Shown here: positions 1-61,394 of the stretch, in pieces | Layout of the letters: each line of letters opens with the position of its first letter | How positions within the stretch are numbered: position 1 is the first letter of the stretch | NCBI RefSeq assembly: GCF_004153545.1 | Contig: NZ_SDVA01000017.1 | Coordinates: 1 to 61,394 of the forward strand | Origin: Serinicoccus sediminis | GTDB lineage: Bacteria > Actinomycetota > Actinomycetes > Actinomycetales > Dermatophilaceae | Direction: 5' to 3' | Length of the DNA stretch: 61,394 nucleotides | Position numbers and translations under genes: made by a program | The notes under the pieces: model-generated | Database searches by the model: none | Told to the model about the DNA's origin: nothing | Seen by the model: the letters and a program-made list of their open reading frames with translations, nothing else

Positions 1-199
1 AGGCCAGGGTGAAGTCCAGCGTGGTGCCGTCGAGGGTGATCATCGCCGAGCCCGAGCCCGGGGCGTCGTTGACCGGGACCGGCTGCAGCTCACCCATGCC
101 CTCCCAGGCGCTCGAGGAGGCCAGGGCCGGGGCAGCGGTCATCATGAGCACGGCCGCACCGGCGGCCGGGACGGCGAGAAGCTTGCGAGAGAGGTTCAT
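1..199 (-). CDS. Secreted CHRD-like domain protein, partial (C-terminus outside window)
   Basis: The reading frame runs leftward from an ATG at 199 off the window edge, so only about 66 residues are visible. An AAGGA Shine-Dalgarno lies 9-10 bases before the ATG. The N-terminus is a signal peptide: basic start (MNLSRK), a hydrophobic Ala/Val/Leu stretch and an ALA cleavage site near residue 27. The mature start continues into a Gly/Ser-flanked ITLDGTTLDFTLA strand that looks like the opening of a CHRD domain, an extracellular beta-fold. CHRD identity rests on this short piece only; the signal peptide and start are firmer. Function is unknown. Confidence 0.55.
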   Translation of the reverse strand, partial: MNLSRKLLAVPAAGAAVLMMTAAPALASSSAWEGMGELQPVPVNDAPGSGSAMITLDGTTLDFTLA

Positions 200-226
200 C
201 GAGACATTCCTTCTGTTCAGCCCGCA

Positions 227-240
227 GCACGACGTCGTGC
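227..240. promoter_or_regulatory. 14-bp perfect palindrome upstream of the CHRD-like gene
   Basis: GCACGACGTCGTGC is a perfect palindrome 28 bp before the start at 199. A second inverted repeat, GCTTCC-CTGC-GGAAGC, lies at 258-273 and a T7 tract (A7 on the minus strand) at 330-336. These are the only structures I see in the 188-bp gap at 200-387. An operator or promoter role is inferred from position only. Confidence 0.3.
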
Positions 241-387
241 GCACCTACAGGCGGTGGGCTTCCCTGCGGAAGCAGGGCGTGCAGGAGGCATTCGGTGCCG
301 ACCGCCAGGGCGGATTGGACCGGATCGACTTTTTTTCTCAGCCTCTCGCCGAAGTCTCCCCGTGCGGTCCCGTCGTCGGGTCGGACC

Positions 388-582
388 TCAGGCGGGCGGG
401 TCGTGCGGCCCCGGCCCCTTCGGTGCCTCGGGCACCTGGTTCGGGTCGGGGTCGTCGCCGTGCCTCGCCGGGTCCGACGCGGGCGGCGGGCCCGGGCTCT
501 TGGGGCTCGTCGGGTCCTCCTGGGGCGCGGGGTCGGAGGGGCGGTCGGGCCGGTCCGGCTCGGTGCTGTCAGCGGTGCTCAT
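388..582 (-). CDS. Small Pro/Asp-rich hypothetical protein (64 aa)
   Basis: I place the start at the ATG at 582 because a strong GAGGAGG Shine-Dalgarno sits 7-8 bases upstream. The longer frame up to 684 has no such site. The product (MSTADSTEPDRPDRPSD...) is almost entirely Pro, Asp, Glu, Ser and Gly, with no hydrophobic segment. It is therefore predicted to be an intrinsically disordered acidic cytoplasmic protein. I do not recognise a family. The strong ribosome binding site is the main argument that it is translated, since low-complexity frames are common by chance at this GC content. Confidence 0.5.
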   Translation of the reverse strand: MSTADSTEPDRPDRPSDPAPQEDPTSPKSPGPPPASDPARHGDDPDPNQVPEAPKGPGPHDPPA

Positions 583-704
583 GGCGGATCCTCCTCGGAA
601 GGTGGTGTGGTGACCAGCACCTCCGACCGTACTCCCGCGCCCGCCGCGGCGCGGGTCCAACGGATCGCCGGGGCGGTGCGCCACGCCGTCCGTGGCGGAC
701 GGGC

Positions 705-710
705 TACGGT
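705..710 (+). promoter_or_regulatory. -10 box TACGGT placed for a leaderless amidase mRNA
   Basis: TACGGT ends 6 bases before the ATG at 717, so the expected transcription start is the A of the start codon. No Shine-Dalgarno precedes that ATG. The same arrangement recurs at eight other genes in this window. Confidence 0.45.
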
Positions 711-716
711 CACCCC

Positions 717-2090
717 ATGTCCCGCGACGCCGCCACCCTCGCCGCCGGGTATGCCGACGGCTCGCTCTCCCCGACCGACGTCGTGACGACGGTGCAGCGG
801 GTCGTCGACGAGCGGGAGCCGCAGCTCAACGCGCTGGCGGTCCGCGACGACGTCGACGGCACGCTCGAGCAGGCGTCGGCGTCGGCGCGCCGCTGGGAGC
901 AGGGGCGGCCGCTCGGCCCGCTGGACGGGGTGCCGCTCACCCTCAAGGAGAACCTCGCCCGGGCCGGGGTGCCGATGACGATGGGCTGCGCCGGCGTCAC
1001 GCCGGTCGTGCCCGAGGTCGACTCCCCGGTCGCCCGCCGCTGCCGCGAGGCCGGCCTCGTCGTCCTCGGGTCCACCGTCATGCCGGACTGGGGCATGCTC
1101 TCCTCAGGCGTGTCGAGCCGCCACGGCATCACCCGCTCGCCCCTGGACCCGGCCTGGACGACGGGCGGCTCGAGCTCGGGCGCGGGTGCGGCCGCGGCCG
1201 GTGGCTACGGCCCCCTGCACGTCGGCACCGACATCGGTGGCTCCATCCGCCTGCCCGGCACCTGGCTCGGGTTGGCCACGCTCAAGCCCAGCGCCGGGCG
1301 CATCCCGCTGCACGCGCCCTATCTGGGCCGGGTCGCCGGGCCCATGGCCCGCAGCGCCCGCGACTGCGCCCTGCTCATGTCGGTGCTCGCCGGCCCCGAC
1401 GCGGTGGACTGGACCTCGCTGCCGGACCAGCCGGTCGGGTGGGACGACCTGGACCTCGACGTCACCGGCCTGCGGGTCGCCGTCTGGACGCGGGCGGGGT
1501 ATGGCGTGGAGCCCGACCCCGAGGTCGTCGCCGCGGTGGACCGCGCGGCCGGGTGGCTGGAGGACGCGGGCGCCAGGGTCGTCCGGGTCGGGCCGTGGCT
1601 GACCCAGGACCTGCTGGACGGGGTCAACCGGTTCTGGCAGGCGCGGTCGTGGGCGGACTTCGCCCGACTCGACCCCTCGGCACAGGGTCGGGTGCTGCCG
1701 TTCATCGCGGACTGGGTGGCCCGGGCACGTGACCTCACGGGCACCGAGGTGATGGACGCCTACCACTGCTTCGCCGAGGTGCAGGCCCGGACGGTCGCCG
1801 CATGGGCGGCCGCCGGCGACCCGGACGTCCTGCTCTCGCCGGTCGCGCCCGGCGTGGCCTTCCCTGCAGAGCAGCCGATGCCCTACCCGGACGGGGATCG
1901 CGGCATGTGGCACATCAACTTCACCGTGCCCTGGAACATGACCGGTCAGCCCGCCGGGACCGTCGACGTCGACCGCACCCGCGAGGGCAAGCCGGTCGGC
2001 GTGCAGGTGGTGGGCCGCGCCTTCGACGACCTCGGGGTGCTCCGGGCGATGCACCGGCTGGAGGAGGCCCGGGACCGCGCGGCCGGGTGA
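717..2090 (+). CDS. Amidase signature family hydrolase (457 aa)
   Basis: The Ser-cisSer-Lys triad of the amidase signature family is visible: Lys77 in LTLKENL, the Gly/Ser-rich GGSSSGAGAAAAGG loop near residues 150-163 (cis-Ser), and nucleophile Ser176 in GTDIGGSIRLPG. The length of 457 aa suits a stand-alone amidase. Family members hydrolyse carboxamides (simple amides, nicotinamide-like substrates, peptide amides) or form GatA; with no GatB/GatC nearby, GatA is unlikely. The start at 717 agrees with the start of the homologous region and the -10 box; an open frame extends further upstream but is low-complexity. It faces the glycosyltransferase operon, which ends 68 bp away. Substrate cannot be read from the sequence. 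Confidence 0.85.
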   Translation: MSRDAATLAAGYADGSLSPTDVVTTVQRVVDEREPQLNALAVRDDVDGTLEQASASARRWEQGRPLGPLDGVPLTLKENLARAGVPMTMGCAGVTPVVPEVDSPVARRCREAGLVVLGSTVMPDWGMLSSGVSSRHGITRSPLDPAWTTGGSSSGAGAAAAGGYGPLHVGTDIGGSIRLPGTWLGLATLKPSAGRIPLHAPYLGRVAGPMARSARDCALLMSVLAGPDAVDWTSLPDQPVGWDDLDLDVTGLRVAVWTRAGYGVEPDPEVVAAVDRAAGWLEDAGARVVRVGPWLTQDLLDGVNRFWQARSWADFARLDPSAQGRVLPFIADWVARARDLTGTEVMDAYHCFAEVQARTVAAWAAAGDPDVLLSPVAPGVAFPAEQPMPYPDGDRGMWHINFTVPWNMTGQPAGTVDVDRTREGKPVGVQVVGRAFDDLGVLRAMHRLEEARDRAAG

Positions 2091-2157
2091 CCGATGCGGC
2101 CGGGCGACCTCGGGCGGGCAGATGCCCCGGGTGACCGGGTGACCTCGGGCGGCCCCG

Positions 2158-4542
2158 TCAGGGGTGGGAGGCCCGCCAGTGCTCGACCACCACGTCCGGC
2201 GGGACGGTCTCGACCTCGGAGGCCGGCAGCCAGCGCGGCGCCGGGTGCCCACCCTGCAGCCGGGCCAGGCCCCGCCGCCGGGTCACCGACACCTGCACGC
2301 CGCTGGCCGGGTCGTCGGTGCACCGCCGGCCGGGCGGTCCGGTGACGTCCACGTGCTGCGGCCATGGGTCCCACGGGAGGCGACGCACCCACACCGGGCG
2401 CCCGACCCGCAGCTCGGCGCGGGCCCGGGCCAGCACCTCGGTCGGCGCCCGGCCGAGGTGGATCCGGGGGTCCGGTGGCAGGTCGCGGAGGGCGTCCTCG
2501 TGCAGGGAGGCCTCACCACGGGTGCTGCCGTCCCCGTCCGGCACGTCCAGGTCGCCGCCGACCCGGTCGAGCAGCCATACCCCGACGTCGCCCTGCCGCA
2601 GGACCGACTCCACGGCGAGCACGACCTGGCCGCGGGTCCAGCCCCCGACGTCCAGGGTGACGACGACGTCCGGCTGGGGGTGCGCCCACCCGCGGCCGCG
2701 CACCAGCGGGTGGGGCAGCAGCCCGGCCAGGCGGGCCGTCTCGGCGTTCTTGACCCCGGCCAGCCCGGCCCCGGTGGCGTCGGTCCGGCCGGCGACGTCG
2801 GGTCCGTCGTGCCAGGCGACGGCCCCCGGCACGTGCCGGAGCCGCGCCCCCGCCAGCCAGCACCGCCACGCGAACTCCCAGTCCTCCCCGCCGTAGCCGG
2901 TGATCCGCCCGTCGAACCCGCCGACGGCGTCGAGCACCGCGCGGGACACCCCGAGGACGGCGCCGATGACGAAGCGGAAGGACGCGTCATCGGCGGCCCG
3001 CAGGTCCTGGGTCCGGGCATAGCCGTCGGCCAGCCAGCCGGGGGACGGGAGCTCGTCGACCGGTGGCCACGGGGCCCCACCCCTCAGGTCGGCGTGCCGG
3101 CGGCGGCCGACCGCGAGGGTGGGCCCGTCCAGGCAGACCTGCTGCAGCGCCGCGACGTAGCCGTCCTCGGGCACCGTGTCGCCGTCGAGCAGGACGACCA
3201 CCCTCCCGGTGGTGGCCCCGATCCCGAGGTTGCGGGCGGCGGCGAGCCGGAAACCCTCGTCGGGCTGCCGCCGCAGCCGGACCCGGCCCAGCGACCCCTG
3301 CGCGGTGGGCAGGACCGGCGGGTGCGGGGAGCCGTCGTCCGCCACGACGAGCTCCAGACCGCCGTGGACACCGGTCTGGGCGGCCAGTCGCCGGACGAGG
3401 AGGTCGAGCAGCTCCTGGTCGCGGTAGTAGGGCACGACCACCGAGACGGCCGGTTCCCGGGCCTGCTCGGCCAGCTCCCGGCCGGCCTCCTGCCAGGACG
3501 GCCCCAGCCGGACGTCCCCGCCCAGCCAGGTGCTCTCCGGCCGGTCCGGGGCGGCCGCGACGGCGAGGGCGTCGGCCAGCGTGACGGAGAGCTCGTCCGG
3601 CGCCACGACGTGCAGCGTCCCCGGCAGCCGGCCGGCGAGCTCGCGGACGTAGCGCGAGCCCACGACCACCGGCCGGCGCCCCGCCGCCAGCCAGGTCGCG
3701 ATGGACCCGGACGCGGACACGTGACGGTGCGCCGCCACCGGCACCGTCGCCGCGGCGAGCAGGCCGGGCAGCTGGTCGTCGGGGACGTAGCCGGTCGCCC
3801 GCCAGCTCACCCCCGCACCGCGGGCCCGCGCGGACAGCTGCTCCAGCAGGTCCTCGTGGCCCTGCGAGGCGCCGCCGAGGTTGACCACCTCGACGGCCCG
3901 GCCCGCCAGCCGTGGGTCGAGGGCGGCCCGCCCGGCGGCGTCGACGACCTCCTCCAGCCCCTTGCCGGGGTAGACGAAGCCGAGGGTGACGACGGAGAGG
4001 GTCGGCGACGCGGCGCCCTCCCCCGCGGGTGGGGCGGCCCCCTCCCCCGGGGGCGGCAGGGCGCCCGGGTCCGGCTCGACGGGCAGCGGCACCACCCGGG
4101 TCCGCCCCAGCACCGCGCCGGCGACGTCCGGTCGGGCCCAGCGCAGCGCGGCCTCCAGGAGGAGGCGCTCGTGCCGGCTGGCCACGACGACCGCGTCCGC
4201 CGAGGCGGCGAGCCCGGCGTAGAGCTCGCTGCGCGCCGTGCGGTGCCGTCCGTCGGAGCGCTGCGGCAGGTCGTGCAGCACGACCGTCACCCGGGCGGCC
4301 CCGCGCATCACGCGGCGCCACGCGTCGAGCGCGCGGTCCGGGGAGGCGGCCAGGACCCGGTCGGTGACCTGGACGACCACGACCCGTCCGGCGACGGCAC
4401 CCTCCGCGAGCGCGTCGAGGCGGTCGCACCGCAGGAGCTCGACCTCCCCGAGGTGGGGGTGCACGCCGAGGGCGTGCCGCACGACGCCGTGCCCCTCCGG
4501 TCCCGGCACGAGATGGACCAGCGGCAGGGTCACCCGCGCCAT
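2158..4542 (-). CDS. Bifunctional glycosyltransferase, GT4-like plus GT2 domains (794 aa)
   Basis: Two glycosyltransferase modules lie in one chain. Residues about 1-370 resemble a GT-B retaining enzyme, with TLGFVYPGKGLEEVVDAA followed by SASGSIATWLAAGRRPVV in the donor-binding half. From about residue 375 (VSVVVPYYRDQELLDLLV) a GT-A family 2 domain begins, with ADDGSPHP, VVVLLDGDTVPEDGY (DxD-type metal site) and the galactosyltransferase-like GGEDWEFAWR. The last ~150 residues are variable. The ATG at 4542 overlaps the upstream gene's stop by 13 bp (ATGGCGCGGGTGA), so it is the last gene of a coupled operon. The role is inferred to be assembly of a cell-surface or secreted polysaccharide; the sugars are unknown. 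Confidence 0.8.
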   Translation of the reverse strand: MARVTLPLVHLVPGPEGHGVVRHALGVHPHLGEVELLRCDRLDALAEGAVAGRVVVVQVTDRVLAASPDRALDAWRRVMRGAARVTVVLHDLPQRSDGRHRTARSELYAGLAASADAVVVASRHERLLLEAALRWARPDVAGAVLGRTRVVPLPVEPDPGALPPPGEGAAPPAGEGAASPTLSVVTLGFVYPGKGLEEVVDAAGRAALDPRLAGRAVEVVNLGGASQGHEDLLEQLSARARGAGVSWRATGYVPDDQLPGLLAAATVPVAAHRHVSASGSIATWLAAGRRPVVVGSRYVRELAGRLPGTLHVVAPDELSVTLADALAVAAAPDRPESTWLGGDVRLGPSWQEAGRELAEQAREPAVSVVVPYYRDQELLDLLVRRLAAQTGVHGGLELVVADDGSPHPPVLPTAQGSLGRVRLRRQPDEGFRLAAARNLGIGATTGRVVVLLDGDTVPEDGYVAALQQVCLDGPTLAVGRRRHADLRGGAPWPPVDELPSPGWLADGYARTQDLRAADDASFRFVIGAVLGVSRAVLDAVGGFDGRITGYGGEDWEFAWRCWLAGARLRHVPGAVAWHDGPDVAGRTDATGAGLAGVKNAETARLAGLLPHPLVRGRGWAHPQPDVVVTLDVGGWTRGQVVLAVESVLRQGDVGVWLLDRVGGDLDVPDGDGSTRGEASLHEDALRDLPPDPRIHLGRAPTEVLARARAELRVGRPVWVRRLPWDPWPQHVDVTGPPGRRCTDDPASGVQVSVTRRRGLARLQGGHPAPRWLPASEVETVPPDVVVEHWRASHP

Positions 4543-5441
4543 CCCCACCGCCGCAGCAGGTCCCCCTTCTTGTCCAGGCCGACCTCGACCACGCGGGGGT
4601 TCCGGGCGTAGAACTCGAGGTGGGCCTCGCCCACCTCCTCGTCGCCGAGCCGGCGGCCGTCGACCAGCCAGCCCTCGCGGGGCTCCCCGGGCAGGTCGAG
4701 CGCCTCCAGCACGCCGGGGCGCAGAGGGGTCGCCACCGAGGCCAGCAGCGTCCGCCCGGGGTCGTGCACGGCGTCCCCCGACCCCGGTCGGACCTCGTCG
4801 AGGACGCGCTGCGCCAGCGTGAGGAGCACGGTGTTGCCGGGGTGGTCCACGGTCCAGCCCGCGTCCGCACCGGCGGCCCGGACGACGTCGCTGATCCGCA
4901 GGCTGCCCTGGTCCCGCTCGCGACGTTCCAGCTCGGCCAGCGAGGCGTCCGCCACCTCCCGCACCAGCGGGGCCGGTGGCTCCCACGGCCCGCTCCAGCC
5001 GGCGGCCAGACCCAGGCGGCGCACGTCGTGGTAGGGCACCACGGGGGGGTCCTCCACGTCGGGGTGACGCACCAGCACCTGCTCGGGGTAGAGCCCGGTG
5101 AAGAAGTAGTTCGGCGCACGCACCAGCCGTGCCTGCGACCCCGTCCGGGCCGCGACCTGGGAGGTGCCGAGCGGCATACCCCGGTAGTCGTCACCGACCG
5201 CCTGGGCGACGAGCACGTCGACCCACGCCAGGACGCGGTCCAGGTGCGGCAGGTCCGGCTCCTCGAGCTCGTGCACCGGCGGCATCCGGACGCTGTCGAC
5301 CACGCCCGCCGTGTCGAGGGCCACCCGCAGCGCCTCGGCCTGGCAGTTGCCGAAGACGGCCAGGCGCGGGCGCCCGGTGCCGGGCAGGTCGTCCAGGCCG
5401 TAGAAGCCGCCGTAGTGGCGGCGCCGTCCGTCGTCGCTCAT
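4530..5441 (-). CDS. WcbI-type polysaccharide biosynthesis putative acetyltransferase (303 aa)
   Basis: The N-terminus carries RLAVFGNCQAEALR, the hallmark of the WcbI family, whose founding member acts in capsule biosynthesis in Burkholderia and is thought to be an acetyltransferase. The family has an alpha/beta sulfotransferase-like fold with conserved Cys and Gln in the GNCQ loop; VRAPNYFFTGLYPE is a second conserved-looking stretch. The start at 5441 has a GGAGG site 8 bases upstream and an ATGA overlap with the previous gene. Lying among glycosyltransferases, it probably acylates the glycan they build. The C-terminal 60 residues show nothing diagnostic. Confidence 0.75.
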   Translation of the reverse strand: MSDDGRRRHYGGFYGLDDLPGTGRPRLAVFGNCQAEALRVALDTAGVVDSVRMPPVHELEEPDLPHLDRVLAWVDVLVAQAVGDDYRGMPLGTSQVAARTGSQARLVRAPNYFFTGLYPEQVLVRHPDVEDPPVVPYHDVRRLGLAAGWSGPWEPPAPLVREVADASLAELERRERDQGSLRISDVVRAAGADAGWTVDHPGNTVLLTLAQRVLDEVRPGSGDAVHDPGRTLLASVATPLRPGVLEALDLPGEPREGWLVDGRRLGDEEVGEAHLEFYARNPRVVEVGLDKKGDLLRRWGWRG

Positions 5442-6556
5442 GCGGGGTTCCTCCCGTCGATCCGCCGGCCAGCGAGCACTCCGGTATACACCTGCGCGTG
5501 CCGGCGCGCCAGCTCGGCCCGCTGCGCCGACCGGGCCGCGCGGCCGGGCCGGGCGGGTGGCCCGGCCGCGGTCCGCCCGAGCAGGTCGAGGAGGTGCTCC
5601 GGCGAGGGCGCCCGGTCGGGGGCCCCCCAGACCTGCAGCACGCCCTCCCCCTGCTCTGCCAGGTGGCCGACCCGGGGGGCGAGCACCCAGGTGCCCAGGT
5701 CCCGGCAGGCCTCGACCCAGCCGGAGTGGGTGGCCCAGGCGTAGGGCAGCACCGACACGTCCAGGCCCTGCAGGTAGGCCCAGAGCTGGTCGTCGTCCAG
5801 GCGTGGGCCCACGAGCGCCTCCACCCCCGCGGGCGGGTCGTCGAGCAGGCCCCGCAGCAGGGTGGCCAGGGGTTCGTCGTAGCGCGGGAAGTCCGGGTCC
5901 AGCACGTCGGCGTGCGCCCGGACCTCGAGCACGGCCGGGCGGCCGGTGCGGGCGGGCAGCTGCGGCAGGGCGTCGAGGAGGGCCGGCAGGACGCGCATCG
6001 GCTCGAGGTTGGTGCGCAGGCTCTTGAGGTGCAGGCCGATCCGCAGCTCGGGGTGGGGAGGGCGGGGCGCGTCGAGCAGCTCCAGCGGCGCGACGTGCGG
6101 GTGCGGGAGCACCATCGGCCGTCGGCCGTGCTCCTCCTCCACGCGGCGTGCCGCCCCGTCGCTGAGGGTGAGGAGCGCGTCGGCCCGCTCGACCAGCAGG
6201 GCCAGCTGGCCCCGGTGGTGGGCCTGGTCGCGCAGGTGGGGGTGGTCGACGTCGTGGACCGTGTGCACGAGCGGGAGGCCCACGTCGGCCAGGGCGTCCA
6301 GCCAGTCGTGCAGCTCGGGCAGGCTGCGCCCCTCGGCACCGAAGTGCAGGTGCAGCACGTCCTGCTCCCGGGCGTGCTCGCGCACCCACCCCTCCTCCAG
6401 GGCGGGGTGCGGCCACCACTGGCCGGGCGGCGCCCCGGGGACCGGTGGGTCGTCCAGCACGACGACCTCGGCCGACGACCCGCTCCCGGGCACCGGTCGC
6501 AGGTGCTCGACGTAGGTGTGCGCGGCCGGGACGTGCCGCACCCGCAGGCGGGTCAC
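5438..6556 (-). CDS. GT4-like glycosyltransferase (372 aa)
   Basis: The order of motifs fits a GT-B glycosyltransferase: an N-terminal acceptor half with DVLHLHFGAE and LPLVHTVHDVDHPH, then a donor half ending with LDVSVLPYAWATHSGWVEA, the place where GT4 enzymes carry the nucleotide-sugar-binding EGF motif. Here the canonical E-x7-E is weak, so I call the family with caution. It starts at GTG 6556, which overlaps the preceding stop (GTGA), and ends in an ATGA overlap with the WcbI-type gene. It belongs to the six-gene operon 9844-2158. Donor and acceptor are not predictable. Confidence 0.7.
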   Translation of the reverse strand: MTRLRVRHVPAAHTYVEHLRPVPGSGSSAEVVVLDDPPVPGAPPGQWWPHPALEEGWVREHAREQDVLHLHFGAEGRSLPELHDWLDALADVGLPLVHTVHDVDHPHLRDQAHHRGQLALLVERADALLTLSDGAARRVEEEHGRRPMVLPHPHVAPLELLDAPRPPHPELRIGLHLKSLRTNLEPMRVLPALLDALPQLPARTGRPAVLEVRAHADVLDPDFPRYDEPLATLLRGLLDDPPAGVEALVGPRLDDDQLWAYLQGLDVSVLPYAWATHSGWVEACRDLGTWVLAPRVGHLAEQGEGVLQVWGAPDRAPSPEHLLDLLGRTAAGPPARPGRAARSAQRAELARRHAQVYTGVLAGRRIDGRNPA

Positions 6557-7458
6557 GTGGTCACCACCCAGCGTCCGTCCGGGTCCTGGTGGGCCAGGCC
6601 CAGCTGACGGAAGGCCTCGAGCCACCCCTGCATCGGCCACCAGCCCCACCGCTCGGCGAAGACCCCGGCGTTGCGCACCACGGAGTCCAGGTGGGCCACC
6701 GGCGGGGATGACGAGGCGTGGTGCTGGTGGTAGGCCGTGGCCCCGCCGACCCACACGAGGGAGCCGCCCCGGTGGCCCAGCAGCTGGGCGAAGTCGGTGT
6801 CCTCCCCGCCGTAGCCGACGTAGTCCGTGCAGAAGCCCCCGACGGACTGCAGGTCGCGCGCGGTCATGGCGAAGCTCAGCGACCAGAACCTCGTCAGGTC
6901 CGGTTCCGGACGCTGCTCGCCCTCGGCCAGCCGCACCCGGTCCGGCCGGTGCTCGCCGAGGCGGGCCAGGTCCTGCAGGTCCGCCCACCCCTGCGGTCGG
7001 GGCGGCAGGTAGGCCACGTCGCCACCCAGGACCAGGGGCTCGGGGTACGGGTGCGGGGCGGCCAGCGCCGCGGCATACGTCTGCACCGTGCCCGGGCCGG
7101 GTATGCAGTCCACGTCGAGGAAGACGAGGGTCCGCGCACCGTGCTCGACGGCGGCCCGCGCCGCGGTGTTGCGGGCGTGGGCCAGCGGCAGGCCCCGCGG
7201 GTCGCGGTCCACCTCGACGACGACCAGCCGTGGGGTGGTGGCCGGCGCCTGCGCGTCGTCGTCGTGGTCGGTCGCCCGGGCGCCGGGGCGGGTGAGCGAC
7301 GCCGCCCAGGCCTCGCGGGCCACGGTGGCCAGGTCGGGGTCGTCCATCGCGGCCACGACGTGCAGGTCGGGCCGGCGGGACCCGGCGGCGAGCCCGGCGA
7401 TCTGGCCGCGCAGGTGGTCGTGGCGTCCGTGGGCCAGGGTGAGGACGGCGACGCTCAC
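6553..7458 (-). CDS. Family 2 glycosyltransferase with galactosyltransferase-type C-terminus (301 aa)
   Basis: VSVAVLTLAHGRHDHLRGQI begins a classic GT2 nucleotide-binding fold. LVFLDVDCIPGPG supplies the DxD-like metal site, and GYGGEDTDFAQLLGHRGG matches the Glyco_transf_7C pattern that closes galactosyltransferase-like GT2 enzymes. The GTG start at 7458 overlaps the previous stop by GTGA and has AGGAG upstream; the longer frame to 7599 is rejected because it would overlap the neighbour by about 140 bp. It is paralogous in its C-terminal motif to the second half of the 794-aa fusion at 2158-4542. Confidence 0.8.
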   Translation of the reverse strand: MSVAVLTLAHGRHDHLRGQIAGLAAGSRRPDLHVVAAMDDPDLATVAREAWAASLTRPGARATDHDDDAQAPATTPRLVVVEVDRDPRGLPLAHARNTAARAAVEHGARTLVFLDVDCIPGPGTVQTYAAALAAPHPYPEPLVLGGDVAYLPPRPQGWADLQDLARLGEHRPDRVRLAEGEQRPEPDLTRFWSLSFAMTARDLQSVGGFCTDYVGYGGEDTDFAQLLGHRGGSLVWVGGATAYHQHHASSSPPVAHLDSVVRNAGVFAERWGWWPMQGWLEAFRQLGLAHQDPDGRWVVTT

Positions 7459-8600
7459 GCCCAGCGCTCCTGCGCCCGGTGCCCGGCGGACCGAGTCTCC
7501 CCGGTCGTCCGCGCAGGCGTGGCCGGGGCGAAGGAGTCGGCCAGGTCGTCGAGGTGCCCGGCAGCGACCCCGGCGGCGTCCTCCCCCCAGCGCGACCATC
7601 CCTGCCCACCCAGGCCGCGGGCATGGGACAGCAGCTCAGGCCACCGTCCGGCCGCCGGCCACCCGTGCCCGGTGGCGGCGAGCCCGAGGCGGGCCAGGGC
7701 CTCGGCGGTCGCCGTCTGCTCGTCGAAGGGGCGGGGCTGCGCCAGCACCACCGCCGGGCGGCGGGCCAGGGCGACGTCGGCCACCGCCCCCTGGCCGGCG
7801 TGACAGACGACGACGTCGGCCTCGGCCAGGTCCGCCAGCAGGTCCGGGGAGGACGGGTGCCCGCCGCCGCGGACCTCCCACGTCCACCCCGGGGTCGCCG
7901 CACGGGCCTCCTCGAGCTGCTCGGGCCGCAGCGGGTCGCCACCGGCCCCCCACAGCACGAGCACCCGACCTCCACCGGTCGCGCCCGGCTCTCGGGCCGG
8001 GGCGTCGTCCCGCGAGGACTCGAGGCCCGGGTCGGTGTCGACCCACGGCCCGGGGGCCGGGACGTCGCCCCCCGCCGGCGCGTCGGCGAGCGCGCTGATG
8101 CCCCCGACCTCCCAGGTCTTGTCCCGCCACCGGTCCGGCCAGTCAGGTCGCGGGTGGGCGCCCGGGGGCCAGGGGGCCAGGATGGCCTCGGCCACGTCGT
8201 AGGCGAGCGCGTGCACCGCGTCGGTGCGCCGGCCGGGCATACCCCCCACCACCACGGGTACCCCGCACAACCGGGCGAGCAGGCTGACCTCGACCGACAC
8301 GTCGACGACGAGCAGCTCGGGGCGCGCCAGCTCGAGCCAGGCGAGGAGCTGACGGTGCCGCCGCAGCAGACCCTCGTGGTGCAGCGGCGCCCAGTGCAGC
8401 ACGTCCCGGGCCGTGACGTCGGCGCCCTCGGGGTCCACCGCGGGGTGGTCGTCCCGAGCGAGCTCGACCCAGGCGCCCGGCCAGCCCTCGGGGGCGGGGC
8501 CGCTCCCCAGGCCGGTGACCGGGTGCCGGGTGCGCCGGGCCACGGCCGTGGCCCGGCGCCGGTGGCCCGACCCCTGGTGGTGCAGGTAGTACCCGATCAC
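7455..8600 (-). CDS. MurG/UGT-like glycosyltransferase (381 aa)
   Basis: The protein opens with VIGYYLHHQGSGHRRRATA, the Gly-rich acceptor-side loop seen in GT28/MGT enzymes. The C-terminal half has VVCHAGQGAVADVALARRP and PRPFDEQTATAEALARLG, equivalent to the HAGxGT donor-binding segment and the FDEQ stretch of MurG-like enzymes. The GTG start at 8600 overlaps the upstream stop by GTGA. It is a soluble or membrane-peripheral GT-B enzyme. It lies second in the glycan operon. MurG itself is unlikely because the context is not a division/cell-wall cluster. Confidence 0.75.
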   Translation of the reverse strand: MIGYYLHHQGSGHRRRATAVARRTRHPVTGLGSGPAPEGWPGAWVELARDDHPAVDPEGADVTARDVLHWAPLHHEGLLRRHRQLLAWLELARPELLVVDVSVEVSLLARLCGVPVVVGGMPGRRTDAVHALAYDVAEAILAPWPPGAHPRPDWPDRWRDKTWEVGGISALADAPAGGDVPAPGPWVDTDPGLESSRDDAPAREPGATGGGRVLVLWGAGGDPLRPEQLEEARAATPGWTWEVRGGGHPSSPDLLADLAEADVVVCHAGQGAVADVALARRPAVVLAQPRPFDEQTATAEALARLGLAATGHGWPAAGRWPELLSHARGLGGQGWSRWGEDAAGVAAGHLDDLADSFAPATPARTTGETRSAGHRAQERWA

Positions 8601-9844
8601 CGGCTGGGCTCGGCCTCGGTCTCGGACAGGGCCAACGACCCCACCGTCCGTGGGTGCGCCGCCAGCTCGCCGGCGGCGGCGCGCGCCGTCCGGCCCGCCC
8701 GGGCGGCCACCCGCGCCGGGCCTCGGGCATGACGCAGGGAAGAGCGCCGGCCGAGCCGCACCGTGGAGCCGTAGACCCGCTCGAAGTGGTCGACCATGGT
8801 GTCCACCGAGAGGTGCCGCACGGCGTGGGCGCGGGCGAGCGGGCGGGACAGCTGCAGGACCTCGGGCAGCAGCTCGCTCCCGCGGCGCACGACCTCGGAG
8901 TCCGTCAGCTGCCGGCCGGCCCGGTCGTGGACCGGCACGAGGCGTCCGCCCTGCTCGCCGACCACCTCGCCGAGCCCGCCGCGGTCCAGGGCCAGGACGG
9001 GGGTCCCGCAGGCCAGCGCCTCGGCGGCCACGAGACCGAAGGGTTCGTCCCAGTCGGGGGTGACGAGGGCGGCGGCGCTGCGGCCGACCAGCGCGGCGAG
9101 CTCGCTCGTCCGCAGGTGCCCGGCATACGTGATGCCCTCGCGGAGCAGCGGCCACAGCACGTCCCGCGCGTAGGCCTCGTCGGACACCGGGCCCGCCAGC
9201 ACGAGCGGCATACCGGCGCGACGGGCGATCGCGACCGCCAGGTGCGGTGCCTTCTCCGGGGTGATCCGCCCGGACCAGACGAGCGCCGGGCCTCCCGGGC
9301 CGGGGCGCCACTCGCGGGTGTCGATGCCGTTGGGCACGACCTGCGCCCGGACGAGGTCGGCCCAGGCGCGCGCCGTGTGGCGGCTGACGGCCGTGACCAC
9401 CGGCTGCCGGCCGGGGATGCCCTGAGCGGCGCGCAGCGACGACTCCAGCCACGGCGTCGGCGGGGTGTGCAGAGACAGCACGGTGGGGGCGGGCAGCAGC
9501 GGCGCCATCGCGACCGGCAGGTAGTGCAGGGCGTGCGTGTGCACGATGTCGACGTCCGTGCGCTGGGCGAGCTGCATCATGAGGTCGAGGTGGGCGTGGT
9601 GCTGCTGCATCCACCCGGCCTCGGGCATGGACACGTCCGCCTGGGCCGCCGCGCTCAGCTCGAGCGTCTGCGGCCAGAGGTACTCGACCCCCGGGACCTC
9701 CTCGGTGCCGCGGGCGGCGAACACGCTGACCCGGTGGCCCCGCGCGGCCAGGCCGCGGATGAGGTGGGCGGTGAGCGACTCCAGGCCTCCGGCGAACGGC
9801 TCCGCCAGTGGATGACGGGCGTGAGCGACGATCACGACGTGCAT
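8597..9844 (-). CDS. GT4 glycosyltransferase, first gene of glycan operon (415 aa)
   Basis: This is a complete GT4 enzyme. FAGGLESLTAHLIRGLAARG is the N-terminal Gly-rich loop, DIVHTHALHYLPVA follows, LVWSGRITPEKAPHLAVAIA opens the donor domain, and PDWDEPFGLVAAEALACGTP is the E-x7-E donor-binding motif (EPFGLVAAE). I start at ATG 9844 (MHVVIVAHARHPL) because GGAGGG lies 8 bases upstream; the frame to 9889 has no ribosome site. The ~30 C-terminal residues are Ala/Arg-rich and not conserved-looking. It heads the coupled run of six genes, so its promoter must lie in 9845-10128, shared with the divergent FAD oxidoreductase. Confidence 0.85.
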   Translation of the reverse strand: MHVVIVAHARHPLAEPFAGGLESLTAHLIRGLAARGHRVSVFAARGTEEVPGVEYLWPQTLELSAAAQADVSMPEAGWMQQHHAHLDLMMQLAQRTDVDIVHTHALHYLPVAMAPLLPAPTVLSLHTPPTPWLESSLRAAQGIPGRQPVVTAVSRHTARAWADLVRAQVVPNGIDTREWRPGPGGPALVWSGRITPEKAPHLAVAIARRAGMPLVLAGPVSDEAYARDVLWPLLREGITYAGHLRTSELAALVGRSAAALVTPDWDEPFGLVAAEALACGTPVLALDRGGLGEVVGEQGGRLVPVHDRAGRQLTDSEVVRRGSELLPEVLQLSRPLARAHAVRHLSVDTMVDHFERVYGSTVRLGRRSSLRHARGPARVAARAGRTARAAAGELAAHPRTVGSLALSETEAEPSR

Positions 9845-10116
9845 AGCGGAACCCTCCAGTTCTTCGTGTGGGCGACGTGACGTGGGCATGCGCCTGCGCC
9901 GGCATGCTCGACCATCGAACGTCTGTTGGGGACTCTAGGGGGTGCCGGACCGGACCGCCCCCTGGAGCGGCAGCACCCGTCACCGCCGGTCGGCCGACGG
10001 GGAGCGGCACCCGTGCGGCCCTCGCGGCCGCGCCGCAGGTGGGGACGACGCAGCGGCGTCCCCACCCGGTCCGTCCTCTCGTCGCGCCACGACATGACGA
10101 GCCGGGTCCACGGTCC

Positions 10117-10122
10117 TACCCT
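10117..10122 (+). promoter_or_regulatory. -10 box TACCCT at the FAD oxidoreductase start
   Basis: TACCCT ends 6 bases before ATG 10129, giving a predicted leaderless transcript. Apart from this box I see no clear element in the 284-bp divergent gap 9845-10128. Confidence 0.45.
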
Positions 10123-10128
10123 GGGCCC

Positions 10129-11391
10129 ATGTCCTCATCTGCCGAAGTCGTCGTCGTCGGAGCCGGACTCGCCGGGCTGACGTGTGCCCGTGCCCTCCAG
10201 TCCGAGGGGGTGGGGGTGCGGGTGCTCGAGGCGGGTGACGCCGTCGGGGGGCGTATCCGCACCGACGAGGTCGACGGGTTCCTGCTCGACCGCGGTTTCC
10301 AGCTGCTCAACCCGGCCTACCCGGCGCTGCGGCCCCACGTCGACCTGGACGCCCTGGGGCTGCAGTCCTTCCGCGCCGGGCTCGCGATCCGCAGCGAACG
10401 CTCCGAGCCGCTGCTCGTCATGGCCGACCCGCGCCGCGAGCCCCAGTGGATCGGGCAGACCATGCGCTCGGGCAAGCTGCACCCCGCCGCGCTGGGTGCC
10501 CTGGCCCGCTGGGCCGCGCCCGCCCTCGGCGTCGACTGGGTCCTCCGCAACGACCGGGAGGACGTCTCCCGCGGCGAGTCCATGGACCGCGCGGGTCTGC
10601 ACGGGCCGCTGCGCAAGGTGGTCGACACCTTCCTCTCCGGCGTCGTCCTGGAGGACGACGGCAGCACCTCGACCGCCTTCGTCCACATGCTCACGCGCAT
10701 GTTCGCCCGGGGTAAGCCGGGGTTGCCCGAGCGGGGGATGCAGGCGCTGCCCGAGCAGCTGGCGGCCGGGCTGGACACGCCGGTCGAGCTGGGCACCGAG
10801 GTGGTCTCGGTCGGCCCGGGCCGGGTGGAGACGGCCGGGGGCGAGCAGATCACCGCCGACCTCGTCGTCGTGGCCACCGGGGCGGAGGCCGCGGCGGCCC
10901 TGACGAACCGCCCGACGTCGCCGGGCAAGGGGATCACCACGCACTGGTATGCCGTGGACGAGGCACCCACCGACCTGGCGCTGCTGGTCATCGACCAGCG
11001 GACCGCGCCGGGCCCGGTCATCAACACGGCGGTGCTGAGCAACGCCGCCCCGTCCTACGCCCCGCCCGGGCGGCACCTGGTGGAGGCCAGCAGCCTGCTC
11101 CGCCCCGGCCAGGAACCGGTCACCGACGCGGAGGTCGCCGCCCAGCTCGCCGGCATCTACGGCGTGCCGACCGACGGCTGGCAGCTGCTGCGCCGCGACG
11201 ACATCCCCTACGCCCTGCCCGCCCAGCCGGCCCCCCTGCTCGTGCGCGAGGCGCTCGAGGTCGAGCCCGGGCTCATCATGGCCGGCGACCACCTGGACAC
11301 CGGCTCGATCCAGGGCGCCATGGTGTCGGGTCAGCGGGCTGCCGAGGGCTACCTCCACCGGCGCACCGGGGGCATGGCCCGCCAGGGCTGA
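10129..11391 (+). CDS. FAD-dependent amine oxidase / phytoene desaturase-like oxidoreductase (420 aa)
   Basis: VVVVGAGLAGLTCARALQSE is the Rossmann dinucleotide-binding motif (GxGxxG), followed by VGGRIRTDEVDGFLLDRGFQ, the GGR loop of the monoamine oxidase/phytoene desaturase superfamily. The C-terminal FAD contact is PGLIMAGDHLDTGSIQGAMVSG. At 420 aa it is shorter than CrtI (about 500 aa) and lacks CrtI's C-terminal SGTVPG signature, so I call only the superfamily. It stands alone, divergent from the glycan operon and 35 kb from the carotenoid genes. The substrate is unknown. ATG 10129 is chosen by the -10 box and the start of homology. Confidence 0.8.
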   Translation: MSSSAEVVVVGAGLAGLTCARALQSEGVGVRVLEAGDAVGGRIRTDEVDGFLLDRGFQLLNPAYPALRPHVDLDALGLQSFRAGLAIRSERSEPLLVMADPRREPQWIGQTMRSGKLHPAALGALARWAAPALGVDWVLRNDREDVSRGESMDRAGLHGPLRKVVDTFLSGVVLEDDGSTSTAFVHMLTRMFARGKPGLPERGMQALPEQLAAGLDTPVELGTEVVSVGPGRVETAGGEQITADLVVVATGAEAAAALTNRPTSPGKGITTHWYAVDEAPTDLALLVIDQRTAPGPVINTAVLSNAAPSYAPPGRHLVEASSLLRPGQEPVTDAEVAAQLAGIYGVPTDGWQLLRRDDIPYALPAQPAPLLVREALEVEPGLIMAGDHLDTGSIQGAMVSGQRAAEGYLHRRTGGMARQG

Positions 11392-11414
11392 GGCCGCCGG
11401 ACCGGGAGCCCCGA

Positions 11415-11435
11415 AGGCGCCTGCCACAGGCGCCT
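11415..11435 (+). terminator. Hairpin terminator after the FAD oxidoreductase
   Basis: AGGCGCCTG-CCA-CAGGCGCCT forms a perfect 9-bp stem with a 3-base loop, 24 bp after the stop at 11391. There is no T tract, as is common in actinobacterial terminators. Confidence 0.6.
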
Positions 11436-11765
11436 CCTGCGTCACCGTGGCCCCGCCGTACGGGGACATGCACACATGCACGGGATATCTCCCTGGCGTA
11501 CGACAACATCGCCGCACCGTGGTGTCGGCGAGGCCGATGTGACTGGTGGTGTTCTCCGGGGAACGGCTGCGGACGGCGGCACCCTCGGCGGCGGACCGCA
11601 CGGTGACGCCCGCGTCCCCGGGGACGGACCTCCTCGGGGAGGTGAGCTCGTCGCGACAGCGGAACCGTGACGTCACGGCGCGCCTTCCTGGCCGCCTCGA
11701 GCTGTCACCGGTCGCTGATGGTTCTCGCGTGCCGTCCACCGGAGTGGCCTCGCGGCCCGGCACCC
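11436..11765. other. Intergenic stretch, no supported gene
   Basis: Several short open frames cross here, but none has a ribosome site together with a recognisable product. One frame starting near 11667 reads MTSRRAFLAASS, like a Tat signal remnant, but then loses character and runs through the terminator at 11766. It could be gene debris. Confidence 0.3.
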
Positions 11766-11805
11766 GTGGTGGCTGCGGGTCGTCAGAGAGACCCGCAGCC
11801 ACCAC
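11766..11805. terminator. Strong 16-bp-stem terminator
   Basis: GTGGTGGCTGCGGGTC (11766-11781) pairs perfectly with GACCCGCAGCCACCAC (11790-11805) around an 8-base loop. It lies 80 bp beyond the GH3 stop on the minus strand and can act in both directions, separating the glycan-use locus from the oxidoreductase. Confidence 0.75.
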
Positions 11806-11885
11806 GCCCCTCCGTCCGGGTGGTGCGGCAGGCCGACGGGACAGGTGGTGCAGCCTGACCGTCGGTCCTCAGGTGTCCAGGGGCC

Positions 11886-13724
11886 TCAGACCCGCGCGCC
11901 GAGAGGTATGCCGTGACCGCAGGGCAGCAGCGGGTCGCCCAGCCCGGGCTGGTCGGGGTGGTGGGTGCGCACCTGCTCCATCGAGCGCGGCAGGTCGAAC
12001 GGGAGCCGCCCGCGGGCCTCGCCCTGCAGGGCGCGGACCAGCGCGGGGCCGCCGGTGCCGTAGCTGCCGACCACCGCGTCGACCGCCTCCAGGACCGGGC
12101 CGAGGACGGCCGGGCGGTCCAGGGTGACGTCGACGACCACCGGGCAGTGCTCCCGGAGGCGGGCCAGCCGCACCGGCAGACCCGGCGGGAAGTCCAGCGA
12201 CCCCTGGTGGAACCACGCCTCGAGGAAGAGGTCGGAGCGGGGCTCGTGCGGGGCGGCCAGCCTGATCACCGCCAGGTCGGCGTCCTCGGGCCGTTCCACC
12301 ACCCGCCCGAGCGCGGCGGCGTCCTGCGCCGAGATGCCCTCGACGTAGACGGCCCGGTCGGACCCGCTCAGCGGCAGCAGCCCGCCCTCGTCGGCGAGCA
12401 CGGTCACCGAGGCGGCCTGGGCGGCCAGCCCGGCCTCGACCACGGCCGGGGTGCCCACCCGCTCGTCGGCGAGATCCTCGTCGACGAACGGGTCGTCGAA
12501 CAGGCCGAGCTGCATCTTGACCAGCAGCAGCCGGCGGGCGGAGACGTCGATGCGCGCCTCGCTCACCCGGCCGTCAGCCACGAGCCCCGCCAGCACCTCG
12601 ACGCACTCCTCGCCGCCGAACTGGTCGCAGCCGGCCTCGAGCAGCAGCTCCATCCGCCCGGCGGCGTCGAGGTGCTCGACGCCCCAGGCCCGGGCGGGCA
12701 GCACCTGGTCGCCGACGTGGTTGTCGTTGACCAGCTCCCAGTCGGTCAGCACGACGCCGTCGTAGCCGAGCTCGTCGCGCAGCAGGCCGGTGACGATGCG
12801 CTTGTTGAAGCCGAAGCCCACCTCCGGCACGGCCTCGCCGTCCAGCTCGAGCCCGATGGGCATGCCGTAGTACGGCATCATCGCGGCCACGCCGGCCTCG
12901 ACGGCCGGGAGGAACGGCGCCAGGTGGTCGGCGAAGTGCCCACCGCCGTAGACCTGCTCGCGGCCGTAGGGGAAGTGCGCGTCCTCGCCGTCCGCCTGCG
13001 GTCCGCCGCCCGGGAAGTGCTTGGCCGTGCAGGCGACGCTGCCCGGTCCGAGCTCGCCGCGCTGCAGGCCCTGGAGGAAGGCCAGGCCCAGCTCGGTCAC
13101 CACCTGCGGGTCCTGCCCGAAGGTGTGCAGCTGCCGCGCCCACCGGGGCTCGGTCGCGAGGTCAAGGGTCGGGTGCAGGGCGGCCCGGATGCCGACGGCG
13201 ACGTACTCGGAGCGGACCGCCTCGGCATACTCCCGGCACACCTGCTCGTCGCGCAGCGCGGCGATGCCGAGCGGCTCGGGCCACTGCGAGAACGAACCGG
13301 CCGAGAAGCTGGCGCCGGCGTTCTCGCTGAACCCGTGCCGGGGGTCGGTCGAGATGGTGACGGGTATGCCGTGCGGCGTCTCCTGCGCCAGCCGCTGGAC
13401 CGCGTTGTGCCACCGGGCCGCCTCGCCGGCCCGGCCGAGCTGGTGGACGTTGAAGTGGTTGACGCCCTTGTCGACGACGACGTGGCGGGTGCCGGTCTTG
13501 CTGATCGCACCCGGTCCGTCCAGCACGCTGCCGCCCGGCCCGGTCTCGATGACCGTGTGGAACAGCAGCCCGATCTTCTCGTCGAGGCTCAGCCGGCCCA
13601 GCAGGTCGTCGACCCGCTCGCCGTCCGGCAGCCGGGGGTCCTCGAAGGGGTCCATGACGCCGTTGTGGTTGAGGTCGCGCCAGCGCACGCCGTCCGGCCC
13701 GGTGCGGAAGCCTGGGTCGCTCAT
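11886..13724 (-). CDS. Glycoside hydrolase family 3 (612 aa)
   Basis: GH3 motifs appear in order: SLDEKIGLLFHT near residue 45, GIPVTISTDPRHG, KHFPGGGPQADGEDAH (the KHFPG and following His/Asp acid-base region) and YDGVVLTDWELVND, where Asp of TDW is the expected nucleophile (near residue 326). The C-terminal half is the alpha/beta sandwich, with LLLVKMQLGLFDDPF marking the domain junction. No signal peptide is present, so it probably cleaves imported oligosaccharides from the non-reducing end. The ATG at 13724 overlaps the upstream stop by ATGA, making it the last gene of the importer operon. Exact linkage is unknown; beta-glucoside or beta-xyloside cleavage is typical of the family. Confidence 0.85.
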   Translation of the reverse strand: MSDPGFRTGPDGVRWRDLNHNGVMDPFEDPRLPDGERVDDLLGRLSLDEKIGLLFHTVIETGPGGSVLDGPGAISKTGTRHVVVDKGVNHFNVHQLGRAGEAARWHNAVQRLAQETPHGIPVTISTDPRHGFSENAGASFSAGSFSQWPEPLGIAALRDEQVCREYAEAVRSEYVAVGIRAALHPTLDLATEPRWARQLHTFGQDPQVVTELGLAFLQGLQRGELGPGSVACTAKHFPGGGPQADGEDAHFPYGREQVYGGGHFADHLAPFLPAVEAGVAAMMPYYGMPIGLELDGEAVPEVGFGFNKRIVTGLLRDELGYDGVVLTDWELVNDNHVGDQVLPARAWGVEHLDAAGRMELLLEAGCDQFGGEECVEVLAGLVADGRVSEARIDVSARRLLLVKMQLGLFDDPFVDEDLADERVGTPAVVEAGLAAQAASVTVLADEGGLLPLSGSDRAVYVEGISAQDAAALGRVVERPEDADLAVIRLAAPHEPRSDLFLEAWFHQGSLDFPPGLPVRLARLREHCPVVVDVTLDRPAVLGPVLEAVDAVVGSYGTGGPALVRALQGEARGRLPFDLPRSMEQVRTHHPDQPGLGDPLLPCGHGIPLGARV

Positions 13725-15277
13725 GCGCTCGCCCCGAACTCCTCCATGGCGAGCACCGGGCGCAGCGTGCTCTCCGCGCCGCCGGTCGTGAAGTACCGCT
13801 GCAGCAGCCCGCCGCCGAGGACGTTCCCGAGCGCCCCGAGGATCATCGCCTGGTCCAGCGAGAGGTAGCGGGTGGCGACCTGGCCCGAGCTGGTGTTGAC
13901 GGCGTCGTAGAAGCCGCCCGGCCCGTAGGAGGCGAAGTCGGCCTCGATCGCGACGAGGTTGTCGTAGGACGCGGCGGGGGCGTGCATCATCGCCAGGAAG
14001 GCCGCGTGCGGGGTGACCACGCCCTGGCCGTAGTCCGGCTCGGGCTGCCCGTGCACCCGGTCGGTGCGCTCCACGTCGGAGAAGTAGCCCTCCGGGTTGA
14101 GCCCGAGGGCGTCCACGCCCCACTCCGCGTAGCCACCGGCCGGGTGGCTCGCGGGCGAGAAGCCCCAGTAGCCGTACTCGGCCAGCCCGTGCGCGGCCTG
14201 CACGGCGACGTGGTTGGGGTGGTTGCGGCCCCAGGAGTCCGGCGCCCAGGTCTCCTCGGGCACGAAGACGTTGGGCATGAGCTCCTCGAACATCGAGCCG
14301 CCCCAGCCGGGCACGGTGCGGTGGCCGAGGTAGTCGTGCGCGCCCTCGAAGACGTCGACGCCCAGGTAGGTCCGCCACTGCCCGACCGGCGGCATCTCCG
14401 GCCAGGTCCACTCCGGCGGGAAGGTCCGCCACGCCTGGAAGTAGGCCTCCGGCGGCACCTGCCCCTTCATGATGCCCAGGTAGGTCGTGATCCGGGTCTC
14501 GGAGACGATGGTGTCGTAGTGGTGGTCGGCGGTGTACCAGACCGGCGTGCCCGCGTCGATGAGGTCGCGGGCCTCGGTGCGCGGCGGGGCGGTGAGCCGG
14601 GTCGGCTCCTCGAGGTAGAACCCGCCGTAGTTGAGGTAGGGCTTGCTGAAGGTCGGGTCGGCGAAGACGTCGAAGCGCATCCGGTCGAAGAGCTGGCCGG
14701 CGAGCCGGGCGTTGGCCCGGTCCGCGTTGCGCACGACGAGCAGGGCGGCGCCCAGCCAGGAGGCGTCGATGCTGGAGACGAACGGGACCACGGGGTCGCC
14801 GCTCTCGGGCCAGGAGTAGATGACCGAGCCGTCCCGCGGGTCGTACCAGTTGAAGTACATCCCGCTGGGCTCGTGGTGCTCCATCCCCTGCAGCGTGCGC
14901 AGGGTGCGCCGGATCCGCCGGGTGGCCTCGCCCGGGGTGATGAGGCCCAGGTCGCGGGCGACGACCGCCGACCAGAGGTAGCCGCCGATGTTGGTCGGCG
15001 AGGTGTAGACGCCCGGGGTGGCCAGGTCGCCGGTGATGTTGTCGGAGACCAGCCCGGTGTCCTCCGGGGTCATCGCCACCATCGAGGCCCAGGTGTCCTG
15101 CGTCCACCGCATCAGGGTGGCGGCGTCGGTGCCCTCCGGCGCGGGCCCGGGGCGGCGCGGGCCGCGCGGCGCGGCCAGGGCGGCCGACGGCAGACCGAGG
15201 GCGACACCCCCGGCCAGTCCGCCGGCGAGCATCGTGCGCCGGGAGAGGGGGGTATGACGTGCGTCGAGCGGGTGCAT
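13721..15277 (-). CDS. Tat-exported glycoamylase-like (PF10091-type) hydrolase (518 aa)
   Basis: Residues 12-40 form a twin-arginine signal (LSRRTMLAGGLAGGVALG then AALAAP). The mature protein has the (alpha/alpha) barrel character of the glycoamylase-like/DUF3131 family: GGYLWSAVVARDLGLIT, SIDASWLGAALLVVRNA, NHVAVQAAHGLAEYGYWGFS and YFSDVERTD. Known relatives include GH144-type enzymes on beta-1,2-glucan, so an exo- or endo-glucanase role is plausible, feeding oligosaccharides to the adjacent importer and GH3 enzyme. The ATG at 15277 has GAAGGAG 6-9 bases upstream. The ATGA overlap with GH3 supports coupled expression. Substrate assignment is inference. Confidence 0.75.
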   Translation of the reverse strand: MHPLDARHTPLSRRTMLAGGLAGGVALGLPSAALAAPRGPRRPGPAPEGTDAATLMRWTQDTWASMVAMTPEDTGLVSDNITGDLATPGVYTSPTNIGGYLWSAVVARDLGLITPGEATRRIRRTLRTLQGMEHHEPSGMYFNWYDPRDGSVIYSWPESGDPVVPFVSSIDASWLGAALLVVRNADRANARLAGQLFDRMRFDVFADPTFSKPYLNYGGFYLEEPTRLTAPPRTEARDLIDAGTPVWYTADHHYDTIVSETRITTYLGIMKGQVPPEAYFQAWRTFPPEWTWPEMPPVGQWRTYLGVDVFEGAHDYLGHRTVPGWGGSMFEELMPNVFVPEETWAPDSWGRNHPNHVAVQAAHGLAEYGYWGFSPASHPAGGYAEWGVDALGLNPEGYFSDVERTDRVHGQPEPDYGQGVVTPHAAFLAMMHAPAASYDNLVAIEADFASYGPGGFYDAVNTSSGQVATRYLSLDQAMILGALGNVLGGGLLQRYFTTGGAESTLRPVLAMEEFGASA

Positions 15278-15324
15278 CGGTGCTCCTTCGTCGGTGATGG
15301 AGGGGATGGAGAGGTGCGCGGGAC

Positions 15325-16146
15325 TCACTTGATCCCGGTCGTGGCGATCCCTTGGATGAACCGCCGCTGGAAGATGAGGAACACGACCAGCACCGGCAGG
15401 ACGACGATCGTCGCGCCGGCCATGAGCAGGCCGTACTGCTGCTCGTTCTGGCCGGTGGAGTAGAGCGCGAGCGCCACCGGCAGCGTGTAGGTGTCGTTGC
15501 TCTGGGCCACCACGAGGGGCCACAGGAAGTTGTTCCAGCTGCCCAGGAACGTGAGGATCCCGAGCGTCGCCAGGGCCGGGGTGAGCAGCGGCAGGATCAC
15601 CTGGAAGAAGATCCGGAACTCCCCGGCACCGTCGATCCGGGCCGCCTCGACGAGGTCGCGCGGCAGCCCGAGGACGAACTGGCGCATGAGGAAGACCCCG
15701 AACGGCGCCACGAGGAAGGGCAGGAACAGCCCGGGCAGGGTGTCGACCAGGCCCAGGTTGGCGACGAGGACGAACAGCGGCACGAAGGTCACGACCCCGG
15801 GGATCATCAGGGTGCCCAGGATGAGCGCGAAGATGAGCCGGCGTCCGCGGAAGCGCAGCATGGCCAGGGCGTAGCCCACCATGGAGCAGAAGAGCAGGTT
15901 GCCCGCGGTGACCACGACCGCGACGATCGTGGAGTTGCTGAAGTAGGTCCCGAAGGACAGCCGGCTGAAGAGCTGGCCGAAGTTGTCCAGCGTCGGGTTC
16001 TGCGGCCACCACGTCGGGGGGATCTGCCGCAGCTCGGCGTTGGTCTTGAACGACCCGAGCACCATCCAGGCGAAGGGGGTGATGACCAGGACGAGGGCCA
16101 CCGTCAGCAGCACGTAGAGCCACCAGCGCGAACGCGTGCCGATCAT
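15325..16146 (-). CDS. Sugar ABC transporter permease, MalG type (273 aa)
   Basis: Six hydrophobic segments begin with WLYVLLTVALVLVITPFAWMV. The cytoplasmic EAA loop DLVEAARIDGAGEFRIFFQV (about residues 165-185) contacts the ATPase. The length and C-terminal RRFIQGIATTGIK ending are typical of CUT1-family MalG-type permeases. It is encoded 3 bp after the MalF-type partner and 47 bp before the secreted hydrolase. No ATPase gene lies in the operon, so a shared MsiK-like ATPase encoded elsewhere is likely, as is common for actinobacterial CUT1 importers. Confidence 0.9.
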   Translation of the reverse strand: MIGTRSRWWLYVLLTVALVLVITPFAWMVLGSFKTNAELRQIPPTWWPQNPTLDNFGQLFSRLSFGTYFSNSTIVAVVVTAGNLLFCSMVGYALAMLRFRGRRLIFALILGTLMIPGVVTFVPLFVLVANLGLVDTLPGLFLPFLVAPFGVFLMRQFVLGLPRDLVEAARIDGAGEFRIFFQVILPLLTPALATLGILTFLGSWNNFLWPLVVAQSNDTYTLPVALALYSTGQNEQQYGLLMAGATIVVLPVLVVFLIFQRRFIQGIATTGIK

Positions 16147-16149
16147 GGC

Positions 16150-17109
16150 TCAGTCCTCCTTCTCGGACAGGAAGCGGAACTGCAGCGCGGTGACGATCGC
16201 GATGACGAGGAAGATGAGGTAGCTGAGCGCCGCGGCATACCCGTAGTTGCCGAAGCTGAACTGCTGGTAGGTGTACATCGACGCCGAGATCGTGCTGTTG
16301 AGCGGCCCGCCCTGCGTCATGACGAACGGCTCCTCGAAGAACTGCAGGTAGCCGATCGCCGTGGTGACCGAGACGAAGAGGATCGTCGGCCGCAGCACCG
16401 GCACGGTGACGTTGCGGAACCGCTGCCAGGCGTTGGCGCCGTCGATCGCGGCCGCCTCGTGCAGCTGCTGCGGGACCGACTGCAGGCCGGCCAGGAAGAT
16501 GATCATCGCGGTGCCGAAGTTGCGCCAGGTCGCCATCGCGATGAGCGAGGGCATGGCCCAGGTGGTGGACCCCAGCCAGTTCGGCCCGTCGATGCCGACC
16601 CACCCCAGGACGGTGTTGACCAGGCCGCTGTCGGGGTGGAGCAGGAAGCGCCACACGACCGCCACCGCCACGATGGAGGTGATGACCGGGGTGTAGAAGC
16701 CGAGGCGGTAGACCGCCCGGAAGCGGGTGATCCCCGTGTTGAGCGCGATGGCGGCGGCCAGCGCGATGGTCATCGTCAGCGGCACCCCGACGAGCACGAA
16801 GTAGGCCGTGTTGAGGGCGGCCTGGCGGAAGACGGGGTCGCCGAACGCCTTGGCGTACTGCTCGAAGGCGACGAAGTTGACCTGGAAGGGGGAGCGCAGG
16901 TCCCGGTTGGTGATGTCGGTCACCGAGAAGAAGACCGACTGGATCACCGGCCAGGCGGTGAACACGCCGAAGAGCAGCAGGAAGGGCAGCGTGAGCAGCC
17001 AGCCGGCCCGCTCCTCGCGCGCCGCGCCGGGCGGCCGCGAGGAGCCGGCCTTCCTGGCCCCACGGGTGGTCTCGGGGGCGCTCCGTCGCGTCCCGGTGGT
17101 GGCGCTCAC
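16150..17109 (-). CDS. Sugar ABC transporter permease, MalF type (319 aa)
   Basis: A disordered basic N-terminus (about 35 residues) precedes six membrane segments starting at GWLLTLPFLLLFGVFTAWPV. The EAA motif QLHEAAAIDGANAWQRFRNV is near residue 220. FVMTQGGPLNSTISASMYTY is the usual periplasmic-side signature of MalF-type CUT1 permeases. It sits between the solute-binding lipoprotein and the MalG-type gene with only 3-bp gaps, so the three are surely co-transcribed. It forms the heterodimeric channel with the 273-aa partner. Confidence 0.9.
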   Translation of the reverse strand: MSATTGTRRSAPETTRGARKAGSSRPPGAAREERAGWLLTLPFLLLFGVFTAWPVIQSVFFSVTDITNRDLRSPFQVNFVAFEQYAKAFGDPVFRQAALNTAYFVLVGVPLTMTIALAAAIALNTGITRFRAVYRLGFYTPVITSIVAVAVVWRFLLHPDSGLVNTVLGWVGIDGPNWLGSTTWAMPSLIAMATWRNFGTAMIIFLAGLQSVPQQLHEAAAIDGANAWQRFRNVTVPVLRPTILFVSVTTAIGYLQFFEEPFVMTQGGPLNSTISASMYTYQQFSFGNYGYAAALSYLIFLVIAIVTALQFRFLSEKED

Positions 17110-17112
17110 GGC

Positions 17113-18405
17113 TTACTGCCCGGTGCCGATCGACTCCGCCTGCTGCTGCGCGGTCTGGACGGCCTCCTCGCCGGACAGGTCCTGCTTGGCGACCTTCTCC
17201 ATCTCGGCGTCGAAGGCGGCGGCGACCTGCTCCCAGGTGGGGAACGACGGCGGCGCCTGGGCGGTAGTGAGCTGCTCGCCGAACTTCGCGAGCTTCTCGT
17301 CCTCGGTGAGGGCCTGGTCGTCCCAGGCGGCCTGCACCGACGGCAGGGCGCTGGTCATGTCATACCACTCCACCTGGGTCTCCGGCTGGGTGAGCCAGTC
17401 GACGAGCGCCCAGGCGGCGTCGCGGTTCTCGGTGTCGGCGAAGACGCCGAGGTTGGATCCGCCGATGAACGAGCTGGACTCGGCGCCGTCCGCGGTGGGG
17501 ATGGGGGCGACGTCGTACATCTGCGCGAAGTCCTCCTCGCCACCCTCGGCGGCGAAGTCCTCGACGAGGCTCATCATCCACGGCCCGGAGACGAACATCG
17601 GGACGCTGCCGTCGGTGAAGGTGGCCTCGGTCTGACCCTCCGGCGGGTTCGCGTCGGAGATCTCGTCGTCGAAGAAGCTGCCGAAGTAGTCGACCGCCGC
17701 GACGGTCTCCGGCGTGTCGAGGGTGTAGGCGTCCTCGGACGCGATCTCCCCGCCGCGCGACCAGGCGAACGGCACGACGGTCTGCCAGGAACCGGTCTGG
17801 CCCGGCTGCAGGCTGATGCCCCAGTCGACCCCGTCCTGCTCCTGCATGGCGGCGGCCATCTCCTTGAAGCCCTCCTGGTCGGTGGGCACCTCCTCGTAGC
17901 CGGCCTGCTCCGCGACGTCGGTGCGGTAGTAGACCATCCGGGTCTCGACGTACCACGGGACGCCGTAGGAGGTGCCCTCCACCTCGGTGGTGCCCTGTGC
18001 GCCCTCGAAGAACTTGGAGGTGTCGATGGAGCCGGGGGTCGGGTCCAGGGCGTCCATGCCCGCGAACTCGCCCATCCAGGTGGTGCCGATCATCGCCACG
18101 TCGGGGGTGGTCCCGGCGGTGATGGAGTTGACGAACTTGTCGTGCGCCGAGTCCCACGGGACCGGGGTGACGTTGACGCTGACGTCGGGGTACTGCTCCT
18201 CGAAGCCGGCCACCAGGTCCGGCAGCGCCTCGCCCTCGGCGCCCATCGCCCAGACCTCCAGCTCACCGGACAGGTCGTCGGTCGAGACCGCCTCGCCGGT
18301 CTGCGGGGCACCCGCCTCACCTGCACCGCCGTCGTCACGGCCGCACCCGGTCAGGGCCAGCGCGGTCGTGGTCGTCAGGGCGACCAGCAGGGTCGAACGT
18401 CGCAT
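17113..18405 (-). CDS. Sugar ABC transporter solute-binding lipoprotein (430 aa)
   Basis: The start at ATG 18405 has GAAGGAG 8 bases upstream. The N-terminus is a lipoprotein signal with lipobox LTGC (Cys21), so the mature protein is anchored outside the membrane. The rest matches family 1 extracellular binding proteins: EVWAMGAEGEALPDLVAGFE, WDSAHDKFVNSITAGTTPDV and SGPWMMSLVEDF are the usual landmarks. It delivers glycan-derived oligosaccharides to the two permeases encoded downstream. Expression is probably controlled by the LacI-type regulator gene just upstream through the palindrome at 18424-18435. Confidence 0.9.
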   Translation of the reverse strand: MRRSTLLVALTTTTALALTGCGRDDGGAGEAGAPQTGEAVSTDDLSGELEVWAMGAEGEALPDLVAGFEEQYPDVSVNVTPVPWDSAHDKFVNSITAGTTPDVAMIGTTWMGEFAGMDALDPTPGSIDTSKFFEGAQGTTEVEGTSYGVPWYVETRMVYYRTDVAEQAGYEEVPTDQEGFKEMAAAMQEQDGVDWGISLQPGQTGSWQTVVPFAWSRGGEIASEDAYTLDTPETVAAVDYFGSFFDDEISDANPPEGQTEATFTDGSVPMFVSGPWMMSLVEDFAAEGGEEDFAQMYDVAPIPTADGAESSSFIGGSNLGVFADTENRDAAWALVDWLTQPETQVEWYDMTSALPSVQAAWDDQALTEDEKLAKFGEQLTTAQAPPSFPTWEQVAAAFDAEMEKVAKQDLSGEEAVQTAQQQAESIGTGQ

Positions 18406-18423
18406 GAGGACTCCTTCGTCGTC

Positions 18424-18435
18424 GTAAGCGCTTAC
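18424..18435. promoter_or_regulatory. LacI-type operator GTAAGCGCTTAC
   Basis: This is a perfect 12-bp palindrome with the central CG typical of LacI-family operators, 19 bp before the binding-protein ATG. The nearest -10-like sequences on the minus strand (TATGTA, TATGTT) adjoin or overlap it, so bound repressor would block initiation or early elongation. The LacI gene itself ends 50 bp away. Confidence 0.7.
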
Positions 18436-18485
18436 ATAGCGTTCTCCGCAACATACACCGACGTCCCTCGTCCGCACAAGGGGGG

Positions 18486-19493
18486 TCAGGGGCAGCCGCA
18501 GGACTGCCGGAGCACGAGCCGGGTCGGCAGCACGTGCCGCTCCGGGGCGGAGTGCCGGTCCTCGAGCAGGCCCCGCATGCGCACGGCCACCTCCCGACCG
18601 AGCTCGCGCACCGGCTGGGCCACGGTGGTCAGCCCGGGGGTGACGTAGCGCGCGGCCATGACGTCGTCCCACCCGGTGACGCTGATCCGCTCGGGCACGT
18701 CGACACCCGCCGCCAGGAGCCGCTGCATCACCGACAGCGCCAGCTCGTCGTTGGCGCAGACCACGCCGTCGGCCTCCAGCTCGCCGTCGAGCAGCAGCGC
18801 GGCCACCCGTGGCCCGTCGTCCTCCCGGAAGGTGGCCGGGACCGGGTCGGCCGGCGCCAGACCCGCGGCCTCGTGGGCGGCGACGAAACCGGCATACCGC
18901 TCCTGGACGTCGTCGGCGATGTCCGGTGTGCCGACGAAGCGCAGCGCCCGTCGCCCGTGCTCCTCGATGAGGTGCCGGGTCAGCTGCTCGGCGCTGCCGA
19001 CGTTCTCCGTGCTGAAGCTCTCGACGGCGTCCTGGTGCCGGTCGGCCAGGACCAGGACCGGCAGCTTGGCCCGGACGGCGTCGACGGTCCTGGACGACAC
19101 CGGCACCGCCCCCATGAGCACCATCCCGTCGACCCGGCCGGCCAGCCGGCGCACGAGCAGGTCCACGTCGTCCTTCCCGTGGGTGAGCAGCACGACCACG
19201 CTGGCGCCGCCCTCGGCGGCCCCCTGCTCGTAGCCGGTGAGCAGGTCGGCGTAGTAGGGGCCGCGCAGCTCGGGGAGCACCAGGCCGTGGGCCTCGTGCG
19301 ACTTCACCGCGAGCGAGCGGGCCGCGCCGTCGGGGACGTAGCCCATCTCCTCGACCACCGCGAGCACCCGGTCGCGGGTCGAGGCGCGCACCTCACCGGG
19401 CCGGCGCAGCACCCGGGAGACGGTCGCGATCGAGACCCCCGCGCGCTCGGCCACCGAGTAGATCGTGGGGCGCCGCCCCGTGCGGTCCACCAT
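18486..19493 (-). CDS. LacI family transcriptional regulator (335 aa)
   Basis: The helix-turn-helix is at the N-terminus: PTIYSVAERAGVSIATVSRV, followed by the hinge helix VPDGAARSLAVKS. A periplasmic-binding-protein-like sensor domain fills the rest, with VDGMVLMGAVPVS, RALRFVGTPDIADD and DGVVCANDELALSVMQRL. ATG 19493 has GAGGAGGAG 7-15 bases upstream. It is encoded on the same strand immediately upstream of the importer operon, whose promoter carries a matching palindrome. It is therefore the likely sugar-responsive repressor of that operon. The terminal QSCGCP is an unusual Cys-containing tail. Confidence 0.9.
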   Translation of the reverse strand: MVDRTGRRPTIYSVAERAGVSIATVSRVLRRPGEVRASTRDRVLAVVEEMGYVPDGAARSLAVKSHEAHGLVLPELRGPYYADLLTGYEQGAAEGGASVVVLLTHGKDDVDLLVRRLAGRVDGMVLMGAVPVSSRTVDAVRAKLPVLVLADRHQDAVESFSTENVGSAEQLTRHLIEEHGRRALRFVGTPDIADDVQERYAGFVAAHEAAGLAPADPVPATFREDDGPRVAALLLDGELEADGVVCANDELALSVMQRLLAAGVDVPERISVTGWDDVMAARYVTPGLTTVAQPVRELGREVAVRMRGLLEDRHSAPERHVLPTRLVLRQSCGCP

Positions 19494-19548
19494 CGGTGTC
19501 TCCTCCTCGTGCCGGCGCTCGACCTCCCCGGAAGGCTACCGGTCGGTC

Positions 19549-21000
19549 TCAGCGCAGCAGCCGCGGCACCGGCTGGCTCGGGTGCGGCTCGTCCCCCAGC
19601 TCGGACTGCGCCCGCCACATCCGCGCCTCCAGCTCGGCCCGCACGTCCGCGTAGCCCGGCTCGTCGGCCACGTTGCGCAGCTCGAGCGGGTCGGCGACGA
19701 GGTCGTAGAGCTCCCACTCCGGCTCACCGGGGTCGCCGGTCGTGCCGGGCAGCCCGAGCGGGTCGTTGTAGTAGTAGACGAGCTTGTGCCGCTCGGTGCG
19801 GTAGCCGTAGTGCGCGGGGGCGTGGTGGTTGCCGTCGGCGTGCTCCCAGTAGCGGTAGTAGAGGCCGTCGGCCGGGGGCGGGGCGTCACCGCCGACGAGG
19901 TCGCGCCAGAAGCTGCGGCCCTGCATCCGGGGGTGGGCCGGGACCCCGCAGGCCTCGAGGATCGTGGGCGCGAGGTCGACGTTGGACACGATGCCGTCGT
20001 GCACCCCGCCGGGGGCGAGGCCGCGCGGCCAGGAGAGCACCAGGGGCATCCGGATCGACTCCTCGAACATCAGCCGCTTGTCGAACCACCCGTGGTCGCC
20101 CAGGAAGAACCCCTGGTCGGAGCTGTAGGCGAGCACGGTGTCGTCCAGGTCGCCGCGGGCGGTGAGCGCGTCGACGACCCGGCCCACGCTCTCGTCGACC
20201 GCCTGGACGCAGCGCAGGTAGTCCTCCATCCACCGCTGGTACTTCCACCGGGTGAGGGCTGCACCGGTCAGGTCCGCCGGCGGGTCGACCTTGAGGTCCT
20301 CGGCGTTCAGGTGCTCGGCCACGCTCATCCACACCTGCTGCACCGCCGCGGACCGGCCGTGGTGGTCGTCCTCGAAGGTCTCCGGGACCGGGATCGGGTC
20401 GGTGAAGAGGTCGGTATGCCGTGGCGCCGGCACCCAGGGCCGGTGCGGGGCCTTGTGCCACAGCAGCAGGCACCAGGGCTCGTCGCCGTCGAGAGAGTCC
20501 AGCCACCCCAGCGCGAGGTCGGTGAGGACGTCGGTGGCGTAGCCCGGCTCGGTGCGGGTGCCCTGCGGGCTGACGATGGTGGGGTCGACGTACTCCCCCT
20601 GGTCGACGAGGATCTCCCAGTGGTCGAAGCCCTGCGGCTGGTGGGCCGGCCCCTCGCCCAGGTGCCACTTGCCGACCAGCCCGGTGCGGTAGCCCGCCTC
20701 CCTGAGCAGCGACACGAAGGTCGGCTGGCTGGGGTCGATCGGCGTGGACAGCGTTCGCACCCCGTTCACGTGGCTGTAGGTGCCGGTGAGGATGCTGGCC
20801 CGGCTGGGCGTGCACAGCGAGTTGGTGACGAAGCAGCGGTCGAGCCGCACGCCCCGCTCGGCGATCCCGTCGATGTGCGGGGTGGTGTTGATCCGCGAGC
20901 CGTAGGCCCCCACCGCGTGCGCCGCGTGGTCGTCGGTGAGGATGAGCAGGATGTGGGGGCGCCGCGCGGGCTCGCCCGGGGTATGCCGGTCGGTCGTCAC
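19549..21000 (-). CDS. Type I sulfatase (483 aa)
   Basis: The formylglycine motif CTPSRASILTG appears near residue 75, and the metal-binding HILLILTDDHAA lies at residues 16-27. LVGKWHLGEG (Lys and His of the active site), HKAPHRPW and YSSDQGFFLGDHGWFDK complete the sulfatase pattern. No signal peptide is visible, so it appears cytoplasmic and would act on imported sulfate esters. The GTG at 21000 is the best in-frame start before the homologous region. It lies 55 bp upstream of the LacI gene, suggesting a link with glycan use, but a shared operon is not proven. An anaerobic or FGE-type maturase must exist elsewhere. Confidence 0.85.
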   Translation of the reverse strand: MTTDRHTPGEPARRPHILLILTDDHAAHAVGAYGSRINTTPHIDGIAERGVRLDRCFVTNSLCTPSRASILTGTYSHVNGVRTLSTPIDPSQPTFVSLLREAGYRTGLVGKWHLGEGPAHQPQGFDHWEILVDQGEYVDPTIVSPQGTRTEPGYATDVLTDLALGWLDSLDGDEPWCLLLWHKAPHRPWVPAPRHTDLFTDPIPVPETFEDDHHGRSAAVQQVWMSVAEHLNAEDLKVDPPADLTGAALTRWKYQRWMEDYLRCVQAVDESVGRVVDALTARGDLDDTVLAYSSDQGFFLGDHGWFDKRLMFEESIRMPLVLSWPRGLAPGGVHDGIVSNVDLAPTILEACGVPAHPRMQGRSFWRDLVGGDAPPPADGLYYRYWEHADGNHHAPAHYGYRTERHKLVYYYNDPLGLPGTTGDPGEPEWELYDLVADPLELRNVADEPGYADVRAELEARMWRAQSELGDEPHPSQPVPRLLR

Positions 21001-21058
21001 CCCGACGATCCTGCCCCATCGCCGCCAGGTCGACGCGGACCCCGGCCGCGGTATGCCG

Positions 21059-22591
21059 TCAGGACCCCTCGCGGCGCAGCTCGCGCTTGAGGATCTTGCC
21101 GGTGGCGCCCTTGGGCAGCTCGTCGATGACGGTGACCGTGCGGGGGTACTTGTACGGCGCGACCTGCTCCTTGACGTGCCGGACCAGCTCCTCCTCGTCG
21201 GCCCGGGCGTCCGGCGCCAGCACGACGTAGGCCGCGACCTCCTCACCGAGCTCGGGGTGAGGCACCCCGACGACGGCGGCCTCGGCGACGGCCGGGTGCT
21301 CGTAGAGCAGCTCCTCGATCTCGCGCGGGTAGACGTTGAGCCCGCCGCGGATGATCATGTCCTTCTTGCGGTCGACGATGACGTAGTAGCCGTCCTCGTC
21401 GCGGCGGGCCAGGTCGCCGGAGTGGAACCACCCCTCGCCGTCGATCGCCTCGGCGGTGGCGTCGGGCCGGTTCCAGTAGCCCTTCATGATGTTCTCGCCA
21501 CGGATGCAGATCTCGCCCACCTGCGGGTCGTCCTCGCTGCTGGGCCCGACCTCGGCGCCGTCCGGACCGACGAGCCGCATCTGCACCCCGCGGATCGGTG
21601 TGCCGATGGAGCCGGCCTTGCGCTCGGCGTCCGGGTGGTTGAACGAGGCCACCGGTGAGGTCTCGGACAGCCCGTAGCCCTCGAGGATGGTGGCCCCGAA
21701 GGTCTCCTCGAACCTCTTCATGACCTCGAGCGGCAGGCTGGCACCGCCGGAGATCGCGGTGCGCAGCGTGGACAGGTCGGGGGAGGTCTCGGCGGCGCCC
21801 GCGGCGGCGAGCATCGCGCCATACATCGTCGGGACCCCCTCGAAGACGGTGACCCGGTCGCGCTCGATGACCTCCAGCGCCTTCGCCGGGTCGAATCGCG
21901 GGATCATCGTCAGGGCCGCCCCGGTCGCGAAGGCGGTGTTCATGCCGCAGGTCATCCCGAAGACGTGGAAGAGCGGCAGGCAGCCCATGACGACGTCCGA
22001 GGAGTCGAGGTGCAGCAGGGTCTCGGTCGTCGCGCGCTGGTTGGACTGCAGGTTGTCGCAGGTCAGCTCGGCCCCCTTGGGACGGCCGGTGGTGCCGGAG
22101 GTGTAGAGGATGACGGCGGTGTCGTCGCCGTCGCGGGGCACGATCTCCTCGACCGGGTCCACCGCGTCGTCGCCGTGGACGTAGGAGCTCAGGCCCTCCG
22201 GGCCGAAGGTGAGCAGCCGGGTGCCGGTCGCCCCGGCCGCGGCAGCGGCGTCCTCCCCCGGCATGGCCGCGAGCAGGGTGGCGCCGGAGTCCTCGAGGTA
22301 GAACTGGATCTCCCGCCTCTTGAACAGCGGGTTCATCGGCACCACGACCGCGCCGAGCCGCAGCGCGGCGTAGTAGAGGACGGGGAAGGCCGGCACGTTG
22401 GGCAGCATGAGCGCCACCCGGTCGCCCTCGCCGACCCCCTGGGCACGCATCCACCCGGCGAGCTGCCGCGCCGAGTGCTCGACCTCGGCATACGTCAGGA
22501 CGAGGTCGTCGAGGATCACCGCCCGGGCATCCGGGTGGGCCTGCGCGGTGGCGGCGAGGTTGTGGGCGAGGTTCGCGCTGGCGCTGGTCAT
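21059..22591 (-). CDS. Long-chain fatty-acid--CoA ligase / acyl-adenylating enzyme (510 aa)
   Basis: All ANL superfamily core motifs are present: A3 YTSGTTGRPKGAE near residue 170, LEGYGLSETSPV, GWFHSGDLARRDEDGYYVIV, A8 DRKKDMIIRGGLNVYPREIE and A10 PKGATGKILKREL with the catalytic Lys. The sequence resembles acyl-CoA synthetases of the FadD/DltA-like medium- to long-chain group. The ATG at 22591 is preceded by GCAGGAGG with 6-bp spacing. It is monocistronic or leads into the sulfatase, whose start is 58 bp beyond its stop. The carbon-chain preference is not predictable from motifs. Confidence 0.85.
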   Translation of the reverse strand: MTSASANLAHNLAATAQAHPDARAVILDDLVLTYAEVEHSARQLAGWMRAQGVGEGDRVALMLPNVPAFPVLYYAALRLGAVVVPMNPLFKRREIQFYLEDSGATLLAAMPGEDAAAAAGATGTRLLTFGPEGLSSYVHGDDAVDPVEEIVPRDGDDTAVILYTSGTTGRPKGAELTCDNLQSNQRATTETLLHLDSSDVVMGCLPLFHVFGMTCGMNTAFATGAALTMIPRFDPAKALEVIERDRVTVFEGVPTMYGAMLAAAGAAETSPDLSTLRTAISGGASLPLEVMKRFEETFGATILEGYGLSETSPVASFNHPDAERKAGSIGTPIRGVQMRLVGPDGAEVGPSSEDDPQVGEICIRGENIMKGYWNRPDATAEAIDGEGWFHSGDLARRDEDGYYVIVDRKKDMIIRGGLNVYPREIEELLYEHPAVAEAAVVGVPHPELGEEVAAYVVLAPDARADEEELVRHVKEQVAPYKYPRTVTVIDELPKGATGKILKRELRREGS

Positions 22592-22726
22592 CGTCGACCT
22601 CCTGCGGTGGGATGGGGTCCTGATCGTCCCAAACCGTCGACCGCGTGTCCTGTCGGCGACGACCAGTCGTCGGGTTCAGACCGGCCTACGAGCCGCTCCG
22701 GTATGGTCTCGGCCGAGGGAGGGGTC
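22592..22726. promoter_or_regulatory. Divergent promoter region of acyl-CoA ligase and lipoprotein pair
   Basis: On the plus strand TATGGT at 22702-22707 is a plausible -10 box, with transcription expected to start near 22714. I see no other clear element. Confidence 0.35.
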
Positions 22727-22813
22727 GTGCCACGGGTCGACATCGACGCCACGAGGGGGGCCGCGCCCGGTCCGCTGGGCGGCAGCTTCGGTCAGGGAGG
22801 GGAACCCGCGTGA
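22727..22813 (+). CDS. Possible 28-aa leader ORF coupled to the lipoprotein
   Basis: A GTG at 22727 is preceded by GAGGGAGGGG with 2-12 bases spacing and lies about 13 bases after the predicted transcription start. The frame encodes VPRVDIDATRGAAPGPLGGS... and stops with TGA at 22811-22813, which overlaps the GTG start of the lipoprotein at 22810 (GTGA). This geometry is typical of translational coupling. The peptide has no recognisable features, so it may be only a leader, or spurious. Confidence 0.3.
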   Translation: MPRVDIDATRGAAPGPLGGSFGQGGEPA

Positions 22814-23352
22814 GATTCCGGGGCTCGGTGCTGGCGCTCGCCGCGGTGACGCTGGCCGGGTGTCAGAACCCGGGCGGTCAGACCACCCCGGGAGGGTCTT
22901 TGACGACGGAGGGAACCAGCGTGAACGGACGCGCCGACGAGGCAGCGGCGCGGGAGCAGCAGCCCCGCGTGCGGGAGATCCTGCAGGACCTGTGGGACCA
23001 GTTCGACGTCGAGGAGAAGCCACCGTTGGAAGACAAGCCCGGAGAGGCGACCATCCGCGCATGCACGCTGGGCGGCCCGGCCAGGGTCTCGGCCTGGGCC
23101 GAGGGAACACAGCTACGCGTCGCGGAAGAGACGGACCCCGAGCTGGAGGCCGAGCAGGCGCAGCTCGTCCGCGCCTGGCTGGACGAGCACGGCTGGGAAC
23201 GCATCGACAACCCGGCCCCCGAGGGTGACCCGGTCACCTACCACCGGAACACCGATGGTTTCGTCGTGACCATCACCCCGTGGGGCGATGCGCGTGTCGA
23301 CCTCGACGTCCAGTCACCGTGCTTCGACGAGGAGGGACAGCGCGTCGGGTGA
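22810..23352 (+). CDS. Lipoprotein of unknown function, paralogue A (180 aa)
   Basis: The GTG start has AGGGAGGGG upstream. Residues 1-18 are a lipoprotein signal with lipobox LAGC (Cys18). The mature 163 residues are acidic: a Thr/Gly-rich linker, a helix-rich segment (RADEAAAREQQPRVREIL, then LQDLWDQFD), and a C-terminal half that contains AWAEGTQLRVAEETDPELEA, DEHGWERIDNPAPEGDP and FDEEGQRVG. Two Cys (ACTL and SPCFDE) could form a disulfide. The next gene is a paralogue with the same plan, joined by a GTGA overlap. I do not recognise the family; actinobacterial cell-surface lipoproteins of this size are often annotated only as hypothetical. Confidence 0.8.
   Translation: MRFRGSVLALAAVTLAGCQNPGGQTTPGGSLTTEGTSVNGRADEAAAREQQPRVREILQDLWDQFDVEEKPPLEDKPGEATIRACTLGGPARVSAWAEGTQLRVAEETDPELEAEQAQLVRAWLDEHGWERIDNPAPEGDPVTYHRNTDGFVVTITPWGDARVDLDVQSPCFDEEGQRVG
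22930..23007 (+). repeat. 78-bp perfect direct repeat, copy 1
   Basis: This segment of lipoprotein A is identical base for base to 23505-23582 in lipoprotein B (575 bp offset), while the flanking coding sequence has diverged clearly. It encodes the shared RADEAAAREQQPRV... helix. Confidence 0.9.
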
Positions 23353-23927
23353 TCCCTTCAGACCGGGCGCCAGGCGCTCGCCGCAGACGCTGCTCCACCA
23401 TCTCCATAACCATGGGGCTGATGGTGGGCAGCGTTGCCGGTTGCGCACTGCTCAGTGCCGACGACGCACGGGTCACCACCCCCGGTGGCGCCGTCGTGAC
23501 CGCGCGCGCCGACGAGGCAGCGGCGCGGGAGCAGCAGCCCCGCGTGCGGGAGATCCTGCAGGACCTGTGGGACCAGTTCGACCTGGCGGACAAGCCTGAG
23601 GTCGAGCAGCAGATGGCTCCGGGTGGTCTACGTGCCTGCACCCTGGACGTCACGTCCGACATCTCGGCCTGGGCCGAGTCAGCCCGGTTGCGCGTGTCGG
23701 AGGAGGAGAACCCGGAGCTGGAGGCCGAGCAGGCGCAGCTGGTCCGTGACTGGCTCGACGCGAACGGCTGGGAACGTCTCGACAACCCCGCACCCGACTC
23801 GAGCCCGGTGACGTACCACCGCGACGCGGACGGGTTCAAGGTCACCGTCGCACCGCAGCTGGACGCCCGGGTCAGTCTCGACGTCGAGTCGCCGTGCTTC
23901 GACGACCAGGGGCGTCAGGTGGGCTGA
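23349..23927 (+). CDS. Lipoprotein of unknown function, paralogue B (192 aa)
   Basis: The GTG at 23349 overlaps the stop of paralogue A (GTGA). The N-terminus is basic and rather long (VIPSDRAPGARRRRCSTISI), then a short hydrophobic stretch ends in lipobox VAGC (Cys32). The mature part follows paralogue A throughout: identical helix segment, then ACTLDVTSDISAWAESARLR, DANGWERLDNPAPDSSPVTY and SPCFDDQGRQVG. Both Cys are conserved. The pair is a tandem duplication and probably acts together at the cell surface. The function is unknown. It converges on the DNA ligase gene, whose stop is 23 bp away. Confidence 0.8.
   Translation: MIPSDRAPGARRRRCSTISITMGLMVGSVAGCALLSADDARVTTPGGAVVTARADEAAAREQQPRVREILQDLWDQFDLADKPEVEQQMAPGGLRACTLDVTSDISAWAESARLRVSEEENPELEAEQAQLVRDWLDANGWERLDNPAPDSSPVTYHRDADGFKVTVAPQLDARVSLDVESPCFDDQGRQVG
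23505..23582 (+). repeat. 78-bp perfect direct repeat, copy 2
   Basis: Identical to 22930-23007; see that entry. The repeat ends abruptly on both sides, which suggests recent gene conversion, or very strong constraint on this helix. Confidence 0.9.
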
Positions 23928-23950
23928 GCACCCGCCGGTCGCGGTGCGCC

Positions 23951-25471
23951 TCAGCGCAGCGCCTCGACCGTGTCGATCTCCTCGACGCCCTTGTCGTCGC
24001 GGTAGCGCAGGACCCGGGCGAAGCGCAGGGCGACGCCGCCGGCATACCTCCTCGACGTCTGCACCGCGTCGTAGGCGACCTCGACGACCTGCTCGGGCCG
24101 CACGTGCACGACGTGCCCCTCGCGCGACGTCTCCAGACCCAGGAAGCGCTCCGTCTGCCACGCGAGCAGCTCGTCGGTCATGCCCTTGAACGTCTTGCCG
24201 ACCATGACCGGCTCGCCGTCGGCGCCGCGGGCCGCGAGGTGGATGTTGGACAACCACCCCTGGCGGCGCCCGCTGCCCCACTCGACCGCGACGACGACGA
24301 GGTCGGCGGTGCGGCGCGGTTTGACCTTGACCCACCCGGCGCCGCGCCGGCCGGCGGCGTAGGGCGCCTGCGGGTCCTTGACGACGACGCCCTCGTGCCC
24401 CTGCCCGACCACCCGGTCGAAGAACTCCTGAGCCGCCCCCGGGTCGTCGGTGCTCACCCGCTCCACGACCAGCCCGGGCGCGAGGTCGCCGAGCGCCGCC
24501 CACCGTTCTGTCGCGGGCTCGTCCACGAGGTCGCGGCCGTCGAGGTGCAGCAGGTCGAAGAGGTATGTCGTCACCGGGGTCGTGCGGGCGAGCTCGGCCG
24601 GGTCGGTCCGCGAGGCGGTCCGGGCGCCGGTGACCTGGAACGGCTCCGGGCGGCCGTCTGGGCCGAGCACGATGACCTCGCCGTCGAGGACGGCTGACTG
24701 CGCGGCGAGCGCCGCGACCTCGTCGACCACCTCGGGGAGCCGGTCGGTGATCTCCTCCAGGCTGCGGGTGAACAGCCGCACCGGCTGCTCGGCGTCCCGG
24801 TCGAGGTGGGCCTGGATGCGGATGCCGTCGAGCTTGAGGTCGAGGGCCAGCTCACGCTCCCCGGTGACCGCAGCGGCGACGTCGGGCTCGGAGCCGGCCA
24901 GCATCGGCCGCAGCGGGCGCCCGACCTCCAGCCGGACCTCCTCCAGGGCTGCCGACCCGCCGGTCAGCGCGGCCCGGGCGACCGGCCCGGGGAAGCCGGC
25001 GAGCATCACGGCCCGGCGCACCAGGGCCTCCGGCACGTCCGCGGCGCGGGCGATGGCCGGCAGCAGCACGCCGTCGCCGGCCCCCTGGCGCAGCTCCCCG
25101 GTGAGCAGGCCCACGAGCCACTCCTGCTCCTGGGCGGTAGCCCGGCCGAGCAGGTCGCGCACGGCCGCCGCGCGGGTGGCTGTCGAGCCGGCGCCCGCGA
25201 GCTGCTTGAGGTCGCTCAGTGCCATGTCCACCTCCAGCACCGACAGCGACGGGGCCGCCGCGGGGTCCGGGAGGTCCCGTAGCGAGCGCCAGCCGACCCC
25301 GACCGTGCGCTGGGGCAGGGTGCCGGCGAGGTAGTCGGCGACCACCTCGACCTCGCGGGGCTCGCCACCGGACACGTCCGTGAGGGCCTGGGCGAGCAGG
25401 GTGGTCTTGTCGGTGCGCGAGCGGGTCGCGGCCACCGTGGCGGACGTCGAGGTCACCTCGGCCAGATGCAT
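23951..25471 (-). CDS. ATP-dependent DNA ligase, LigB type (506 aa)
   Basis: The nucleotidyltransferase motif I is LDLKLDGIRIQAH, with the adenylated Lys near residue 211. Motif III region VLDGEVIVLGPDGRPEPFQV, motif IV HEGVVVKDPQAPYAAGRRG and motif V WVKVKPRRTADLVVVAVEWG follow, then an OB-fold with GKTFKGMTDELLAWQ. An N-terminal ~200-residue DNA-binding region (LSDLKQLAGAGSTATRAAAV) matches the roughly 507-aa ligase of mycobacteria called LigB. It seals nicks in duplex DNA and is an accessory to the NAD-dependent LigA. I start at ATG 25471 (MHLAEVTSTS), consistent with family length. It is divergent from the structured RNA at 25600. Confidence 0.88.
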   Translation of the reverse strand: MHLAEVTSTSATVAATRSRTDKTTLLAQALTDVSGGEPREVEVVADYLAGTLPQRTVGVGWRSLRDLPDPAAAPSLSVLEVDMALSDLKQLAGAGSTATRAAAVRDLLGRATAQEQEWLVGLLTGELRQGAGDGVLLPAIARAADVPEALVRRAVMLAGFPGPVARAALTGGSAALEEVRLEVGRPLRPMLAGSEPDVAAAVTGERELALDLKLDGIRIQAHLDRDAEQPVRLFTRSLEEITDRLPEVVDEVAALAAQSAVLDGEVIVLGPDGRPEPFQVTGARTASRTDPAELARTTPVTTYLFDLLHLDGRDLVDEPATERWAALGDLAPGLVVERVSTDDPGAAQEFFDRVVGQGHEGVVVKDPQAPYAAGRRGAGWVKVKPRRTADLVVVAVEWGSGRRQGWLSNIHLAARGADGEPVMVGKTFKGMTDELLAWQTERFLGLETSREGHVVHVRPEQVVEVAYDAVQTSRRYAGGVALRFARVLRYRDDKGVEEIDTVEALR

Positions 25472-25534
25472 ACCGAGCAGTCTGGCGCACCCCGGCGTCC
25501 CCGTCGCGGTCACACCGTCGGTCCCACCCGTCAC

Positions 25535-25566
25535 AGACTTGACCAAGTCTTGACCCGCAACATACC
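25535..25566 (+). promoter_or_regulatory. Dyad AGACTT-GACC-AAGTCT within a divergent promoter region
   Basis: The inverted repeat spans 25535-25550. TTGACC (25539-25544) with a 16-bp spacer to CATACC (25561-25566) is a fair sigma-A promoter toward the structured RNA. TAGCGT at 25588-25593 is an alternative -10 that would place the RNA 5' end at 25600. The dyad could be an operator; its protein is unknown. Confidence 0.4.
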
Positions 25567-25599
25567 CGCGCTTTGCCGGTCTCCGGTTAGCGTTGAGGC

Positions 25600-25765
25600 A
25601 TCGACCAGGCGTTGCGTCTCGGCACCTCCTGGTCGATCAGGCACAAAGGCAATGTGACGTGGTGGTGGGCACACCCCCCTGCGCGCCCGCCACGACCTCA
25701 TCGGAGGGGTTGCGTGCCTGGCGAGAAGGGCGCGTCGGCTGTCACGGGACCGACGCGCCCTTCCT
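25600..25765 (+). ncRNA. Candidate structured RNA with Trp-codon attenuator architecture and no downstream gene
   Basis: Elements in order: a perfect 10-bp stem ATCGACCAGG/CCTGGTCGAT (25600-25609 with 25628-25637), a closing stem CAGGCAC/GTGCCTG (25638-25644 with 25714-25720), and a 9-bp stem (one G-U) GTGGTGGGC/GCCCGCCAC (25662-25670 with 25685-25693) whose loop holds six C. Last comes a 13-bp terminator stem at 25726-25762. CGCGCCC (25682-25688) can alternatively pair with GGGCGCG (25728-25734), which would break both the third stem and the terminator. The 5' arm of the third stem encodes GTG-ACG-TGG-TGG-TGG-GCA-CAC, that is V-T-W-W-W-A-H, resembling the WWW leader peptides of Streptomyces trp attenuators as I remember them. 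Against this, the frame has no stop before the terminator, and no plus-strand gene follows for 2.6 kb. Confidence 0.5.
25726..25762 (+). terminator. 13-bp-stem terminator of the structured RNA
   Basis: AAGGGCGCGTCGG pairs perfectly with CCGACGCGCCCTT around an 11-base loop, followed by the mildly T-rich CCTTGTG. Confidence 0.7.
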
Positions 25766-25829
25766 TGTGCCCGGCCGTGCGGCCGCGAGCCCCCGGGCGG
25801 ATCAGGCCGAGGTGCGGGCGCGGCGGACT

Positions 25830-25866
25830 GTGCGCGATGGTGGCCCTCAGAGGGCCACGACCGCAC
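25830..25866. terminator. Hairpin between the structured RNA and pxpC
   Basis: The inner stem is GTGGCCCT-CAG-AGGGCCAC (25840-25858), with an outer GTGCG/CGCAC pairing. It lies 21 bp beyond the pxpC stop on the minus strand and probably ends that operon. Confidence 0.55.
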
Positions 25867-25886
25867 ACGCCAAGAGCCACCAGGGG

Positions 25887-26783
25887 TCAGGGACGAGCAG
25901 AGCCAGGCGTGGTCGGCTGGGCCCAGGTCAGCCGCAGCTCGGTCCCCGGGGCCAGCTGGCTGAGCCGGTCCATGTCCGCGGGGTCCACGACGGCGACGAC
26001 GGGGTAGCCGCCGGTCACCGGGTGGTCGGGCCCGAAGACCACCGGCTGTCCGTCAGCGGGGACCTGCACGCACCCCCGCACCATGGGCTCGCTGGCGAGC
26101 TCGCGGTCGCGGTATGCCGGTGCCCGGGTCAGCGCCGGACCGGTCAGCCGGGTGCCCACCCGGTCGGTGCGGTCGCTGACCGTCCAGTCCTGGGTCGTCA
26201 ACGCCTGGAGGTCCTCCAGCCAGTCGGTCCGCGGGCCGGGGGTGAGGCGCAGGGTCGTCACGTCGGGCCGGTCGACCGTGGGCGCCACCTGGTCGACCGT
26301 GGGGGCCGTCGACGGCGCCGGGCCCACCTGCAGGACGTCACCGGGACCCACGGGCTCAGGGCCGAGCCCGGACAGGGTGTCCCGGCTGCGCGAGCCCAGG
26401 ACCGACGGCACGTCCAGCCCACCCCGCACCGCGAGGTAGGTGCGCAGGCCGACCGTCGGCGACGGCGGGGCGAGCTGCAGGGTCTGGCCGTCCTCGAGCC
26501 GCACCGGAGCACCCCACGCGACGTCCCGCCCGTCGACCGTGACCGCGCCCGGGGCGCCGGTGACCGCGACGGTCACCGCTCCGCGGGCCCGCAGCGTGCA
26601 CCCGCCCATCAGCACCTCCAGGCCGGCGAGCGCCTCGTCCTGCGCCAGCAGCCGGGCCCCGAGGCGGTGCGCGCCGCGGTCGGCCGCACCGGACCGGCCC
26701 ACCCCGAGGGCCGCCAGACCGGGGCGGCCGAGGTCCTGCACCAGGACCTGCGGGCCGACCTCGAGGATCTCCAGCGCCGCCAT
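25887..26783 (-). CDS. pxpC: 5-oxoprolinase subunit C (carboxyltransferase-like, KipA family) (298 aa)
   Basis: The protein follows the biotin-dependent carboxyltransferase-like domain 2 family from end to end: LEVGPQVLVQDLGRPGLAAL at the start, RSGAADRGAHRLGARLL, LRTYLAVRGGLDVPSVLGSR and the final VFGPDHPVTGGYPVVAVVDP. Together with PxpA and PxpB it forms the bacterial ATP-dependent 5-oxoprolinase that opens pyroglutamate, a damage product of glutamine and glutamate, to glutamate. ATG 26783 overlaps the pxpB stop by ATGA. The order pxpA-pxpB-pxpC is the usual one. A hairpin at 25830-25866 follows. Confidence 0.9.
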   Translation of the reverse strand: MAALEILEVGPQVLVQDLGRPGLAALGVGRSGAADRGAHRLGARLLAQDEALAGLEVLMGGCTLRARGAVTVAVTGAPGAVTVDGRDVAWGAPVRLEDGQTLQLAPPSPTVGLRTYLAVRGGLDVPSVLGSRSRDTLSGLGPEPVGPGDVLQVGPAPSTAPTVDQVAPTVDRPDVTTLRLTPGPRTDWLEDLQALTTQDWTVSDRTDRVGTRLTGPALTRAPAYRDRELASEPMVRGCVQVPADGQPVVFGPDHPVTGGYPVVAVVDPADMDRLSQLAPGTELRLTWAQPTTPGSARP

Positions 26784-27511
26784 CAGACCGCCTCGAAGCG
26801 CACGACCGCGCCCGGTCGCAGGAGTGCCGGAGGGTCGCGGTCGACGTCCCACAGGGTCAGGTCGGTGCGCCCGATGAGCTGCCAGCCGCCCGGTGAGGAC
26901 CGGGGGTAGATGCCGCCGAACTCGCCCGCCAGCCCGACCGACCCGGCCGGGACCCTGCTGCGCGGGGTGTCGCGGCGCGGCACGTGCAGCCGAGGGTCGC
27001 CGCCGACGAGGTAGGCGAAACCGGGCGCGAAGCCGATGAACCCCACCCGCCAGGTGGAGCCGGTGTGCGCCCGCACCACCTCGGCCTCGTCCAGTCCGGT
27101 CAGCCGCGCCACCTCGGCCAGGTCGGCGCCGTCGTAGGTGACGGGCACGACGACCACGTCGTCGCTGCCGGCCTCGGCTGCGTCGGCACCCGGGGCATCC
27201 GCGCCGGTGGCGTCGGCGTCCGCGCCGGTGGCGTCGGTGGCGTCGGGGCTCGGGGCGTCTGCGGTGCGGGGTAGCCCGGCCGCCAGGCCTTCCGCGAGCG
27301 CGGCCACCCCCTCGCGCACCCGGGGCAGGTCCGCCTCGCCGGCGACCCGCAGGAGCAGGGTGTAGGCGGCGGGGACGACCTCGACGACCGCCTCGGTCCA
27401 CCGGGGCGCCCGCTCGGGCCGCAGGGCGTCCGCGAGCGCCAGCACCTCCTCGGTGCCGGCCACCTCGACGAGGACGGCCTCCCGGCCCATCGGGAGCAGC
27501 GTGACCTCCAT
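26783..27511 (-). CDS. pxpB: 5-oxoprolinase subunit B (KipI family) with a low-complexity insertion (242 aa)
   Basis: The two halves of the KipI/PxpB fold are clear: an N-terminal domain (MEVTLLPMGREAVLVEV...) and a C-terminal domain with RVGFIGFAPGFAYLVGGDP, PRRDTPRSRVPAGSVGLAGE and YPRSSPGGWQLIGRTDL, the strongest family signatures. Between them, residues about 82-116 are an Ala/Asp/Gly-rich linker (ADATGADAPGADAAEAG) encoded partly by a 21-bp tandem repeat. Linkers of this kind are unusual for the family. The ATG at 27511 has TGAGG upstream and lies 7 bp after the pxpA stop. Confidence 0.88.
   Translation of the reverse strand: MEVTLLPMGREAVLVEVAGTEEVLALADALRPERAPRWTEAVVEVVPAAYTLLLRVAGEADLPRVREGVAALAEGLAAGLPRTADAPSPDATDATGADADATGADAPGADAAEAGSDDVVVVPVTYDGADLAEVARLTGLDEAEVVRAHTGSTWRVGFIGFAPGFAYLVGGDPRLHVPRRDTPRSRVPAGSVGLAGEFGGIYPRSSPGGWQLIGRTDLTLWDVDRDPPALLRPGAVVRFEAV
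27198..27239 (-). repeat. pxpB: 21-bp in-frame tandem repeat in the pxpB linker
   Basis: Two adjacent units (27198-27218, 27219-27239) differ at one base, and a partial GGCGTCGG copy follows. Being a multiple of 3 it lengthens the linker without a frameshift. It looks like slippage expansion. Confidence 0.7.
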
Positions 27512-27518
27512 CAGGACC

Positions 27519-28277
27519 TCATCGGGTGAAGGCCACCAGCTCGACCCCGTCGGACTCCAGCGCGGACCGCACCGCGCGGGCCATGGCGACCGCCCCCGGG
27601 GAGTCGCCGTGGGTGCAGATGGAGGCGGCCCGCACCGGCACGTCGGTGCCGTCCACCGCCTCGACCACGCCCTCCCTGACCAGCCGGAGCATCCGGGCGG
27701 CCACGGCGTCCGGGTCGTGCAGGACCGCGCCGTCGGCGGAGCGGGGCACCAAGGTGGCGTCGGGGAGGTAGCCGCGGTCGGCGAACGCCTCGGCGACCAC
27801 CTGCACCCCGGCCTCCTCCGCCAGCCGGGACACGAGCGAGCCCTCCTGATGCAGGAGCGGGAGCGTGGCGTCATACCGGGAGAGGGCGCTCACCAGCGCG
27901 TGCGCCTGCCCCTCGTGCCGTCCGACCGCGTGGTAGAGCGCACCGTGCGGCTTGAGATAGGACACCCGCGTCCCGGCGACACGGCACAGGGCCTCCAGCG
28001 CACCGAGCTGGTAGAGCACGTCGGCCTCGAGGTCGGCCGGGTCGGCGTCGACGAAGCGGCGCCCGAAGCCCGCGAGGTCGCGGTAGGACACCTGAGCACC
28101 CACGGCCACCCCGCGGTCGGCCGCCGCGGCGACCGTCCGCTCCAGCGTGCGGGCGTCCCCGGCGTGGAAGCCGCAGGCGACGTTGGCGCTGGTGACGACC
28201 TCGAGCATGGCGTCGTCGTCCCCCAGGGTCCACGTCCCGAAGGACTCCCCGAGGTCGGCGTTGAGGTCGATCCGCAT
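27519..28277 (-). CDS. pxpA: 5-oxoprolinase subunit A (LamB/YcsF family) (252 aa)
   Basis: The sequence opens with IDLNADLGESFGTWTLGDDD, the signature of the LamB/YcsF family, and continues with SANVACGFHAGDARTLERTV, RVSYLKPHGALYHAV and AASICTHGDSPGAVAMARAV, all typical of PxpA. The length of 252 aa is exact for the family. PxpA is the subunit that binds 5-oxoproline for cleavage. The ATG at 28277 is preceded 7 bases upstream by the -10 box TAGGGT, predicting a leaderless pxpABC transcript. It diverges from the sensor kinase at 28409. Confidence 0.92.
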   Translation of the reverse strand: MRIDLNADLGESFGTWTLGDDDAMLEVVTSANVACGFHAGDARTLERTVAAAADRGVAVGAQVSYRDLAGFGRRFVDADPADLEADVLYQLGALEALCRVAGTRVSYLKPHGALYHAVGRHEGQAHALVSALSRYDATLPLLHQEGSLVSRLAEEAGVQVVAEAFADRGYLPDATLVPRSADGAVLHDPDAVAARMLRLVREGVVEAVDGTDVPVRAASICTHGDSPGAVAMARAVRSALESDGVELVAFTR

Positions 28278-28284
28278 ACCCACC

Positions 28285-28290
28285 ACCCTA
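28285..28290 (-). promoter_or_regulatory. -10 box TAGGGT of pxpABC (leaderless)
   Basis: ACCCTA on the plus strand reads TAGGGT on the minus strand and ends 7 bases before ATG 28277. Confidence 0.5.
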
Positions 28291-28395
28291 GGGCGAGGCC
28301 GGCCCGCGCACCGTCCCACCGCACTCCCGCCGCCCGGGGGGTATCCCCCCGGCAGGCCGGGGGAGCGCCACCTGCCGGCGCACCGCGGTCCTGGC

Positions 28396-28401
28396 TACCG
28401 T
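28396..28401 (+). promoter_or_regulatory. -10 box TACCGT of the sensor kinase operon (leaderless)
   Basis: TACCGT ends 7 bases before ATG 28409, which has no Shine-Dalgarno. The box faces the pxpABC promoter about 105 bp away. Confidence 0.5.
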
Positions 28402-28408
28402 TGGCCCC

Positions 28409-29836
28409 ATGACCAGCCTGTCCATGGCCCCCGGCTCCACCGTCGGTGGCGCGGAGGGGATGCCCCGCCTCGTGGGCGGCCCGCACGAGTCCGCCCAGGA
28501 CGACGTCCCGTCCCTCCCGGGGCGAGGCGACCCACGACCCGTCGCACGCGGACTCGGCCACGTGCCCGCCCGGCTCGCCGACCACTGGTGGACCGTCTGC
28601 TACCTGCTGACCAGCCTGGTCACGGCGGTCGCCGCCCTGGCGCTGGCCGCACTGGCCGTCGGTGGCTTCTTCGCGGTGCTGGGGGCCGGGGTCGGGGTGC
28701 TGCTGCTCGTGCCCGCGATCTGGGGGTCCTACGGGCTGTCCGTCCTGGAGCGGCACCGCATCGCCGCCTTCCTCGGCCTCGACATCGGCGAGCGCGCCCC
28801 GTCCACCGCCCCGACCTGGCGACGGGCCCTGGGGCTGGACGAGCGGCGGCTGCGCGCCCTCGGCTGGGTGGGCCTGCACGGGCTGTGGGGGCTCATCGCC
28901 GGCGCCCTCACCCTCACCCTCCTCGTCCAGGGCCTGCTGCTGGCGAGCCTGCCGCTGTGGGGACCGGTCGCCGGCGGGGTCACCGTCCTCGGGACCTTCC
29001 GCGTCGAGTCCTTCGGCGGTATGACGCTCGCCTGGCTGGTCGGTCTCGTCCTCGTCGCCGGGGTGCCGTGGGTCGCGCGCGGCCTGGCGAGCGTCGACGT
29101 CGTGCTGGCGCGGTGGCTCGTCGGGGAGGACCCGCAGGCCCAGCTGCGCCGGATGAGCGAGCGGGTCGACACCCTCACCACCACCCGCGAGGACACCCTG
29201 GACTCGGTCGAGGCCGAGCGCCGGCGGATCGAGCGGGACCTGCACGACGGCCCCCAGCAGCGCCTCGTCTCGGTGGCCATGACCCTGGGTCTGGCCCGGG
29301 ACGCCCTCGACCGCAACCCGGACGACCCGGAGGCCGCCCGGCGGGTCCGTGCGCTGCTCGACGAGGCGCATTCGTCGAGCAAGGAGGCGATCACCGAGAT
29401 GCGCCAGGTGGCGCGGGGCATCGTGCCGCCCATCCTCACCGACCGCGGGCTGGACGCGGCGGTGTCCGCGCTCGCGGCCCGCAGCCCGGTGCCCGTCACC
29501 GTCACCAGCCGGCTGCCGGCGGGCCGGCTGGACCCGACGGTCGAGGCCATCGCCTACTTCTCCGTCTCCGAGGCGCTCACCAACGTCGCCAAGCACGCCC
29601 GGGCCACCCGGGCCGGGGTCGAGCTCGGCACCGCCCGCGGTCTGGACGGCGACCTGCTCGCGATCACGGTCACGGACGACGGGGCGGGCGGCGCGGTCGT
29701 CGGCGGCGGCAGCGGTCTGACCGGGCTGCGCCAGCGCGTGGGCGCCGTCGACGGCGAGCTGCACGTGCACTCCCCCGTCGGCACCGGCACCACCGTCGCG
29801 ATCACCCTCCCGCTGCGCACCCGGGGCATGCGATGA
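28409..29836 (+). CDS. NarL-type two-component sensor histidine kinase (475 aa)
   Basis: An N-terminal region with several hydrophobic segments (WWTVCYLLTSLVTAVAALAL, FFAVLGAGVGVLLLVPAIWG, GLIAGALTLTLLVQGLLLAS, TLAWLVGLVLVAGVPWVARG) anchors the protein with little extracellular sequence. The HisKA_3 box RRRIERDLHDGPQQRLVSVA carries the phospho-accepting His near residue 279. The ATPase has VSEALTNVAKHARAT (N box) and VTDDGAGGA and GSGLTGLRQRV (G boxes). It resembles LiaS/DesK-like envelope-stress kinases in having a compact intramembrane sensor. Its response regulator overlaps by ATGA. A leaderless start at 28409 is supported by a -10 box. Confidence 0.9.
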   Translation: MTSLSMAPGSTVGGAEGMPRLVGGPHESAQDDVPSLPGRGDPRPVARGLGHVPARLADHWWTVCYLLTSLVTAVAALALAALAVGGFFAVLGAGVGVLLLVPAIWGSYGLSVLERHRIAAFLGLDIGERAPSTAPTWRRALGLDERRLRALGWVGLHGLWGLIAGALTLTLLVQGLLLASLPLWGPVAGGVTVLGTFRVESFGGMTLAWLVGLVLVAGVPWVARGLASVDVVLARWLVGEDPQAQLRRMSERVDTLTTTREDTLDSVEAERRRIERDLHDGPQQRLVSVAMTLGLARDALDRNPDDPEAARRVRALLDEAHSSSKEAITEMRQVARGIVPPILTDRGLDAAVSALAARSPVPVTVTSRLPAGRLDPTVEAIAYFSVSEALTNVAKHARATRAGVELGTARGLDGDLLAITVTDDGAGGAVVGGGSGLTGLRQRVGAVDGELHVHSPVGTGTTVAITLPLRTRGMR

Positions 29837-30537
29837 GCACGAGCACCCCCGCGACGAGCGCACCCGGCACCGAGGCGCCGCTGCGGGTGATCCTGGCCGA
29901 GGACTCGGTGCTGCTGCGGGACGGGATCGTCCGGCTCCTCGGGGCGACGGGCTTCGACGTCGTCGACGCGTGCCCGGACGCCGAGACCTTCGCCCGCTCG
30001 GTGCGCGAGCACCGACCCGACCTGGTCGTGGTCGACGTGCGGATGCCGCCGACCTTCACCGCGGAGGGCCTGATGGCCGCGCTCGCCGTCCGCGCCGAGC
30101 TGCCCGACGTCGCCGTGGTGGTGCTGAGCCAGTACGTCGAGGAGCGCTACGCCACCGAGCTGCTGGCCGGGCGGCCGCGCGGCGTGGGCTACCTGCTCAA
30201 GGACCGGGTCGCCGACACCAGCGACTTCGTCGAGGCGCTGCGCACGGTCGCCGCGGGCGGCACCGCGCTGGATCCCGAGGTGGTCTCCCAGCTCATGTCG
30301 CGGGCGCGCAACGTCGACCCGCTCGAGCGGCTCACCCCCCGGGAGCGCGACGTCATGCGGCTCATGGCGCAGGGCCGCACCAACAGCGCCATCAGCCGTG
30401 AGCTGTTCATCGGCGAGGGCGCGGTGGAGAAGAACGTCTCCTCGATCTTCGCCAAGCTCGACCTGCCGCCGACCGACGACGACCACCGGCGGGTGCTCGC
30501 CGTCCTGCAGTGGCTCGAGCACGGGGAGGGCGGGTGA
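29833..30537 (+). CDS. NarL/FixJ-type response regulator (234 aa)
   Basis: The receiver domain starts LRVILAEDSVLLRDGIVRLL (acidic pocket Glu/Asp), with the phospho-acceptor Asp in DLVVVDVRMPPTFT near residue 62 and the conserved Lys in GYLLKDRVAD. The C-terminal LuxR-type helix-turn-helix reads LTPRERDVMRLMAQGRTNSA. A 12-residue Thr/Ser/Ala leader precedes the receiver. ATG 29833 overlaps the kinase stop (ATGA), so the two are co-translated. The probable target is the operon itself and the linked surface-repeat protein, by analogy with LiaR-like systems; this is inference. Confidence 0.92.
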   Translation: MSTSTPATSAPGTEAPLRVILAEDSVLLRDGIVRLLGATGFDVVDACPDAETFARSVREHRPDLVVVDVRMPPTFTAEGLMAALAVRAELPDVAVVVLSQYVEERYATELLAGRPRGVGYLLKDRVADTSDFVEALRTVAAGGTALDPEVVSQLMSRARNVDPLERLTPRERDVMRLMAQGRTNSAISRELFIGEGAVEKNVSSIFAKLDLPPTDDDHRRVLAVLQWLEHGEGG

Positions 30538-31304
30538 GCGCCCCCGACCCGCGCGCCGCCCGGGTGCAGGCGCGCGCGGTCCGCGAGCGGGCGCCATACC
30601 CGGTGCTCCGGGGCGTCGGCGCCGTGGTGAGCGTCCTGCTCCTCGGTGCCGGGGTGCTCGGCACGGCTCCGTCGCTCATGACCCAGGAGCGCTCGGACAG
30701 CACCCCGCTCCCCGAGGACCTCACCCGGCTGGTCCTCGAGGCGCCCCGCGGCGACGTGGAGGTGCGCGAGCTGCGCGCCGGCGAGGCGCCCCGGGTCGAC
30801 ACGACGACGACGTGGACGCTCAACCGTCCCAAGCTGGTCGTCCGCGAGGACGACGGCACCGTCCGCCTCGACGCGCCGTGCACCGGCGGCAACCTCGGCG
30901 TCTGCTCCCAGGACGTGGCCGTCTGGGTGCCGCCGGGGACGACGCTGGACATCGACGGCACCTTCGGCGACATCGACGTCTCGACCACCGGGGACGTCCA
31001 GGTCGAGCTCACCGGCGGTGACGTCAGCCTGTCGGGCTCGCCGCAGCGGGCCGAGGTGCGCAGCACCCTCGGAGACGTGACCATCGACCACACGGGCACC
31101 GAGCCGCCGGAGCTGCTCCGGGTGCGCACCACCCTGGGCGACGTGGAGGTCCTGGTGCCGGACGCGCCGGGGTATGCCGTGACCGCGTCGAGCAGGCAGG
31201 GCGACCGTCAGGTACGGGTCGACCGCGACGCCGACTCCCCCTTCGTCGTCGACGTCGAGACCACGCTCGGGGACATCGACGTCGCCCCGTCACCGGCGCC
31301 CTGA
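30534..31304 (+). CDS. Membrane-anchored beta-repeat protein, DUF4097/adhesin-like (256 aa)
   Basis: GTG 30534 overlaps the regulator stop (GTGA). One membrane segment (VLRGVGAVVSVLLLGAGVLG, residues 22-41) anchors it. The outer part repeats a short strand pattern: GDVEVREL, GDIDVSTTGDVQVELTGGDV, STLGDVTIDH, TTLGDVEVLV and TTLGDIDVAP. This is the stacking beta-helix pattern of the DUF4097 putative-adhesin family. A lone disulfide is possible between DAPCTGG and GVCSQD. Lying third in a two-component operon, it could be a sensed or regulated envelope component, as LiaF-like proteins with such domains are in other bacteria. Exact function is unknown. Confidence 0.75.
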   Translation: MSAPDPRAARVQARAVRERAPYPVLRGVGAVVSVLLLGAGVLGTAPSLMTQERSDSTPLPEDLTRLVLEAPRGDVEVRELRAGEAPRVDTTTTWTLNRPKLVVREDDGTVRLDAPCTGGNLGVCSQDVAVWVPPGTTLDIDGTFGDIDVSTTGDVQVELTGGDVSLSGSPQRAEVRSTLGDVTIDHTGTEPPELLRVRTTLGDVEVLVPDAPGYAVTASSRQGDRQVRVDRDADSPFVVDVETTLGDIDVAPSPAP

Positions 31305-31380
31305 AGGGGCCTCGGCGGCCCGGTGGCGAGACCCTCGGGCGTGGAGGTGTCGCCCGGCGGGAAGCGGCAGACCTGTGTTT

Positions 31381-31425
31381 CACGTGGCACGTGTGACGGA
31401 CGTGACGCGAGATCTCCGATACATT
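31381..31425 (+). promoter_or_regulatory. cstA promoter with two CACGTG boxes
   Basis: CACGTG occurs at 31381-31386 and 31388-31393, forming the near-dyad TCACGTGGCACGTGTGA. TACATT at 31420-31425 is a good -10, giving a start near 31432 and a ~31-base leader with GGAG before the ATG. A CRP/GlxR-type regulator would suit a carbon-starvation gene, but the dyad does not match its consensus well. Confidence 0.4.
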
Positions 31426-31462
31426 GACGGGGCCAGGAGCCGCGCCGTCAACGGAGACCGCC

Positions 31463-33202
31463 ATGAACTCGCTCGTCCTCGCCCTCATCGGGGGCATCAT
31501 GATCCTGGCCGGGTACGCGCTCTACTCGCGCTTCCTGGCCACCAGGATCTACGCCCTCGACGACGCCCGGACCACCCCGGCGCACCAGCTCGAGGACGGG
31601 GTCGACTACGTCCCCACCAACAAGTACGTCCTGTGGGGGCACCACTTCACCTCGGTCGCCGGGGCCGCCCCGATCGTCGGGCCGGCCATCGCGGTGATCT
31701 GGGGCTGGCTGCCCGCCTTCCTCTGGGTGACCATCGGCACCGTCTTCTTCGCCGGCATGCACGACCTGGGCGCCCTGTGGGCCTCGGTCCGCAACAAGGG
31801 CCAGTCGATGGGGGCGCTGTCCGGCCGCTACATCGGCAGCCGCGGCCGCAACCTCTTCCTCGTCGTCATCTTCCTGCTCCTGCTCATGGTCAACGCGGCC
31901 TTCGCGGTCGTCATCGCCGGCCTGCTGGTCAGCACCCCCACCGCGGTCATCCCGACCTGGGGCGCGCTGCTCGTGGCGCTCCTCGTCGGGCAGGCGATCT
32001 ACCGGCTGCGCTGGAGCCTGCCGCTGGTCTCGGTCGTCGGCGTCGTGGCGCTGTACGCCCTCATCTGGATCGGCGACCAGGTGCCGCTCGCGCTCCCGGA
32101 GACGGTCGCCGGGCTGCCCGCCAACGCAGTCTGGATCATCCTGCTCTTCGTCTACGCCGGCATCGCCTCGATGCTGCCCGTCTGGGTCCTGCTGCAGCCG
32201 CGTGACTACATCAACGGACTGCAGCTGTTCATCGCCCTGGGCATCCTCTACGGCTCGGTGCTGATCGCCCGCCCGGAGATCGTCGCGCCGGCCGTCAACG
32301 GCAACGTCCCCGAGGGCACCCCCTCGATCGTGCCGCTGCTCTTCGTCACCATCGCCTGCGGCGCCATCTCCGGCTTCCACGGCATGGTCAGCTCCGGCAC
32401 GAGCTCCAAGCAGCTGGACAAGGAGAGCGACGCCCGGTTCGTCGGCTACTTCGGGGCCGTCGGCGAGGGCCTGCTGGCGCTCGGCGCCATCATCGCGGCC
32501 ACCGCGGGCTTCCAGACGCTCGCCGCCTGGGAGGAGGTCTACTCGGCCTTCGGCCAGGGCAGCGTCGGGGCCTTCGTCTCCGGCGGCGGGGCCATCGTCG
32601 AGAGCGGGCTCGGCCTGCCGCAGTCGCTGTCGGCGACCATCCTCGCGACGACGGCGATCCTCTTCGCGGCGACCACGATGGACACCGGCGTCCGGCTGCA
32701 GCGCTTCGTCGTGCAGGAGATCGGCGAGATCACCGGTGTCCGGCTGGGCAAGGGCGTCGCGACCCTGGTCGCCGTCGGCGTCGCGCTGGCGCTCACCTTC
32801 GGCGCCGGTGTGGACGGCTCGGGCGGCATGCTCATCTGGCCGCTCTTCGGCACCACCAACCAGCTGCTCGCCGGGCTGACCCTGTCGATCGTGGCGATCA
32901 TGCTGCTGCGCCGCGGCCGGACCGCCCTGCCGGCGCTCATCCCGCTGGCCTTCGTCGGCGTCATGACGCTCTACGCCCTCTTCATCCAGCTCGGCACCTT
33001 CTGGTCGGAGGGCAACTGGCTGCTGCTCGTCCTCGACATCGTCATCCTCGTCGCCTCGCTCTGGGTGATGGTCGAGGCGCTCGGCGCGATGCGCAAGGCC
33101 CGCGACTACCAGGGTGACGACGACGCCGAGCTCGAGCAGCTCTCCGCCGCCGAGGTGGCCGCCTCCGGCGACACCCGCCCGACCCGGTCCGACGAGAGCT
33201 GA
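31463..33202 (+). CDS. cstA: CstA family carbon-starvation / pyruvate transporter (579 aa)
   Basis: The sequence is a clear CstA: LIGGIMILAGYALYSRFLAT, PTNKYVLWGHHFTSVAGAAP (very conserved), GPAIAVIWGWLPAFLWVTIG, FLLLLMVNAAFAVVIAG and ISGFHGMVSSGTSSKQLDKE. About 15 hydrophobic segments span the chain. Family members (CstA, BtsT) import pyruvate, and peptide uptake was the older proposal. At 579 aa it matches the shorter form. ATG 31463 has GGAG 7 bases upstream. The next gene is a small protein ending in Cys-Cys, a layout like E. coli cstA-ybdD. Confidence 0.92.
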   Translation: MNSLVLALIGGIMILAGYALYSRFLATRIYALDDARTTPAHQLEDGVDYVPTNKYVLWGHHFTSVAGAAPIVGPAIAVIWGWLPAFLWVTIGTVFFAGMHDLGALWASVRNKGQSMGALSGRYIGSRGRNLFLVVIFLLLLMVNAAFAVVIAGLLVSTPTAVIPTWGALLVALLVGQAIYRLRWSLPLVSVVGVVALYALIWIGDQVPLALPETVAGLPANAVWIILLFVYAGIASMLPVWVLLQPRDYINGLQLFIALGILYGSVLIARPEIVAPAVNGNVPEGTPSIVPLLFVTIACGAISGFHGMVSSGTSSKQLDKESDARFVGYFGAVGEGLLALGAIIAATAGFQTLAAWEEVYSAFGQGSVGAFVSGGGAIVESGLGLPQSLSATILATTAILFAATTMDTGVRLQRFVVQEIGEITGVRLGKGVATLVAVGVALALTFGAGVDGSGGMLIWPLFGTTNQLLAGLTLSIVAIMLLRRGRTALPALIPLAFVGVMTLYALFIQLGTFWSEGNWLLLVLDIVILVASLWVMVEALGAMRKARDYQGDDDAELEQLSAAEVAASGDTRPTRSDES

Positions 33203-33209
33203 CCCGGCC

Positions 33210-33215
33210 TAGGGT
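33210..33215 (+). promoter_or_regulatory. -10 box TAGGGT before the cory-CC-star gene (leaderless)
   Basis: TAGGGT ends 6 bases before ATG 33222 and lies just after the cstA stop, so this gene pair may have its own transcript besides read-through. Confidence 0.45.
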
Positions 33216-33221
33216 GGGGCG

Positions 33222-33506
33222 ATGAGCGACGGCGCGCAGCACCCCTCGCCCACCGGGCGTCTCCGGGCGGCGGCCGGGGTGCTGCGGGACGTCTTCTCCG
33301 GGCCCTACGCCCGCACCTTCGCCCGGGCGCAGCAGGACGAGGACGACCTCTTCATGGTCGTCGTCATGGCCGAGGCGCTCGGTGTGCCCAACCCGGCGAG
33401 CTACTACACCGTCGAGCTGCTGCCGGTGGTCTACGACCAGGTGCACGACTGGCACCGGCGGATGGGCCTGGACCGCAGCCCCCTGGACCACTTCTCGTGC
33501 TGCTGA
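33222..33506 (+). CDS. cory-CC-star family small protein (94 aa)
   Basis: The protein is mostly helical ([60 protein letters not shown]) and ends in HFSCC directly before the stop. The terminal Cys-Cys is the feature that gives the cory-CC-star family its name, and partners of this family are often ArsA-type ATPases, as here. It is also reminiscent of YbdD/YjiX, the small proteins next to cstA in Enterobacteria that end in Cys-Cys. The biochemical role is unknown; the Cys pair could bind metal. The name is recalled, not searched. Confidence 0.65.
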
Positions 33507-33519
33507 CCCGGGGCCGGGC

Positions 33520-34539
33520 GTGCTGAGCGGGCTCGCCGACGGGCGGGAGGTGCTCTTCGTCGGCGGCAAGGGCGGGGTCGGGAAGACCGCGGTGGCCTCG
33601 GCGCTGGGCCTCGCGCTCGCCCGGGGCGGCCGGCGGGTGCTCGTCGTCTCCACCGACCCGGCGCACAACCTGGGCCACCTGTGGGGACGGCCGGTCGGCG
33701 ACGAGACCGTGGAGCTCGCGCCGCTGCTGCGCGGCCTGGAGATCGACCCGGCCCGCACCACCGACGAGCACCTGAGCGCCGTGCGCGCCACGATGCACCG
33801 GCTCATGCCCGAGCACCTGCAGGGGGAGGTGACGCGTCACCTCGAGCTGGCCCGCGACGCCCCCGGCACCCACGAGGCGGCGGTGCTGGAGCGGATCGCG
33901 GAGGTGCTCGAGGGACGCCACCCCGACGAGCTGGTCGTCTTCGACACGGCGCCGTCCGGGCACACCTCGCGCCTCGTCGCGCTGCCCGAGCTCATGCAGG
34001 CGTGGACCGAGGGGCTGCTGCGCCGGCAGGACCGCTCGGCCCGCTTCGGCGCGGCGCTGCGCGGGCTGCAGGGCCGGCCCCGGCAGGACGCCGGGGAGCG
34101 GGCCGCCGCCGACATCCTCGGCAGCCCACCCGGCGGCGGGCAGGCGGCGGCACCCGACCGGCGCTCGCGCCGGGACGCCGAGATCCGCCGCATCCTGGAC
34201 CGGCGGCAGGCGCGCTTCGCCGAGCTGCGGGCGGTGCTGCAGGACCCGGCGCGCAGCGCCTTCGTCATCGTGCTCGCGGCCGAGCGCCTGCCGGTGCTGG
34301 AGACCGTGGAGCTGCACGAGCAGCTCACCCGGGCCGGCATGAGCGTCGGTGCGCTCGTGGTCAACAAGCGGTCGCCCGCCGACGCCGGTGACCTGCTCGC
34401 CGCCCGCCGCGAGCTCGAGGAGGGGTATCTCGGGCAGCTCGCCGACGCCCTGCCCCACCTCCCGGTGACCCAGGTGCCGCTGCTGCCCGAGGAGGTCCTC
34501 GGCGCGGACGGGCTCGGGCGGCTCGCGGCATTCCTCTGA
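33520..34539 (+). CDS. ArsA-family ATPase (339 aa)
   Basis: The deviant Walker A is [39 protein letters not shown] and [19 protein letters not shown] are the ArsA/GET3 switch motifs (STDPAHN, DTAPTGH). [15 protein letters not shown] gives the nucleotide-specificity NKR. Only one ATPase domain is present, as in GET3-like proteins and not the two of E. coli ArsA. No arsenite pump or arsR is nearby, so arsenic export is unlikely. The partner is probably the small protein ending 13 bp upstream. GTG 33520 is chosen as the first start before the conserved P-loop; the ribosome site is weak. Confidence 0.85.
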
Positions 34540-34567
34540 GCCGAGGCGGGCAGGGAGCCGAAGACGG

Positions 34568-34607
34568 GGAAGGCCCCCGCCGCGCCGAGGCGCGACGGGG
34601 GCCTTCC
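34568..34607. terminator. Bidirectional terminator between convergent genes
   Basis: GGAAGGCCCCCG (34568-34579) pairs perfectly with CGGGGGCCTTCC (34596-34607), with a smaller CGCGCC-GAGG-CGCG hairpin in the loop. It separates the ArsA-like gene from the protease. Confidence 0.8.
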
Positions 34608-34632
34608 GGTGTCGTCCGTCAGGTCGGTGACC

Positions 34633-37600
34633 TCACGGGTAGACGACGTCCTCCAGGGTCTCCTGGACCCCGAGCTCGACCGCGCCGTAGCCACCGACGA
34701 TGTGGACCATCTGCGCCCGCAGGGAGGTCATCACGTCGACGGTCGGGCTGGGCAGCATGTCCGGCCGCGTCAGCAGCACGGGCATGGTGTTCATCGCCGC
34801 CACCGGGGCCGCCGCGAGGGCGTCCGGGAACTCCGTGCCGGTCGCCAGGAAGACGCCGGGCGCGGGGGTCGGGAAGAACTCCGCAGCCACCGCGGCAGCG
34901 GTGCCGTAGCGGTTCGTGCCACCCAGACGGACGACCTCACCGGCGTCGGCACCGGCAGCCGTGGCGACCGTCGAGGAGACGGCACCCTCACCACCGATGA
35001 CGTAGACCGTCTCCGGCGAGAGCCGCTCGAGCTCCGCAGCCGTGGCGTTCGGCAGCAGGTCCGGACGGGTCAGCAGGACGGAGGCGTCCTCCATGCCGGC
35101 CGCTGCGGCGGCCGCGAGGGCGTCCGGGTAGTCCTTGCCGCTGGCGAGGAACACGACGTCGGCGTCGTCGGTCTGGGTCTGGCTGACCTCGACCGCCGTC
35201 TCGTACCGGTTGTCACCGGCGAGCCGCTCGACGTCGGCGAACTCGGCGAGCGCCGTCATGACGTCGCCGCTCACCGCACCCTCGCCACCGAGGACGACGA
35301 TGCTGTCCGGGCCGAGCTGCTGCAGGGCCATCCGCGTCGCCGCCGGCAGGCTGTCCGGCTGGGTCAGCAGGACGGGCGCCTCGTCGGAGCCCGCGAGGGC
35401 ACCGCCGGCCAGGGCGTCCGGGAAGGCCAGACCGCTGGCGACGTAGACCGTGTCCGCACCCTGCGGGAAGGCCTCGACGGCCAGCTCGGAGGCGGTGGAC
35501 CAGCGGTCCTGGCCGATCGTGCGCTGGACCTCGGGACGGTCCACGTTGCCGTAGTCCGAGCCGTCGAAGGCGATCCCGAAGACCGGGCTGTCCCAGGTCT
35601 CGGTCTGCGCCTCACGGTCGTCGTTCCACGCCTTGGCCTTGGTGACGACGATCTCCATGACGTAGTCGCCGTCCGGGACCCGGACCTTGGCGCCGTTCTC
35701 GTCGATCATCATGCCGTCCCACGGGTATGCCGTGAAGCCGTTGCGGCTGGCGGACCGGGCGAGGTAGTCGAGCTCGGCGACGGTGCCCAGGGACTCACCC
35801 TTGGTGCCGTCCTCGTTCGCCGCGAAGACCTCCCACTCCATCCGCCGCGCCTGGTGCTCGAAGTGCACGAGGAACTGCGGGGCGTCGTCCTGCTCCATGG
35901 AGAAGGTCGTGCCCTCCCCGACCAGGTCGTAGCCGCCCTCCGGGTCGACGCACTCGTAGCCCTGCCAGAGGGTGCAGGTGTCGACCACCCCGAGAGCCGG
36001 GAGCTCGACGGTCACGTTGCCGGCACCGTCGACCATGTCGGCGAGCACCTCGGTCTCCTGCAGGTCGGCCGCGTGACCGCCGTAGGCGACCGAGTAGCTG
36101 TCGGCCCCCTCGCCCTCACCGGTGCTGAAGGTGACGTACCCACCGAAGATCGGGCCCATCTCGCCGTCGATCGCCGGCGAGGTGATGGTCATGGGGACCT
36201 CCACGCTGGCGCCCGCAGGCACCACCACGGTCGGCGCGACGGTGACGTCGGCCGGGGCCAGGTAGTAGGCGAAGGCGTTCGCCGTGCCGGAGGTCGCCAC
36301 GGCCGGGGTGTGCTCCACCGCGTAGACCTGCTCGGCGTCGCTGGTGTTGGTCAGCGTCACCGTCTGGGTGCTGGTCTCGCCCGCGAGCTGCTGGCCCAGC
36401 TGGACCAGACCGGGCTCGATCGTCGCCTGGGCGAGGATCGAGTCGTCGACCTGGATCATGCCGGCGCCCTGCCGGTGCACGAGCTCCAGGCCGGCGCCCG
36501 GCGAGCCGCGCAGCGGCAGCTGGGTCGAGCTGTTCTGCAGCTTGAGCTTGACCTCCTGGACGCCCAGGTCCGGGTCGGCCTCGAGCATGAGGGCCGCCGC
36601 CCCCGCGACGTGCGGGGACGCCATCGAGGTGCCGGACAGGGTGGCGTAGGGCTGGGTCTCCAGCGGGTAGGTGGAGTAGATCTGGCCACCCGGCGCGGAC
36701 AGGTCCGGCTTGAAGGTGGTGTCGGCCATCGTGCCGATGGAGCTGAACGAGCTCATCAGACCACCGGTCGGGTTGGGCACGGAGGCCTCTTCATCGGTCC
36801 AGGTGATGGTGGTGGTGTCGGTGTCGGAGGACAGGGCCTCGGTCACCAGCCGCTGGCCGTCGGCCTGCGAGATCATGACCACCGGGATGGTGATGTCCTC
36901 GTCACCGGCGACGCTCGGGTTGATGCTGCCCGGCTCGTTGTTGTAGAGCACGGTTCCCAGGCCGCCGGCGTCCTGGACGGCGAGCGCCTTCTCGTAGAAG
37001 CTGCAGCCGCCGCGCTGGACGAAGGCCCAGTGGCCCTCGATCATCGCCTGCTGCTCGGCGCTCAACGGGTCACCGGCCGAGGCGCAGGCCAGCGCTCCGT
37101 CGCCACCGGGCTCCGCCACCGCGACGACCTCGTCCTCACCCGAGGTGGGCGGCGCGGGGGCGGGGGTCCCGACGGAGAAGGGGACGTCATTGCCCTCCTC
37201 GTCGACGAACACGATGGCGTCGTAGAAGGTGTTGTCCACCGAGCCGACGCCGATGGTGTCCTCGCCGACGCCGGGGGCGCCGATCGAGTGCAGGCCGCTG
37301 GCACCGGAGTTGCCGATGGAGGCCACGACGACGACACCCTCGCGGGCGAGCGCGTCGGTCGCCTGGGCGGTCGGGTACTCCTTCCACGCGGAGAAGGCCG
37401 AGCCGATGGACAGGTTGACGACGTCCATCTCGTCGGTCAGCGTCTGCTCCATCGCGTGCAGCATGATGTCGGCGTCGGTCGAGCCCTCGCAGCCGAAGAC
37501 CCGGTAGGCGCCCAGCGTCACGCCGGGGGCGACACCGGTCACCTCGCCGTCGGCGCCGGTGATGCCGGCGACGTGGGTGCCGTGGCCCTGGCAGTCGTCC

Positions 37601-38328
37601 GGGTCCGCGTCCGGGAAGGGCTTGGGCTGGTAGGCGTCGCCCGCACCGGGGTCGGCGTTGTAGTCGTCGCCGACGAAGTCGTAGCCGAAGGCGACCCGCT
37701 CGGTCGGGAAGGTCGTGCTCCCCGGGCTGCCGTTGCCGCCGAAGTCAGGATGGTCGTAGTCGATGCCGGTGTCGATGATGCCGACCCTGACGCCGGTGCC
37801 GTCGTAGCCGAGCTCGCTCTGCACGATGTCCGCGCCGGTCATCGAGATCGCGGTGAACAGCTCGGGGTCGATCTGGGTGTCCTCCGGCCGCTCGGGGGCG
37901 TCGATGACCCCGACCGGGAAGATCGCCTCGACCGCGTCGGAGGCGGCCAGCTCGAGCAGCGACTCCTCGTCGGCCTTGACCGACAGGCCGTTCCACAGGG
38001 TGCCGAACTCCGAGCGCACCTCCAGCTCCACGCCGGTGGCGTCCACGTCCGCCAGGAAGCGGTCGCGCTGGGACTCGATCGAGGCCAGCGAACCGCCGGC
38101 GCTCGTGCTGGGTCCAGCGAGCTGGACGAAGTAGGAGTTGGGCACCAGCTCTGCGCCGGTGACCCCGTCGTCCTGGATCTTGCTCTCCGGCGCCGGGGAA
38201 CCCGGTGCGACGAACGCGTCGTCGTCGGCTGCGGCCGACAGCGGTGCCAGCACGGCACCGGTCAGCGACAGGACGGCGATCGCGGAGAGAGCGCGGCGGG
38301 GAGATCCCCCAGGCCTGACACTGCTCAC
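34633..38328 (-). CDS. Secreted subtilisin-like S8 protease with PA domain and three CWB2 repeats (1231 aa)
   Basis: GTG 38328 has GGAGACC upstream. A signal peptide ends at LSAAADD (near residue 34), then an I9-like propeptide (SYFVQLAGPSTSAGG). The triad is Asp near 187 (VGIIDTGIDYDHP), His near 249 (CQGHGTHVAGI) and Ser near 566 (LSGTSMASPHVAGAAALM). A PA domain (CSFYEKALAVQDAGGLGTVL) is inserted between His and Ser. After a Fn3-like region come three cell-wall-binding type 2 repeats from about residue 935: RTIGQDRWSTASELAVEAFP, RLAGDNRYETAVEVSQTQ and RLGGTNRYGTAAAVAAEFF. It is an exported protease held in the cell envelope by the CWB2 domains, probably degrading extracellular protein. It is monocistronic, with a -10 TAGGGT at 38384-38389. 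Confidence 0.93.
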   Translation of the reverse strand: MSSVRPGGSPRRALSAIAVLSLTGAVLAPLSAAADDDAFVAPGSPAPESKIQDDGVTGAELVPNSYFVQLAGPSTSAGGSLASIESQRDRFLADVDATGVELEVRSEFGTLWNGLSVKADEESLLELAASDAVEAIFPVGVIDAPERPEDTQIDPELFTAISMTGADIVQSELGYDGTGVRVGIIDTGIDYDHPDFGGNGSPGSTTFPTERVAFGYDFVGDDYNADPGAGDAYQPKPFPDADPDDCQGHGTHVAGITGADGEVTGVAPGVTLGAYRVFGCEGSTDADIMLHAMEQTLTDEMDVVNLSIGSAFSAWKEYPTAQATDALAREGVVVVASIGNSGASGLHSIGAPGVGEDTIGVGSVDNTFYDAIVFVDEEGNDVPFSVGTPAPAPPTSGEDEVVAVAEPGGDGALACASAGDPLSAEQQAMIEGHWAFVQRGGCSFYEKALAVQDAGGLGTVLYNNEPGSINPSVAGDEDITIPVVMISQADGQRLVTEALSSDTDTTTITWTDEEASVPNPTGGLMSSFSSIGTMADTTFKPDLSAPGGQIYSTYPLETQPYATLSGTSMASPHVAGAAALMLEADPDLGVQEVKLKLQNSSTQLPLRGSPGAGLELVHRQGAGMIQVDDSILAQATIEPGLVQLGQQLAGETSTQTVTLTNTSDAEQVYAVEHTPAVATSGTANAFAYYLAPADVTVAPTVVVPAGASVEVPMTITSPAIDGEMGPIFGGYVTFSTGEGEGADSYSVAYGGHAADLQETEVLADMVDGAGNVTVELPALGVVDTCTLWQGYECVDPEGGYDLVGEGTTFSMEQDDAPQFLVHFEHQARRMEWEVFAANEDGTKGESLGTVAELDYLARSASRNGFTAYPWDGMMIDENGAKVRVPDGDYVMEIVVTKAKAWNDDREAQTETWDSPVFGIAFDGSDYGNVDRPEVQRTIGQDRWSTASELAVEAFPQGADTVYVASGLAFPDALAGGALAGSDEAPVLLTQPDSLPAATRMALQQLGPDSIVVLGGEGAVSGDVMTALAEFADVERLAGDNRYETAVEVSQTQTDDADVVFLASGKDYPDALAAAAAAGMEDASVLLTRPDLLPNATAAELERLSPETVYVIGGEGAVSSTVATAAGADAGEVVRLGGTNRYGTAAAVAAEFFPTPAPGVFLATGTEFPDALAAAPVAAMNTMPVLLTRPDMLPSPTVDVMTSLRAQMVHIVGGYGAVELGVQETLEDVVYP

Positions 38329-38383
38329 GAATGGTCTCCTTCGATGGTCCGGCCCCCGACAGGTCGCACGAGGACCGTCTTCG

Positions 38384-38389
38384 ACCCTA
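38384..38389 (-). promoter_or_regulatory. -10 box TAGGGT of the protease gene
   Basis: It lies in CGACC-CTA-GGTCG, itself a dyad, and gives a leader of about 45 bases with a Shine-Dalgarno. No convincing -35 is visible. Confidence 0.35.
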
Positions 38390-38484
38390 GGTCGCCAGCC
38401 GCCGTTGGCCAGGGGTGCAGAGTCACGATCAGGTCACGTTGTGGTCACGGCGACGGCATACCCGACGTCGCGGAAACCAGTGCT

Positions 38485-38526
38485 GACCTGCAGGTCTGTT
38501 CTTTACCTCACCTCCGCAGGTGAGGT
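38485..38526. promoter_or_regulatory. Two palindromes upstream of the ABC exporter
   Basis: GACCTGCAGGTC (38485-38496) is a perfect 12-bp palindrome. ACCTCACCT-CCGC-AGGTGAGGT (38505-38526) is a perfect 9-bp inverted repeat. They end 36 bp before the exporter ATG at 38562. Paired dyads like these suit a MarR- or TetR-type repressor, but no such gene lies beside them. Confidence 0.5.
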
Positions 38527-38561
38527 CACGGCACGCGCCCAGCAGCAGGGTGCACAATCAG

Positions 38562-40301
38562 ATGGTGCTCATCCGTCTCCTGCGCCGGCACCTGAGGCCC
38601 TTCGCCGGACTGGTGGTGGCGGTGCTGGTGCTCCAGCTGGTCGCGACCCTGGCCAGCCTCTACCTGCCCAGCCTCAACGCGGACATCATCGACCGGGGCA
38701 TCGTGCAGACCGACCTGCCCTACATCTGGCGGGTCGGCGGGATCATGCTCGCGGTCAGCGCCGTGCAGGCGACCGCCCAGGTCGCGGCCACCTGGGCGGC
38801 GGCGAGGACGGCGATGGGGGTCGGCCGCGACGTGCGTGCCGCCGTGGTGGAGCGCGTCCTGACCTTCTCCTCCCGCGAGCTCGGGGAGTTCGGCGCACCC
38901 TCGCTCATCACCCGCAGCACCAACGACGTCCAGCAGGTCCAGCAGGTGACCTTCATGACCCTCGTCATGCTGGTCGCCGCCCCCATCACCGCGGTCGGCG
39001 GGGTCGTCATGGCGGTCCGCCAGGACGTCGGCCTCTCCCCGCTCATCGCGGTGGCCGTGACGGTGCTGCTCGCCGGGATGGGCGTCATCATCACCCGGAT
39101 GGTGCCGCTCTTCCGGGCCAACCAGCGTCAGCTCGACGCGGTCAACCGGGTCATGCGCGAGCAGATCACCGGCATCCGGGTCATCCGCGCCTTCACCCGC
39201 GAGCCGCAGGAGCGCGCGCGCTTCGCCCGCACCAACGCCGAGCTCACCGGGATCGGGCTGCGCCTCGGCGACCTCATGGCCCTGATGTTCCCGTTCGTCA
39301 TGCTCGTCATGAACCTGTCCAGCGTGGGCGTCATCTGGTTCGGGGCCCAGCGGGTGTCCTCGGGCGCGATGGAGGTCGGGGCGCTCACGGCCTACATCAG
39401 CTACCTCATCCAGATCCTCATGTCGATCATGATGGCGACGATGGTCGCCACGATGATCCCGCGCGCCACCGTGTCCGCCGAGCGCATCGGCGCGGTGCTG
39501 GACACCACCACGACCGTCGTCGCCCCCGCCCGGCCCCAGGCTCCCCGGGACGACGCCCGCGGGGTGGTCGAGCTGCGCGGGGTCACCTTCACCTACCCCG
39601 GCGCCGAGCACCCGGTCCTGCGCGACGTCGACCTCGTCGCGCGCCCCGGCACCACCACCGCGGTCGTCGGCGCGACGGGGTCGGGCAAGACCACCCTGGT
39701 CCGGCTCGTGCCGCGGCTGGCCGACGTCAGCGGCGGCGCCGTGCTGGTGGACGGGGTGGACGTCCGCGACCTCGCACCGGATCAGCTGTGGTCCCGCGTG
39801 GGCCTGGTGCCGCAGCGTCCCTACCTCTTCTCCGGCACGGTCGCCAGCAACCTGCGCTTCGGCGACCCCGACGCCACCGACGACGAGCTCTGGGAGGCGT
39901 TGCGCATCGCCCAGGCCGAGGACTTCGTCCGTGCCTTCCCCGAGGGGCTGGAGCACCCGGTCGCGCAGGGCGGCGGCAACGTCTCGGGCGGCCAGCGCCA
40001 ACGGCTGTGCATCGCGCGGGCACTCGTGGCCAGGCCCTCCGTCTACCTCTTCGACGACTCCTTCTCGGCGCTCGACCTCGCGACCGACGCCCGGCTGCGC
40101 TCCGCCCTGCGCCCGCACACCCGGGACGCCACGGTCGTCGTCGTCGCGCAGCGCGTGTCCACCATCGCCGACGCCGACCAGATCGTCGTCCTCGAGGAGG
40201 GCCGGGTGGTCGGCCTCGGGACGCATACCGAGCTGCTCGACACCTGCCCGACGTATGCCGAGATCGTCCGGTCGCAGGAGCGTGGGGAGGTGCGCGCGTG
40301 A
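38562..40301 (+). CDS. ABC exporter half-transporter with degenerate catalytic site (579 aa)
   Basis: A six-helix exporter domain (LIRLLRRHLRPFAGLVVAVL onward) is fused to an ATPase. Walker A is VVGATGSGKTTLVRL and the signature VSGGQRQRLCIARAL is intact. Walker B reads VYLFDDSFSALD, with Asp in place of the catalytic Glu, and the H-loop is AQRVST with Gln in place of His. These changes mark the non-hydrolysing site of heterodimeric exporters of the TM287/288 and BmrCD type. ATG 38562 agrees with the start of the membrane domain. The next gene overlaps by GTGA. The cargo is unknown; drugs or lipids are typical. Confidence 0.9.
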   Translation: MVLIRLLRRHLRPFAGLVVAVLVLQLVATLASLYLPSLNADIIDRGIVQTDLPYIWRVGGIMLAVSAVQATAQVAATWAAARTAMGVGRDVRAAVVERVLTFSSRELGEFGAPSLITRSTNDVQQVQQVTFMTLVMLVAAPITAVGGVVMAVRQDVGLSPLIAVAVTVLLAGMGVIITRMVPLFRANQRQLDAVNRVMREQITGIRVIRAFTREPQERARFARTNAELTGIGLRLGDLMALMFPFVMLVMNLSSVGVIWFGAQRVSSGAMEVGALTAYISYLIQILMSIMMATMVATMIPRATVSAERIGAVLDTTTTVVAPARPQAPRDDARGVVELRGVTFTYPGAEHPVLRDVDLVARPGTTTAVVGATGSGKTTLVRLVPRLADVSGGAVLVDGVDVRDLAPDQLWSRVGLVPQRPYLFSGTVASNLRFGDPDATDDELWEALRIAQAEDFVRAFPEGLEHPVAQGGGNVSGGQRQRLCIARALVARPSVYLFDDSFSALDLATDARLRSALRPHTRDATVVVVAQRVSTIADADQIVVLEEGRVVGLGTHTELLDTCPTYAEIVRSQERGEVRA

Positions 40302-42271
40302 GCGAGGAGACCGAGGAGCGGGAGCCGACACCACCGCCGCGCCGCGGACCGGGTGGCGCGCACGGCGCGGCCGTGCCCGTGGAGAAGGCGAGCGACTTCG
40401 CCGGGTCGGCCCGGCGGCTCGCCGGCCGCCTGGCTCCCTACCGGGCCTACGTCGCCCTGTCCGTCCTCCTCACCCTGGTCGCGGTCGTGCTCAGCACGCT
40501 GGGGCCGCGCGTGCTCGGCCGGGCCACGAACTACATCTTCGCCGGGTTCCTCGGTGCCCGGCTGCCGGAGGGCGCCAGCGTGGACTCGGTGGTCCGCGGG
40601 CTGCGCGCCGACGGGCAGGACACCATGGCCGACCTGGTGGCGGGCACGCCGTACCTCGTGCCGGGCCAGGGCATCGACTTCGGTGCGGTCGGGCGGACGG
40701 TCGCCCTGGTCGTCGCGCTCTACGTCGGCTCCGCCCTGCTCATGTGGGTCTCGACCCGGCTGGTGAACCGCATCTCGATGCGGACGGTCCGCGACCTGCG
40801 CTCCGACGCCGAGGACCAGCTGCACGAGCTGCCGCTGGCCTACTTCGACGGTCGCCCCCGTGGGGAGATCCTCTCCCGGGTCACCAACGACCTGGACAAC
40901 CTCCAGCAGACCCTGCAGCAGACCTTCGGCCAGCTGCTCAACGCGCTGGTCACCGTCGTGGCGATCCTGGCGATGATGCTGTGGATCTCGCCCGCGCTGA
41001 CCCTCATCGCGGTCCTGTCCGTCCCGGTGTCGGTGCTGGTCACGGTGCTCATCGCGCGTCGCAGCCAGAAGCTCTTCAAGGCCCAGTGGGCCCACACCGG
41101 GACGCTCAACGGGCAGATCGAGGAGACCTTCACCGGCCACGAGCTGGTCACCGTGTTCGGCCGCCGCGAGCAGGTCGGGCAGCGGGTGCGGGAGATCAAC
41201 GAGCAGCTCTACGACGTCACCTGGCGGGCGCAGTTCCTCAGCGGCGTCATCATGCCGGCGATGTTCCTCATCGGGAACCTCGGCTACGTCCTCGTCGCCG
41301 TCGTCGGGGCCCTCCGGGTCACCTCGGGGACGCTCTCGCTGGGGGGCGTGCAGGCGTTCATCCAGTACTCGCGCCAGTTCACCCAGCCGGTGACCCAGGT
41401 CGCCTCGATGGCCAACCTGCTGCAGTCGGGGGTGGCGTCGGCCGAGCGCACCTTCGAGCTGCTCGACGCGCCACGCCAGACGCCCGACCCGGTCGACGCC
41501 CCGCCCGCCGGACGGGGCCGCGGCGGGCGGATCGCCTTCGAGGACGTCCGCTTCTCCTACGGCGACGAGCCGCTCATCGAGGACCTGTCGCTGGTGGCCG
41601 AGCCCGGCCAGACGGTGGCGATCGTCGGGCCCACCGGGGCGGGCAAGACCACGTTGGTCAACCTCATCCTCCGGTTCTACGAGCTGGACGGCGGGCGGAT
41701 CACCCTCGACGGCCGGGACGTCACGACGATGACCCGCGAGGACCTGCGGTCCCGGGTCGGGATGGTCCTGCAGGACACCTGGCTGTTCGAGGGCAGCATC
41801 GCGGAGAACATCGCCTACGGGCGTCCCGGGGCGAGCCCCGAGGAGGTGCGGGAGGCGGCGGAGGCGGCCTACGTCGACCGGTTCGTGCAGCACCTGCCCG
41901 ACGGCTACGACACCGTGCTCGACGACGACGCCGGCGCCGTGTCCGTCGGGGAGAAGCAGCTCATCACCATCGCCCGGGCCTTCGTCGCCCAGCCCTCGCT
42001 GCTCATCCTCGACGAGGCGACCAGCTCGGTCGACACCCGCACCGAGCTGCTGGTGCAGGAGGCGATGGCCCGGCTGCGGGCGGACCGCACCAGCTTCGTC
42101 ATCGCCCACCGGCTCTCGACGATCCGGGACGCCGACCTCATCCTCGTCATGGAGGCAGGGCGGATCGTCGAGCAGGGCACCCACACCGAGCTGCTCCAGC
42201 GCGAGGGTGCCTACGCCCGCCTGCACGCGGCCCAGCTCAGCGGAGCCGCCGTGCAGGTGGCCGAGGAGTAG
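40298..42271 (+). CDS. ABC exporter half-transporter, catalytic partner (657 aa)
   Basis: GTG 40298 overlaps the previous stop. After about 40 disordered residues, six membrane segments start at LAPYRAYVALSVLLTLVAVV; an insertion between helices 1 and 2 (AGFLGARLPEGASVDSV) is larger than in the partner. The ATPase has Walker A IVGPTGAGKTTLVNLI, Walker B LLILDEATSSVD with catalytic Glu and H-loop AHRLST, but its signature is VSVGEKQLITIA, not LSGGQ. Together with the partner's intact signature and faulty Walker B, this gives one consensus and one degenerate ATP site, as expected for a heterodimer. Confidence 0.92.
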   Translation: MSEETEEREPTPPPRRGPGGAHGAAVPVEKASDFAGSARRLAGRLAPYRAYVALSVLLTLVAVVLSTLGPRVLGRATNYIFAGFLGARLPEGASVDSVVRGLRADGQDTMADLVAGTPYLVPGQGIDFGAVGRTVALVVALYVGSALLMWVSTRLVNRISMRTVRDLRSDAEDQLHELPLAYFDGRPRGEILSRVTNDLDNLQQTLQQTFGQLLNALVTVVAILAMMLWISPALTLIAVLSVPVSVLVTVLIARRSQKLFKAQWAHTGTLNGQIEETFTGHELVTVFGRREQVGQRVREINEQLYDVTWRAQFLSGVIMPAMFLIGNLGYVLVAVVGALRVTSGTLSLGGVQAFIQYSRQFTQPVTQVASMANLLQSGVASAERTFELLDAPRQTPDPVDAPPAGRGRGGRIAFEDVRFSYGDEPLIEDLSLVAEPGQTVAIVGPTGAGKTTLVNLILRFYELDGGRITLDGRDVTTMTREDLRSRVGMVLQDTWLFEGSIAENIAYGRPGASPEEVREAAEAAYVDRFVQHLPDGYDTVLDDDAGAVSVGEKQLITIARAFVAQPSLLILDEATSSVDTRTELLVQEAMARLRADRTSFVIAHRLSTIRDADLILVMEAGRIVEQGTHTELLQREGAYARLHAAQLSGAAVQVAEE

Positions 42272-42278
42272 CCCTCCC

Positions 42279-42388
42279 CTGCACCGGACGTGCGGGCGGA
42301 CCACACCAGACGCGTGTCGGGGCTCCACCGGACGCGCGGTCGGACTCCACCGGACGCGCGGTCGGTGCACTCCGAACGCGCGGGGAGA
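42279..42388 (+). repeat. Five-unit 22-bp tandem repeat in an intergenic region
   Basis: Units are 42279-42300, 42301-42322, 42323-42344, 42345-42366 and 42367-42388. The third and fourth differ at one base only; the outer ones are progressively diverged. The core is CCACCGGACGCGCGGTC. The period is not a multiple of 3 and there are no spacers, so it is neither coding nor CRISPR. Beyond it, CGGGGTATG (42408-42416) and CATACCCCG (42464-42472) form an inverted pair. Confidence 0.8.
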
Positions 42389-42483
42389 CCACGGAGGGCT
42401 CGGCGATCGGGGTATGACGTGGCGGCGCAGTCCGGGCGACCGTGGAACCGCTGCCGGGGCGCGCATACCCCGGTCGGTGCGCC

Positions 42484-43650
42484 CTACATCGCCCGGGCGA
42501 GGCTGCGGCGGAGCAGCAGCGAGCCGAGGACGAGCACGCCCACGGCCATCGCGGCGAGCACGCCGAGCTGGGGCAGCACGTCGGCGATGCCGGCCCCCTG
42601 GCGCTGGATCTGCGCCATGGCGTCGTTGGCCCAGGCGTGCGGGGTGAGCTGGGCGACCTGCCGCAGGGTGTCGGAGTAGAACTCGAGGGGCACCATCGAG
42701 CCGCCGACCGCCCCGAGCACCAGCCCGCCGCCCACGGCCAGCCCGCTGGCGGCACCCTCGCTGTCGACCAGGACCCCGATGACCATCGCGGCCCCGGCCG
42801 CGATCAGCCCGAAGACGAGCAGCACGGCGACCGCCACCCCGAGCGAGCCCCAGCGCACGCCGAAGAGCAGGCTGGAGGCCAGCATGATGTAGGCGCCCTG
42901 GACCAGGGCGATGACGACCCGCCCCGTCGTCAGCCCCGCCATCGCCTGGGCGGTCGTCACCGGGGCGGCCATGGTGCGCCGGACCACCCCGTCGCGCCGG
43001 GCCTTGATGAGGGCCGGCGCGGCGTTGAGGGTGCTGAGGAAGACGAAGAGCAGCAGCTGGGCGACCGCGCCGTTGTCGAACTGCTCAGCCCCCTCGAAGG
43101 CCACGGCCACCGGGTCCTCGGGCTGCTGCACGAGCAGCTGCGCCGGGGGGACGAGGGCCGAGGCGTCCTCGAGCGCGGCCCGCGCCTCGGTCGCGTCGCC
43201 GAAGGTCTCCAGCAGCCCGACCTGCGTCGCCTCCGTGGCCACCGCCTCCGCCTGGGCCCGCACCACCTGCGTCACCGCGGGGGCCTGCGACGAGGAGCCG
43301 GTGATGATCTCCAGCTCCATCGGTATGCCGTCCCGCCAGGCCGTCTCCGCCTCGGCGTCCAGGAGCACGCCGACCTCGGCGCTGCCCCGGGAGACGTCCT
43401 CCTGCACGAGCTCCGGCGTGGTGCGGACGGTGACCGCCAGCTCGGCGTCCTCCCACCCGGCCACGAGGGCCTCCGTCGCGGCGCCGCCCGGCCCGTGCAC
43501 CGAGACCGGTGACCCGGAGCGGTCGCTGCCGAACTGCCAGCCGATGACGGCCACCATGGCCAGCGGCAGGATGAGCACGAAGAACAGGTTGGACCGGTCG
43601 GCGAGGAAGCGCCGCAGCTCGACCCAGGCGATCGCCAGCACGACCCTCAC
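42484..43650 (-). CDS. ABC-2 type permease, second subunit (388 aa)
   Basis: One N-terminal membrane segment (NLFFVLILPLAMVAVIGWQF) is followed by a ~170-residue extracytoplasmic region, then five segments: VAQLLLFVFLSTLNAAPALI, VVIALVQGAYIMLASSLLFG, GVAVAVLLVFGLIAAGAAMV, GLAVGGGLVLGAVGGSMVPL and LGVLAAMAVGVLVLGSLLLR. This is the YhgE/DrrB-like ABC-2 layout. GTG 43650 overlaps the upstream stop by GTGA. With its partner it forms the channel driven by the ATPase encoded at 44819-45766. The substrate is unknown; drugs, lipids or daunorubicin-like compounds are typical of the group. Confidence 0.85.
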   Translation of the reverse strand: MRVVLAIAWVELRRFLADRSNLFFVLILPLAMVAVIGWQFGSDRSGSPVSVHGPGGAATEALVAGWEDAELAVTVRTTPELVQEDVSRGSAEVGVLLDAEAETAWRDGIPMELEIITGSSSQAPAVTQVVRAQAEAVATEATQVGLLETFGDATEARAALEDASALVPPAQLLVQQPEDPVAVAFEGAEQFDNGAVAQLLLFVFLSTLNAAPALIKARRDGVVRRTMAAPVTTAQAMAGLTTGRVVIALVQGAYIMLASSLLFGVRWGSLGVAVAVLLVFGLIAAGAAMVIGVLVDSEGAASGLAVGGGLVLGAVGGSMVPLEFYSDTLRQVAQLTPHAWANDAMAQIQRQGAGIADVLPQLGVLAAMAVGVLVLGSLLLRRSLARAM

Positions 43651-44816
43651 AGCACGTCCCTCCGCCCGGGCACCAGCACGGCGAGCGTGGTCATGACCAC
43701 GCACATCACCCCCATGGCCAGGAGCACGGGCGCGAGGTCGACCACCCCGCCGCCCCCGGCCGTGATGCCGAGGCCGCGGCCCAGCGCGGTGACCGGGTTG
43801 AGCTGCAGCACGTCGCCCAGGACCCCCTGGGAGCTCACCCGGAAGAAGGCCCCGCCGCTCATGCCGAGCGTGATCGCCACGATGGTCTGCGCCACCCCCG
43901 CCTGCTCGGCGGTGCGCGCGACCTTGGCGATGACGAACATGATCGAGGTCGCGGCGGCCACCACGGCCAGGAGCAGCACGGCGATGACGGCGGGCGAGCC
44001 GAGGTGCACGTCGTCGAACAGCAACGAACCCGCGACGAGCAGCACGCCCGTGGCCAGCACCCCGAGGACCCAGCTGGACACCCCCTTGGACAGCGGCACC
44101 CACCACGACGGGATCGGCATCGACAGCAGCCGCGCGAGGGTGCCCCACTCCCGCTCGACGACCAGCCCCAGGACGCCGAACCCCACGGTGAAGAGCAGGA
44201 AGAACCCGGCCTGGCCGGCGACGATCGACTCCCGGGCGGACAGCTGCTCGTCGGCCGTCTCGCCCTGGGCCCAGCGCACCGGAGGCCCGCTGGCGGCGTC
44301 CTCGGCCAGGAGGGCGTCGACCTGCTGGGGCTGCCCGCCCAGCTCCTCCGCCGCGGCGGCGGTCCGCGCCGTGGTGGTGAACTGGTGCAGCACCCCGTCG
44401 ACGACGGCGGTGACGACCTCCCCCTCCAGGCCGGGCGACTCGGGCAGCCGCATCTGCACCTGTGGGGCGTCCCCGGCGGCGAGGGCGGCGGAGAAGCCGT
44501 CCGGGACGACCACGCCGGCCCCGACCTCACCGTCCTCGAGGAGCCCGGGCACGTCGGCGGCGTCCGCCTCGACGACGGTCACGTCGACGGTGTCGTCGAG
44601 ACCGGCCAGCGTGTCCTCGAGGGTTGCCGTCAGCGGGTCGTCCGCGGGGCCGCTGACGGCGACGGTGATCGGCTCCAGATCCTCGGACAGGGGCGCGAAG
44701 ATGAGCGAGAAGACCCACATGAGCGCCAGCGGCACCGCCAGGCCGAAGATGAAGATCGACCGGTCCAGCACCTGCTGCCGCAGGTCGGACCCCACCATGA
44801 CGAGGACGCGTCGCAT
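43647..44816 (-). CDS. ABC-2 type permease, first subunit (389 aa)
   Basis: The organisation equals that of the partner: segment 1 (SIFIFGLAVPLALMWVFSLI), a large external region, then FFLLFTVGFGVLGLVVEREW, GVSSWVLGVLATGVLLVAGS, VIAVLLLAVVAAATSIMFVI and a C-terminal pair. VEREWGTLARLLSMPIPSW is the conserved cytoplasmic ABC-2 motif (ERExGT). The ATG at 44816 follows the ATPase stop by 2 bp. The two permeases look like ancient duplicates that now form a heterodimer. Confidence 0.87.
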   Translation of the reverse strand: MRRVLVMVGSDLRQQVLDRSIFIFGLAVPLALMWVFSLIFAPLSEDLEPITVAVSGPADDPLTATLEDTLAGLDDTVDVTVVEADAADVPGLLEDGEVGAGVVVPDGFSAALAAGDAPQVQMRLPESPGLEGEVVTAVVDGVLHQFTTTARTAAAAEELGGQPQQVDALLAEDAASGPPVRWAQGETADEQLSARESIVAGQAGFFLLFTVGFGVLGLVVEREWGTLARLLSMPIPSWWVPLSKGVSSWVLGVLATGVLLVAGSLLFDDVHLGSPAVIAVLLLAVVAAATSIMFVIAKVARTAEQAGVAQTIVAITLGMSGGAFFRVSSQGVLGDVLQLNPVTALGRGLGITAGGGGVVDLAPVLLAMGVMCVVMTTLAVLVPGRRDVL

Positions 44817-44818
44817 GC

Positions 44819-45766
44819 TCAGTCCCGCAGCGCCTTGCCGGTGAGGTGCAGGAAGACGGACTCGAGGTCCGGGCGGCTCGTCTCGACGTCGCGCAGCGTC
44901 ATCCCCGCCCCGGTCGCCGTCGCCACGATCGCGCTGATGGCCTGCGGGGCCCCCTGCACCACCATGACCAGGCGCCCCTCGCCGGCGACCCGGCGCACCT
45001 CCCGGACGGCCGGTATACCGGCGACCGCCGCCTCGACCTCGTCCAGCGGGCCCTCACCCACCAGGGTCACCGTGTCGGCACCCCCGGTGAGCTCGACCAG
45101 CTCGTCCCGGGTCCCCTCGGCGATGATCTGCCCGCCGTCGATGATGCCGATCCGGTCGCACAGCCGCTCGGCCTCCTCCATGTAGTGGGTCGTGTAGAGC
45201 ACCGCCATGCCCTCCCCGGAGAGCGCCTCGACGGACTCGAGGATGGCGTTGCGCGACTGCGGGTCGACCCCGACGGTCGGCTCGTCGAGGATGAGCAGCC
45301 GCGGCTCGTGCAGGAGCCCGATCGCGATGTTGAGGCGTCTTTTCATGCCGCCGGAGAAGGTCTTGCTGGCGCCGGTGGCGCGGTCGGTGAGCCCGACGAC
45401 CTCGAGGACCTCGGCGACCCGCCGGCGCAGGTCCGCCCCCCGCATCCCCTGCAGCCGGCCGAAGAAGGACAGGTTGCTGCGCGCGGACAGCTCGGGGTAG
45501 ATCGCGAGGTCCTGGGGCACCAGCCCCAGGTGCCGCTTGGCCGCGAGCGGCTCGGCCCCCATGTCGACCCCCTGGATGACGACCGACCCGTCGTCGGGCC
45601 GCAGCAGCCCGGCGATCATCGAGATCGTCGTCGTCTTGCCGGCGCCGTTCGGGCCGAGCAGGCCCACCGTCTCGCCCGGGTCGATGCGCAGGCTCACCCC
45701 GTCGACCACGGTGGCGGGGCCGAAGGAGCGACGCAGCCCCTCGACCTGGAGCACGGGAGTCGTCAT
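44819..45766 (-). CDS. ABC transporter ATPase, DrrA/CcmA type (315 aa)
   Basis: Walker A is GLLGPNGAGKTTTISMIAGL, Q-loop LGLVPQDLAIYPELS, signature FSGGMKRRLNIAIGLLHEP, Walker B LLILDEPTVGVDP and H-loop TTHYMEEAERLCD. The C-terminal ~80 residues are the regulatory domain common in drug-exporting ABC-2 ATPases. ATG 45766 has no Shine-Dalgarno but a -10 TAGGTT 7 bases upstream, predicting a leaderless operon mRNA. It is divergent from the carotenoid cluster, whose first gene starts at 45872. Confidence 0.92.
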   Translation of the reverse strand: MTTPVLQVEGLRRSFGPATVVDGVSLRIDPGETVGLLGPNGAGKTTTISMIAGLLRPDDGSVVIQGVDMGAEPLAAKRHLGLVPQDLAIYPELSARSNLSFFGRLQGMRGADLRRRVAEVLEVVGLTDRATGASKTFSGGMKRRLNIAIGLLHEPRLLILDEPTVGVDPQSRNAILESVEALSGEGMAVLYTTHYMEEAERLCDRIGIIDGGQIIAEGTRDELVELTGGADTVTLVGEGPLDEVEAAVAGIPAVREVRRVAGEGRLVMVVQGAPQAISAIVATATGAGMTLRDVETSRPDLESVFLHLTGKALRD

Positions 45767-45773
45767 GGCGACC

Positions 45774-45864
45774 AACCTAGGGCCCCCGGGCGGGCCGGCG
45801 CCGATGACATCTGTCGTGGTTGCGGGGTGACGTGCGGTCCCCGGTCGGGGCGGCAGCATAGGCT
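45774..45864. promoter_or_regulatory. Back-to-back leaderless promoters of ABC-2 operon and carotenoid operon
   Basis: On the minus strand TAGGTT (45774-45779) lies 7 bases before ATG 45766. On the plus strand TAGGCT (45859-45864) lies 7 bases before GTG 45872. Neither start has a Shine-Dalgarno. Confidence 0.5.
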
Positions 45865-45871
45865 GAGCCGC

Positions 45872-46636
45872 GTGGCTGACGTATCGAGGACCCGGCGCAG
45901 GCAGGCCGTGCGGCTGGACGAGGAGTTCGACCGGGCGGCGGGGCGCTACGACCTGCTGACCCGGCTCAACCCCGGCTACCACGCCTCCCTCAAGGCGGCC
46001 GCCACCGACCTGGTGCGCTCCCTGCCGACCGGCCACCTCACCCTGTGGGACCTCGGCTGCGGGTCCGGCCTGTCCACCGGTGCCCTGGTCGAGGCCGCCG
46101 GTCCGCAGGCCCGCATCGTGGGGCTGGACGCCTCCGCCGGGATGCTGGCCCAGGCGCTCGCCAAGGACTGGCCGCCCGGGGTGAGCTTCGTCCACGCGCC
46201 CGCCCAGGAGCTGCCGGCGGTCGCCGCCGCGGAGGTGGACGGACCCGCCGACGGCGTGCTCGCGGCATACCTGCTGCGCAACGTGCACGCGGAGCAGCGC
46301 GACGAGGTGGTGGCCGCGATCGTCGACCAGGTGCGCCCCGGCGGCTGGGTGGCGCTGCAGGACTACCACGTCAAGGGCGACCGGCGCGCGGCGTTCACCT
46401 GGTCGGCGGTGTGCCGTCTCGTCGTCACCCCGCTCGCGGCGATCACCCGCGGCAACCCAGCCATCTACGCCTACCTGCGGCGCAGCGTGCTGGACAACGA
46501 CTCGACCGCCGAGCTGGAGGGGCGGCTGCGGCGGGCCGGCCTGACCGACCTGCGCCGGAGCACGCCCCGGGGGTGGCAGCGCGGCATCCTGCACACCGTC
46601 CTGGCCCGGCGTCCGCTCGAGGGGGAGGTCGTATGA
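45872..46636 (+). CDS. Class I SAM methyltransferase of the carotenoid cluster, CrtT-like (254 aa)
   Basis: Motif I is LTLWDLGCGSGLSTGALVEA, followed by VGLDASAGMLAQAL (motif II) and VRPGGWVALQDYHVKGD (post-II). The pattern is UbiE/menG-like. A methyltransferase gene named crtT precedes crtU in the Streptomyces griseus carotenoid cluster, and here the gene also overlaps crtU (ATGA). Its role in that pathway is not settled, since aromatic ring formation by CrtU moves existing methyl groups. GTG 45872 is predicted leaderless. Alternatives include quinone methylation. Confidence 0.75.
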   Translation: MADVSRTRRRQAVRLDEEFDRAAGRYDLLTRLNPGYHASLKAAATDLVRSLPTGHLTLWDLGCGSGLSTGALVEAAGPQARIVGLDASAGMLAQALAKDWPPGVSFVHAPAQELPAVAAAEVDGPADGVLAAYLLRNVHAEQRDEVVAAIVDQVRPGGWVALQDYHVKGDRRAAFTWSAVCRLVVTPLAAITRGNPAIYAYLRRSVLDNDSTAELEGRLRRAGLTDLRRSTPRGWQRGILHTVLARRPLEGEVV

Positions 46637-48210
46637 CGTCGCGTCGCGTCCCGCCCGGCCGCGACCGCCGCGCGGTGCTCCACCCGGCGGCGGCCGGGTC
46701 TGCGAGGGTGGCCGGGGAGCGCCACGTCGTCGTCGTCGGGGGCGGCATCGCGGGGATCGCCGCCGCGACCGTGCTCGCCGAGCGGGGCGTCCGGGTGACG
46801 CTGGTCGAGGCCCAGGACCAGCTCGGGGGCCGCGTCCGGGCCTGGCCGCTGGAGGACGACCGCACCATGTCGCGGGGCTTCCACGCCTTCTTCCGGCAGT
46901 ACTACACGCTGCGCTCCCTGCTGCGCCGCGTCGACCCGGCGCTGGACCACCTCGTGCCGGTGCCCGACTACCCGCTGCGCCGCGGCGACGGGCTCACCGA
47001 CTCCTTCGCGGTGCTGCCGCCGAGCCCGCCGGCCAACCTGGCGACGTTCGTGGTCCGCAGCCCCACCTTCCCGGTCAGCGGCCTGGCGTCGGTCCACCTG
47101 CCGAGCGCGATCGAGCTCATCAACGTGTCCTACCCCGAGAGCCACGAGCGCTACGACGGGGAGTCGGCGGAGGCGTTCCTGGACCGGCTGCGCTTCCCCG
47201 ACGGCGCCCGACACCTCGCCCTGGAGGTCTTCGCGCGGTCCTTCTTCGCGCACCCGGACGACTTCGGCGCCGGCGAGCTGGTCGGCATGTTCCACGCCTA
47301 CTTCACCGGTTCCTCCGAGGGGCTGCTCTTCGACGTGCCGGACGACGACTACGACACCGTGCTGTGGGAGCCGCTGCACCGCTACCTCCTGGCCCGGGGC
47401 GCGGACGTCCGCACCGGCACCCGGGTGCAGCAGGTCGACGCGCCTGCCGGCGACGAGGGGGCCTGGCAGGTGCGGCTGGAGGACGGCGAGACCCTCGACG
47501 CGGACGCCGTGGTCCTGGCGACCGACCCGCGGACGACCCGCGCCCTGGCCGCCGAGCTGCCCGCGACCGGGCCCGACCAGCAGGACTGGCACCGGCGGCT
47601 CGCCGCCGGCCGCAACGCGCCGCCCTTCGTCGTGCTGCGGCTGTGGCTGGACGGGCACGTCGACGCCGGCCGGGAGGCCTTCCTCGGCACCAGCGGCTAC
47701 GACCTGCTCGACAACGTCACCGTGCTGGAGCGCTTCGAGGCGGGCGCGGCGCGCTGGTCGGCCGAGCACGGGGGGTCGGTCGTCGAGCTGCACGCGTATG
47801 CGGTCGACCCCGCCCGGGACGCCACCCTCGCCGCGGACGGCGGCGAGGGCGAGCGCGGGGTCGACACCGCTGCGGTCCGGGAGCGCCTGCTGCGCTCCCT
47901 GCACGAGGTGTACCCGGAGACGGCCACGCTCGCGGTGCGCCACGAGGAGCTGCTCGTCGAGGACGACTGCGGTCTGGTGGGCACCGGCCCCTGGCGCGAC
48001 CGGCCGACGGTCGACACGCCGTACCCGGGCCTCACGCTGGCCGGGGACGGCGTGCGGGTCGACTGGCCGGTGGCCCTCATGGAGCGGGCCGCGGTCACCG
48101 GGGTGCTCGCCGCCAACGACCTGCTCGCGGGGTGGGGCGCCCAGGGCGAGGACGTCTGGACCGTGCCGCTGCAGGGGATCCTGCGCCCCGGGCGCTACCG
48201 CTCCCGATGA
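46633..48210 (+). CDS. crtU: CrtU-type carotenoid aromatase (isorenieratene synthase / beta-carotene desaturase) (525 aa)
   Basis: After about 30 variable residues the FAD Rossmann motif HVVVVGGGIAGIAAATVLAE appears, then LGGRVRAW and SRGFHAFFRQYYTLRSLLRR, highly typical of CrtU/CruE-type enzymes. LEVFARSFFAHPDDFGAGEL and FTGSSEGLLFDVPDDDYDTV also fit, and PYPGLTLAGDGVRVDWPVAL is the C-terminal FAD contact. Such enzymes convert the beta-ionone rings of beta-carotene into aromatic phi-rings by desaturation with methyl migration. ATG 46633 overlaps the methyltransferase stop, and the next gene overlaps again by ATGA. Substrate follows from the CrtY gene in the same cluster. Confidence 0.85.
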   Translation: MTSRRVPPGRDRRAVLHPAAAGSARVAGERHVVVVGGGIAGIAAATVLAERGVRVTLVEAQDQLGGRVRAWPLEDDRTMSRGFHAFFRQYYTLRSLLRRVDPALDHLVPVPDYPLRRGDGLTDSFAVLPPSPPANLATFVVRSPTFPVSGLASVHLPSAIELINVSYPESHERYDGESAEAFLDRLRFPDGARHLALEVFARSFFAHPDDFGAGELVGMFHAYFTGSSEGLLFDVPDDDYDTVLWEPLHRYLLARGADVRTGTRVQQVDAPAGDEGAWQVRLEDGETLDADAVVLATDPRTTRALAAELPATGPDQQDWHRRLAAGRNAPPFVVLRLWLDGHVDAGREAFLGTSGYDLLDNVTVLERFEAGAARWSAEHGGSVVELHAYAVDPARDATLAADGGEGERGVDTAAVRERLLRSLHEVYPETATLAVRHEELLVEDDCGLVGTGPWRDRPTVDTPYPGLTLAGDGVRVDWPVALMERAAVTGVLAANDLLAGWGAQGEDVWTVPLQGILRPGRYRSR

Positions 48211-49484
48211 GCTGCCCCGCGCGCCCCGGTGGCGGTGACGTCGGCCCCGACCCGGGCGCCGAGGGCGCCCGGCGGGCCCGCCGCCCCGAGGAGCCGGCGA
48301 CCCCGCGGGTCGAGCGGGTGGACGCCGGCGGCCGGGCCGGCGTGAGCACCGTGTGGCGGCTGCGCGGGCTGCAGCCGGCGCGCCAGCTGCTGCGGGCGCG
48401 GCACGCGACGACCCAGGCCGGCTTCACCGCCGAGGCCATCCCCCAGGGGCGCCTCGAGCACCACCCGATCCTCGTCTCGGACGGGCCGGTGCACGACGAC
48501 CAGCGACGCAAGGTGGCGCGGTTCCTCGCCCCGGCCGTCGTGACCGAGCGCTACGGCGAGCTCATGGCGCAGGTCGCCGACCGGACCGTCGCCCAGGCCC
48601 GGGAGAGCGGCCGATGCCTGCTCGACGAGGCGGCGCTGCACTACACCGTCGAGGTGACCGCCGAGCTGGTCGGGCTGACCGAGTCCGACGTGCCGGGGCT
48701 GTCCCGGCGGCTCGTGTCGTTCTTCAACCAGCCGCCGTTCGACATCGCCCGCGACGACCTCGGCCGCAGCCGCAAGGACTGGGCGCGGGCGGCCCGCAAC
48801 GGGCTGTGGCCGGTCGCCCGGCTGTGGTGGCACGACGTGCGCCCCGCCATCCGGGCCCGGCGCCGGCGGCGCCGCACCGACATCATCAGCCACCTGCTCG
48901 ACGAGGGCTACAGCCGGACGAGCATCCTGGTCGAGTGCGTCACCTACGGCACGGCCGGGATGGTGACGACGCGGGAGTTCATCGTCATGGCCGCCTGGCA
49001 CCTCCTCGAGGACGACGCCCTGCGCGAGCGCTACCTCACGGCCGAGCAGCCCGAGCGGCTGGCGATCCTCGAGGAGATCATCCGGCTGGAGCCCGTCGTG
49101 GGCCACCTCTACCGCCGCGTCCGTCAGCCGGTCGAGATCACCGACGGCGACCAGACGTGGACCATCCCGCCCGGCGACCTCGTCGACGTGTGCGTGCGGG
49201 CCACCAACACCGACCCGGAGGCGGTCGGCGCCGACCCCCAGCAGCTGTGCCCGGGCCGGGGTATGCCGCGGGGCACCGCCGGCTACGGGCTCGCCTTCGG
49301 CGACGGCGAGCACAAGTGCCCGGGGCAGCCCCTGGCGCTGCTGGAGTCGGACGCGCTGCTGGTGCGGCTGCTCGCGCACGAGCCCCGGCTGGTCTCCGAG
49401 CCCCAGCTGGGCTGGGACCACCTCATCGAGGGTTACTGGCTGCGCGGATTCGAGCTCGCGCTCGACCCCTCCGGGAGGGAGTGA
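48207..49484 (+). CDS. Cytochrome P450, probable carotenoid hydroxylase (425 aa)
   Basis: The haem-binding loop is AFGDGEHKCPGQPLA with the Cys ligand near residue 371. The ExxR motif is EEIIRLEP. The I-helix reads YGTAGMVTTREF: AG and TT are kept but the usual acidic residue before TT is Val, which is unusual for an oxygen-activating P450. The first 45 residues are disordered. It overlaps crtU by ATGA, so an aromatic carotenoid is the natural substrate. In Brevibacterium, as I recall, a P450 near the crt genes hydroxylates isorenieratene. The 3' end overlaps the convergent membrane-protein gene by 52 bp. Confidence 0.85.
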   Translation: MSCPARPGGGDVGPDPGAEGARRARRPEEPATPRVERVDAGGRAGVSTVWRLRGLQPARQLLRARHATTQAGFTAEAIPQGRLEHHPILVSDGPVHDDQRRKVARFLAPAVVTERYGELMAQVADRTVAQARESGRCLLDEAALHYTVEVTAELVGLTESDVPGLSRRLVSFFNQPPFDIARDDLGRSRKDWARAARNGLWPVARLWWHDVRPAIRARRRRRRTDIISHLLDEGYSRTSILVECVTYGTAGMVTTREFIVMAAWHLLEDDALRERYLTAEQPERLAILEEIIRLEPVVGHLYRRVRQPVEITDGDQTWTIPPGDLVDVCVRATNTDPEAVGADPQQLCPGRGMPRGTAGYGLAFGDGEHKCPGQPLALLESDALLVRLLAHEPRLVSEPQLGWDHLIEGYWLRGFELALDPSGRE

Positions 49485-49849
49485 CGGTAGGTCCACGACG
49501 TCAGCGCCGTGGCCACCATCGCGATGAGCACGCCGAGGAAGACGTGGGGGGCGGTGACCCCGGCGGAGCCCAGCCCGGTCTGGACCACGACCAGCGCGGC
49601 CAGCAGGACCGCCAACGTCACGTTGACCGGCCCGGCGGAGGCCCGCAGGACCAGGTAGGTCACCGCGCAGGCCACCACCAGGACGACCGTCACCCAGGCC
49701 CCCACCTCGTGGAAGGCCCGGTAGCCGGGGTCGCCGCCGATGAAGGCCGCCGCCCACCCGGCCTGGGCGACGACCGCGCTCAGCACGAGCGTCGCCGCGG
49801 ACCGCAGGACGACGAGGTGCGGGTGCGGCATCGGGGGGAGTGACGGCAT
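49433..49849 (-). CDS. Four-helix membrane protein next to crtB (138 aa)
   Basis: Four hydrophobic segments are visible: VVLRSAATLVLSAVVAQAGW, VGAWVTVVLVVACAVTYLVL, VNVTLAVLLAALVVVQTGLG and PHVFLGVLIAMVATALTSWT. His residues sit at the ends of helices 2 and 4 (AFHEVGAW, APHVFLGV), which recalls haem-binding four-helix proteins such as cytochrome b561 or CtaA halves; this is only a suggestion. ATG 49849 has GAGAGG upstream and lies 5 bp after the crtB stop, so it is co-transcribed with crtB. The stop lies inside the P450 gene on the other strand. Confidence 0.65.
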   Translation of the reverse strand: MPSLPPMPHPHLVVLRSAATLVLSAVVAQAGWAAAFIGGDPGYRAFHEVGAWVTVVLVVACAVTYLVLRASAGPVNVTLAVLLAALVVVQTGLGSAGVTAPHVFLGVLIAMVATALTSWTYRHSLPEGSSASSNPRSQ

Positions 49850-49854
49850 ACCTC

Positions 49855-50778
49855 TCAGCTCCTGTCCACGGGGCCGGGCAGCCGGCGCAGCGGGCCGCGC
49901 GTCAGCACGTCGGAGACGATCGCGACCTTGACCCGACGCGGCACCCGGCGGCGCTCGGTGAAGACGTCGTAGTCGGCGGCCTCGATGCGGTCGAGGATGA
50001 GGGCGTACATCCGCAGGGCGGTGGCCACGCAGCGGGCGCTGCGCGGCGGCAGCATCGGCACGCCCTGCGAGGCGTGGGCGTAGAGGCCGCGGTTGCGCTC
50101 GATCTGCTCGGCCATCATCGCCCGCCACTGCGGGGTCACCCGGCGCTCGTGCGGGTCGACGCCGTGCCGGGCGAGGTCGTCCTGCGGGAGGTAGACGCGG
50201 CCCCGGTCGAGGTCCTCGCCGACGTCGCGCAGGAAGTTGGTCAGCTGGAAGGCCAGGCCGAGGGAGCGGGCGGGGCCCTTGGCCGCCGGGTCGCGCGGCT
50301 CGAGCACCGGGAGCATCATCTCGCCGATGACGGCGGCCGAGCCCTCCATGTAGCCGTCACGCAGCTCCTCCCAGCTGGCCCAGGTCTCCCGCGTGAGGTC
50401 GAGCTCCATGGCCCGGAAGAAGCGGTCGAAGCACTCGGGGTCGGTGCCGCGGCGCCGGAGGCTGTCGGCCACCGCCGCCATGACCGGGTCGGAGGAGCCG
50501 CCCTCGGCGAGCGCCTCGGTGAAGAGCTGCTCGAAGCCGCGGAGCCGGACGCCCGGGTCGGGGTCGGCAGGCACCGGCACGTCGACCGTCTCGGGCTCGT
50601 CGACGATGTCGTCGGCCAGGCGGCACAGGGCGTAGACCGCGTAGACGTCGCGGCGCTGCTCCGGCGCCAGCAGGCGGGCGCCCCAGTAGTAGGTCGTCCC
50701 GTGCTCTTTGGTCAGCTCCCGGCACCGTTCATACCCGAGCTCCAGGTGGGGGTCGGCCGCCGTCGCTCCGGAATGCAT
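49855..50778 (-). CDS. crtB: Phytoene synthase (307 aa)
   Basis: Both Asp-rich motifs of squalene/phytoene synthases are present: YALCRLADDIVDE near residue 55 and LTNFLRDVGEDLDRGRVYLP near residue 185. GTTYYWGARLLAPEQR is the family N-terminal signature and YMEGSAAVIGEMMLPVLE lies between. The enzyme joins two GGPP molecules to make 15-cis-phytoene, the first committed carotenoid step. ATG 50778 has the -10 TAGGCT 6 bases upstream, predicting a leaderless mRNA. It is divergent from crtY with only 47 bp between starts. Confidence 0.95.
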   Translation of the reverse strand: MHSGATAADPHLELGYERCRELTKEHGTTYYWGARLLAPEQRRDVYAVYALCRLADDIVDEPETVDVPVPADPDPGVRLRGFEQLFTEALAEGGSSDPVMAAVADSLRRRGTDPECFDRFFRAMELDLTRETWASWEELRDGYMEGSAAVIGEMMLPVLEPRDPAAKGPARSLGLAFQLTNFLRDVGEDLDRGRVYLPQDDLARHGVDPHERRVTPQWRAMMAEQIERNRGLYAHASQGVPMLPPRSARCVATALRMYALILDRIEAADYDVFTERRRVPRRVKVAIVSDVLTRGPLRRLPGPVDRS

Positions 50779-50784
50779 GGCGTC

Positions 50785-50803
50785 AGCCTAGTGCGGCTAG
50801 GGT
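50785..50803. promoter_or_regulatory. Compact divergent crtB/crtY promoters
   Basis: The minus-strand TAGGCT (50785-50790) serves crtB and the plus-strand TAGGGT (50798-50803) serves crtY; the boxes are only 7 bp apart. Each -35 region must lie inside or beside the other gene's start, so polymerases would compete. crtY has a 16-base leader with GAGG, unlike crtB. Confidence 0.5.
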
Positions 50804-50825
50804 CGTCGCCGGAGGTGAGGCACGC

Positions 50826-51968
50826 GTGCGGGACGTGGCGATCGTCGGGCTCGGCCCGGCCGGGCGGGCGCTCGCGTCGGCGTGCACGGTGCGGGGACTG
50901 TCGGTGCTCGCGGTCGACCCGCGACCGGGTGCCGCCTGGACGCCGACCTACGGCGCGTGGACCGAGGAGCTGGCCGGCCTGCCCCCCGGGGTCGTGAGGC
51001 ACCGGATCGAGGTGCCCGAGCTGTGGGCGCGCGAGCGGCACCGGCTGCCCCGGGCGTATGCCGTGCTCGACAACCAGGCGTTGCAGGCCGCCCTGCCGTT
51101 GGACGGGGTCGAGGTGCGGGAGGGCCGGCTGGACGACGCCGGGGTCGCGGCGCTGACCGCAGAGGCGCGGGTCGTCGTCGACGCGCGCGGGGCACGCCCG
51201 GACGGGCGACGGTCACAGGATCCGGCACCCGCACAGACCGCCTACGGCGTGGTGGTGAGCCGCGAGGACGCGGCCCCGGCGCTCGCCGGGGCCGAGGGCA
51301 TCCTCATGGACTGGAGCACCGACTGGCCGGAGACTCCCGACTCCCCGCGGGGGGTGCCGAGCTTTCTCTACGCGCTCCCGCTGGACGAGGACCGGGTGCT
51401 GCTCGAGGAGACCTGCCTCGCGGCCGCGCCGGCCATGCCGGTGCCGGAGCTGCGCGAGCGGCTGCGGCGTCGGCTGCAGCGTCGTGGCGTGCGGGCGGCG
51501 GCGGTCGAGGAGCCGCTCGAGCGGGAGACGGTGTGGATCCCCATGCGAGGGCGGGACGAGGCACCCCCGGCCGGCGTCCTGGCCGTCGGCACCGCGGGCC
51601 GCGGCGGCCACCTGGTCACCGGCTACTCGGTGGCGCACTCGCTGCGCTCGGCGCGGTCGCTCGCCGACCGGCTCGCGGCGGCGGACGTGCCACCGGCCGC
51701 CGACCCGTGGCGCCCCGGGGACCTGCTGCGGCAGGCCGGGCTGCGGGCGCTGCTGCGGCTCGACACCCCCGGCACGGTGGCGCTCTTCGAGGCCTTCGGC
51801 ACGCTGCCGGTCCGCCGCCAGCGGGCGGTCATGGCCCGGGACGCCGGGGCCGGGGCGCTGAGCACCGCCATGTGGGGGATGTTCGCCGCCATGCCGACCA
51901 CCGGCCGCACGGCGTTGATCCGGGCCACCCTCGGCCCGGCGCGCCGCCTGCCCTCGACGCGAGCCTGA
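50826..51968 (+). CDS. crtY: Lycopene beta-cyclase, CrtY/CrtL type (380 aa)
   Basis: DVAIVGLGPAGRALASACTV is the dinucleotide-binding motif, followed by TYGAWTEELAGL, the W-T-Y-x-x-W region of CrtY. FLYALPLDEDRVLLEETCLA is the catalytic PLxxxxxLLEET motif of flavoprotein cyclases. VGTAGRGGHLVTGYSVAHSL closes the FAD site. The enzyme cyclises both ends of lycopene to beta-carotene. GTG 50826 has GGAGGTGAGG upstream. It is the monomeric plant-like type, not the heterodimeric CrtYc/Yd type common in other actinobacteria. It supplies the substrate for CrtU. Confidence 0.88.
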   Translation: MRDVAIVGLGPAGRALASACTVRGLSVLAVDPRPGAAWTPTYGAWTEELAGLPPGVVRHRIEVPELWARERHRLPRAYAVLDNQALQAALPLDGVEVREGRLDDAGVAALTAEARVVVDARGARPDGRRSQDPAPAQTAYGVVVSREDAAPALAGAEGILMDWSTDWPETPDSPRGVPSFLYALPLDEDRVLLEETCLAAAPAMPVPELRERLRRRLQRRGVRAAAVEEPLERETVWIPMRGRDEAPPAGVLAVGTAGRGGHLVTGYSVAHSLRSARSLADRLAAADVPPAADPWRPGDLLRQAGLRALLRLDTPGTVALFEAFGTLPVRRQRAVMARDAGAGALSTAMWGMFAAMPTTGRTALIRATLGPARRLPSTRA

Positions 51969-52013
51969 GCAGCCGGCGCGGCAGACGGCCCCACAGCACG
52001 CTTGTGCAGCTGG

Positions 52014-52089
52014 TCGTGCGTCTCCTCGTGTCACGGACGTGCCTCTGAGAACGCCTGGGTCACCAGGAACCGCACGAGGAGACGCACGA
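52014..52089. repeat. 17-bp perfect inverted repeat with nested hairpin
   Basis: TCGTGCGTCTCCTCGTG (52014-52030) is the exact reverse complement of 52073-52089. The 42-bp loop contains CCTGG-GTCA-CCAGG. It lies between crtY and a convergent membrane-protein gene, so it may terminate both; the long loop is atypical for a terminator. I see nothing else in 51969-52150. Confidence 0.7.
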
Positions 52090-52150
52090 GCATGCGCCCC
52101 CGCTGCAGGCCTGTGCCGTCGACAGCCTGGCGAGCGCCCGGGCGACCGGT

Positions 52151-52555
52151 CTAGGCGTCCGAGGCTCCGAGCGCGGGTGGCGCGGCGACCCGGCGCGCCT
52201 CCACCTCGAGCAGGTGCACGAGCGTGCCGACGACGAGCAGCACGACGGCTACCCAGAGGGGGAAGACGACGGTGAAGTGCCCCCAGGAGCTCTCCGGTGC
52301 TGGCCACCGGCCGGCCGCATCGAGCCAGGCAGTCAGGAAGTAGAGAGGCCACGCAGCGCCCCACGTCAGCAGGGCGACGACCGGCCCCCGGAGCGCGACG
52401 ACCACACGCCAGAGCCCGACCACCACCAGCCCGAGTCCGGTCAGCAGGGCCTTGTGCCCCACGTCCGAGGAGGGGGCGGTCAGCATGGTGAAGGGTGCCA
52501 GCATGAGCAGCAGCATGCCGGCGGCCGCGAGGTCGCGACGGGTGCTCGGGTGCAT
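52151..52555 (-). CDS. Hypothetical four-segment membrane protein (134 aa)
   Basis: Hydrophobic segments are AAAGMLLLMLAPFTMLTAPS, ALLTGLGLVVVGLWRVVVAL, GPVVALLTWGAAWPLYFLTA and FPLWVAVVLLVVGTLVHLLE, with a short hydrophilic tail. I start at ATG 52555 (MHPSTRRDLAAAG), with GGAGGG 11 bases upstream; a GTG at 52588 would add eleven residues. No family is recognised. It lies inside the carotenoid region but shows nothing that ties it to the pathway. Confidence 0.6.
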   Translation of the reverse strand: MHPSTRRDLAAAGMLLLMLAPFTMLTAPSSDVGHKALLTGLGLVVVGLWRVVVALRGPVVALLTWGAAWPLYFLTAWLDAAGRWPAPESSWGHFTVVFPLWVAVVLLVVGTLVHLLEVEARRVAAPPALGASDA

Positions 52556-52648
52556 CAAGGACCGCCCTCCGAAGGCCGCAGCGGGCACGTGAGGGGAAGA
52601 CTACCCACGGGAGGTCGTCGGCCTCCGCCTGAGAGCGAGGACCACGGC

Positions 52649-53482
52649 CTACAACGCGACGGTGTCGCCGCGCTGCCAGGGCTGGATGCGGTGCGACAGG
52701 CCGCGGGCGCGCGCGTGCTCGACGAAGTCCTCCAGCCCGGAGGTGAAGACGTCGTAGTCGTCGTAGTGGACCGGCAGCGCCGTCGTGGGAGCCACGAGCT
52801 CCACGGCGGCGGCCCCCTGCTCCCCGTCCATCGTGACCATGATGCCGAGGACCTTCGTGCCGCCCAGGTGGAACAGACCCACGTCGATGTCCGGGAACCG
52901 GCGCGGGATCTCCTCGAGGTCGTCGTAGAGCAGCGTGTCCCCGCTGACGTACAACCGCCGCGTCTCCGGGTCCCCCTCCCGCGCGAACTCGAGGATGCTG
53001 CCCATGACGTCCGGCAGAACCAGGTCGGCCACTCCTGGACCGTGCCGACCCGGGCACGCGGTGATGCGCAGCCTCGTGGCCCCCTTGCGCACCTCGAGGT
53101 CCTCCCACGTCTCGAGGGCCTGGGTGTGGTGGAACCCGATGTCGTGCAGCTGGTCCGCGGACTGCGGCGTCGTGACGACGGGGAGCGACGGGTCGAGCTC
53201 GCGGCGCGCGACCTGGTCGAAGTGGTCGCCGTGGAAGTGCGAGAGCAGCACCAGGTCGAGCGGCGGCAGGTCGGCGATCTCCAGGGCGGGGTCGGTGAGC
53301 CGTGTGGTGGACAGCCCGTAGCCGAGCGGGACCCTCTCGTGCCGGTGGACGAAGGTCGGGTCGGTGAGGATCGTCAGCCCCTTGCACCGGATGAGCACGG
53401 TGGCGTTGCCGACGAACGTCAGCGAGTCAGCCTCCGCCGGGGACTCCTGCGGGGTGTCGGGCAGCGTGAGCACCTGGGCCAT
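52649..53482 (-). CDS. Metallo-beta-lactamase fold hydrolase, UlaG/NAPE-PLD-like (277 aa)
   Basis: The metal-binding motif is VLLSHFHGDHFDQVARREL (HxHxDH), preceded by the usual start TFVGNATVLIRCKGLTILTDPTF. TACPGRHGPG gives a further His, YVSGDTLLYDDLEEI the bridging Asp, and LPVHYDDYDVF the final His. This is the L-ascorbate-6-phosphate lactonase/NAPE-PLD-like branch of the fold. ATG 53482 has the -10 TACCGT 6 bases upstream, so it is predicted leaderless. The substrate is unknown and a link with carotenoids is not evident; it sits between crtY and crtI. Confidence 0.85.
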   Translation of the reverse strand: MAQVLTLPDTPQESPAEADSLTFVGNATVLIRCKGLTILTDPTFVHRHERVPLGYGLSTTRLTDPALEIADLPPLDLVLLSHFHGDHFDQVARRELDPSLPVVTTPQSADQLHDIGFHHTQALETWEDLEVRKGATRLRITACPGRHGPGVADLVLPDVMGSILEFAREGDPETRRLYVSGDTLLYDDLEEIPRRFPDIDVGLFHLGGTKVLGIMVTMDGEQGAAAVELVAPTTALPVHYDDYDVFTSGLEDFVEHARARGLSHRIQPWQRGDTVAL

Positions 53483-53488
53483 GCCTCG

Positions 53489-53494
53489 ACGGTA
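53489..53494 (-). promoter_or_regulatory. -10 box TACCGT of the metallo-hydrolase gene (leaderless)
   Basis: ACGGTA on the plus strand reads TACCGT on the minus strand, 6 bases before ATG 53482. Confidence 0.45.
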
Positions 53495-53607
53495 GGTCGG
53501 CGGCCCTGACTCGGCAGCGTGGCTGGCCACACCGGCCGGGTGGTCGACCCGCGTCGGACGGGTATGCCGACCCCACGCCCGGACCGGGGTGCCGGGTCGG
53601 CCCGCGG

Positions 53608-55101
53608 TCAGGCGGGGCGCCCCAGCATCTGGCCCACCCGCTGGGCGGCCAGCCGTCCGGAGGGCAGCACCATCGGGACGCCGACGCCGGGGACCGTCCC
53701 GGAGCCGGCGAAGACCAGCCCGGGCACCCGCCGGTCGATGTTGTTGGGGCGGAACGGCCCGGTCTGCGGGAAGGTGTGCGCCAGCGCGAAGGGGGTGCCG
53801 GCCGCCATCCCCTGGTCGAGCCAGTCGGCCGGGGTGACGAGCTCCTCGGTGACGATGTCGGTGGGGTAGCCGTTCTCCTGCAGGAAGCCGAGCAGCCGCT
53901 CGCGCATCATGTCGCGGGTCGACGGCGCCTCCCAGTCGATGCTGCCGACCTCGAGGTGGGGCACCGGCTCCAGGACGTAGAGGGTGCTGTGGCCCTCCGG
54001 CGCCGCCTCCTCGTCGTCGAGGGAGTGCATGGTCACGAGCCGCGAGGGGTCGCTCATGAGGGTCCCGCGCTTGAGCAGGTCGTCGAACGCCTCGGACCAC
54101 TGGTGGCCGAAGTGGATGTTGTGGTGCGCCTTGCCGTCCGCCACCCCGCGGACGCCGACGTGCCAGACCACGCAGGAGGGCGAGTAGTTGCCGCCCAGCA
54201 GACCGCTCACCGCCCGCGGGGGGCGCACGTCGGGCAGCCACCACCGGTATGCCGTGGGCAGATCGACGGTGCACACCACCGCGTCGGCCGCGATCCGCTC
54301 GCCGTCGTCCGTGGCCACGCCCCGCACCCGGCCGGAGGAGTCGCGCACGAGCTCGGTGACCGAGGTGCCGTAGCGGAACTCGGCGCCGGCGTCGGCGGCC
54401 GCACCCGCGAGCGCCTCGGGGACGGCACGCATGCCGCCCTTCGGGAAGTAGACACCCTCGATCGAGTCCATGTAGGTGATGACCGCGTAGATGGACAGCG
54501 CCTCGTCCGGCGCCAGACCGGCATACATCGCCTGGAAGGAGAAGAGCCGGTGCAGCCGCTCGTCGCGGAACCGTCGCCGGATCATCGGGCCGAGGCGGCC
54601 GAAGCCGCCCATGGCGAACAGCTTCGCGGCGGCGCGGGGGTCGGCGAGCAGGTCGGTCGGCCGGTCGAAGTTGCGGTCGATGAACGACCCCATCTCGGTG
54701 AGGTAGAGCCGGCGCAACCAGATGACGAACTCGTCGAAGGCGGCGGCGTCGAGGCTGCCGCACTCGCGGTGGATCTCGGCGCGCATCGCCTCGTGCCCGT
54801 GGCGCACCTCCAGGGTGCTGCCGTCGGCGAAGAAGCCCCGGTATGCCGGGTCCAGCAGCTGCAGGTCGAGGCGCTCGGCGAGGCTGGAGCCGGCGGCCCG
54901 CAGCGGCCGGTCGATGAGGTCGGGCATGGTCAGCACCGTCGGACCGGTGTCGAAGGTGAACCCGTCGCGGGTGAGCCGGCCGGCGCGGCCGCCCGGCACG
55001 TCCTCGCGCTCCACGACGGTCACCCGGTGGCCGTCCCCGACGAGGTGGCAGGCGGCGGCGAGCCCGCTGAGGCCCGCCCCGACGACGACGACGTGGCTCA
55101 T
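53608..55101 (-). CDS. crtI: Phytoene desaturase (497 aa)
   Basis: The FAD motif HVVVVGAGLSGLAAACHLVG is followed by PGGRAGRLTRDGFTFDTGPT and VLTMPDLIDRPLRAAG, and the CrtI C-terminal signature GLVFAGSGTVPGVGVPMVLP is complete. YFPKGGMRAVPEALA and the 497-aa length are typical of bacterial CrtI. It introduces the double bonds that turn phytoene into lycopene. ATG 55101 overlaps the stop of the upstream idi-crtE fusion by ATGA, so precursor supply and desaturation are co-translated. Confidence 0.95.
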   Translation of the reverse strand: MSHVVVVGAGLSGLAAACHLVGDGHRVTVVEREDVPGGRAGRLTRDGFTFDTGPTVLTMPDLIDRPLRAAGSSLAERLDLQLLDPAYRGFFADGSTLEVRHGHEAMRAEIHRECGSLDAAAFDEFVIWLRRLYLTEMGSFIDRNFDRPTDLLADPRAAAKLFAMGGFGRLGPMIRRRFRDERLHRLFSFQAMYAGLAPDEALSIYAVITYMDSIEGVYFPKGGMRAVPEALAGAAADAGAEFRYGTSVTELVRDSSGRVRGVATDDGERIAADAVVCTVDLPTAYRWWLPDVRPPRAVSGLLGGNYSPSCVVWHVGVRGVADGKAHHNIHFGHQWSEAFDDLLKRGTLMSDPSRLVTMHSLDDEEAAPEGHSTLYVLEPVPHLEVGSIDWEAPSTRDMMRERLLGFLQENGYPTDIVTEELVTPADWLDQGMAAGTPFALAHTFPQTGPFRPNNIDRRVPGLVFAGSGTVPGVGVPMVLPSGRLAAQRVGQMLGRPA

Positions 55102-56768
55102 GCGTCCCTCCAGGCGATCGCGGCGGCCTCGTCGCGCAGCCCGGCCAGACCGGCCTCGCTGAGCCGGTCGGTGTCCAGGACGGCTTGGGCCGCCTCGACC
55201 TCCTCGGTGATCCGCCGCTCCATGTCCTCGCGCACTCCTGCCTCCTCCAGCGCCTGCCGCAGCACGCGCACGTCGTCGGGCCGCGCCTGCGGCGTGGTGA
55301 TCCTGGCCATCGTCTCGGCCGCGGCACCCGTGAGGCGCTGCGCCCCCAGCACCCAGATCATCGTGGCCTTGCCCTCGCGCAGGTCGTCGTCGCAGGGCTT
55401 GCCGGTGACGGCGCCGTCGCCCCACACGCCGAGCACGTCGTCGCGCCACGCGAAGGCCCGGCCGAGGTGCCAGCCGTAGGTGCTGAGGATCTCCTGCTGG
55501 CGGGGGTCGGCCACGGCCGCCATCGCCCCCAGCTGGAGGGGCCGCTCGATCGTGTAGGCGCCGGACTTCAGCGCGGCGACGTCGTGGGCGTGGCCGGCGT
55601 CCCGGCGGCCCGCGGCCGCCCCGGTGAGGTCGGCCCGCTGCCCCGCGATGAGCTCGAGGTTGAGCTCGTACCAGCAGTCCCGCAGCAGCGCGGGCAGCGG
55701 CACCACCAGCCGGTCGGCCACCGAGTGCGCGAGGTCGCCCAGGAGGATCGCCAGGTTGTCGCCGAAGCGGGCCGCGTCACCCCGGCCGTCACCCCGGCGG
55801 TGCCGCTCGGCCGCCACCACGTGGGCCGAGGGAGCACCCCGCCGCATCGGCGACTCGTCCATGACGTCGTCGTGGATGAGGGCGAAGGCGTGCAGCATCT
55901 CCAGCGCCGCCCCCACCCGGACGACGTGCTCGTGGGCGCGGGTCCCGGCCCGGCCGCCGGCGGCGACGAAGCCCCAGTGGCACATGCGGGGACGCAGCCG
56001 CTTGCCCCCGGAGCGCACCAGCTGGCGCAGCCACGTGGGCAGGTCGCCGGGGTCCGGCGAGAGCAGGTCGACGGGTCCGGCCGCGCAGAGGCCGGACCAC
56101 ATCTGCTCGGTCCAGGCGCACTCGCGGTCGATGAGGTCGCCGACCCGGGCCAGCGTGTCCTCGACCCCCGCTGCCGGCTCCGCGGCAGGGGCGGCCGGCC
56201 CCAGGGGCAGCCGGCTGCGCTCGGCCTCCAGCAGCAGGATCTGCTCGGCCGCCCACGGGCTGATGAGCGACGGCGTGGAGCGGGCGGTGGCCACTAGGTC
56301 GTCCCAGGCCACCCACGCGTGCTCGGCGACCTCCTCCGGGGAGGGCTCGAGCTCGCCGGCCACGGTGCCGACGAAGACCGGGCAGATCTCGTGCTCCACG
56401 ATCCCGCTGGCGTCGACCGCGCGGTAGCGGAAGTCGGGGACGGCCAGGGCCAGCCGCTCCACCTCGACGCCGAGCTCCTCGCCGAGCCGGCGGCGGACCG
56501 CGTCGGCGTCCTCCTCACCGGGGCGGGGGTGGCCGCAGCAGGCGTTGGTCCAGACACCGGGCCAGGTCTTCTTGGTCAGCGCCCGGCGGGTCATGAGGAC
56601 GCGCCCGTGCTCGTCGAAGAGGTAGAGGGAGAACGCCAGGTGCAGCGGGGTGTTCTCGTCGTGCACGCTCAGGCGCTGCGCCGTGCCCACGGGGCGGGCG
56701 TGCTCGTCGAGGAGCACCACCTCGTCCTTGGGCTTGTGCTGCACCTGTCCTCGTCCGTCCTGGGGCAA
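55098..56768 (-). CDS. Natural fusion of IPP isomerase (Idi) and GGPP synthase (CrtE) (556 aa)
   Basis: One uninterrupted frame holds two enzymes. Residues about 1-185 are type I IPP isomerase: EVVLLDEHARPVGTAQRLSV, WPGVWTNACCGHPRPGEED with the catalytic Cys near 73, and VEHEICPVFVG with the catalytic Glu. A Pro/Ala linker (LGPAAPAAEPAAG) follows. From about 200 a trans-prenyltransferase begins, with LIHDDVMDESPMRRGAP (first Asp-rich motif, near 299) and FAWRDDVLGVWGD (second). Together they isomerise IPP to DMAPP and condense to GGPP for CrtB. I take the TTG at 56768 because GGAGGG lies 5 bases upstream; GTG 56744 is the alternative. No stop or start separates the halves. Confidence 0.87.
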   Translation of the reverse strand: MPQDGRGQVQHKPKDEVVLLDEHARPVGTAQRLSVHDENTPLHLAFSLYLFDEHGRVLMTRRALTKKTWPGVWTNACCGHPRPGEEDADAVRRRLGEELGVEVERLALAVPDFRYRAVDASGIVEHEICPVFVGTVAGELEPSPEEVAEHAWVAWDDLVATARSTPSLISPWAAEQILLLEAERSRLPLGPAAPAAEPAAGVEDTLARVGDLIDRECAWTEQMWSGLCAAGPVDLLSPDPGDLPTWLRQLVRSGGKRLRPRMCHWGFVAAGGRAGTRAHEHVVRVGAALEMLHAFALIHDDVMDESPMRRGAPSAHVVAAERHRRGDGRGDAARFGDNLAILLGDLAHSVADRLVVPLPALLRDCWYELNLELIAGQRADLTGAAAGRRDAGHAHDVAALKSGAYTIERPLQLGAMAAVADPRQQEILSTYGWHLGRAFAWRDDVLGVWGDGAVTGKPCDDDLREGKATMIWVLGAQRLTGAAAETMARITTPQARPDDVRVLRQALEEAGVREDMERRITEEVEAAQAVLDTDRLSEAGLAGLRDEAAAIAWRDA

Positions 56769-56828
56769 GGGCCCTCCTGCAGGGTCACGGTCTCCGGCGG
56801 CCAGGATCGGCCCGGGAGGCTTCGGCCC

Positions 56829-56834
56829 AGTCTA
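56829..56834 (-). promoter_or_regulatory. -10 box TAGACT of the idi-crtE/crtI operon
   Basis: AGTCTA on the plus strand reads TAGACT on the minus strand and would give a leader of about 54 bases ending in GGAGGG. No clear -35 is seen. Confidence 0.35.
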
Positions 56835-56938
56835 CGGGCGCCCCGCCCGGGTGCCCACCTGACCTCCGGGTCGACGCCCTGGCCACCGTCGCCGGCGCAG
56901 CCGCAGCAGCCGGCGGGCGCGTGGAGGACAATCGCGTC

Positions 56939-58789
56939 GTGGAGATCGCCGTCCTGCTCGTGCTGCTCGCGGTCGTCGTCATCGCGGGTGAGGCGTTGTC
57001 CGAGCGCCTCGGTGCACCGGCGCCGCTGCTGCTGACCGTCGTCGGCACCGGACTGTCTTTCGTGCCCGGGGTGCCGGAGGTGCACCTGTCCCCGGAGGTG
57101 GTGCTCATCGGCCTGCTGCCCCCGCTGCTCTACACCGCGGCCCTGTCGACCTCGCTGGTCGACCTCAAGGCCAACCTGCGACCCATCCTGCTGCTGTCGG
57201 TCGCCGCCGTGCTGGTGACGATGGTGGCGGTGGCCGCCCTCATGACGGCCCTGCTCCCGGACATCGGCTGGCCGGTCGCGCTGGCCATCGGGGCGATCGT
57301 CGCTCCGCCCGACGCGGTGGCGGCCACCGCTGTCGGCCGCCGCATCGGCCTGCCGCGGCGGGTCGTCTCCGTCCTCGAGGGGGAGTCGCTGCTCAACGAC
57401 GCCACCGCCCTGGTGGCCCTGCGCACCGCCATCGCCGCGACGGCCGGCGGTGTCACCGTCGCCGGGGTGGCCGGCGACTTCCTGCTGGCCGCCGGCGGCG
57501 GGGTGCTGGTCGGCCTCGTCGTCTACCGGGTGGTGGCCGTGATCCGGCGGCGTCTGCACGACCCGCTGGTGGACACCGCGGTCTCCTTCGTCACCCCGTT
57601 CGCGGCCTACCTGCTGGCCGAGTCGGTCGGCGCCTCGGGCGTCTTCGGGGTCGTGGTCGCCGGGCTGCTGCTCGCCCACCGGTCCCAGACGCTGCAGACG
57701 GCCCGGGGTCGCATCGTGGAGAGCACCACGTGGAGCACCGTCTCGTTCCTGCTCGAGAATGTCGTGTTCCTGCTCATCGGCCTCCAGGCACGCTGGATCG
57801 TCGAGGACCTGTCCGGCTCCGAGCTGTCCCCCGCGCGGATCGTCACGGTGTGCCTCGCGACGCTGGCGACCGTCGTCGCGGTCCGGCTGGCCTGGGTGCA
57901 CCTGACCCGCCCGCTGCTGGGCAGCCGGCTCGGCGACCGTCGGGAGCCGGCCGGGCTGGCCGAGACCACCCTCATCGGCTGGGCGGGGATGCGCGGGGTG
58001 GTGACCCTCGCCGCGGCGTTCGTCCTGCCCGTCGACGTCCCCTACCGGGACCTGCTGCTGCTCGTCGCGCTGACGGTCGTCGCCGGCACCCTGCTGCTGC
58101 AGGGCCTCACCCTGCCGGCCCTCACCCGAGCGCTGGGGGTGCGGCCGCCGGACGCCGCCGACGACGCCCTCGCCCGCGCCACGCTCCTGCAGCAGGCCTC
58201 GACCGCGGGCCTGCAGACGCTGGAGGAGCGGGAGACCGAGGAGACCGCCGACGTCGCCCGCACCATCCGCCAGCGCCTCGACCAGCGCACCTTCGCCGCG
58301 TGGGAGCAGCTGTCGACGACCGAGGGGCGGCAGAGCCCGTCGGAGGCGTATGCCGAGCTGCGCCTCGCGATGATCGCCGCGGAGCGGGAGCGCATCATGC
58401 ACATCCAGGCCAAGGGCAAGGTGCCCTCGACCGTGGTGCGGCAGGTGCTGGGCATGCTGGACCTGGAGGAGTCGATGATCGACTCCTCCCGGTCCGCCCG
58501 GCAGGACATCCGGGCGACCGGGGGCGCCGGCCACCTGCAGTGCCCCGAGCTCACGGCATACCCCCGGGCGGCTCGGGCGCAGGACCCGCGCTGCGAGGCG
58601 TGCGAGCGCGAGGGGTGGGAGGTCGTGGCGCTGCGGCAGTGCCTGGAGTGCGGCCACGTCGGGTGCTGCGACTCCTCGCGGGGCAAGCACGGGACCGCGC
58701 ACTTCCGGGAGACCGGGCACCCGGTCATGCAGTCGGCCGAGCCGGGCGAGGGCTGGCGGTGGTGCTTCGTGCACCACCTCGCGGACTGA
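56939..58789 (+). CDS. CPA1-type Na+/H+ antiporter with C-terminal UBP zinc finger (616 aa)
   Basis: About twelve membrane segments span residues 1-400, with AIGAIVAPPDAVAATAVGRR, SLLNDATALVALRTAIA (ND pair) and GWAGMRGVVTLAAAFVLP, the landmarks of the NhaP/YjcE branch. A helical cytoplasmic region (LLQQASTAGLQTLEERETEE...) leads to a Cys/His domain from about 550: CEACEREGWE, LRQCLECGHVGCCDSSRGKH, AHFRETGHPVMQ and WRWCFVHH. This spacing matches the ZnF-UBP fold that binds ubiquitin C-termini in eukaryotes. I choose GTG 56939 because membrane segment 1 starts there and GACAAT lies 6 bases upstream; GTG 56921 is possible. Confidence 0.87.
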   Translation: MEIAVLLVLLAVVVIAGEALSERLGAPAPLLLTVVGTGLSFVPGVPEVHLSPEVVLIGLLPPLLYTAALSTSLVDLKANLRPILLLSVAAVLVTMVAVAALMTALLPDIGWPVALAIGAIVAPPDAVAATAVGRRIGLPRRVVSVLEGESLLNDATALVALRTAIAATAGGVTVAGVAGDFLLAAGGGVLVGLVVYRVVAVIRRRLHDPLVDTAVSFVTPFAAYLLAESVGASGVFGVVVAGLLLAHRSQTLQTARGRIVESTTWSTVSFLLENVVFLLIGLQARWIVEDLSGSELSPARIVTVCLATLATVVAVRLAWVHLTRPLLGSRLGDRREPAGLAETTLIGWAGMRGVVTLAAAFVLPVDVPYRDLLLLVALTVVAGTLLLQGLTLPALTRALGVRPPDAADDALARATLLQQASTAGLQTLEERETEETADVARTIRQRLDQRTFAAWEQLSTTEGRQSPSEAYAELRLAMIAAERERIMHIQAKGKVPSTVVRQVLGMLDLEESMIDSSRSARQDIRATGGAGHLQCPELTAYPRAARAQDPRCEACEREGWEVVALRQCLECGHVGCCDSSRGKHGTAHFRETGHPVMQSAEPGEGWRWCFVHHLAD

Positions 58790-58801
58790 GGGCCGACCGG
58801 C

Positions 58802-59716
58802 TCAGAGGTCGTAGTCGACGACCACCGGGGCGTGGTCGGACAGCCGCGTGCCGTCGTGCTCCCGGTCCACCTCGGCGCGGACCGCGCACCGGGCCAGCCC
58901 CGGCGTGGCCAGGTGGTAGTCGATGCGCCAGCCGACGTCCTTGGCGTAGGACTGCCCCAGCCAGGACCACCACGAGTAGGGCCCGGCGGTCCCCGGGTGC
59001 AGGCGGCGCACCACGTCGACGAGGGTCCGTGGGGTGAGCTGGGCGTCGAGCCAGGCGCGCTCCTCGGGCAGGAAGCCCTCGGCCTGCTGGCTGCGGCGCC
59101 AGGCCGCGACGTCGAGGTGGGTGTGCGCCACGTTGAGGTCACCGGTGAGCAGCAGCTCGCGGCCCCGGTCCCGGGCCTCGCGGCGGGCCCGACCGAGCTG
59201 GCGCCCGAAGGCGTCGAGGAAGTGCATCTTCCGCTCGTACTTCGCGCCCCCGTCCGGCGCCTCGCGCATCCGCCCGGGCTGCTGCAGGTGCCCGGGCAGC
59301 CCGCCCTTGGGGAGGTAGAGGCTGGCCACCGTCACGGGTGCGTCGGCGAGGTCCACCTCGACGTACCGGCCCTCCCCGGCATACCGCGCGATGCCCCGCG
59401 CGAGGGTGGGGGTCTGCGCCGCGACCGTCGAGGTATGCCGTTCCCCCGGCGCGCGCAGCAGCACCTCGGCGCCCCAGGTGCGCACCGCGGCGGGCGGCTG
59501 CCGGGTGAGGACGGCGACGCCGTTGCGGCCGGGGACGGCGCCGGGCTCGTAGACGGCGTGGTAGCCGCCGAACGCGTCGTCGGGCAGGTCGCCGAGGGTG
59601 CAGCGGACCTCCTGCAGGGTGATGACGTCGGCGTCGCGGCCGGCCATCCACCCGTCGAAGCCGCGACGCAGGGTCGCGCGGATGCCGTTGATGTTGACGG
59701 TGGCGATGCGGAGCAC
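58802..59716 (-). CDS. Exodeoxyribonuclease III (304 aa)
   Basis: The endonuclease/exonuclease/phosphatase fold is complete: RIATVNINGIRATLRRGFDG with the metal-site Asn, ADVITLQEVRC with the catalytic Glu, LLLTGDLNVAHTHLDVA (GDxN), DVGWRIDYHLATPGL and LSDHAPVVVDYDL with the terminal Asp-His pair. The enzyme cleaves at abasic sites and removes 3' blocks in base-excision repair. Length and motif order match the XthA/ExoA family. It converges with the antiporter gene (12-bp gap) and is divergent from the DUF5709 gene. Confidence 0.92.
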   Translation of the reverse strand: MLRIATVNINGIRATLRRGFDGWMAGRDADVITLQEVRCTLGDLPDDAFGGYHAVYEPGAVPGRNGVAVLTRQPPAAVRTWGAEVLLRAPGERHTSTVAAQTPTLARGIARYAGEGRYVEVDLADAPVTVASLYLPKGGLPGHLQQPGRMREAPDGGAKYERKMHFLDAFGRQLGRARREARDRGRELLLTGDLNVAHTHLDVAAWRRSQQAEGFLPEERAWLDAQLTPRTLVDVVRRLHPGTAGPYSWWSWLGQSYAKDVGWRIDYHLATPGLARCAVRAEVDREHDGTRLSDHAPVVVDYDL

Positions 59717-59780
59717 CCGGCGATGCTACGGACCGCCCTGCGGAGTTGCCGCACTCGGGCGCAGGGCACACTGTGTAGCC

Positions 59781-60218
59781 ATGAGCGAGAACCTGTACGA
59801 GGACGAGAGCGGCATCCCCGACTACAGCCCCGAGCAGGAGGCCGAGGCCGAGGTGAACCTGGACGAGCCGAGCTCGACCGCCGACGTGGCGTGGAGCCCG
59901 CCGGACCGCCGCCCGGTGAGCTCGGAGTTCCTCGACGACGACGAGACCGAGGAGACCATCGACCAGCGGATCGCCCAGGAGGTGCCGGAGGAGGGCACGT
60001 CCTACGGCCGCCCCGAGCACGGCGGTGAGGACACCGCGCGCGAGCCCGAGCTGCTGGGCGGTGACGACCCGGACGCGATCCCGGCCGACCAGGACGTCCT
60101 CGGCGGCGACGCCGGCGAGGTCGTGGAGCAGCCCGAGGCGGGCGCCGGCGACGCGGCCGAGGAGGCCGCGCTGCACGTCACCGAGGGCGAGTGGGACAGC
60201 GCGGACGAGCGCCCCTGA
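59781..60218 (+). CDS. DUF5709 domain protein (145 aa)
   Basis: The protein is highly acidic and probably disordered. YSPPDRRP-type and IDQRIAQEVPEEG stretches are the hallmark of DUF5709: here VAWSPPDRRPVSSEFLDDDE followed by ETIDQRIAQEVPEEGTSYG. The family occurs throughout Actinomycetota and has no known function. There are no Cys, no membrane segments and no signal peptide. ATG 59781 has no good Shine-Dalgarno. A strong hairpin follows the stop. Confidence 0.8.
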   Translation: MSENLYEDESGIPDYSPEQEAEAEVNLDEPSSTADVAWSPPDRRPVSSEFLDDDETEETIDQRIAQEVPEEGTSYGRPEHGGEDTAREPELLGGDDPDAIPADQDVLGGDAGEVVEQPEAGAGDAAEEAALHVTEGEWDSADERP

Positions 60219-60242
60219 CCCACCCTGGCGCTCCTCCACGCG

Positions 60243-60286
60243 TCGGTGTCGCCCGTGCCCGCCTGGGCAGGCGCGGGCGACACCGA
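60243..60286. terminator. 13-bp-stem bidirectional terminator
   Basis: TCGGTGTCGCCCG (60243-60255) pairs perfectly with CGGGCGACACCGA (60274-60286), with a further CGCCT-GGGC-AGGCG hairpin in the loop. It separates the DUF5709 gene from the convergent serine hydrolase. Confidence 0.8.
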
Positions 60287-60288
60287 GT

Positions 60289-61394
60289 TCAGCAGGTGGC
60301 GAGAAGCAGGGGGACGAGCACGTCGTTCAGGTCGTAGAGCGCGTCCTGGGAGGCCGTCAGGTCCCGCCCGGTCACGCCGAGAGCGAGCTGACGGGTGCCG
60401 TCGCGTGAGCTGAGGGCCAGGCTGAGCGAGCCGAAGCTGGCCCCGTCGTGGCCGTGCAGGAGCTCGCCCGGACGGCACGGGTCGGGGATGGCGTAGGTGC
60501 CCAGCCCGTAGCCCAGCGGGTTGTCCGAGGACGGCGTGACCATCTGCTCCACCGACGCCTGCGACACCAGCTCGCCCGACATCAGCGCGCGGGTGAGGTC
60601 GTCGAGGTCCTCGACCGTGCTCAGCGCGGACCCGCTGTGCGAGAAGGCGTCCGGGTCGAAGCCGTCCAGCCCGATCCAGCCCCGGCCGTCGACGAACATC
60701 GCCTCGTGCAGCGCCGGGCCGCGCAGCCCCGGGTCGTCGAGCACCCGGGTCTGCCCCATGCCGGCGGGCCGCCGGATGCGCTCCGCGACCAGGGTGTCGA
60801 CCGGCTCGCCGGTGACCTGCTCCAGCAGCATGCCGAGCGCCACGTAGCCGGCGTTGGAGTAGCTGAACTGCGCACCCGGTTCCCCGACCCACGGTGCGGC
60901 GTTGACGGCGTCGATGTGCTCGGCGTCGGTGTAGTCACGGCCGATGGCCGACACGAAGGCGTCCCAGTCCTCCGGGTCCGTCCCCGCGTAGGGGGTGATG
61001 AGCTCGTAGGTGCCCAGCGGCATACCCGAGGTGTGGCTGAGCAGGTGGCGGATCGTCACCTCGGGGTGGTCCGGGAACAGGCCCGGTATGACGTCGTCCA
61101 CCCGGGTGTCCAGCGCCCAGGTCCCGGCCTCCACCTCCTGCATGACCAGGGTCGCCACCATCATCTTGGTGTTGCTGGCGACGCGCAGCGCGCTCCGCTC
61201 GAGTGCCGGGGCGGGCCCGTCGAGGTGGCGTCGGCCCGCGGCGTCCGCCCAGCGCAGGCTGGGGGTCTCCACGGTCGCCGTCACGCCGATGGCACCGTCG
61301 GCGACGAGCTGGTCCAGCGCCGCCTCCAGGTAGGGCCGGGGCAGGGTGGGCAGCCGCTGCGGGCCGGGCCCGCCCCGCGGCTGTCTCCTTAACA
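60289..61394 (-). CDS. Serine hydrolase, beta-lactamase/PBP family, start beyond window edge
   Basis: Class C beta-lactamase/DD-peptidase motifs are in place: SxxK as VASNTKMMVATLVMQEV, YxN as FSYSNAGYVALGMLLEQ, and HxG as LHGHDGASFGS. HLLSHTSGMPLGTYEL and GYGLGTYAIPDP are further family signatures. The first Met/Val in the frame, at 61284, would cut off the first strand and helix of the fold. Upstream the frame stays open to the edge and encodes YLEAALDQLVADGAIGVTAT, which belongs to the domain. I therefore treat the gene as partial, with its start outside. Function could be an esterase, D-aminopeptidase or cell-wall carboxypeptidase. Confidence 0.85.
   Translation of the reverse strand, partial: LRRQPRGGPGPQRLPTLPRPYLEAALDQLVADGAIGVTATVETPSLRWADAAGRRHLDGPAPALERSALRVASNTKMMVATLVMQEVEAGTWALDTRVDDVIPGLFPDHPEVTIRHLLSHTSGMPLGTYELITPYAGTDPEDWDAFVSAIGRDYTDAEHIDAVNAAPWVGEPGAQFSYSNAGYVALGMLLEQVTGEPVDTLVAERIRRPAGMGQTRVLDDPGLRGPALHEAMFVDGRGWIGLDGFDPDAFSHSGSALSTVEDLDDLTRALMSGELVSQASVEQMVTPSSDNPLGYGLGTYAIPDPCRPGELLHGHDGASFGSLSLALSSRDGTRQLALGVTGRDLTASQDALYDLNDVLVPLLLATC

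Follow-up and report, generated by a model that had tools for sequence, protein, structure and literature searches.

A stretch of about 165 nt on the plus strand of Serinicoccus sediminis contig NZ_SDVA01000017.1 (positions 25600-25765 of the 61,394 nucleotides analyzed, which are referred to as the window) is very probably, as judged from the sequence comparisons given below, a real, new and lineage-restricted small RNA (sRNA) gene. Its candidate product was named C-loop RNA. The explanation that we favor and consider likely is that of an independent, trans-acting sRNA gene that uses a C-rich loop in the way 6C/B11 does and that is confined to part of one genus. Action of C-loop RNA in trans is plausible by analogy.

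The locus is located between ligB (minus strand, 23951-25471), which scores above the cut-off of the ligase model PRK03180, and a PxpC-like gene (minus strand, from 25887), beyond which lies pxpA. The PxpC-like gene scores above the cut-off of TIGR00724 and reaches 161.6 bits with the PxpC equivalog model, which is below the cut-off of 500. Further away, at 22645-23927 of the window, two adjoining similar ORFs both contain RADEAAAREQQPRVREILQDLWDQFD and look like a tandem duplication. The minimum-energy fold of 25600-25770 (171 nt) has -98.6 kcal/mol, compared to -75.0 +/- 4.2 in 200 shuffles (z -5.6), none of which is as low as the native sequence. No Rfam family reached its gathering score in the window, and a tRNA search found none at the locus. 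A simple sigma-70 promoter scan and a terminator scan gave no match at the locus because it lacks a -35 consensus and has a weak U tract.

When 58 related genomes were searched with the DNA sequence, 18 gave matches, 15 of which are homologues, all of them from the genus of the window (Serinicoccus/Ornithinimicrobium). Three loci (L015-L017) proved on reading to be unrelated partial matches and were excluded from all counts; the diverged member L018 was retained. A covariance model (R1), which was built from L001-L009, matched the same 15 of the 31 genus genomes. It gave no match in 155 other genomes of the family and none in the remaining 16 genus genomes, with filters that lose some weak matches. 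Exact copies of the terminator were found in six stretches of named genome contigs, titled S. chungangensis, S. kebangsaanensis, uncultured Serinicoccus (two), Ornithinimicrobium pekingense, and "Acidobacteria MAG". The contig with the latter title, QEUR01000100.1 (L061), contains C-loop RNA; the title is probably a mislabel, and the contig probably belongs in the genus of the window.

The following parts of the gene were assigned, all on the plus strand:

25539-25577, plus strand: operator of four units, TTGACC / TTGACC / CATACC / TTTGCC, in 11-bp steps (from comparison)
25588-25593, plus strand: -10 element TAGCGT (TANNNT), 10 nt past the fourth unit
25600-25637, plus strand: 5' hairpin AUCGACCAGG/CCUGGUCGAU (from the fold; differs among species)
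25638-25720, plus strand: P2 stem, CAGGCAC (25638-25644) with GUGCCUG (25714-25720), enclosing the C-loop hairpin and a G-rich linker
25662-25693, plus strand: P3 hairpin with the loop ACACCCCCCUGCGC at 25671-25684, the proposed pairing site (from comparison and folds)
25702-25709, plus strand: G-rich linker CGGAGGGG (by eye)
25725-25763, plus strand: terminator hairpin GAAGGGCGCGUCGG-CUGUCACGGGA-CCGACGCGCCCUUC (from comparison)

Four operator units with 11-bp phasing occur in all 15 loci (best-scoring phase, 13-15 of 16 points in a score that is uncontrolled); examples across the loci are TTGACC, CTTACC, CATACC, and TTTGCC or TTGACC. The fourth unit is degenerate in L018. In all 15 loci, 10 nt separate this unit from the -10 element, which reads TAGCGT or TAACGT in 13 of them, TAGGCT in L011 and TACAGT in L018. 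Transcription would accordingly begin near 25598-25600. The motif C5-6UGC in the P3 loop is found in 14 of the 15 homologues; it is lost in L018 (genome G002), which retains the operator and the hairpin. In the minimum-energy folds, a hairpin loop leaves the C-run unpaired in eight of eleven folded members (exceptions are L008, L009, and L018). The linker position is G-rich in 13 of 15 loci, as judged by eye (not in L011; L018 is uncertain), and this linker could pair with the C-rich loop inside the same molecule. The terminator loop CUGUCACGGG is exactly conserved in 14 of 15 loci.

Compensatory changes that had been asked of the stems were seen in part, in P2 and in the terminator. Two of six P2 pairs differ in both bases when L001-L006 are compared with L007-L009. 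In the terminator, one pair is U-A in nine and C-G in six of the 15 loci, and another is A-U in 12 and G-C in three. The pairing of P2 and P3 was tested with L001-L009 only (eight distinct rows), because L010-L014 looked misaligned in this region. In this set, 96.3% of the cells are paired and 10 cells are changed on both sides; none of 500 shuffles was as high on either measure or in the covariation score, and slid control structures were paired to 33-48%. Four pairs show a double change, a number that 129 of 500 shuffles reach. The number of further pair types is 8, compared to 10.4 in the shuffles, 498 of 500 of which are as high. Two P3 pairs are broken in four of the eight sequences. A consensus fold of all 15 sequences contained the terminator and a four-pair helix only, and recovered neither P2 nor P3. 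P3 is therefore backed mainly by the single folds and by L001-L009.

A ligB match neighbors the RNA in 13 of 15 loci and a PxpC-like gene in seven of 15. In L013 and L014, which stem from two species, the whole unit including the operator is inverted relative to ligB and runs toward it; the 1.5-kb flanks of L010 and L011 contain no ligB. It follows that the unit is an independent gene, and a cis element or leader of ligB or pxpC was rejected because of the inverted and displaced loci. Of the marks of an independent, trans-acting sRNA gene, a conserved promoter and terminator of its own and independence from its neighbors were found. An initial annotation of this DNA had described a structured RNA on the plus strand that stands alone, has a promoter and a terminator of its own, and has no gene to attenuate; the conserved promoter and terminator and the inverted loci bear this out. 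The terminator had been given as a 13-bp hairpin: it is present, its stem is 14 bp long, and its U tract is weak. C-loop RNA is not named in the literature found on Serinicoccus small RNA or Ornithinimicrobium sRNA.

Among known RNAs, 6C/B11 (RF01066) is an actinobacterial sRNA that likewise has a C-rich hairpin loop, and its first loop contains the same CCCCCCUG. In mycobacteria, B11/6C is reported to repress by means of C-rich loops that pair with ribosome binding sites (PMC10470900); for C-loop RNA, pairing with G-rich ribosome binding sites is a proposal only. Unlike 6C, which has two C-rich loops, C-loop RNA has one, together with a large extra stem and a distinct terminator loop. The 6C model gave no match to C-loop RNA up to an E-value of 10, and the same genome has a separate true 6C at L053 5369-5439. 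Ms1 (RF02566) is a further actinobacterial sRNA, and its presence in Ornithinimicrobium has been reported on the basis of synteny (PMC9130861). Identity with Ms1 was rejected: C-loop RNA scores 11.8 bits with its model, compared to a gathering score of 162, and Ms1 is described as lying between genes for a HAD hydrolase and an oxidoreductase (PMC9130861), unlike C-loop RNA. Rfam matches to ftsZ-DE, Ms_AS-8 and an IRES were far below the gathering scores and were taken as chance.

The S. sediminis genome contains a second, unannotated RNA (C66:22431-22545, minus strand; L053 3933-4046), which is referred to as the sister RNA. Among 97 genomes scanned for exact copies of the hairpin CGGCUGUCACGGGNCCG, 14 genus genomes have two copies, 15 have one, and two have none; the hairpin was found in none of 66 genomes outside the genus, and the reversed control in none of the 97. 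The 14 genomes with two copies are those whose C-loop RNA has an intact terminator loop. The sister RNA folds into a three-way junction closed by UCGAC/GUCGA, which has the CUGUCACGGG hairpin as one arm and is followed by a terminator hairpin. This terminator covaries (10 of 30 consensus pairs with a double change among 25 sequences). A model of the sister RNA (R2) matched all 31 genus genomes and gave four weak matches (E 7.7e-4 to 7.6e-3) in two other genera; some genus genomes have weak second matches, several of which fall at the same position on the other strand. No Rfam family fits the sister RNA. Upstream of it, CTTTRMC-like units with 11-bp spacing score best as a pair in 22 of 25 loci, with a shift by one unit in the other three, according to a loose and uncontrolled score. 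A 6C RNA lies 1.1-1.3 kb from the sister RNA in six of the ten loci scanned; the 3 kb scanned in each of the other four, which have a different upstream gene, contain none. In all six cases the first 6C loop is AUCCCCCCCUG, which contains CCCCCCUG. One neighbor of the sister RNA is a Holin-X gene (PF07332). The other (L053 4204-5067) has no NCBIfam or Pfam match at E 1e-5; it is presumably similar to the 'oxidoreductase' found next to Ms1 elsewhere, and a positional link to Ms1 is possible.

The initial annotation had further proposed that the locus derives from a ribosome-mediated Trp attenuator, as an orphan or a relic, and would act in trans like rhizobial rnTrpL. The features on which this rested are present: three TGG codons (TGGTGGTGG, 25660-25668) in the 5' arm of a hairpin, the peptide WWWAHP in one frame, the TAGCGT element, and CGCGCCC at 25682-25688, whose exact complement GGGCGCG at 25728-25734 allows alternative pairing. 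Streptomyces and Corynebacterium are reported to carry classical attenuators, with two or three UGG codons in a row, upstream of their trp operons (PMC1262725); only L001-L005 resemble these in having a run of UGG codons within a hairpin ahead of a GC-rich terminator. TGGTGGTGG at the locus is not special within the window, where it occurs six times on both strands, compared to a shuffle mean of 0.71. A conserved TGG run, as an attenuator would demand, is seen in only five of 15 homologues, L001-L005, all of which are close relatives (84-100% identity); the others carry GGATGCGG, GCCGGCGG and the like at this position. The codons occupy the P3 5' arm and the two bases preceding it. Past the inferred transcription start, the Trp frame of L001 offers TTG and GTG and that of L004 only CTG; L002, with starts upstream only, L003 and L005 offer none. 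The missing stop before the terminator, which had been named as a weak point, holds for all five. The antiterminator strings are present in L001-L009, misplaced in L011, and absent from five of 15 homologues (L010, L012-L014, L018). None of the 15 homologues precedes trp genes, with neighbors other than ligB and the PxpC-like gene judged by eye: in all RNA-bearing genomes, trpB is located on another contig or more than 1.6 Mb away. Among the 31 genus genomes, trpB scores above the cut-off in 30; the exception, G009, has no R1 match. Reading upstream of the trpC-trpB-trpA locus of S. sediminis revealed no WWW leader with a terminator (a longer frame there contains SWWWVG internally), and a search of this genome for the leader pattern WWW-x-HP-stop gave no match. 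A lost operon is imaginable, given that the trpE model TIGR00564 stays below its cut-off in all 31 genus genomes; it does so also in nine of 14 control genomes, and absence of trpE from the genus is a suggestion only. In S. sediminis, TIGR00564 matches a PabB-like protein (above the cut-off for PabB), an isochorismate synthase-like protein (223.9 bits with a cut-off of 224.75), and another protein of the chorismate-binding kind. Sinorhizobium meliloti rnTrpL, as described, begins with the trpL ORF and derives from trpE attenuation (PMC7298713). It is a small RNA, and C-loop RNA would likewise act in trans; C-loop RNA differs in having no ORF, no trp gene nearby, and an operator of its own. The conserved parts of C-loop RNA, too, are different from those of an attenuator. 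Trp attenuator ancestry fails with respect to conservation, ORF, and neighbors; the proposal is largely refuted and very improbable.

The remaining alternatives differ in weight. That the hairpin is a mere terminator of the minus-strand PxpC-like gene, or a bidirectional one, with no RNA gene at all, would fit a near-perfect GC-rich inverted repeat about 120 nt past the stop of that gene. It is improbable, since the hairpin is kept in loci that have no PxpC match in their 1.5-kb flanks (L007-L010, L012-L014, L018), its loop, which is asymmetric, hardly varies, and the promoter and the C-loop are conserved alongside. Even less credible, and the least probable of the explanations considered, is a short translated ORF that starts at GTG 25714 and runs through the terminator. 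Its GTG follows GGAGGGG at a distance of 4 nt in L001, and the layout is similar in L010 and L012; against it, the frame into the terminator differs, by reading, between L010/L012 and L013/L014, CTG replaces GTG in L006, first-position codon changes in the terminator track base pairing, and the L001 frame lacks a stop close to the terminator. More serious, though still unlikely, is the idea that C-loop RNA mainly antagonizes the sister RNA or is antagonized by it, as a sponge, rather than targeting mRNAs. The CAGGGG loop of the sister terminator is a perfect complement over 6-9 nt to the C-loop region in all 14 genomes with both (G002 lacks the C-loop), in a comparison that is uncontrolled for chance, and the predicted duplexes have -12.9 to -19.9 kcal/mol; 11-bp-spaced units are present in both promoters. 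A C-run and a G-run match easily in a GC-rich genome, however, and the complementarity is uncontrolled by shuffling. Moreover, CAGGGG is retained in 25 of 25 aligned sister loci, including genomes that lack C-loop RNA. The sister RNA thus has another main partner, perhaps 6C.

The trans-acting sRNA that we favor can be pictured as follows. In a proposed model, which does not cover all sites, the box of the OmpR-type regulator GlnR from Streptomyces consists of two 11-nt direct repeats (PMC5826061), which makes an OmpR-type activator of C-loop RNA a fair inference. Such a response regulator would bind the four 11-bp units and switch on the RNA. The exposed loop ACCCCCCUGC would then pair with G-rich mRNA stretches at ribosome binding sites and cause repression, as 6C/B11 does in mycobacteria; this 6C-like action is suggested by analogy of the loop alone. 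Sequences like GCAGGGGG near start codons would be candidate targets of the C-rich loop. In the window, CAGGGGG shows no enrichment (19 found, 26.7 expected). A two-unit search with CTTTRMCAA in the S. sediminis genome gave eight sites with at most three mismatches, compared to two for the reversed pattern; the only exact site is that of the sister RNA, which had served as the source of the pattern. Two sites with three mismatches lie at the OmpR-type winged-helix gene P0001 (G000:C16:440611-441360; L069, L070), one inside the frame near the 5' end and one just past the 3' end. P0001 has a Trans_reg_C domain but lacks a receiver domain according to Pfam. It was not accepted as the regulator, because relatives of at least 67% identity are found in only three of 30 other genus genomes. 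Other weak 11-bp-repeat-like sites are located near sugar-transferase-like and glucanase-like genes (named by eye).

C-loop and sister RNAs may be partners by virtue of the CUGUCACGGG loop that both have and of the complementarity of the CAGGGG loop, either in target choice or as antagonists; in the latter case, the sister RNA may counteract C-loop RNAs. A circuit of three RNAs can be drawn tentatively, and we regard it as speculative: C-loop RNA and 6C share CCCCCCUG, the sister RNA exposes CAGGGG and shares the CUGUCACGGG hairpin, both new RNAs would answer to the same 11-bp-repeat regulator, and the sister RNA would titrate C-loop RNAs. As the present case shows, a TGG run can mimic an attenuator. 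The two RNAs, unannotated and strongly conserved, have one hairpin loop in common and are complementary in their second loops; they constitute a testable sRNA pair, and the operator may lead to its regulator.
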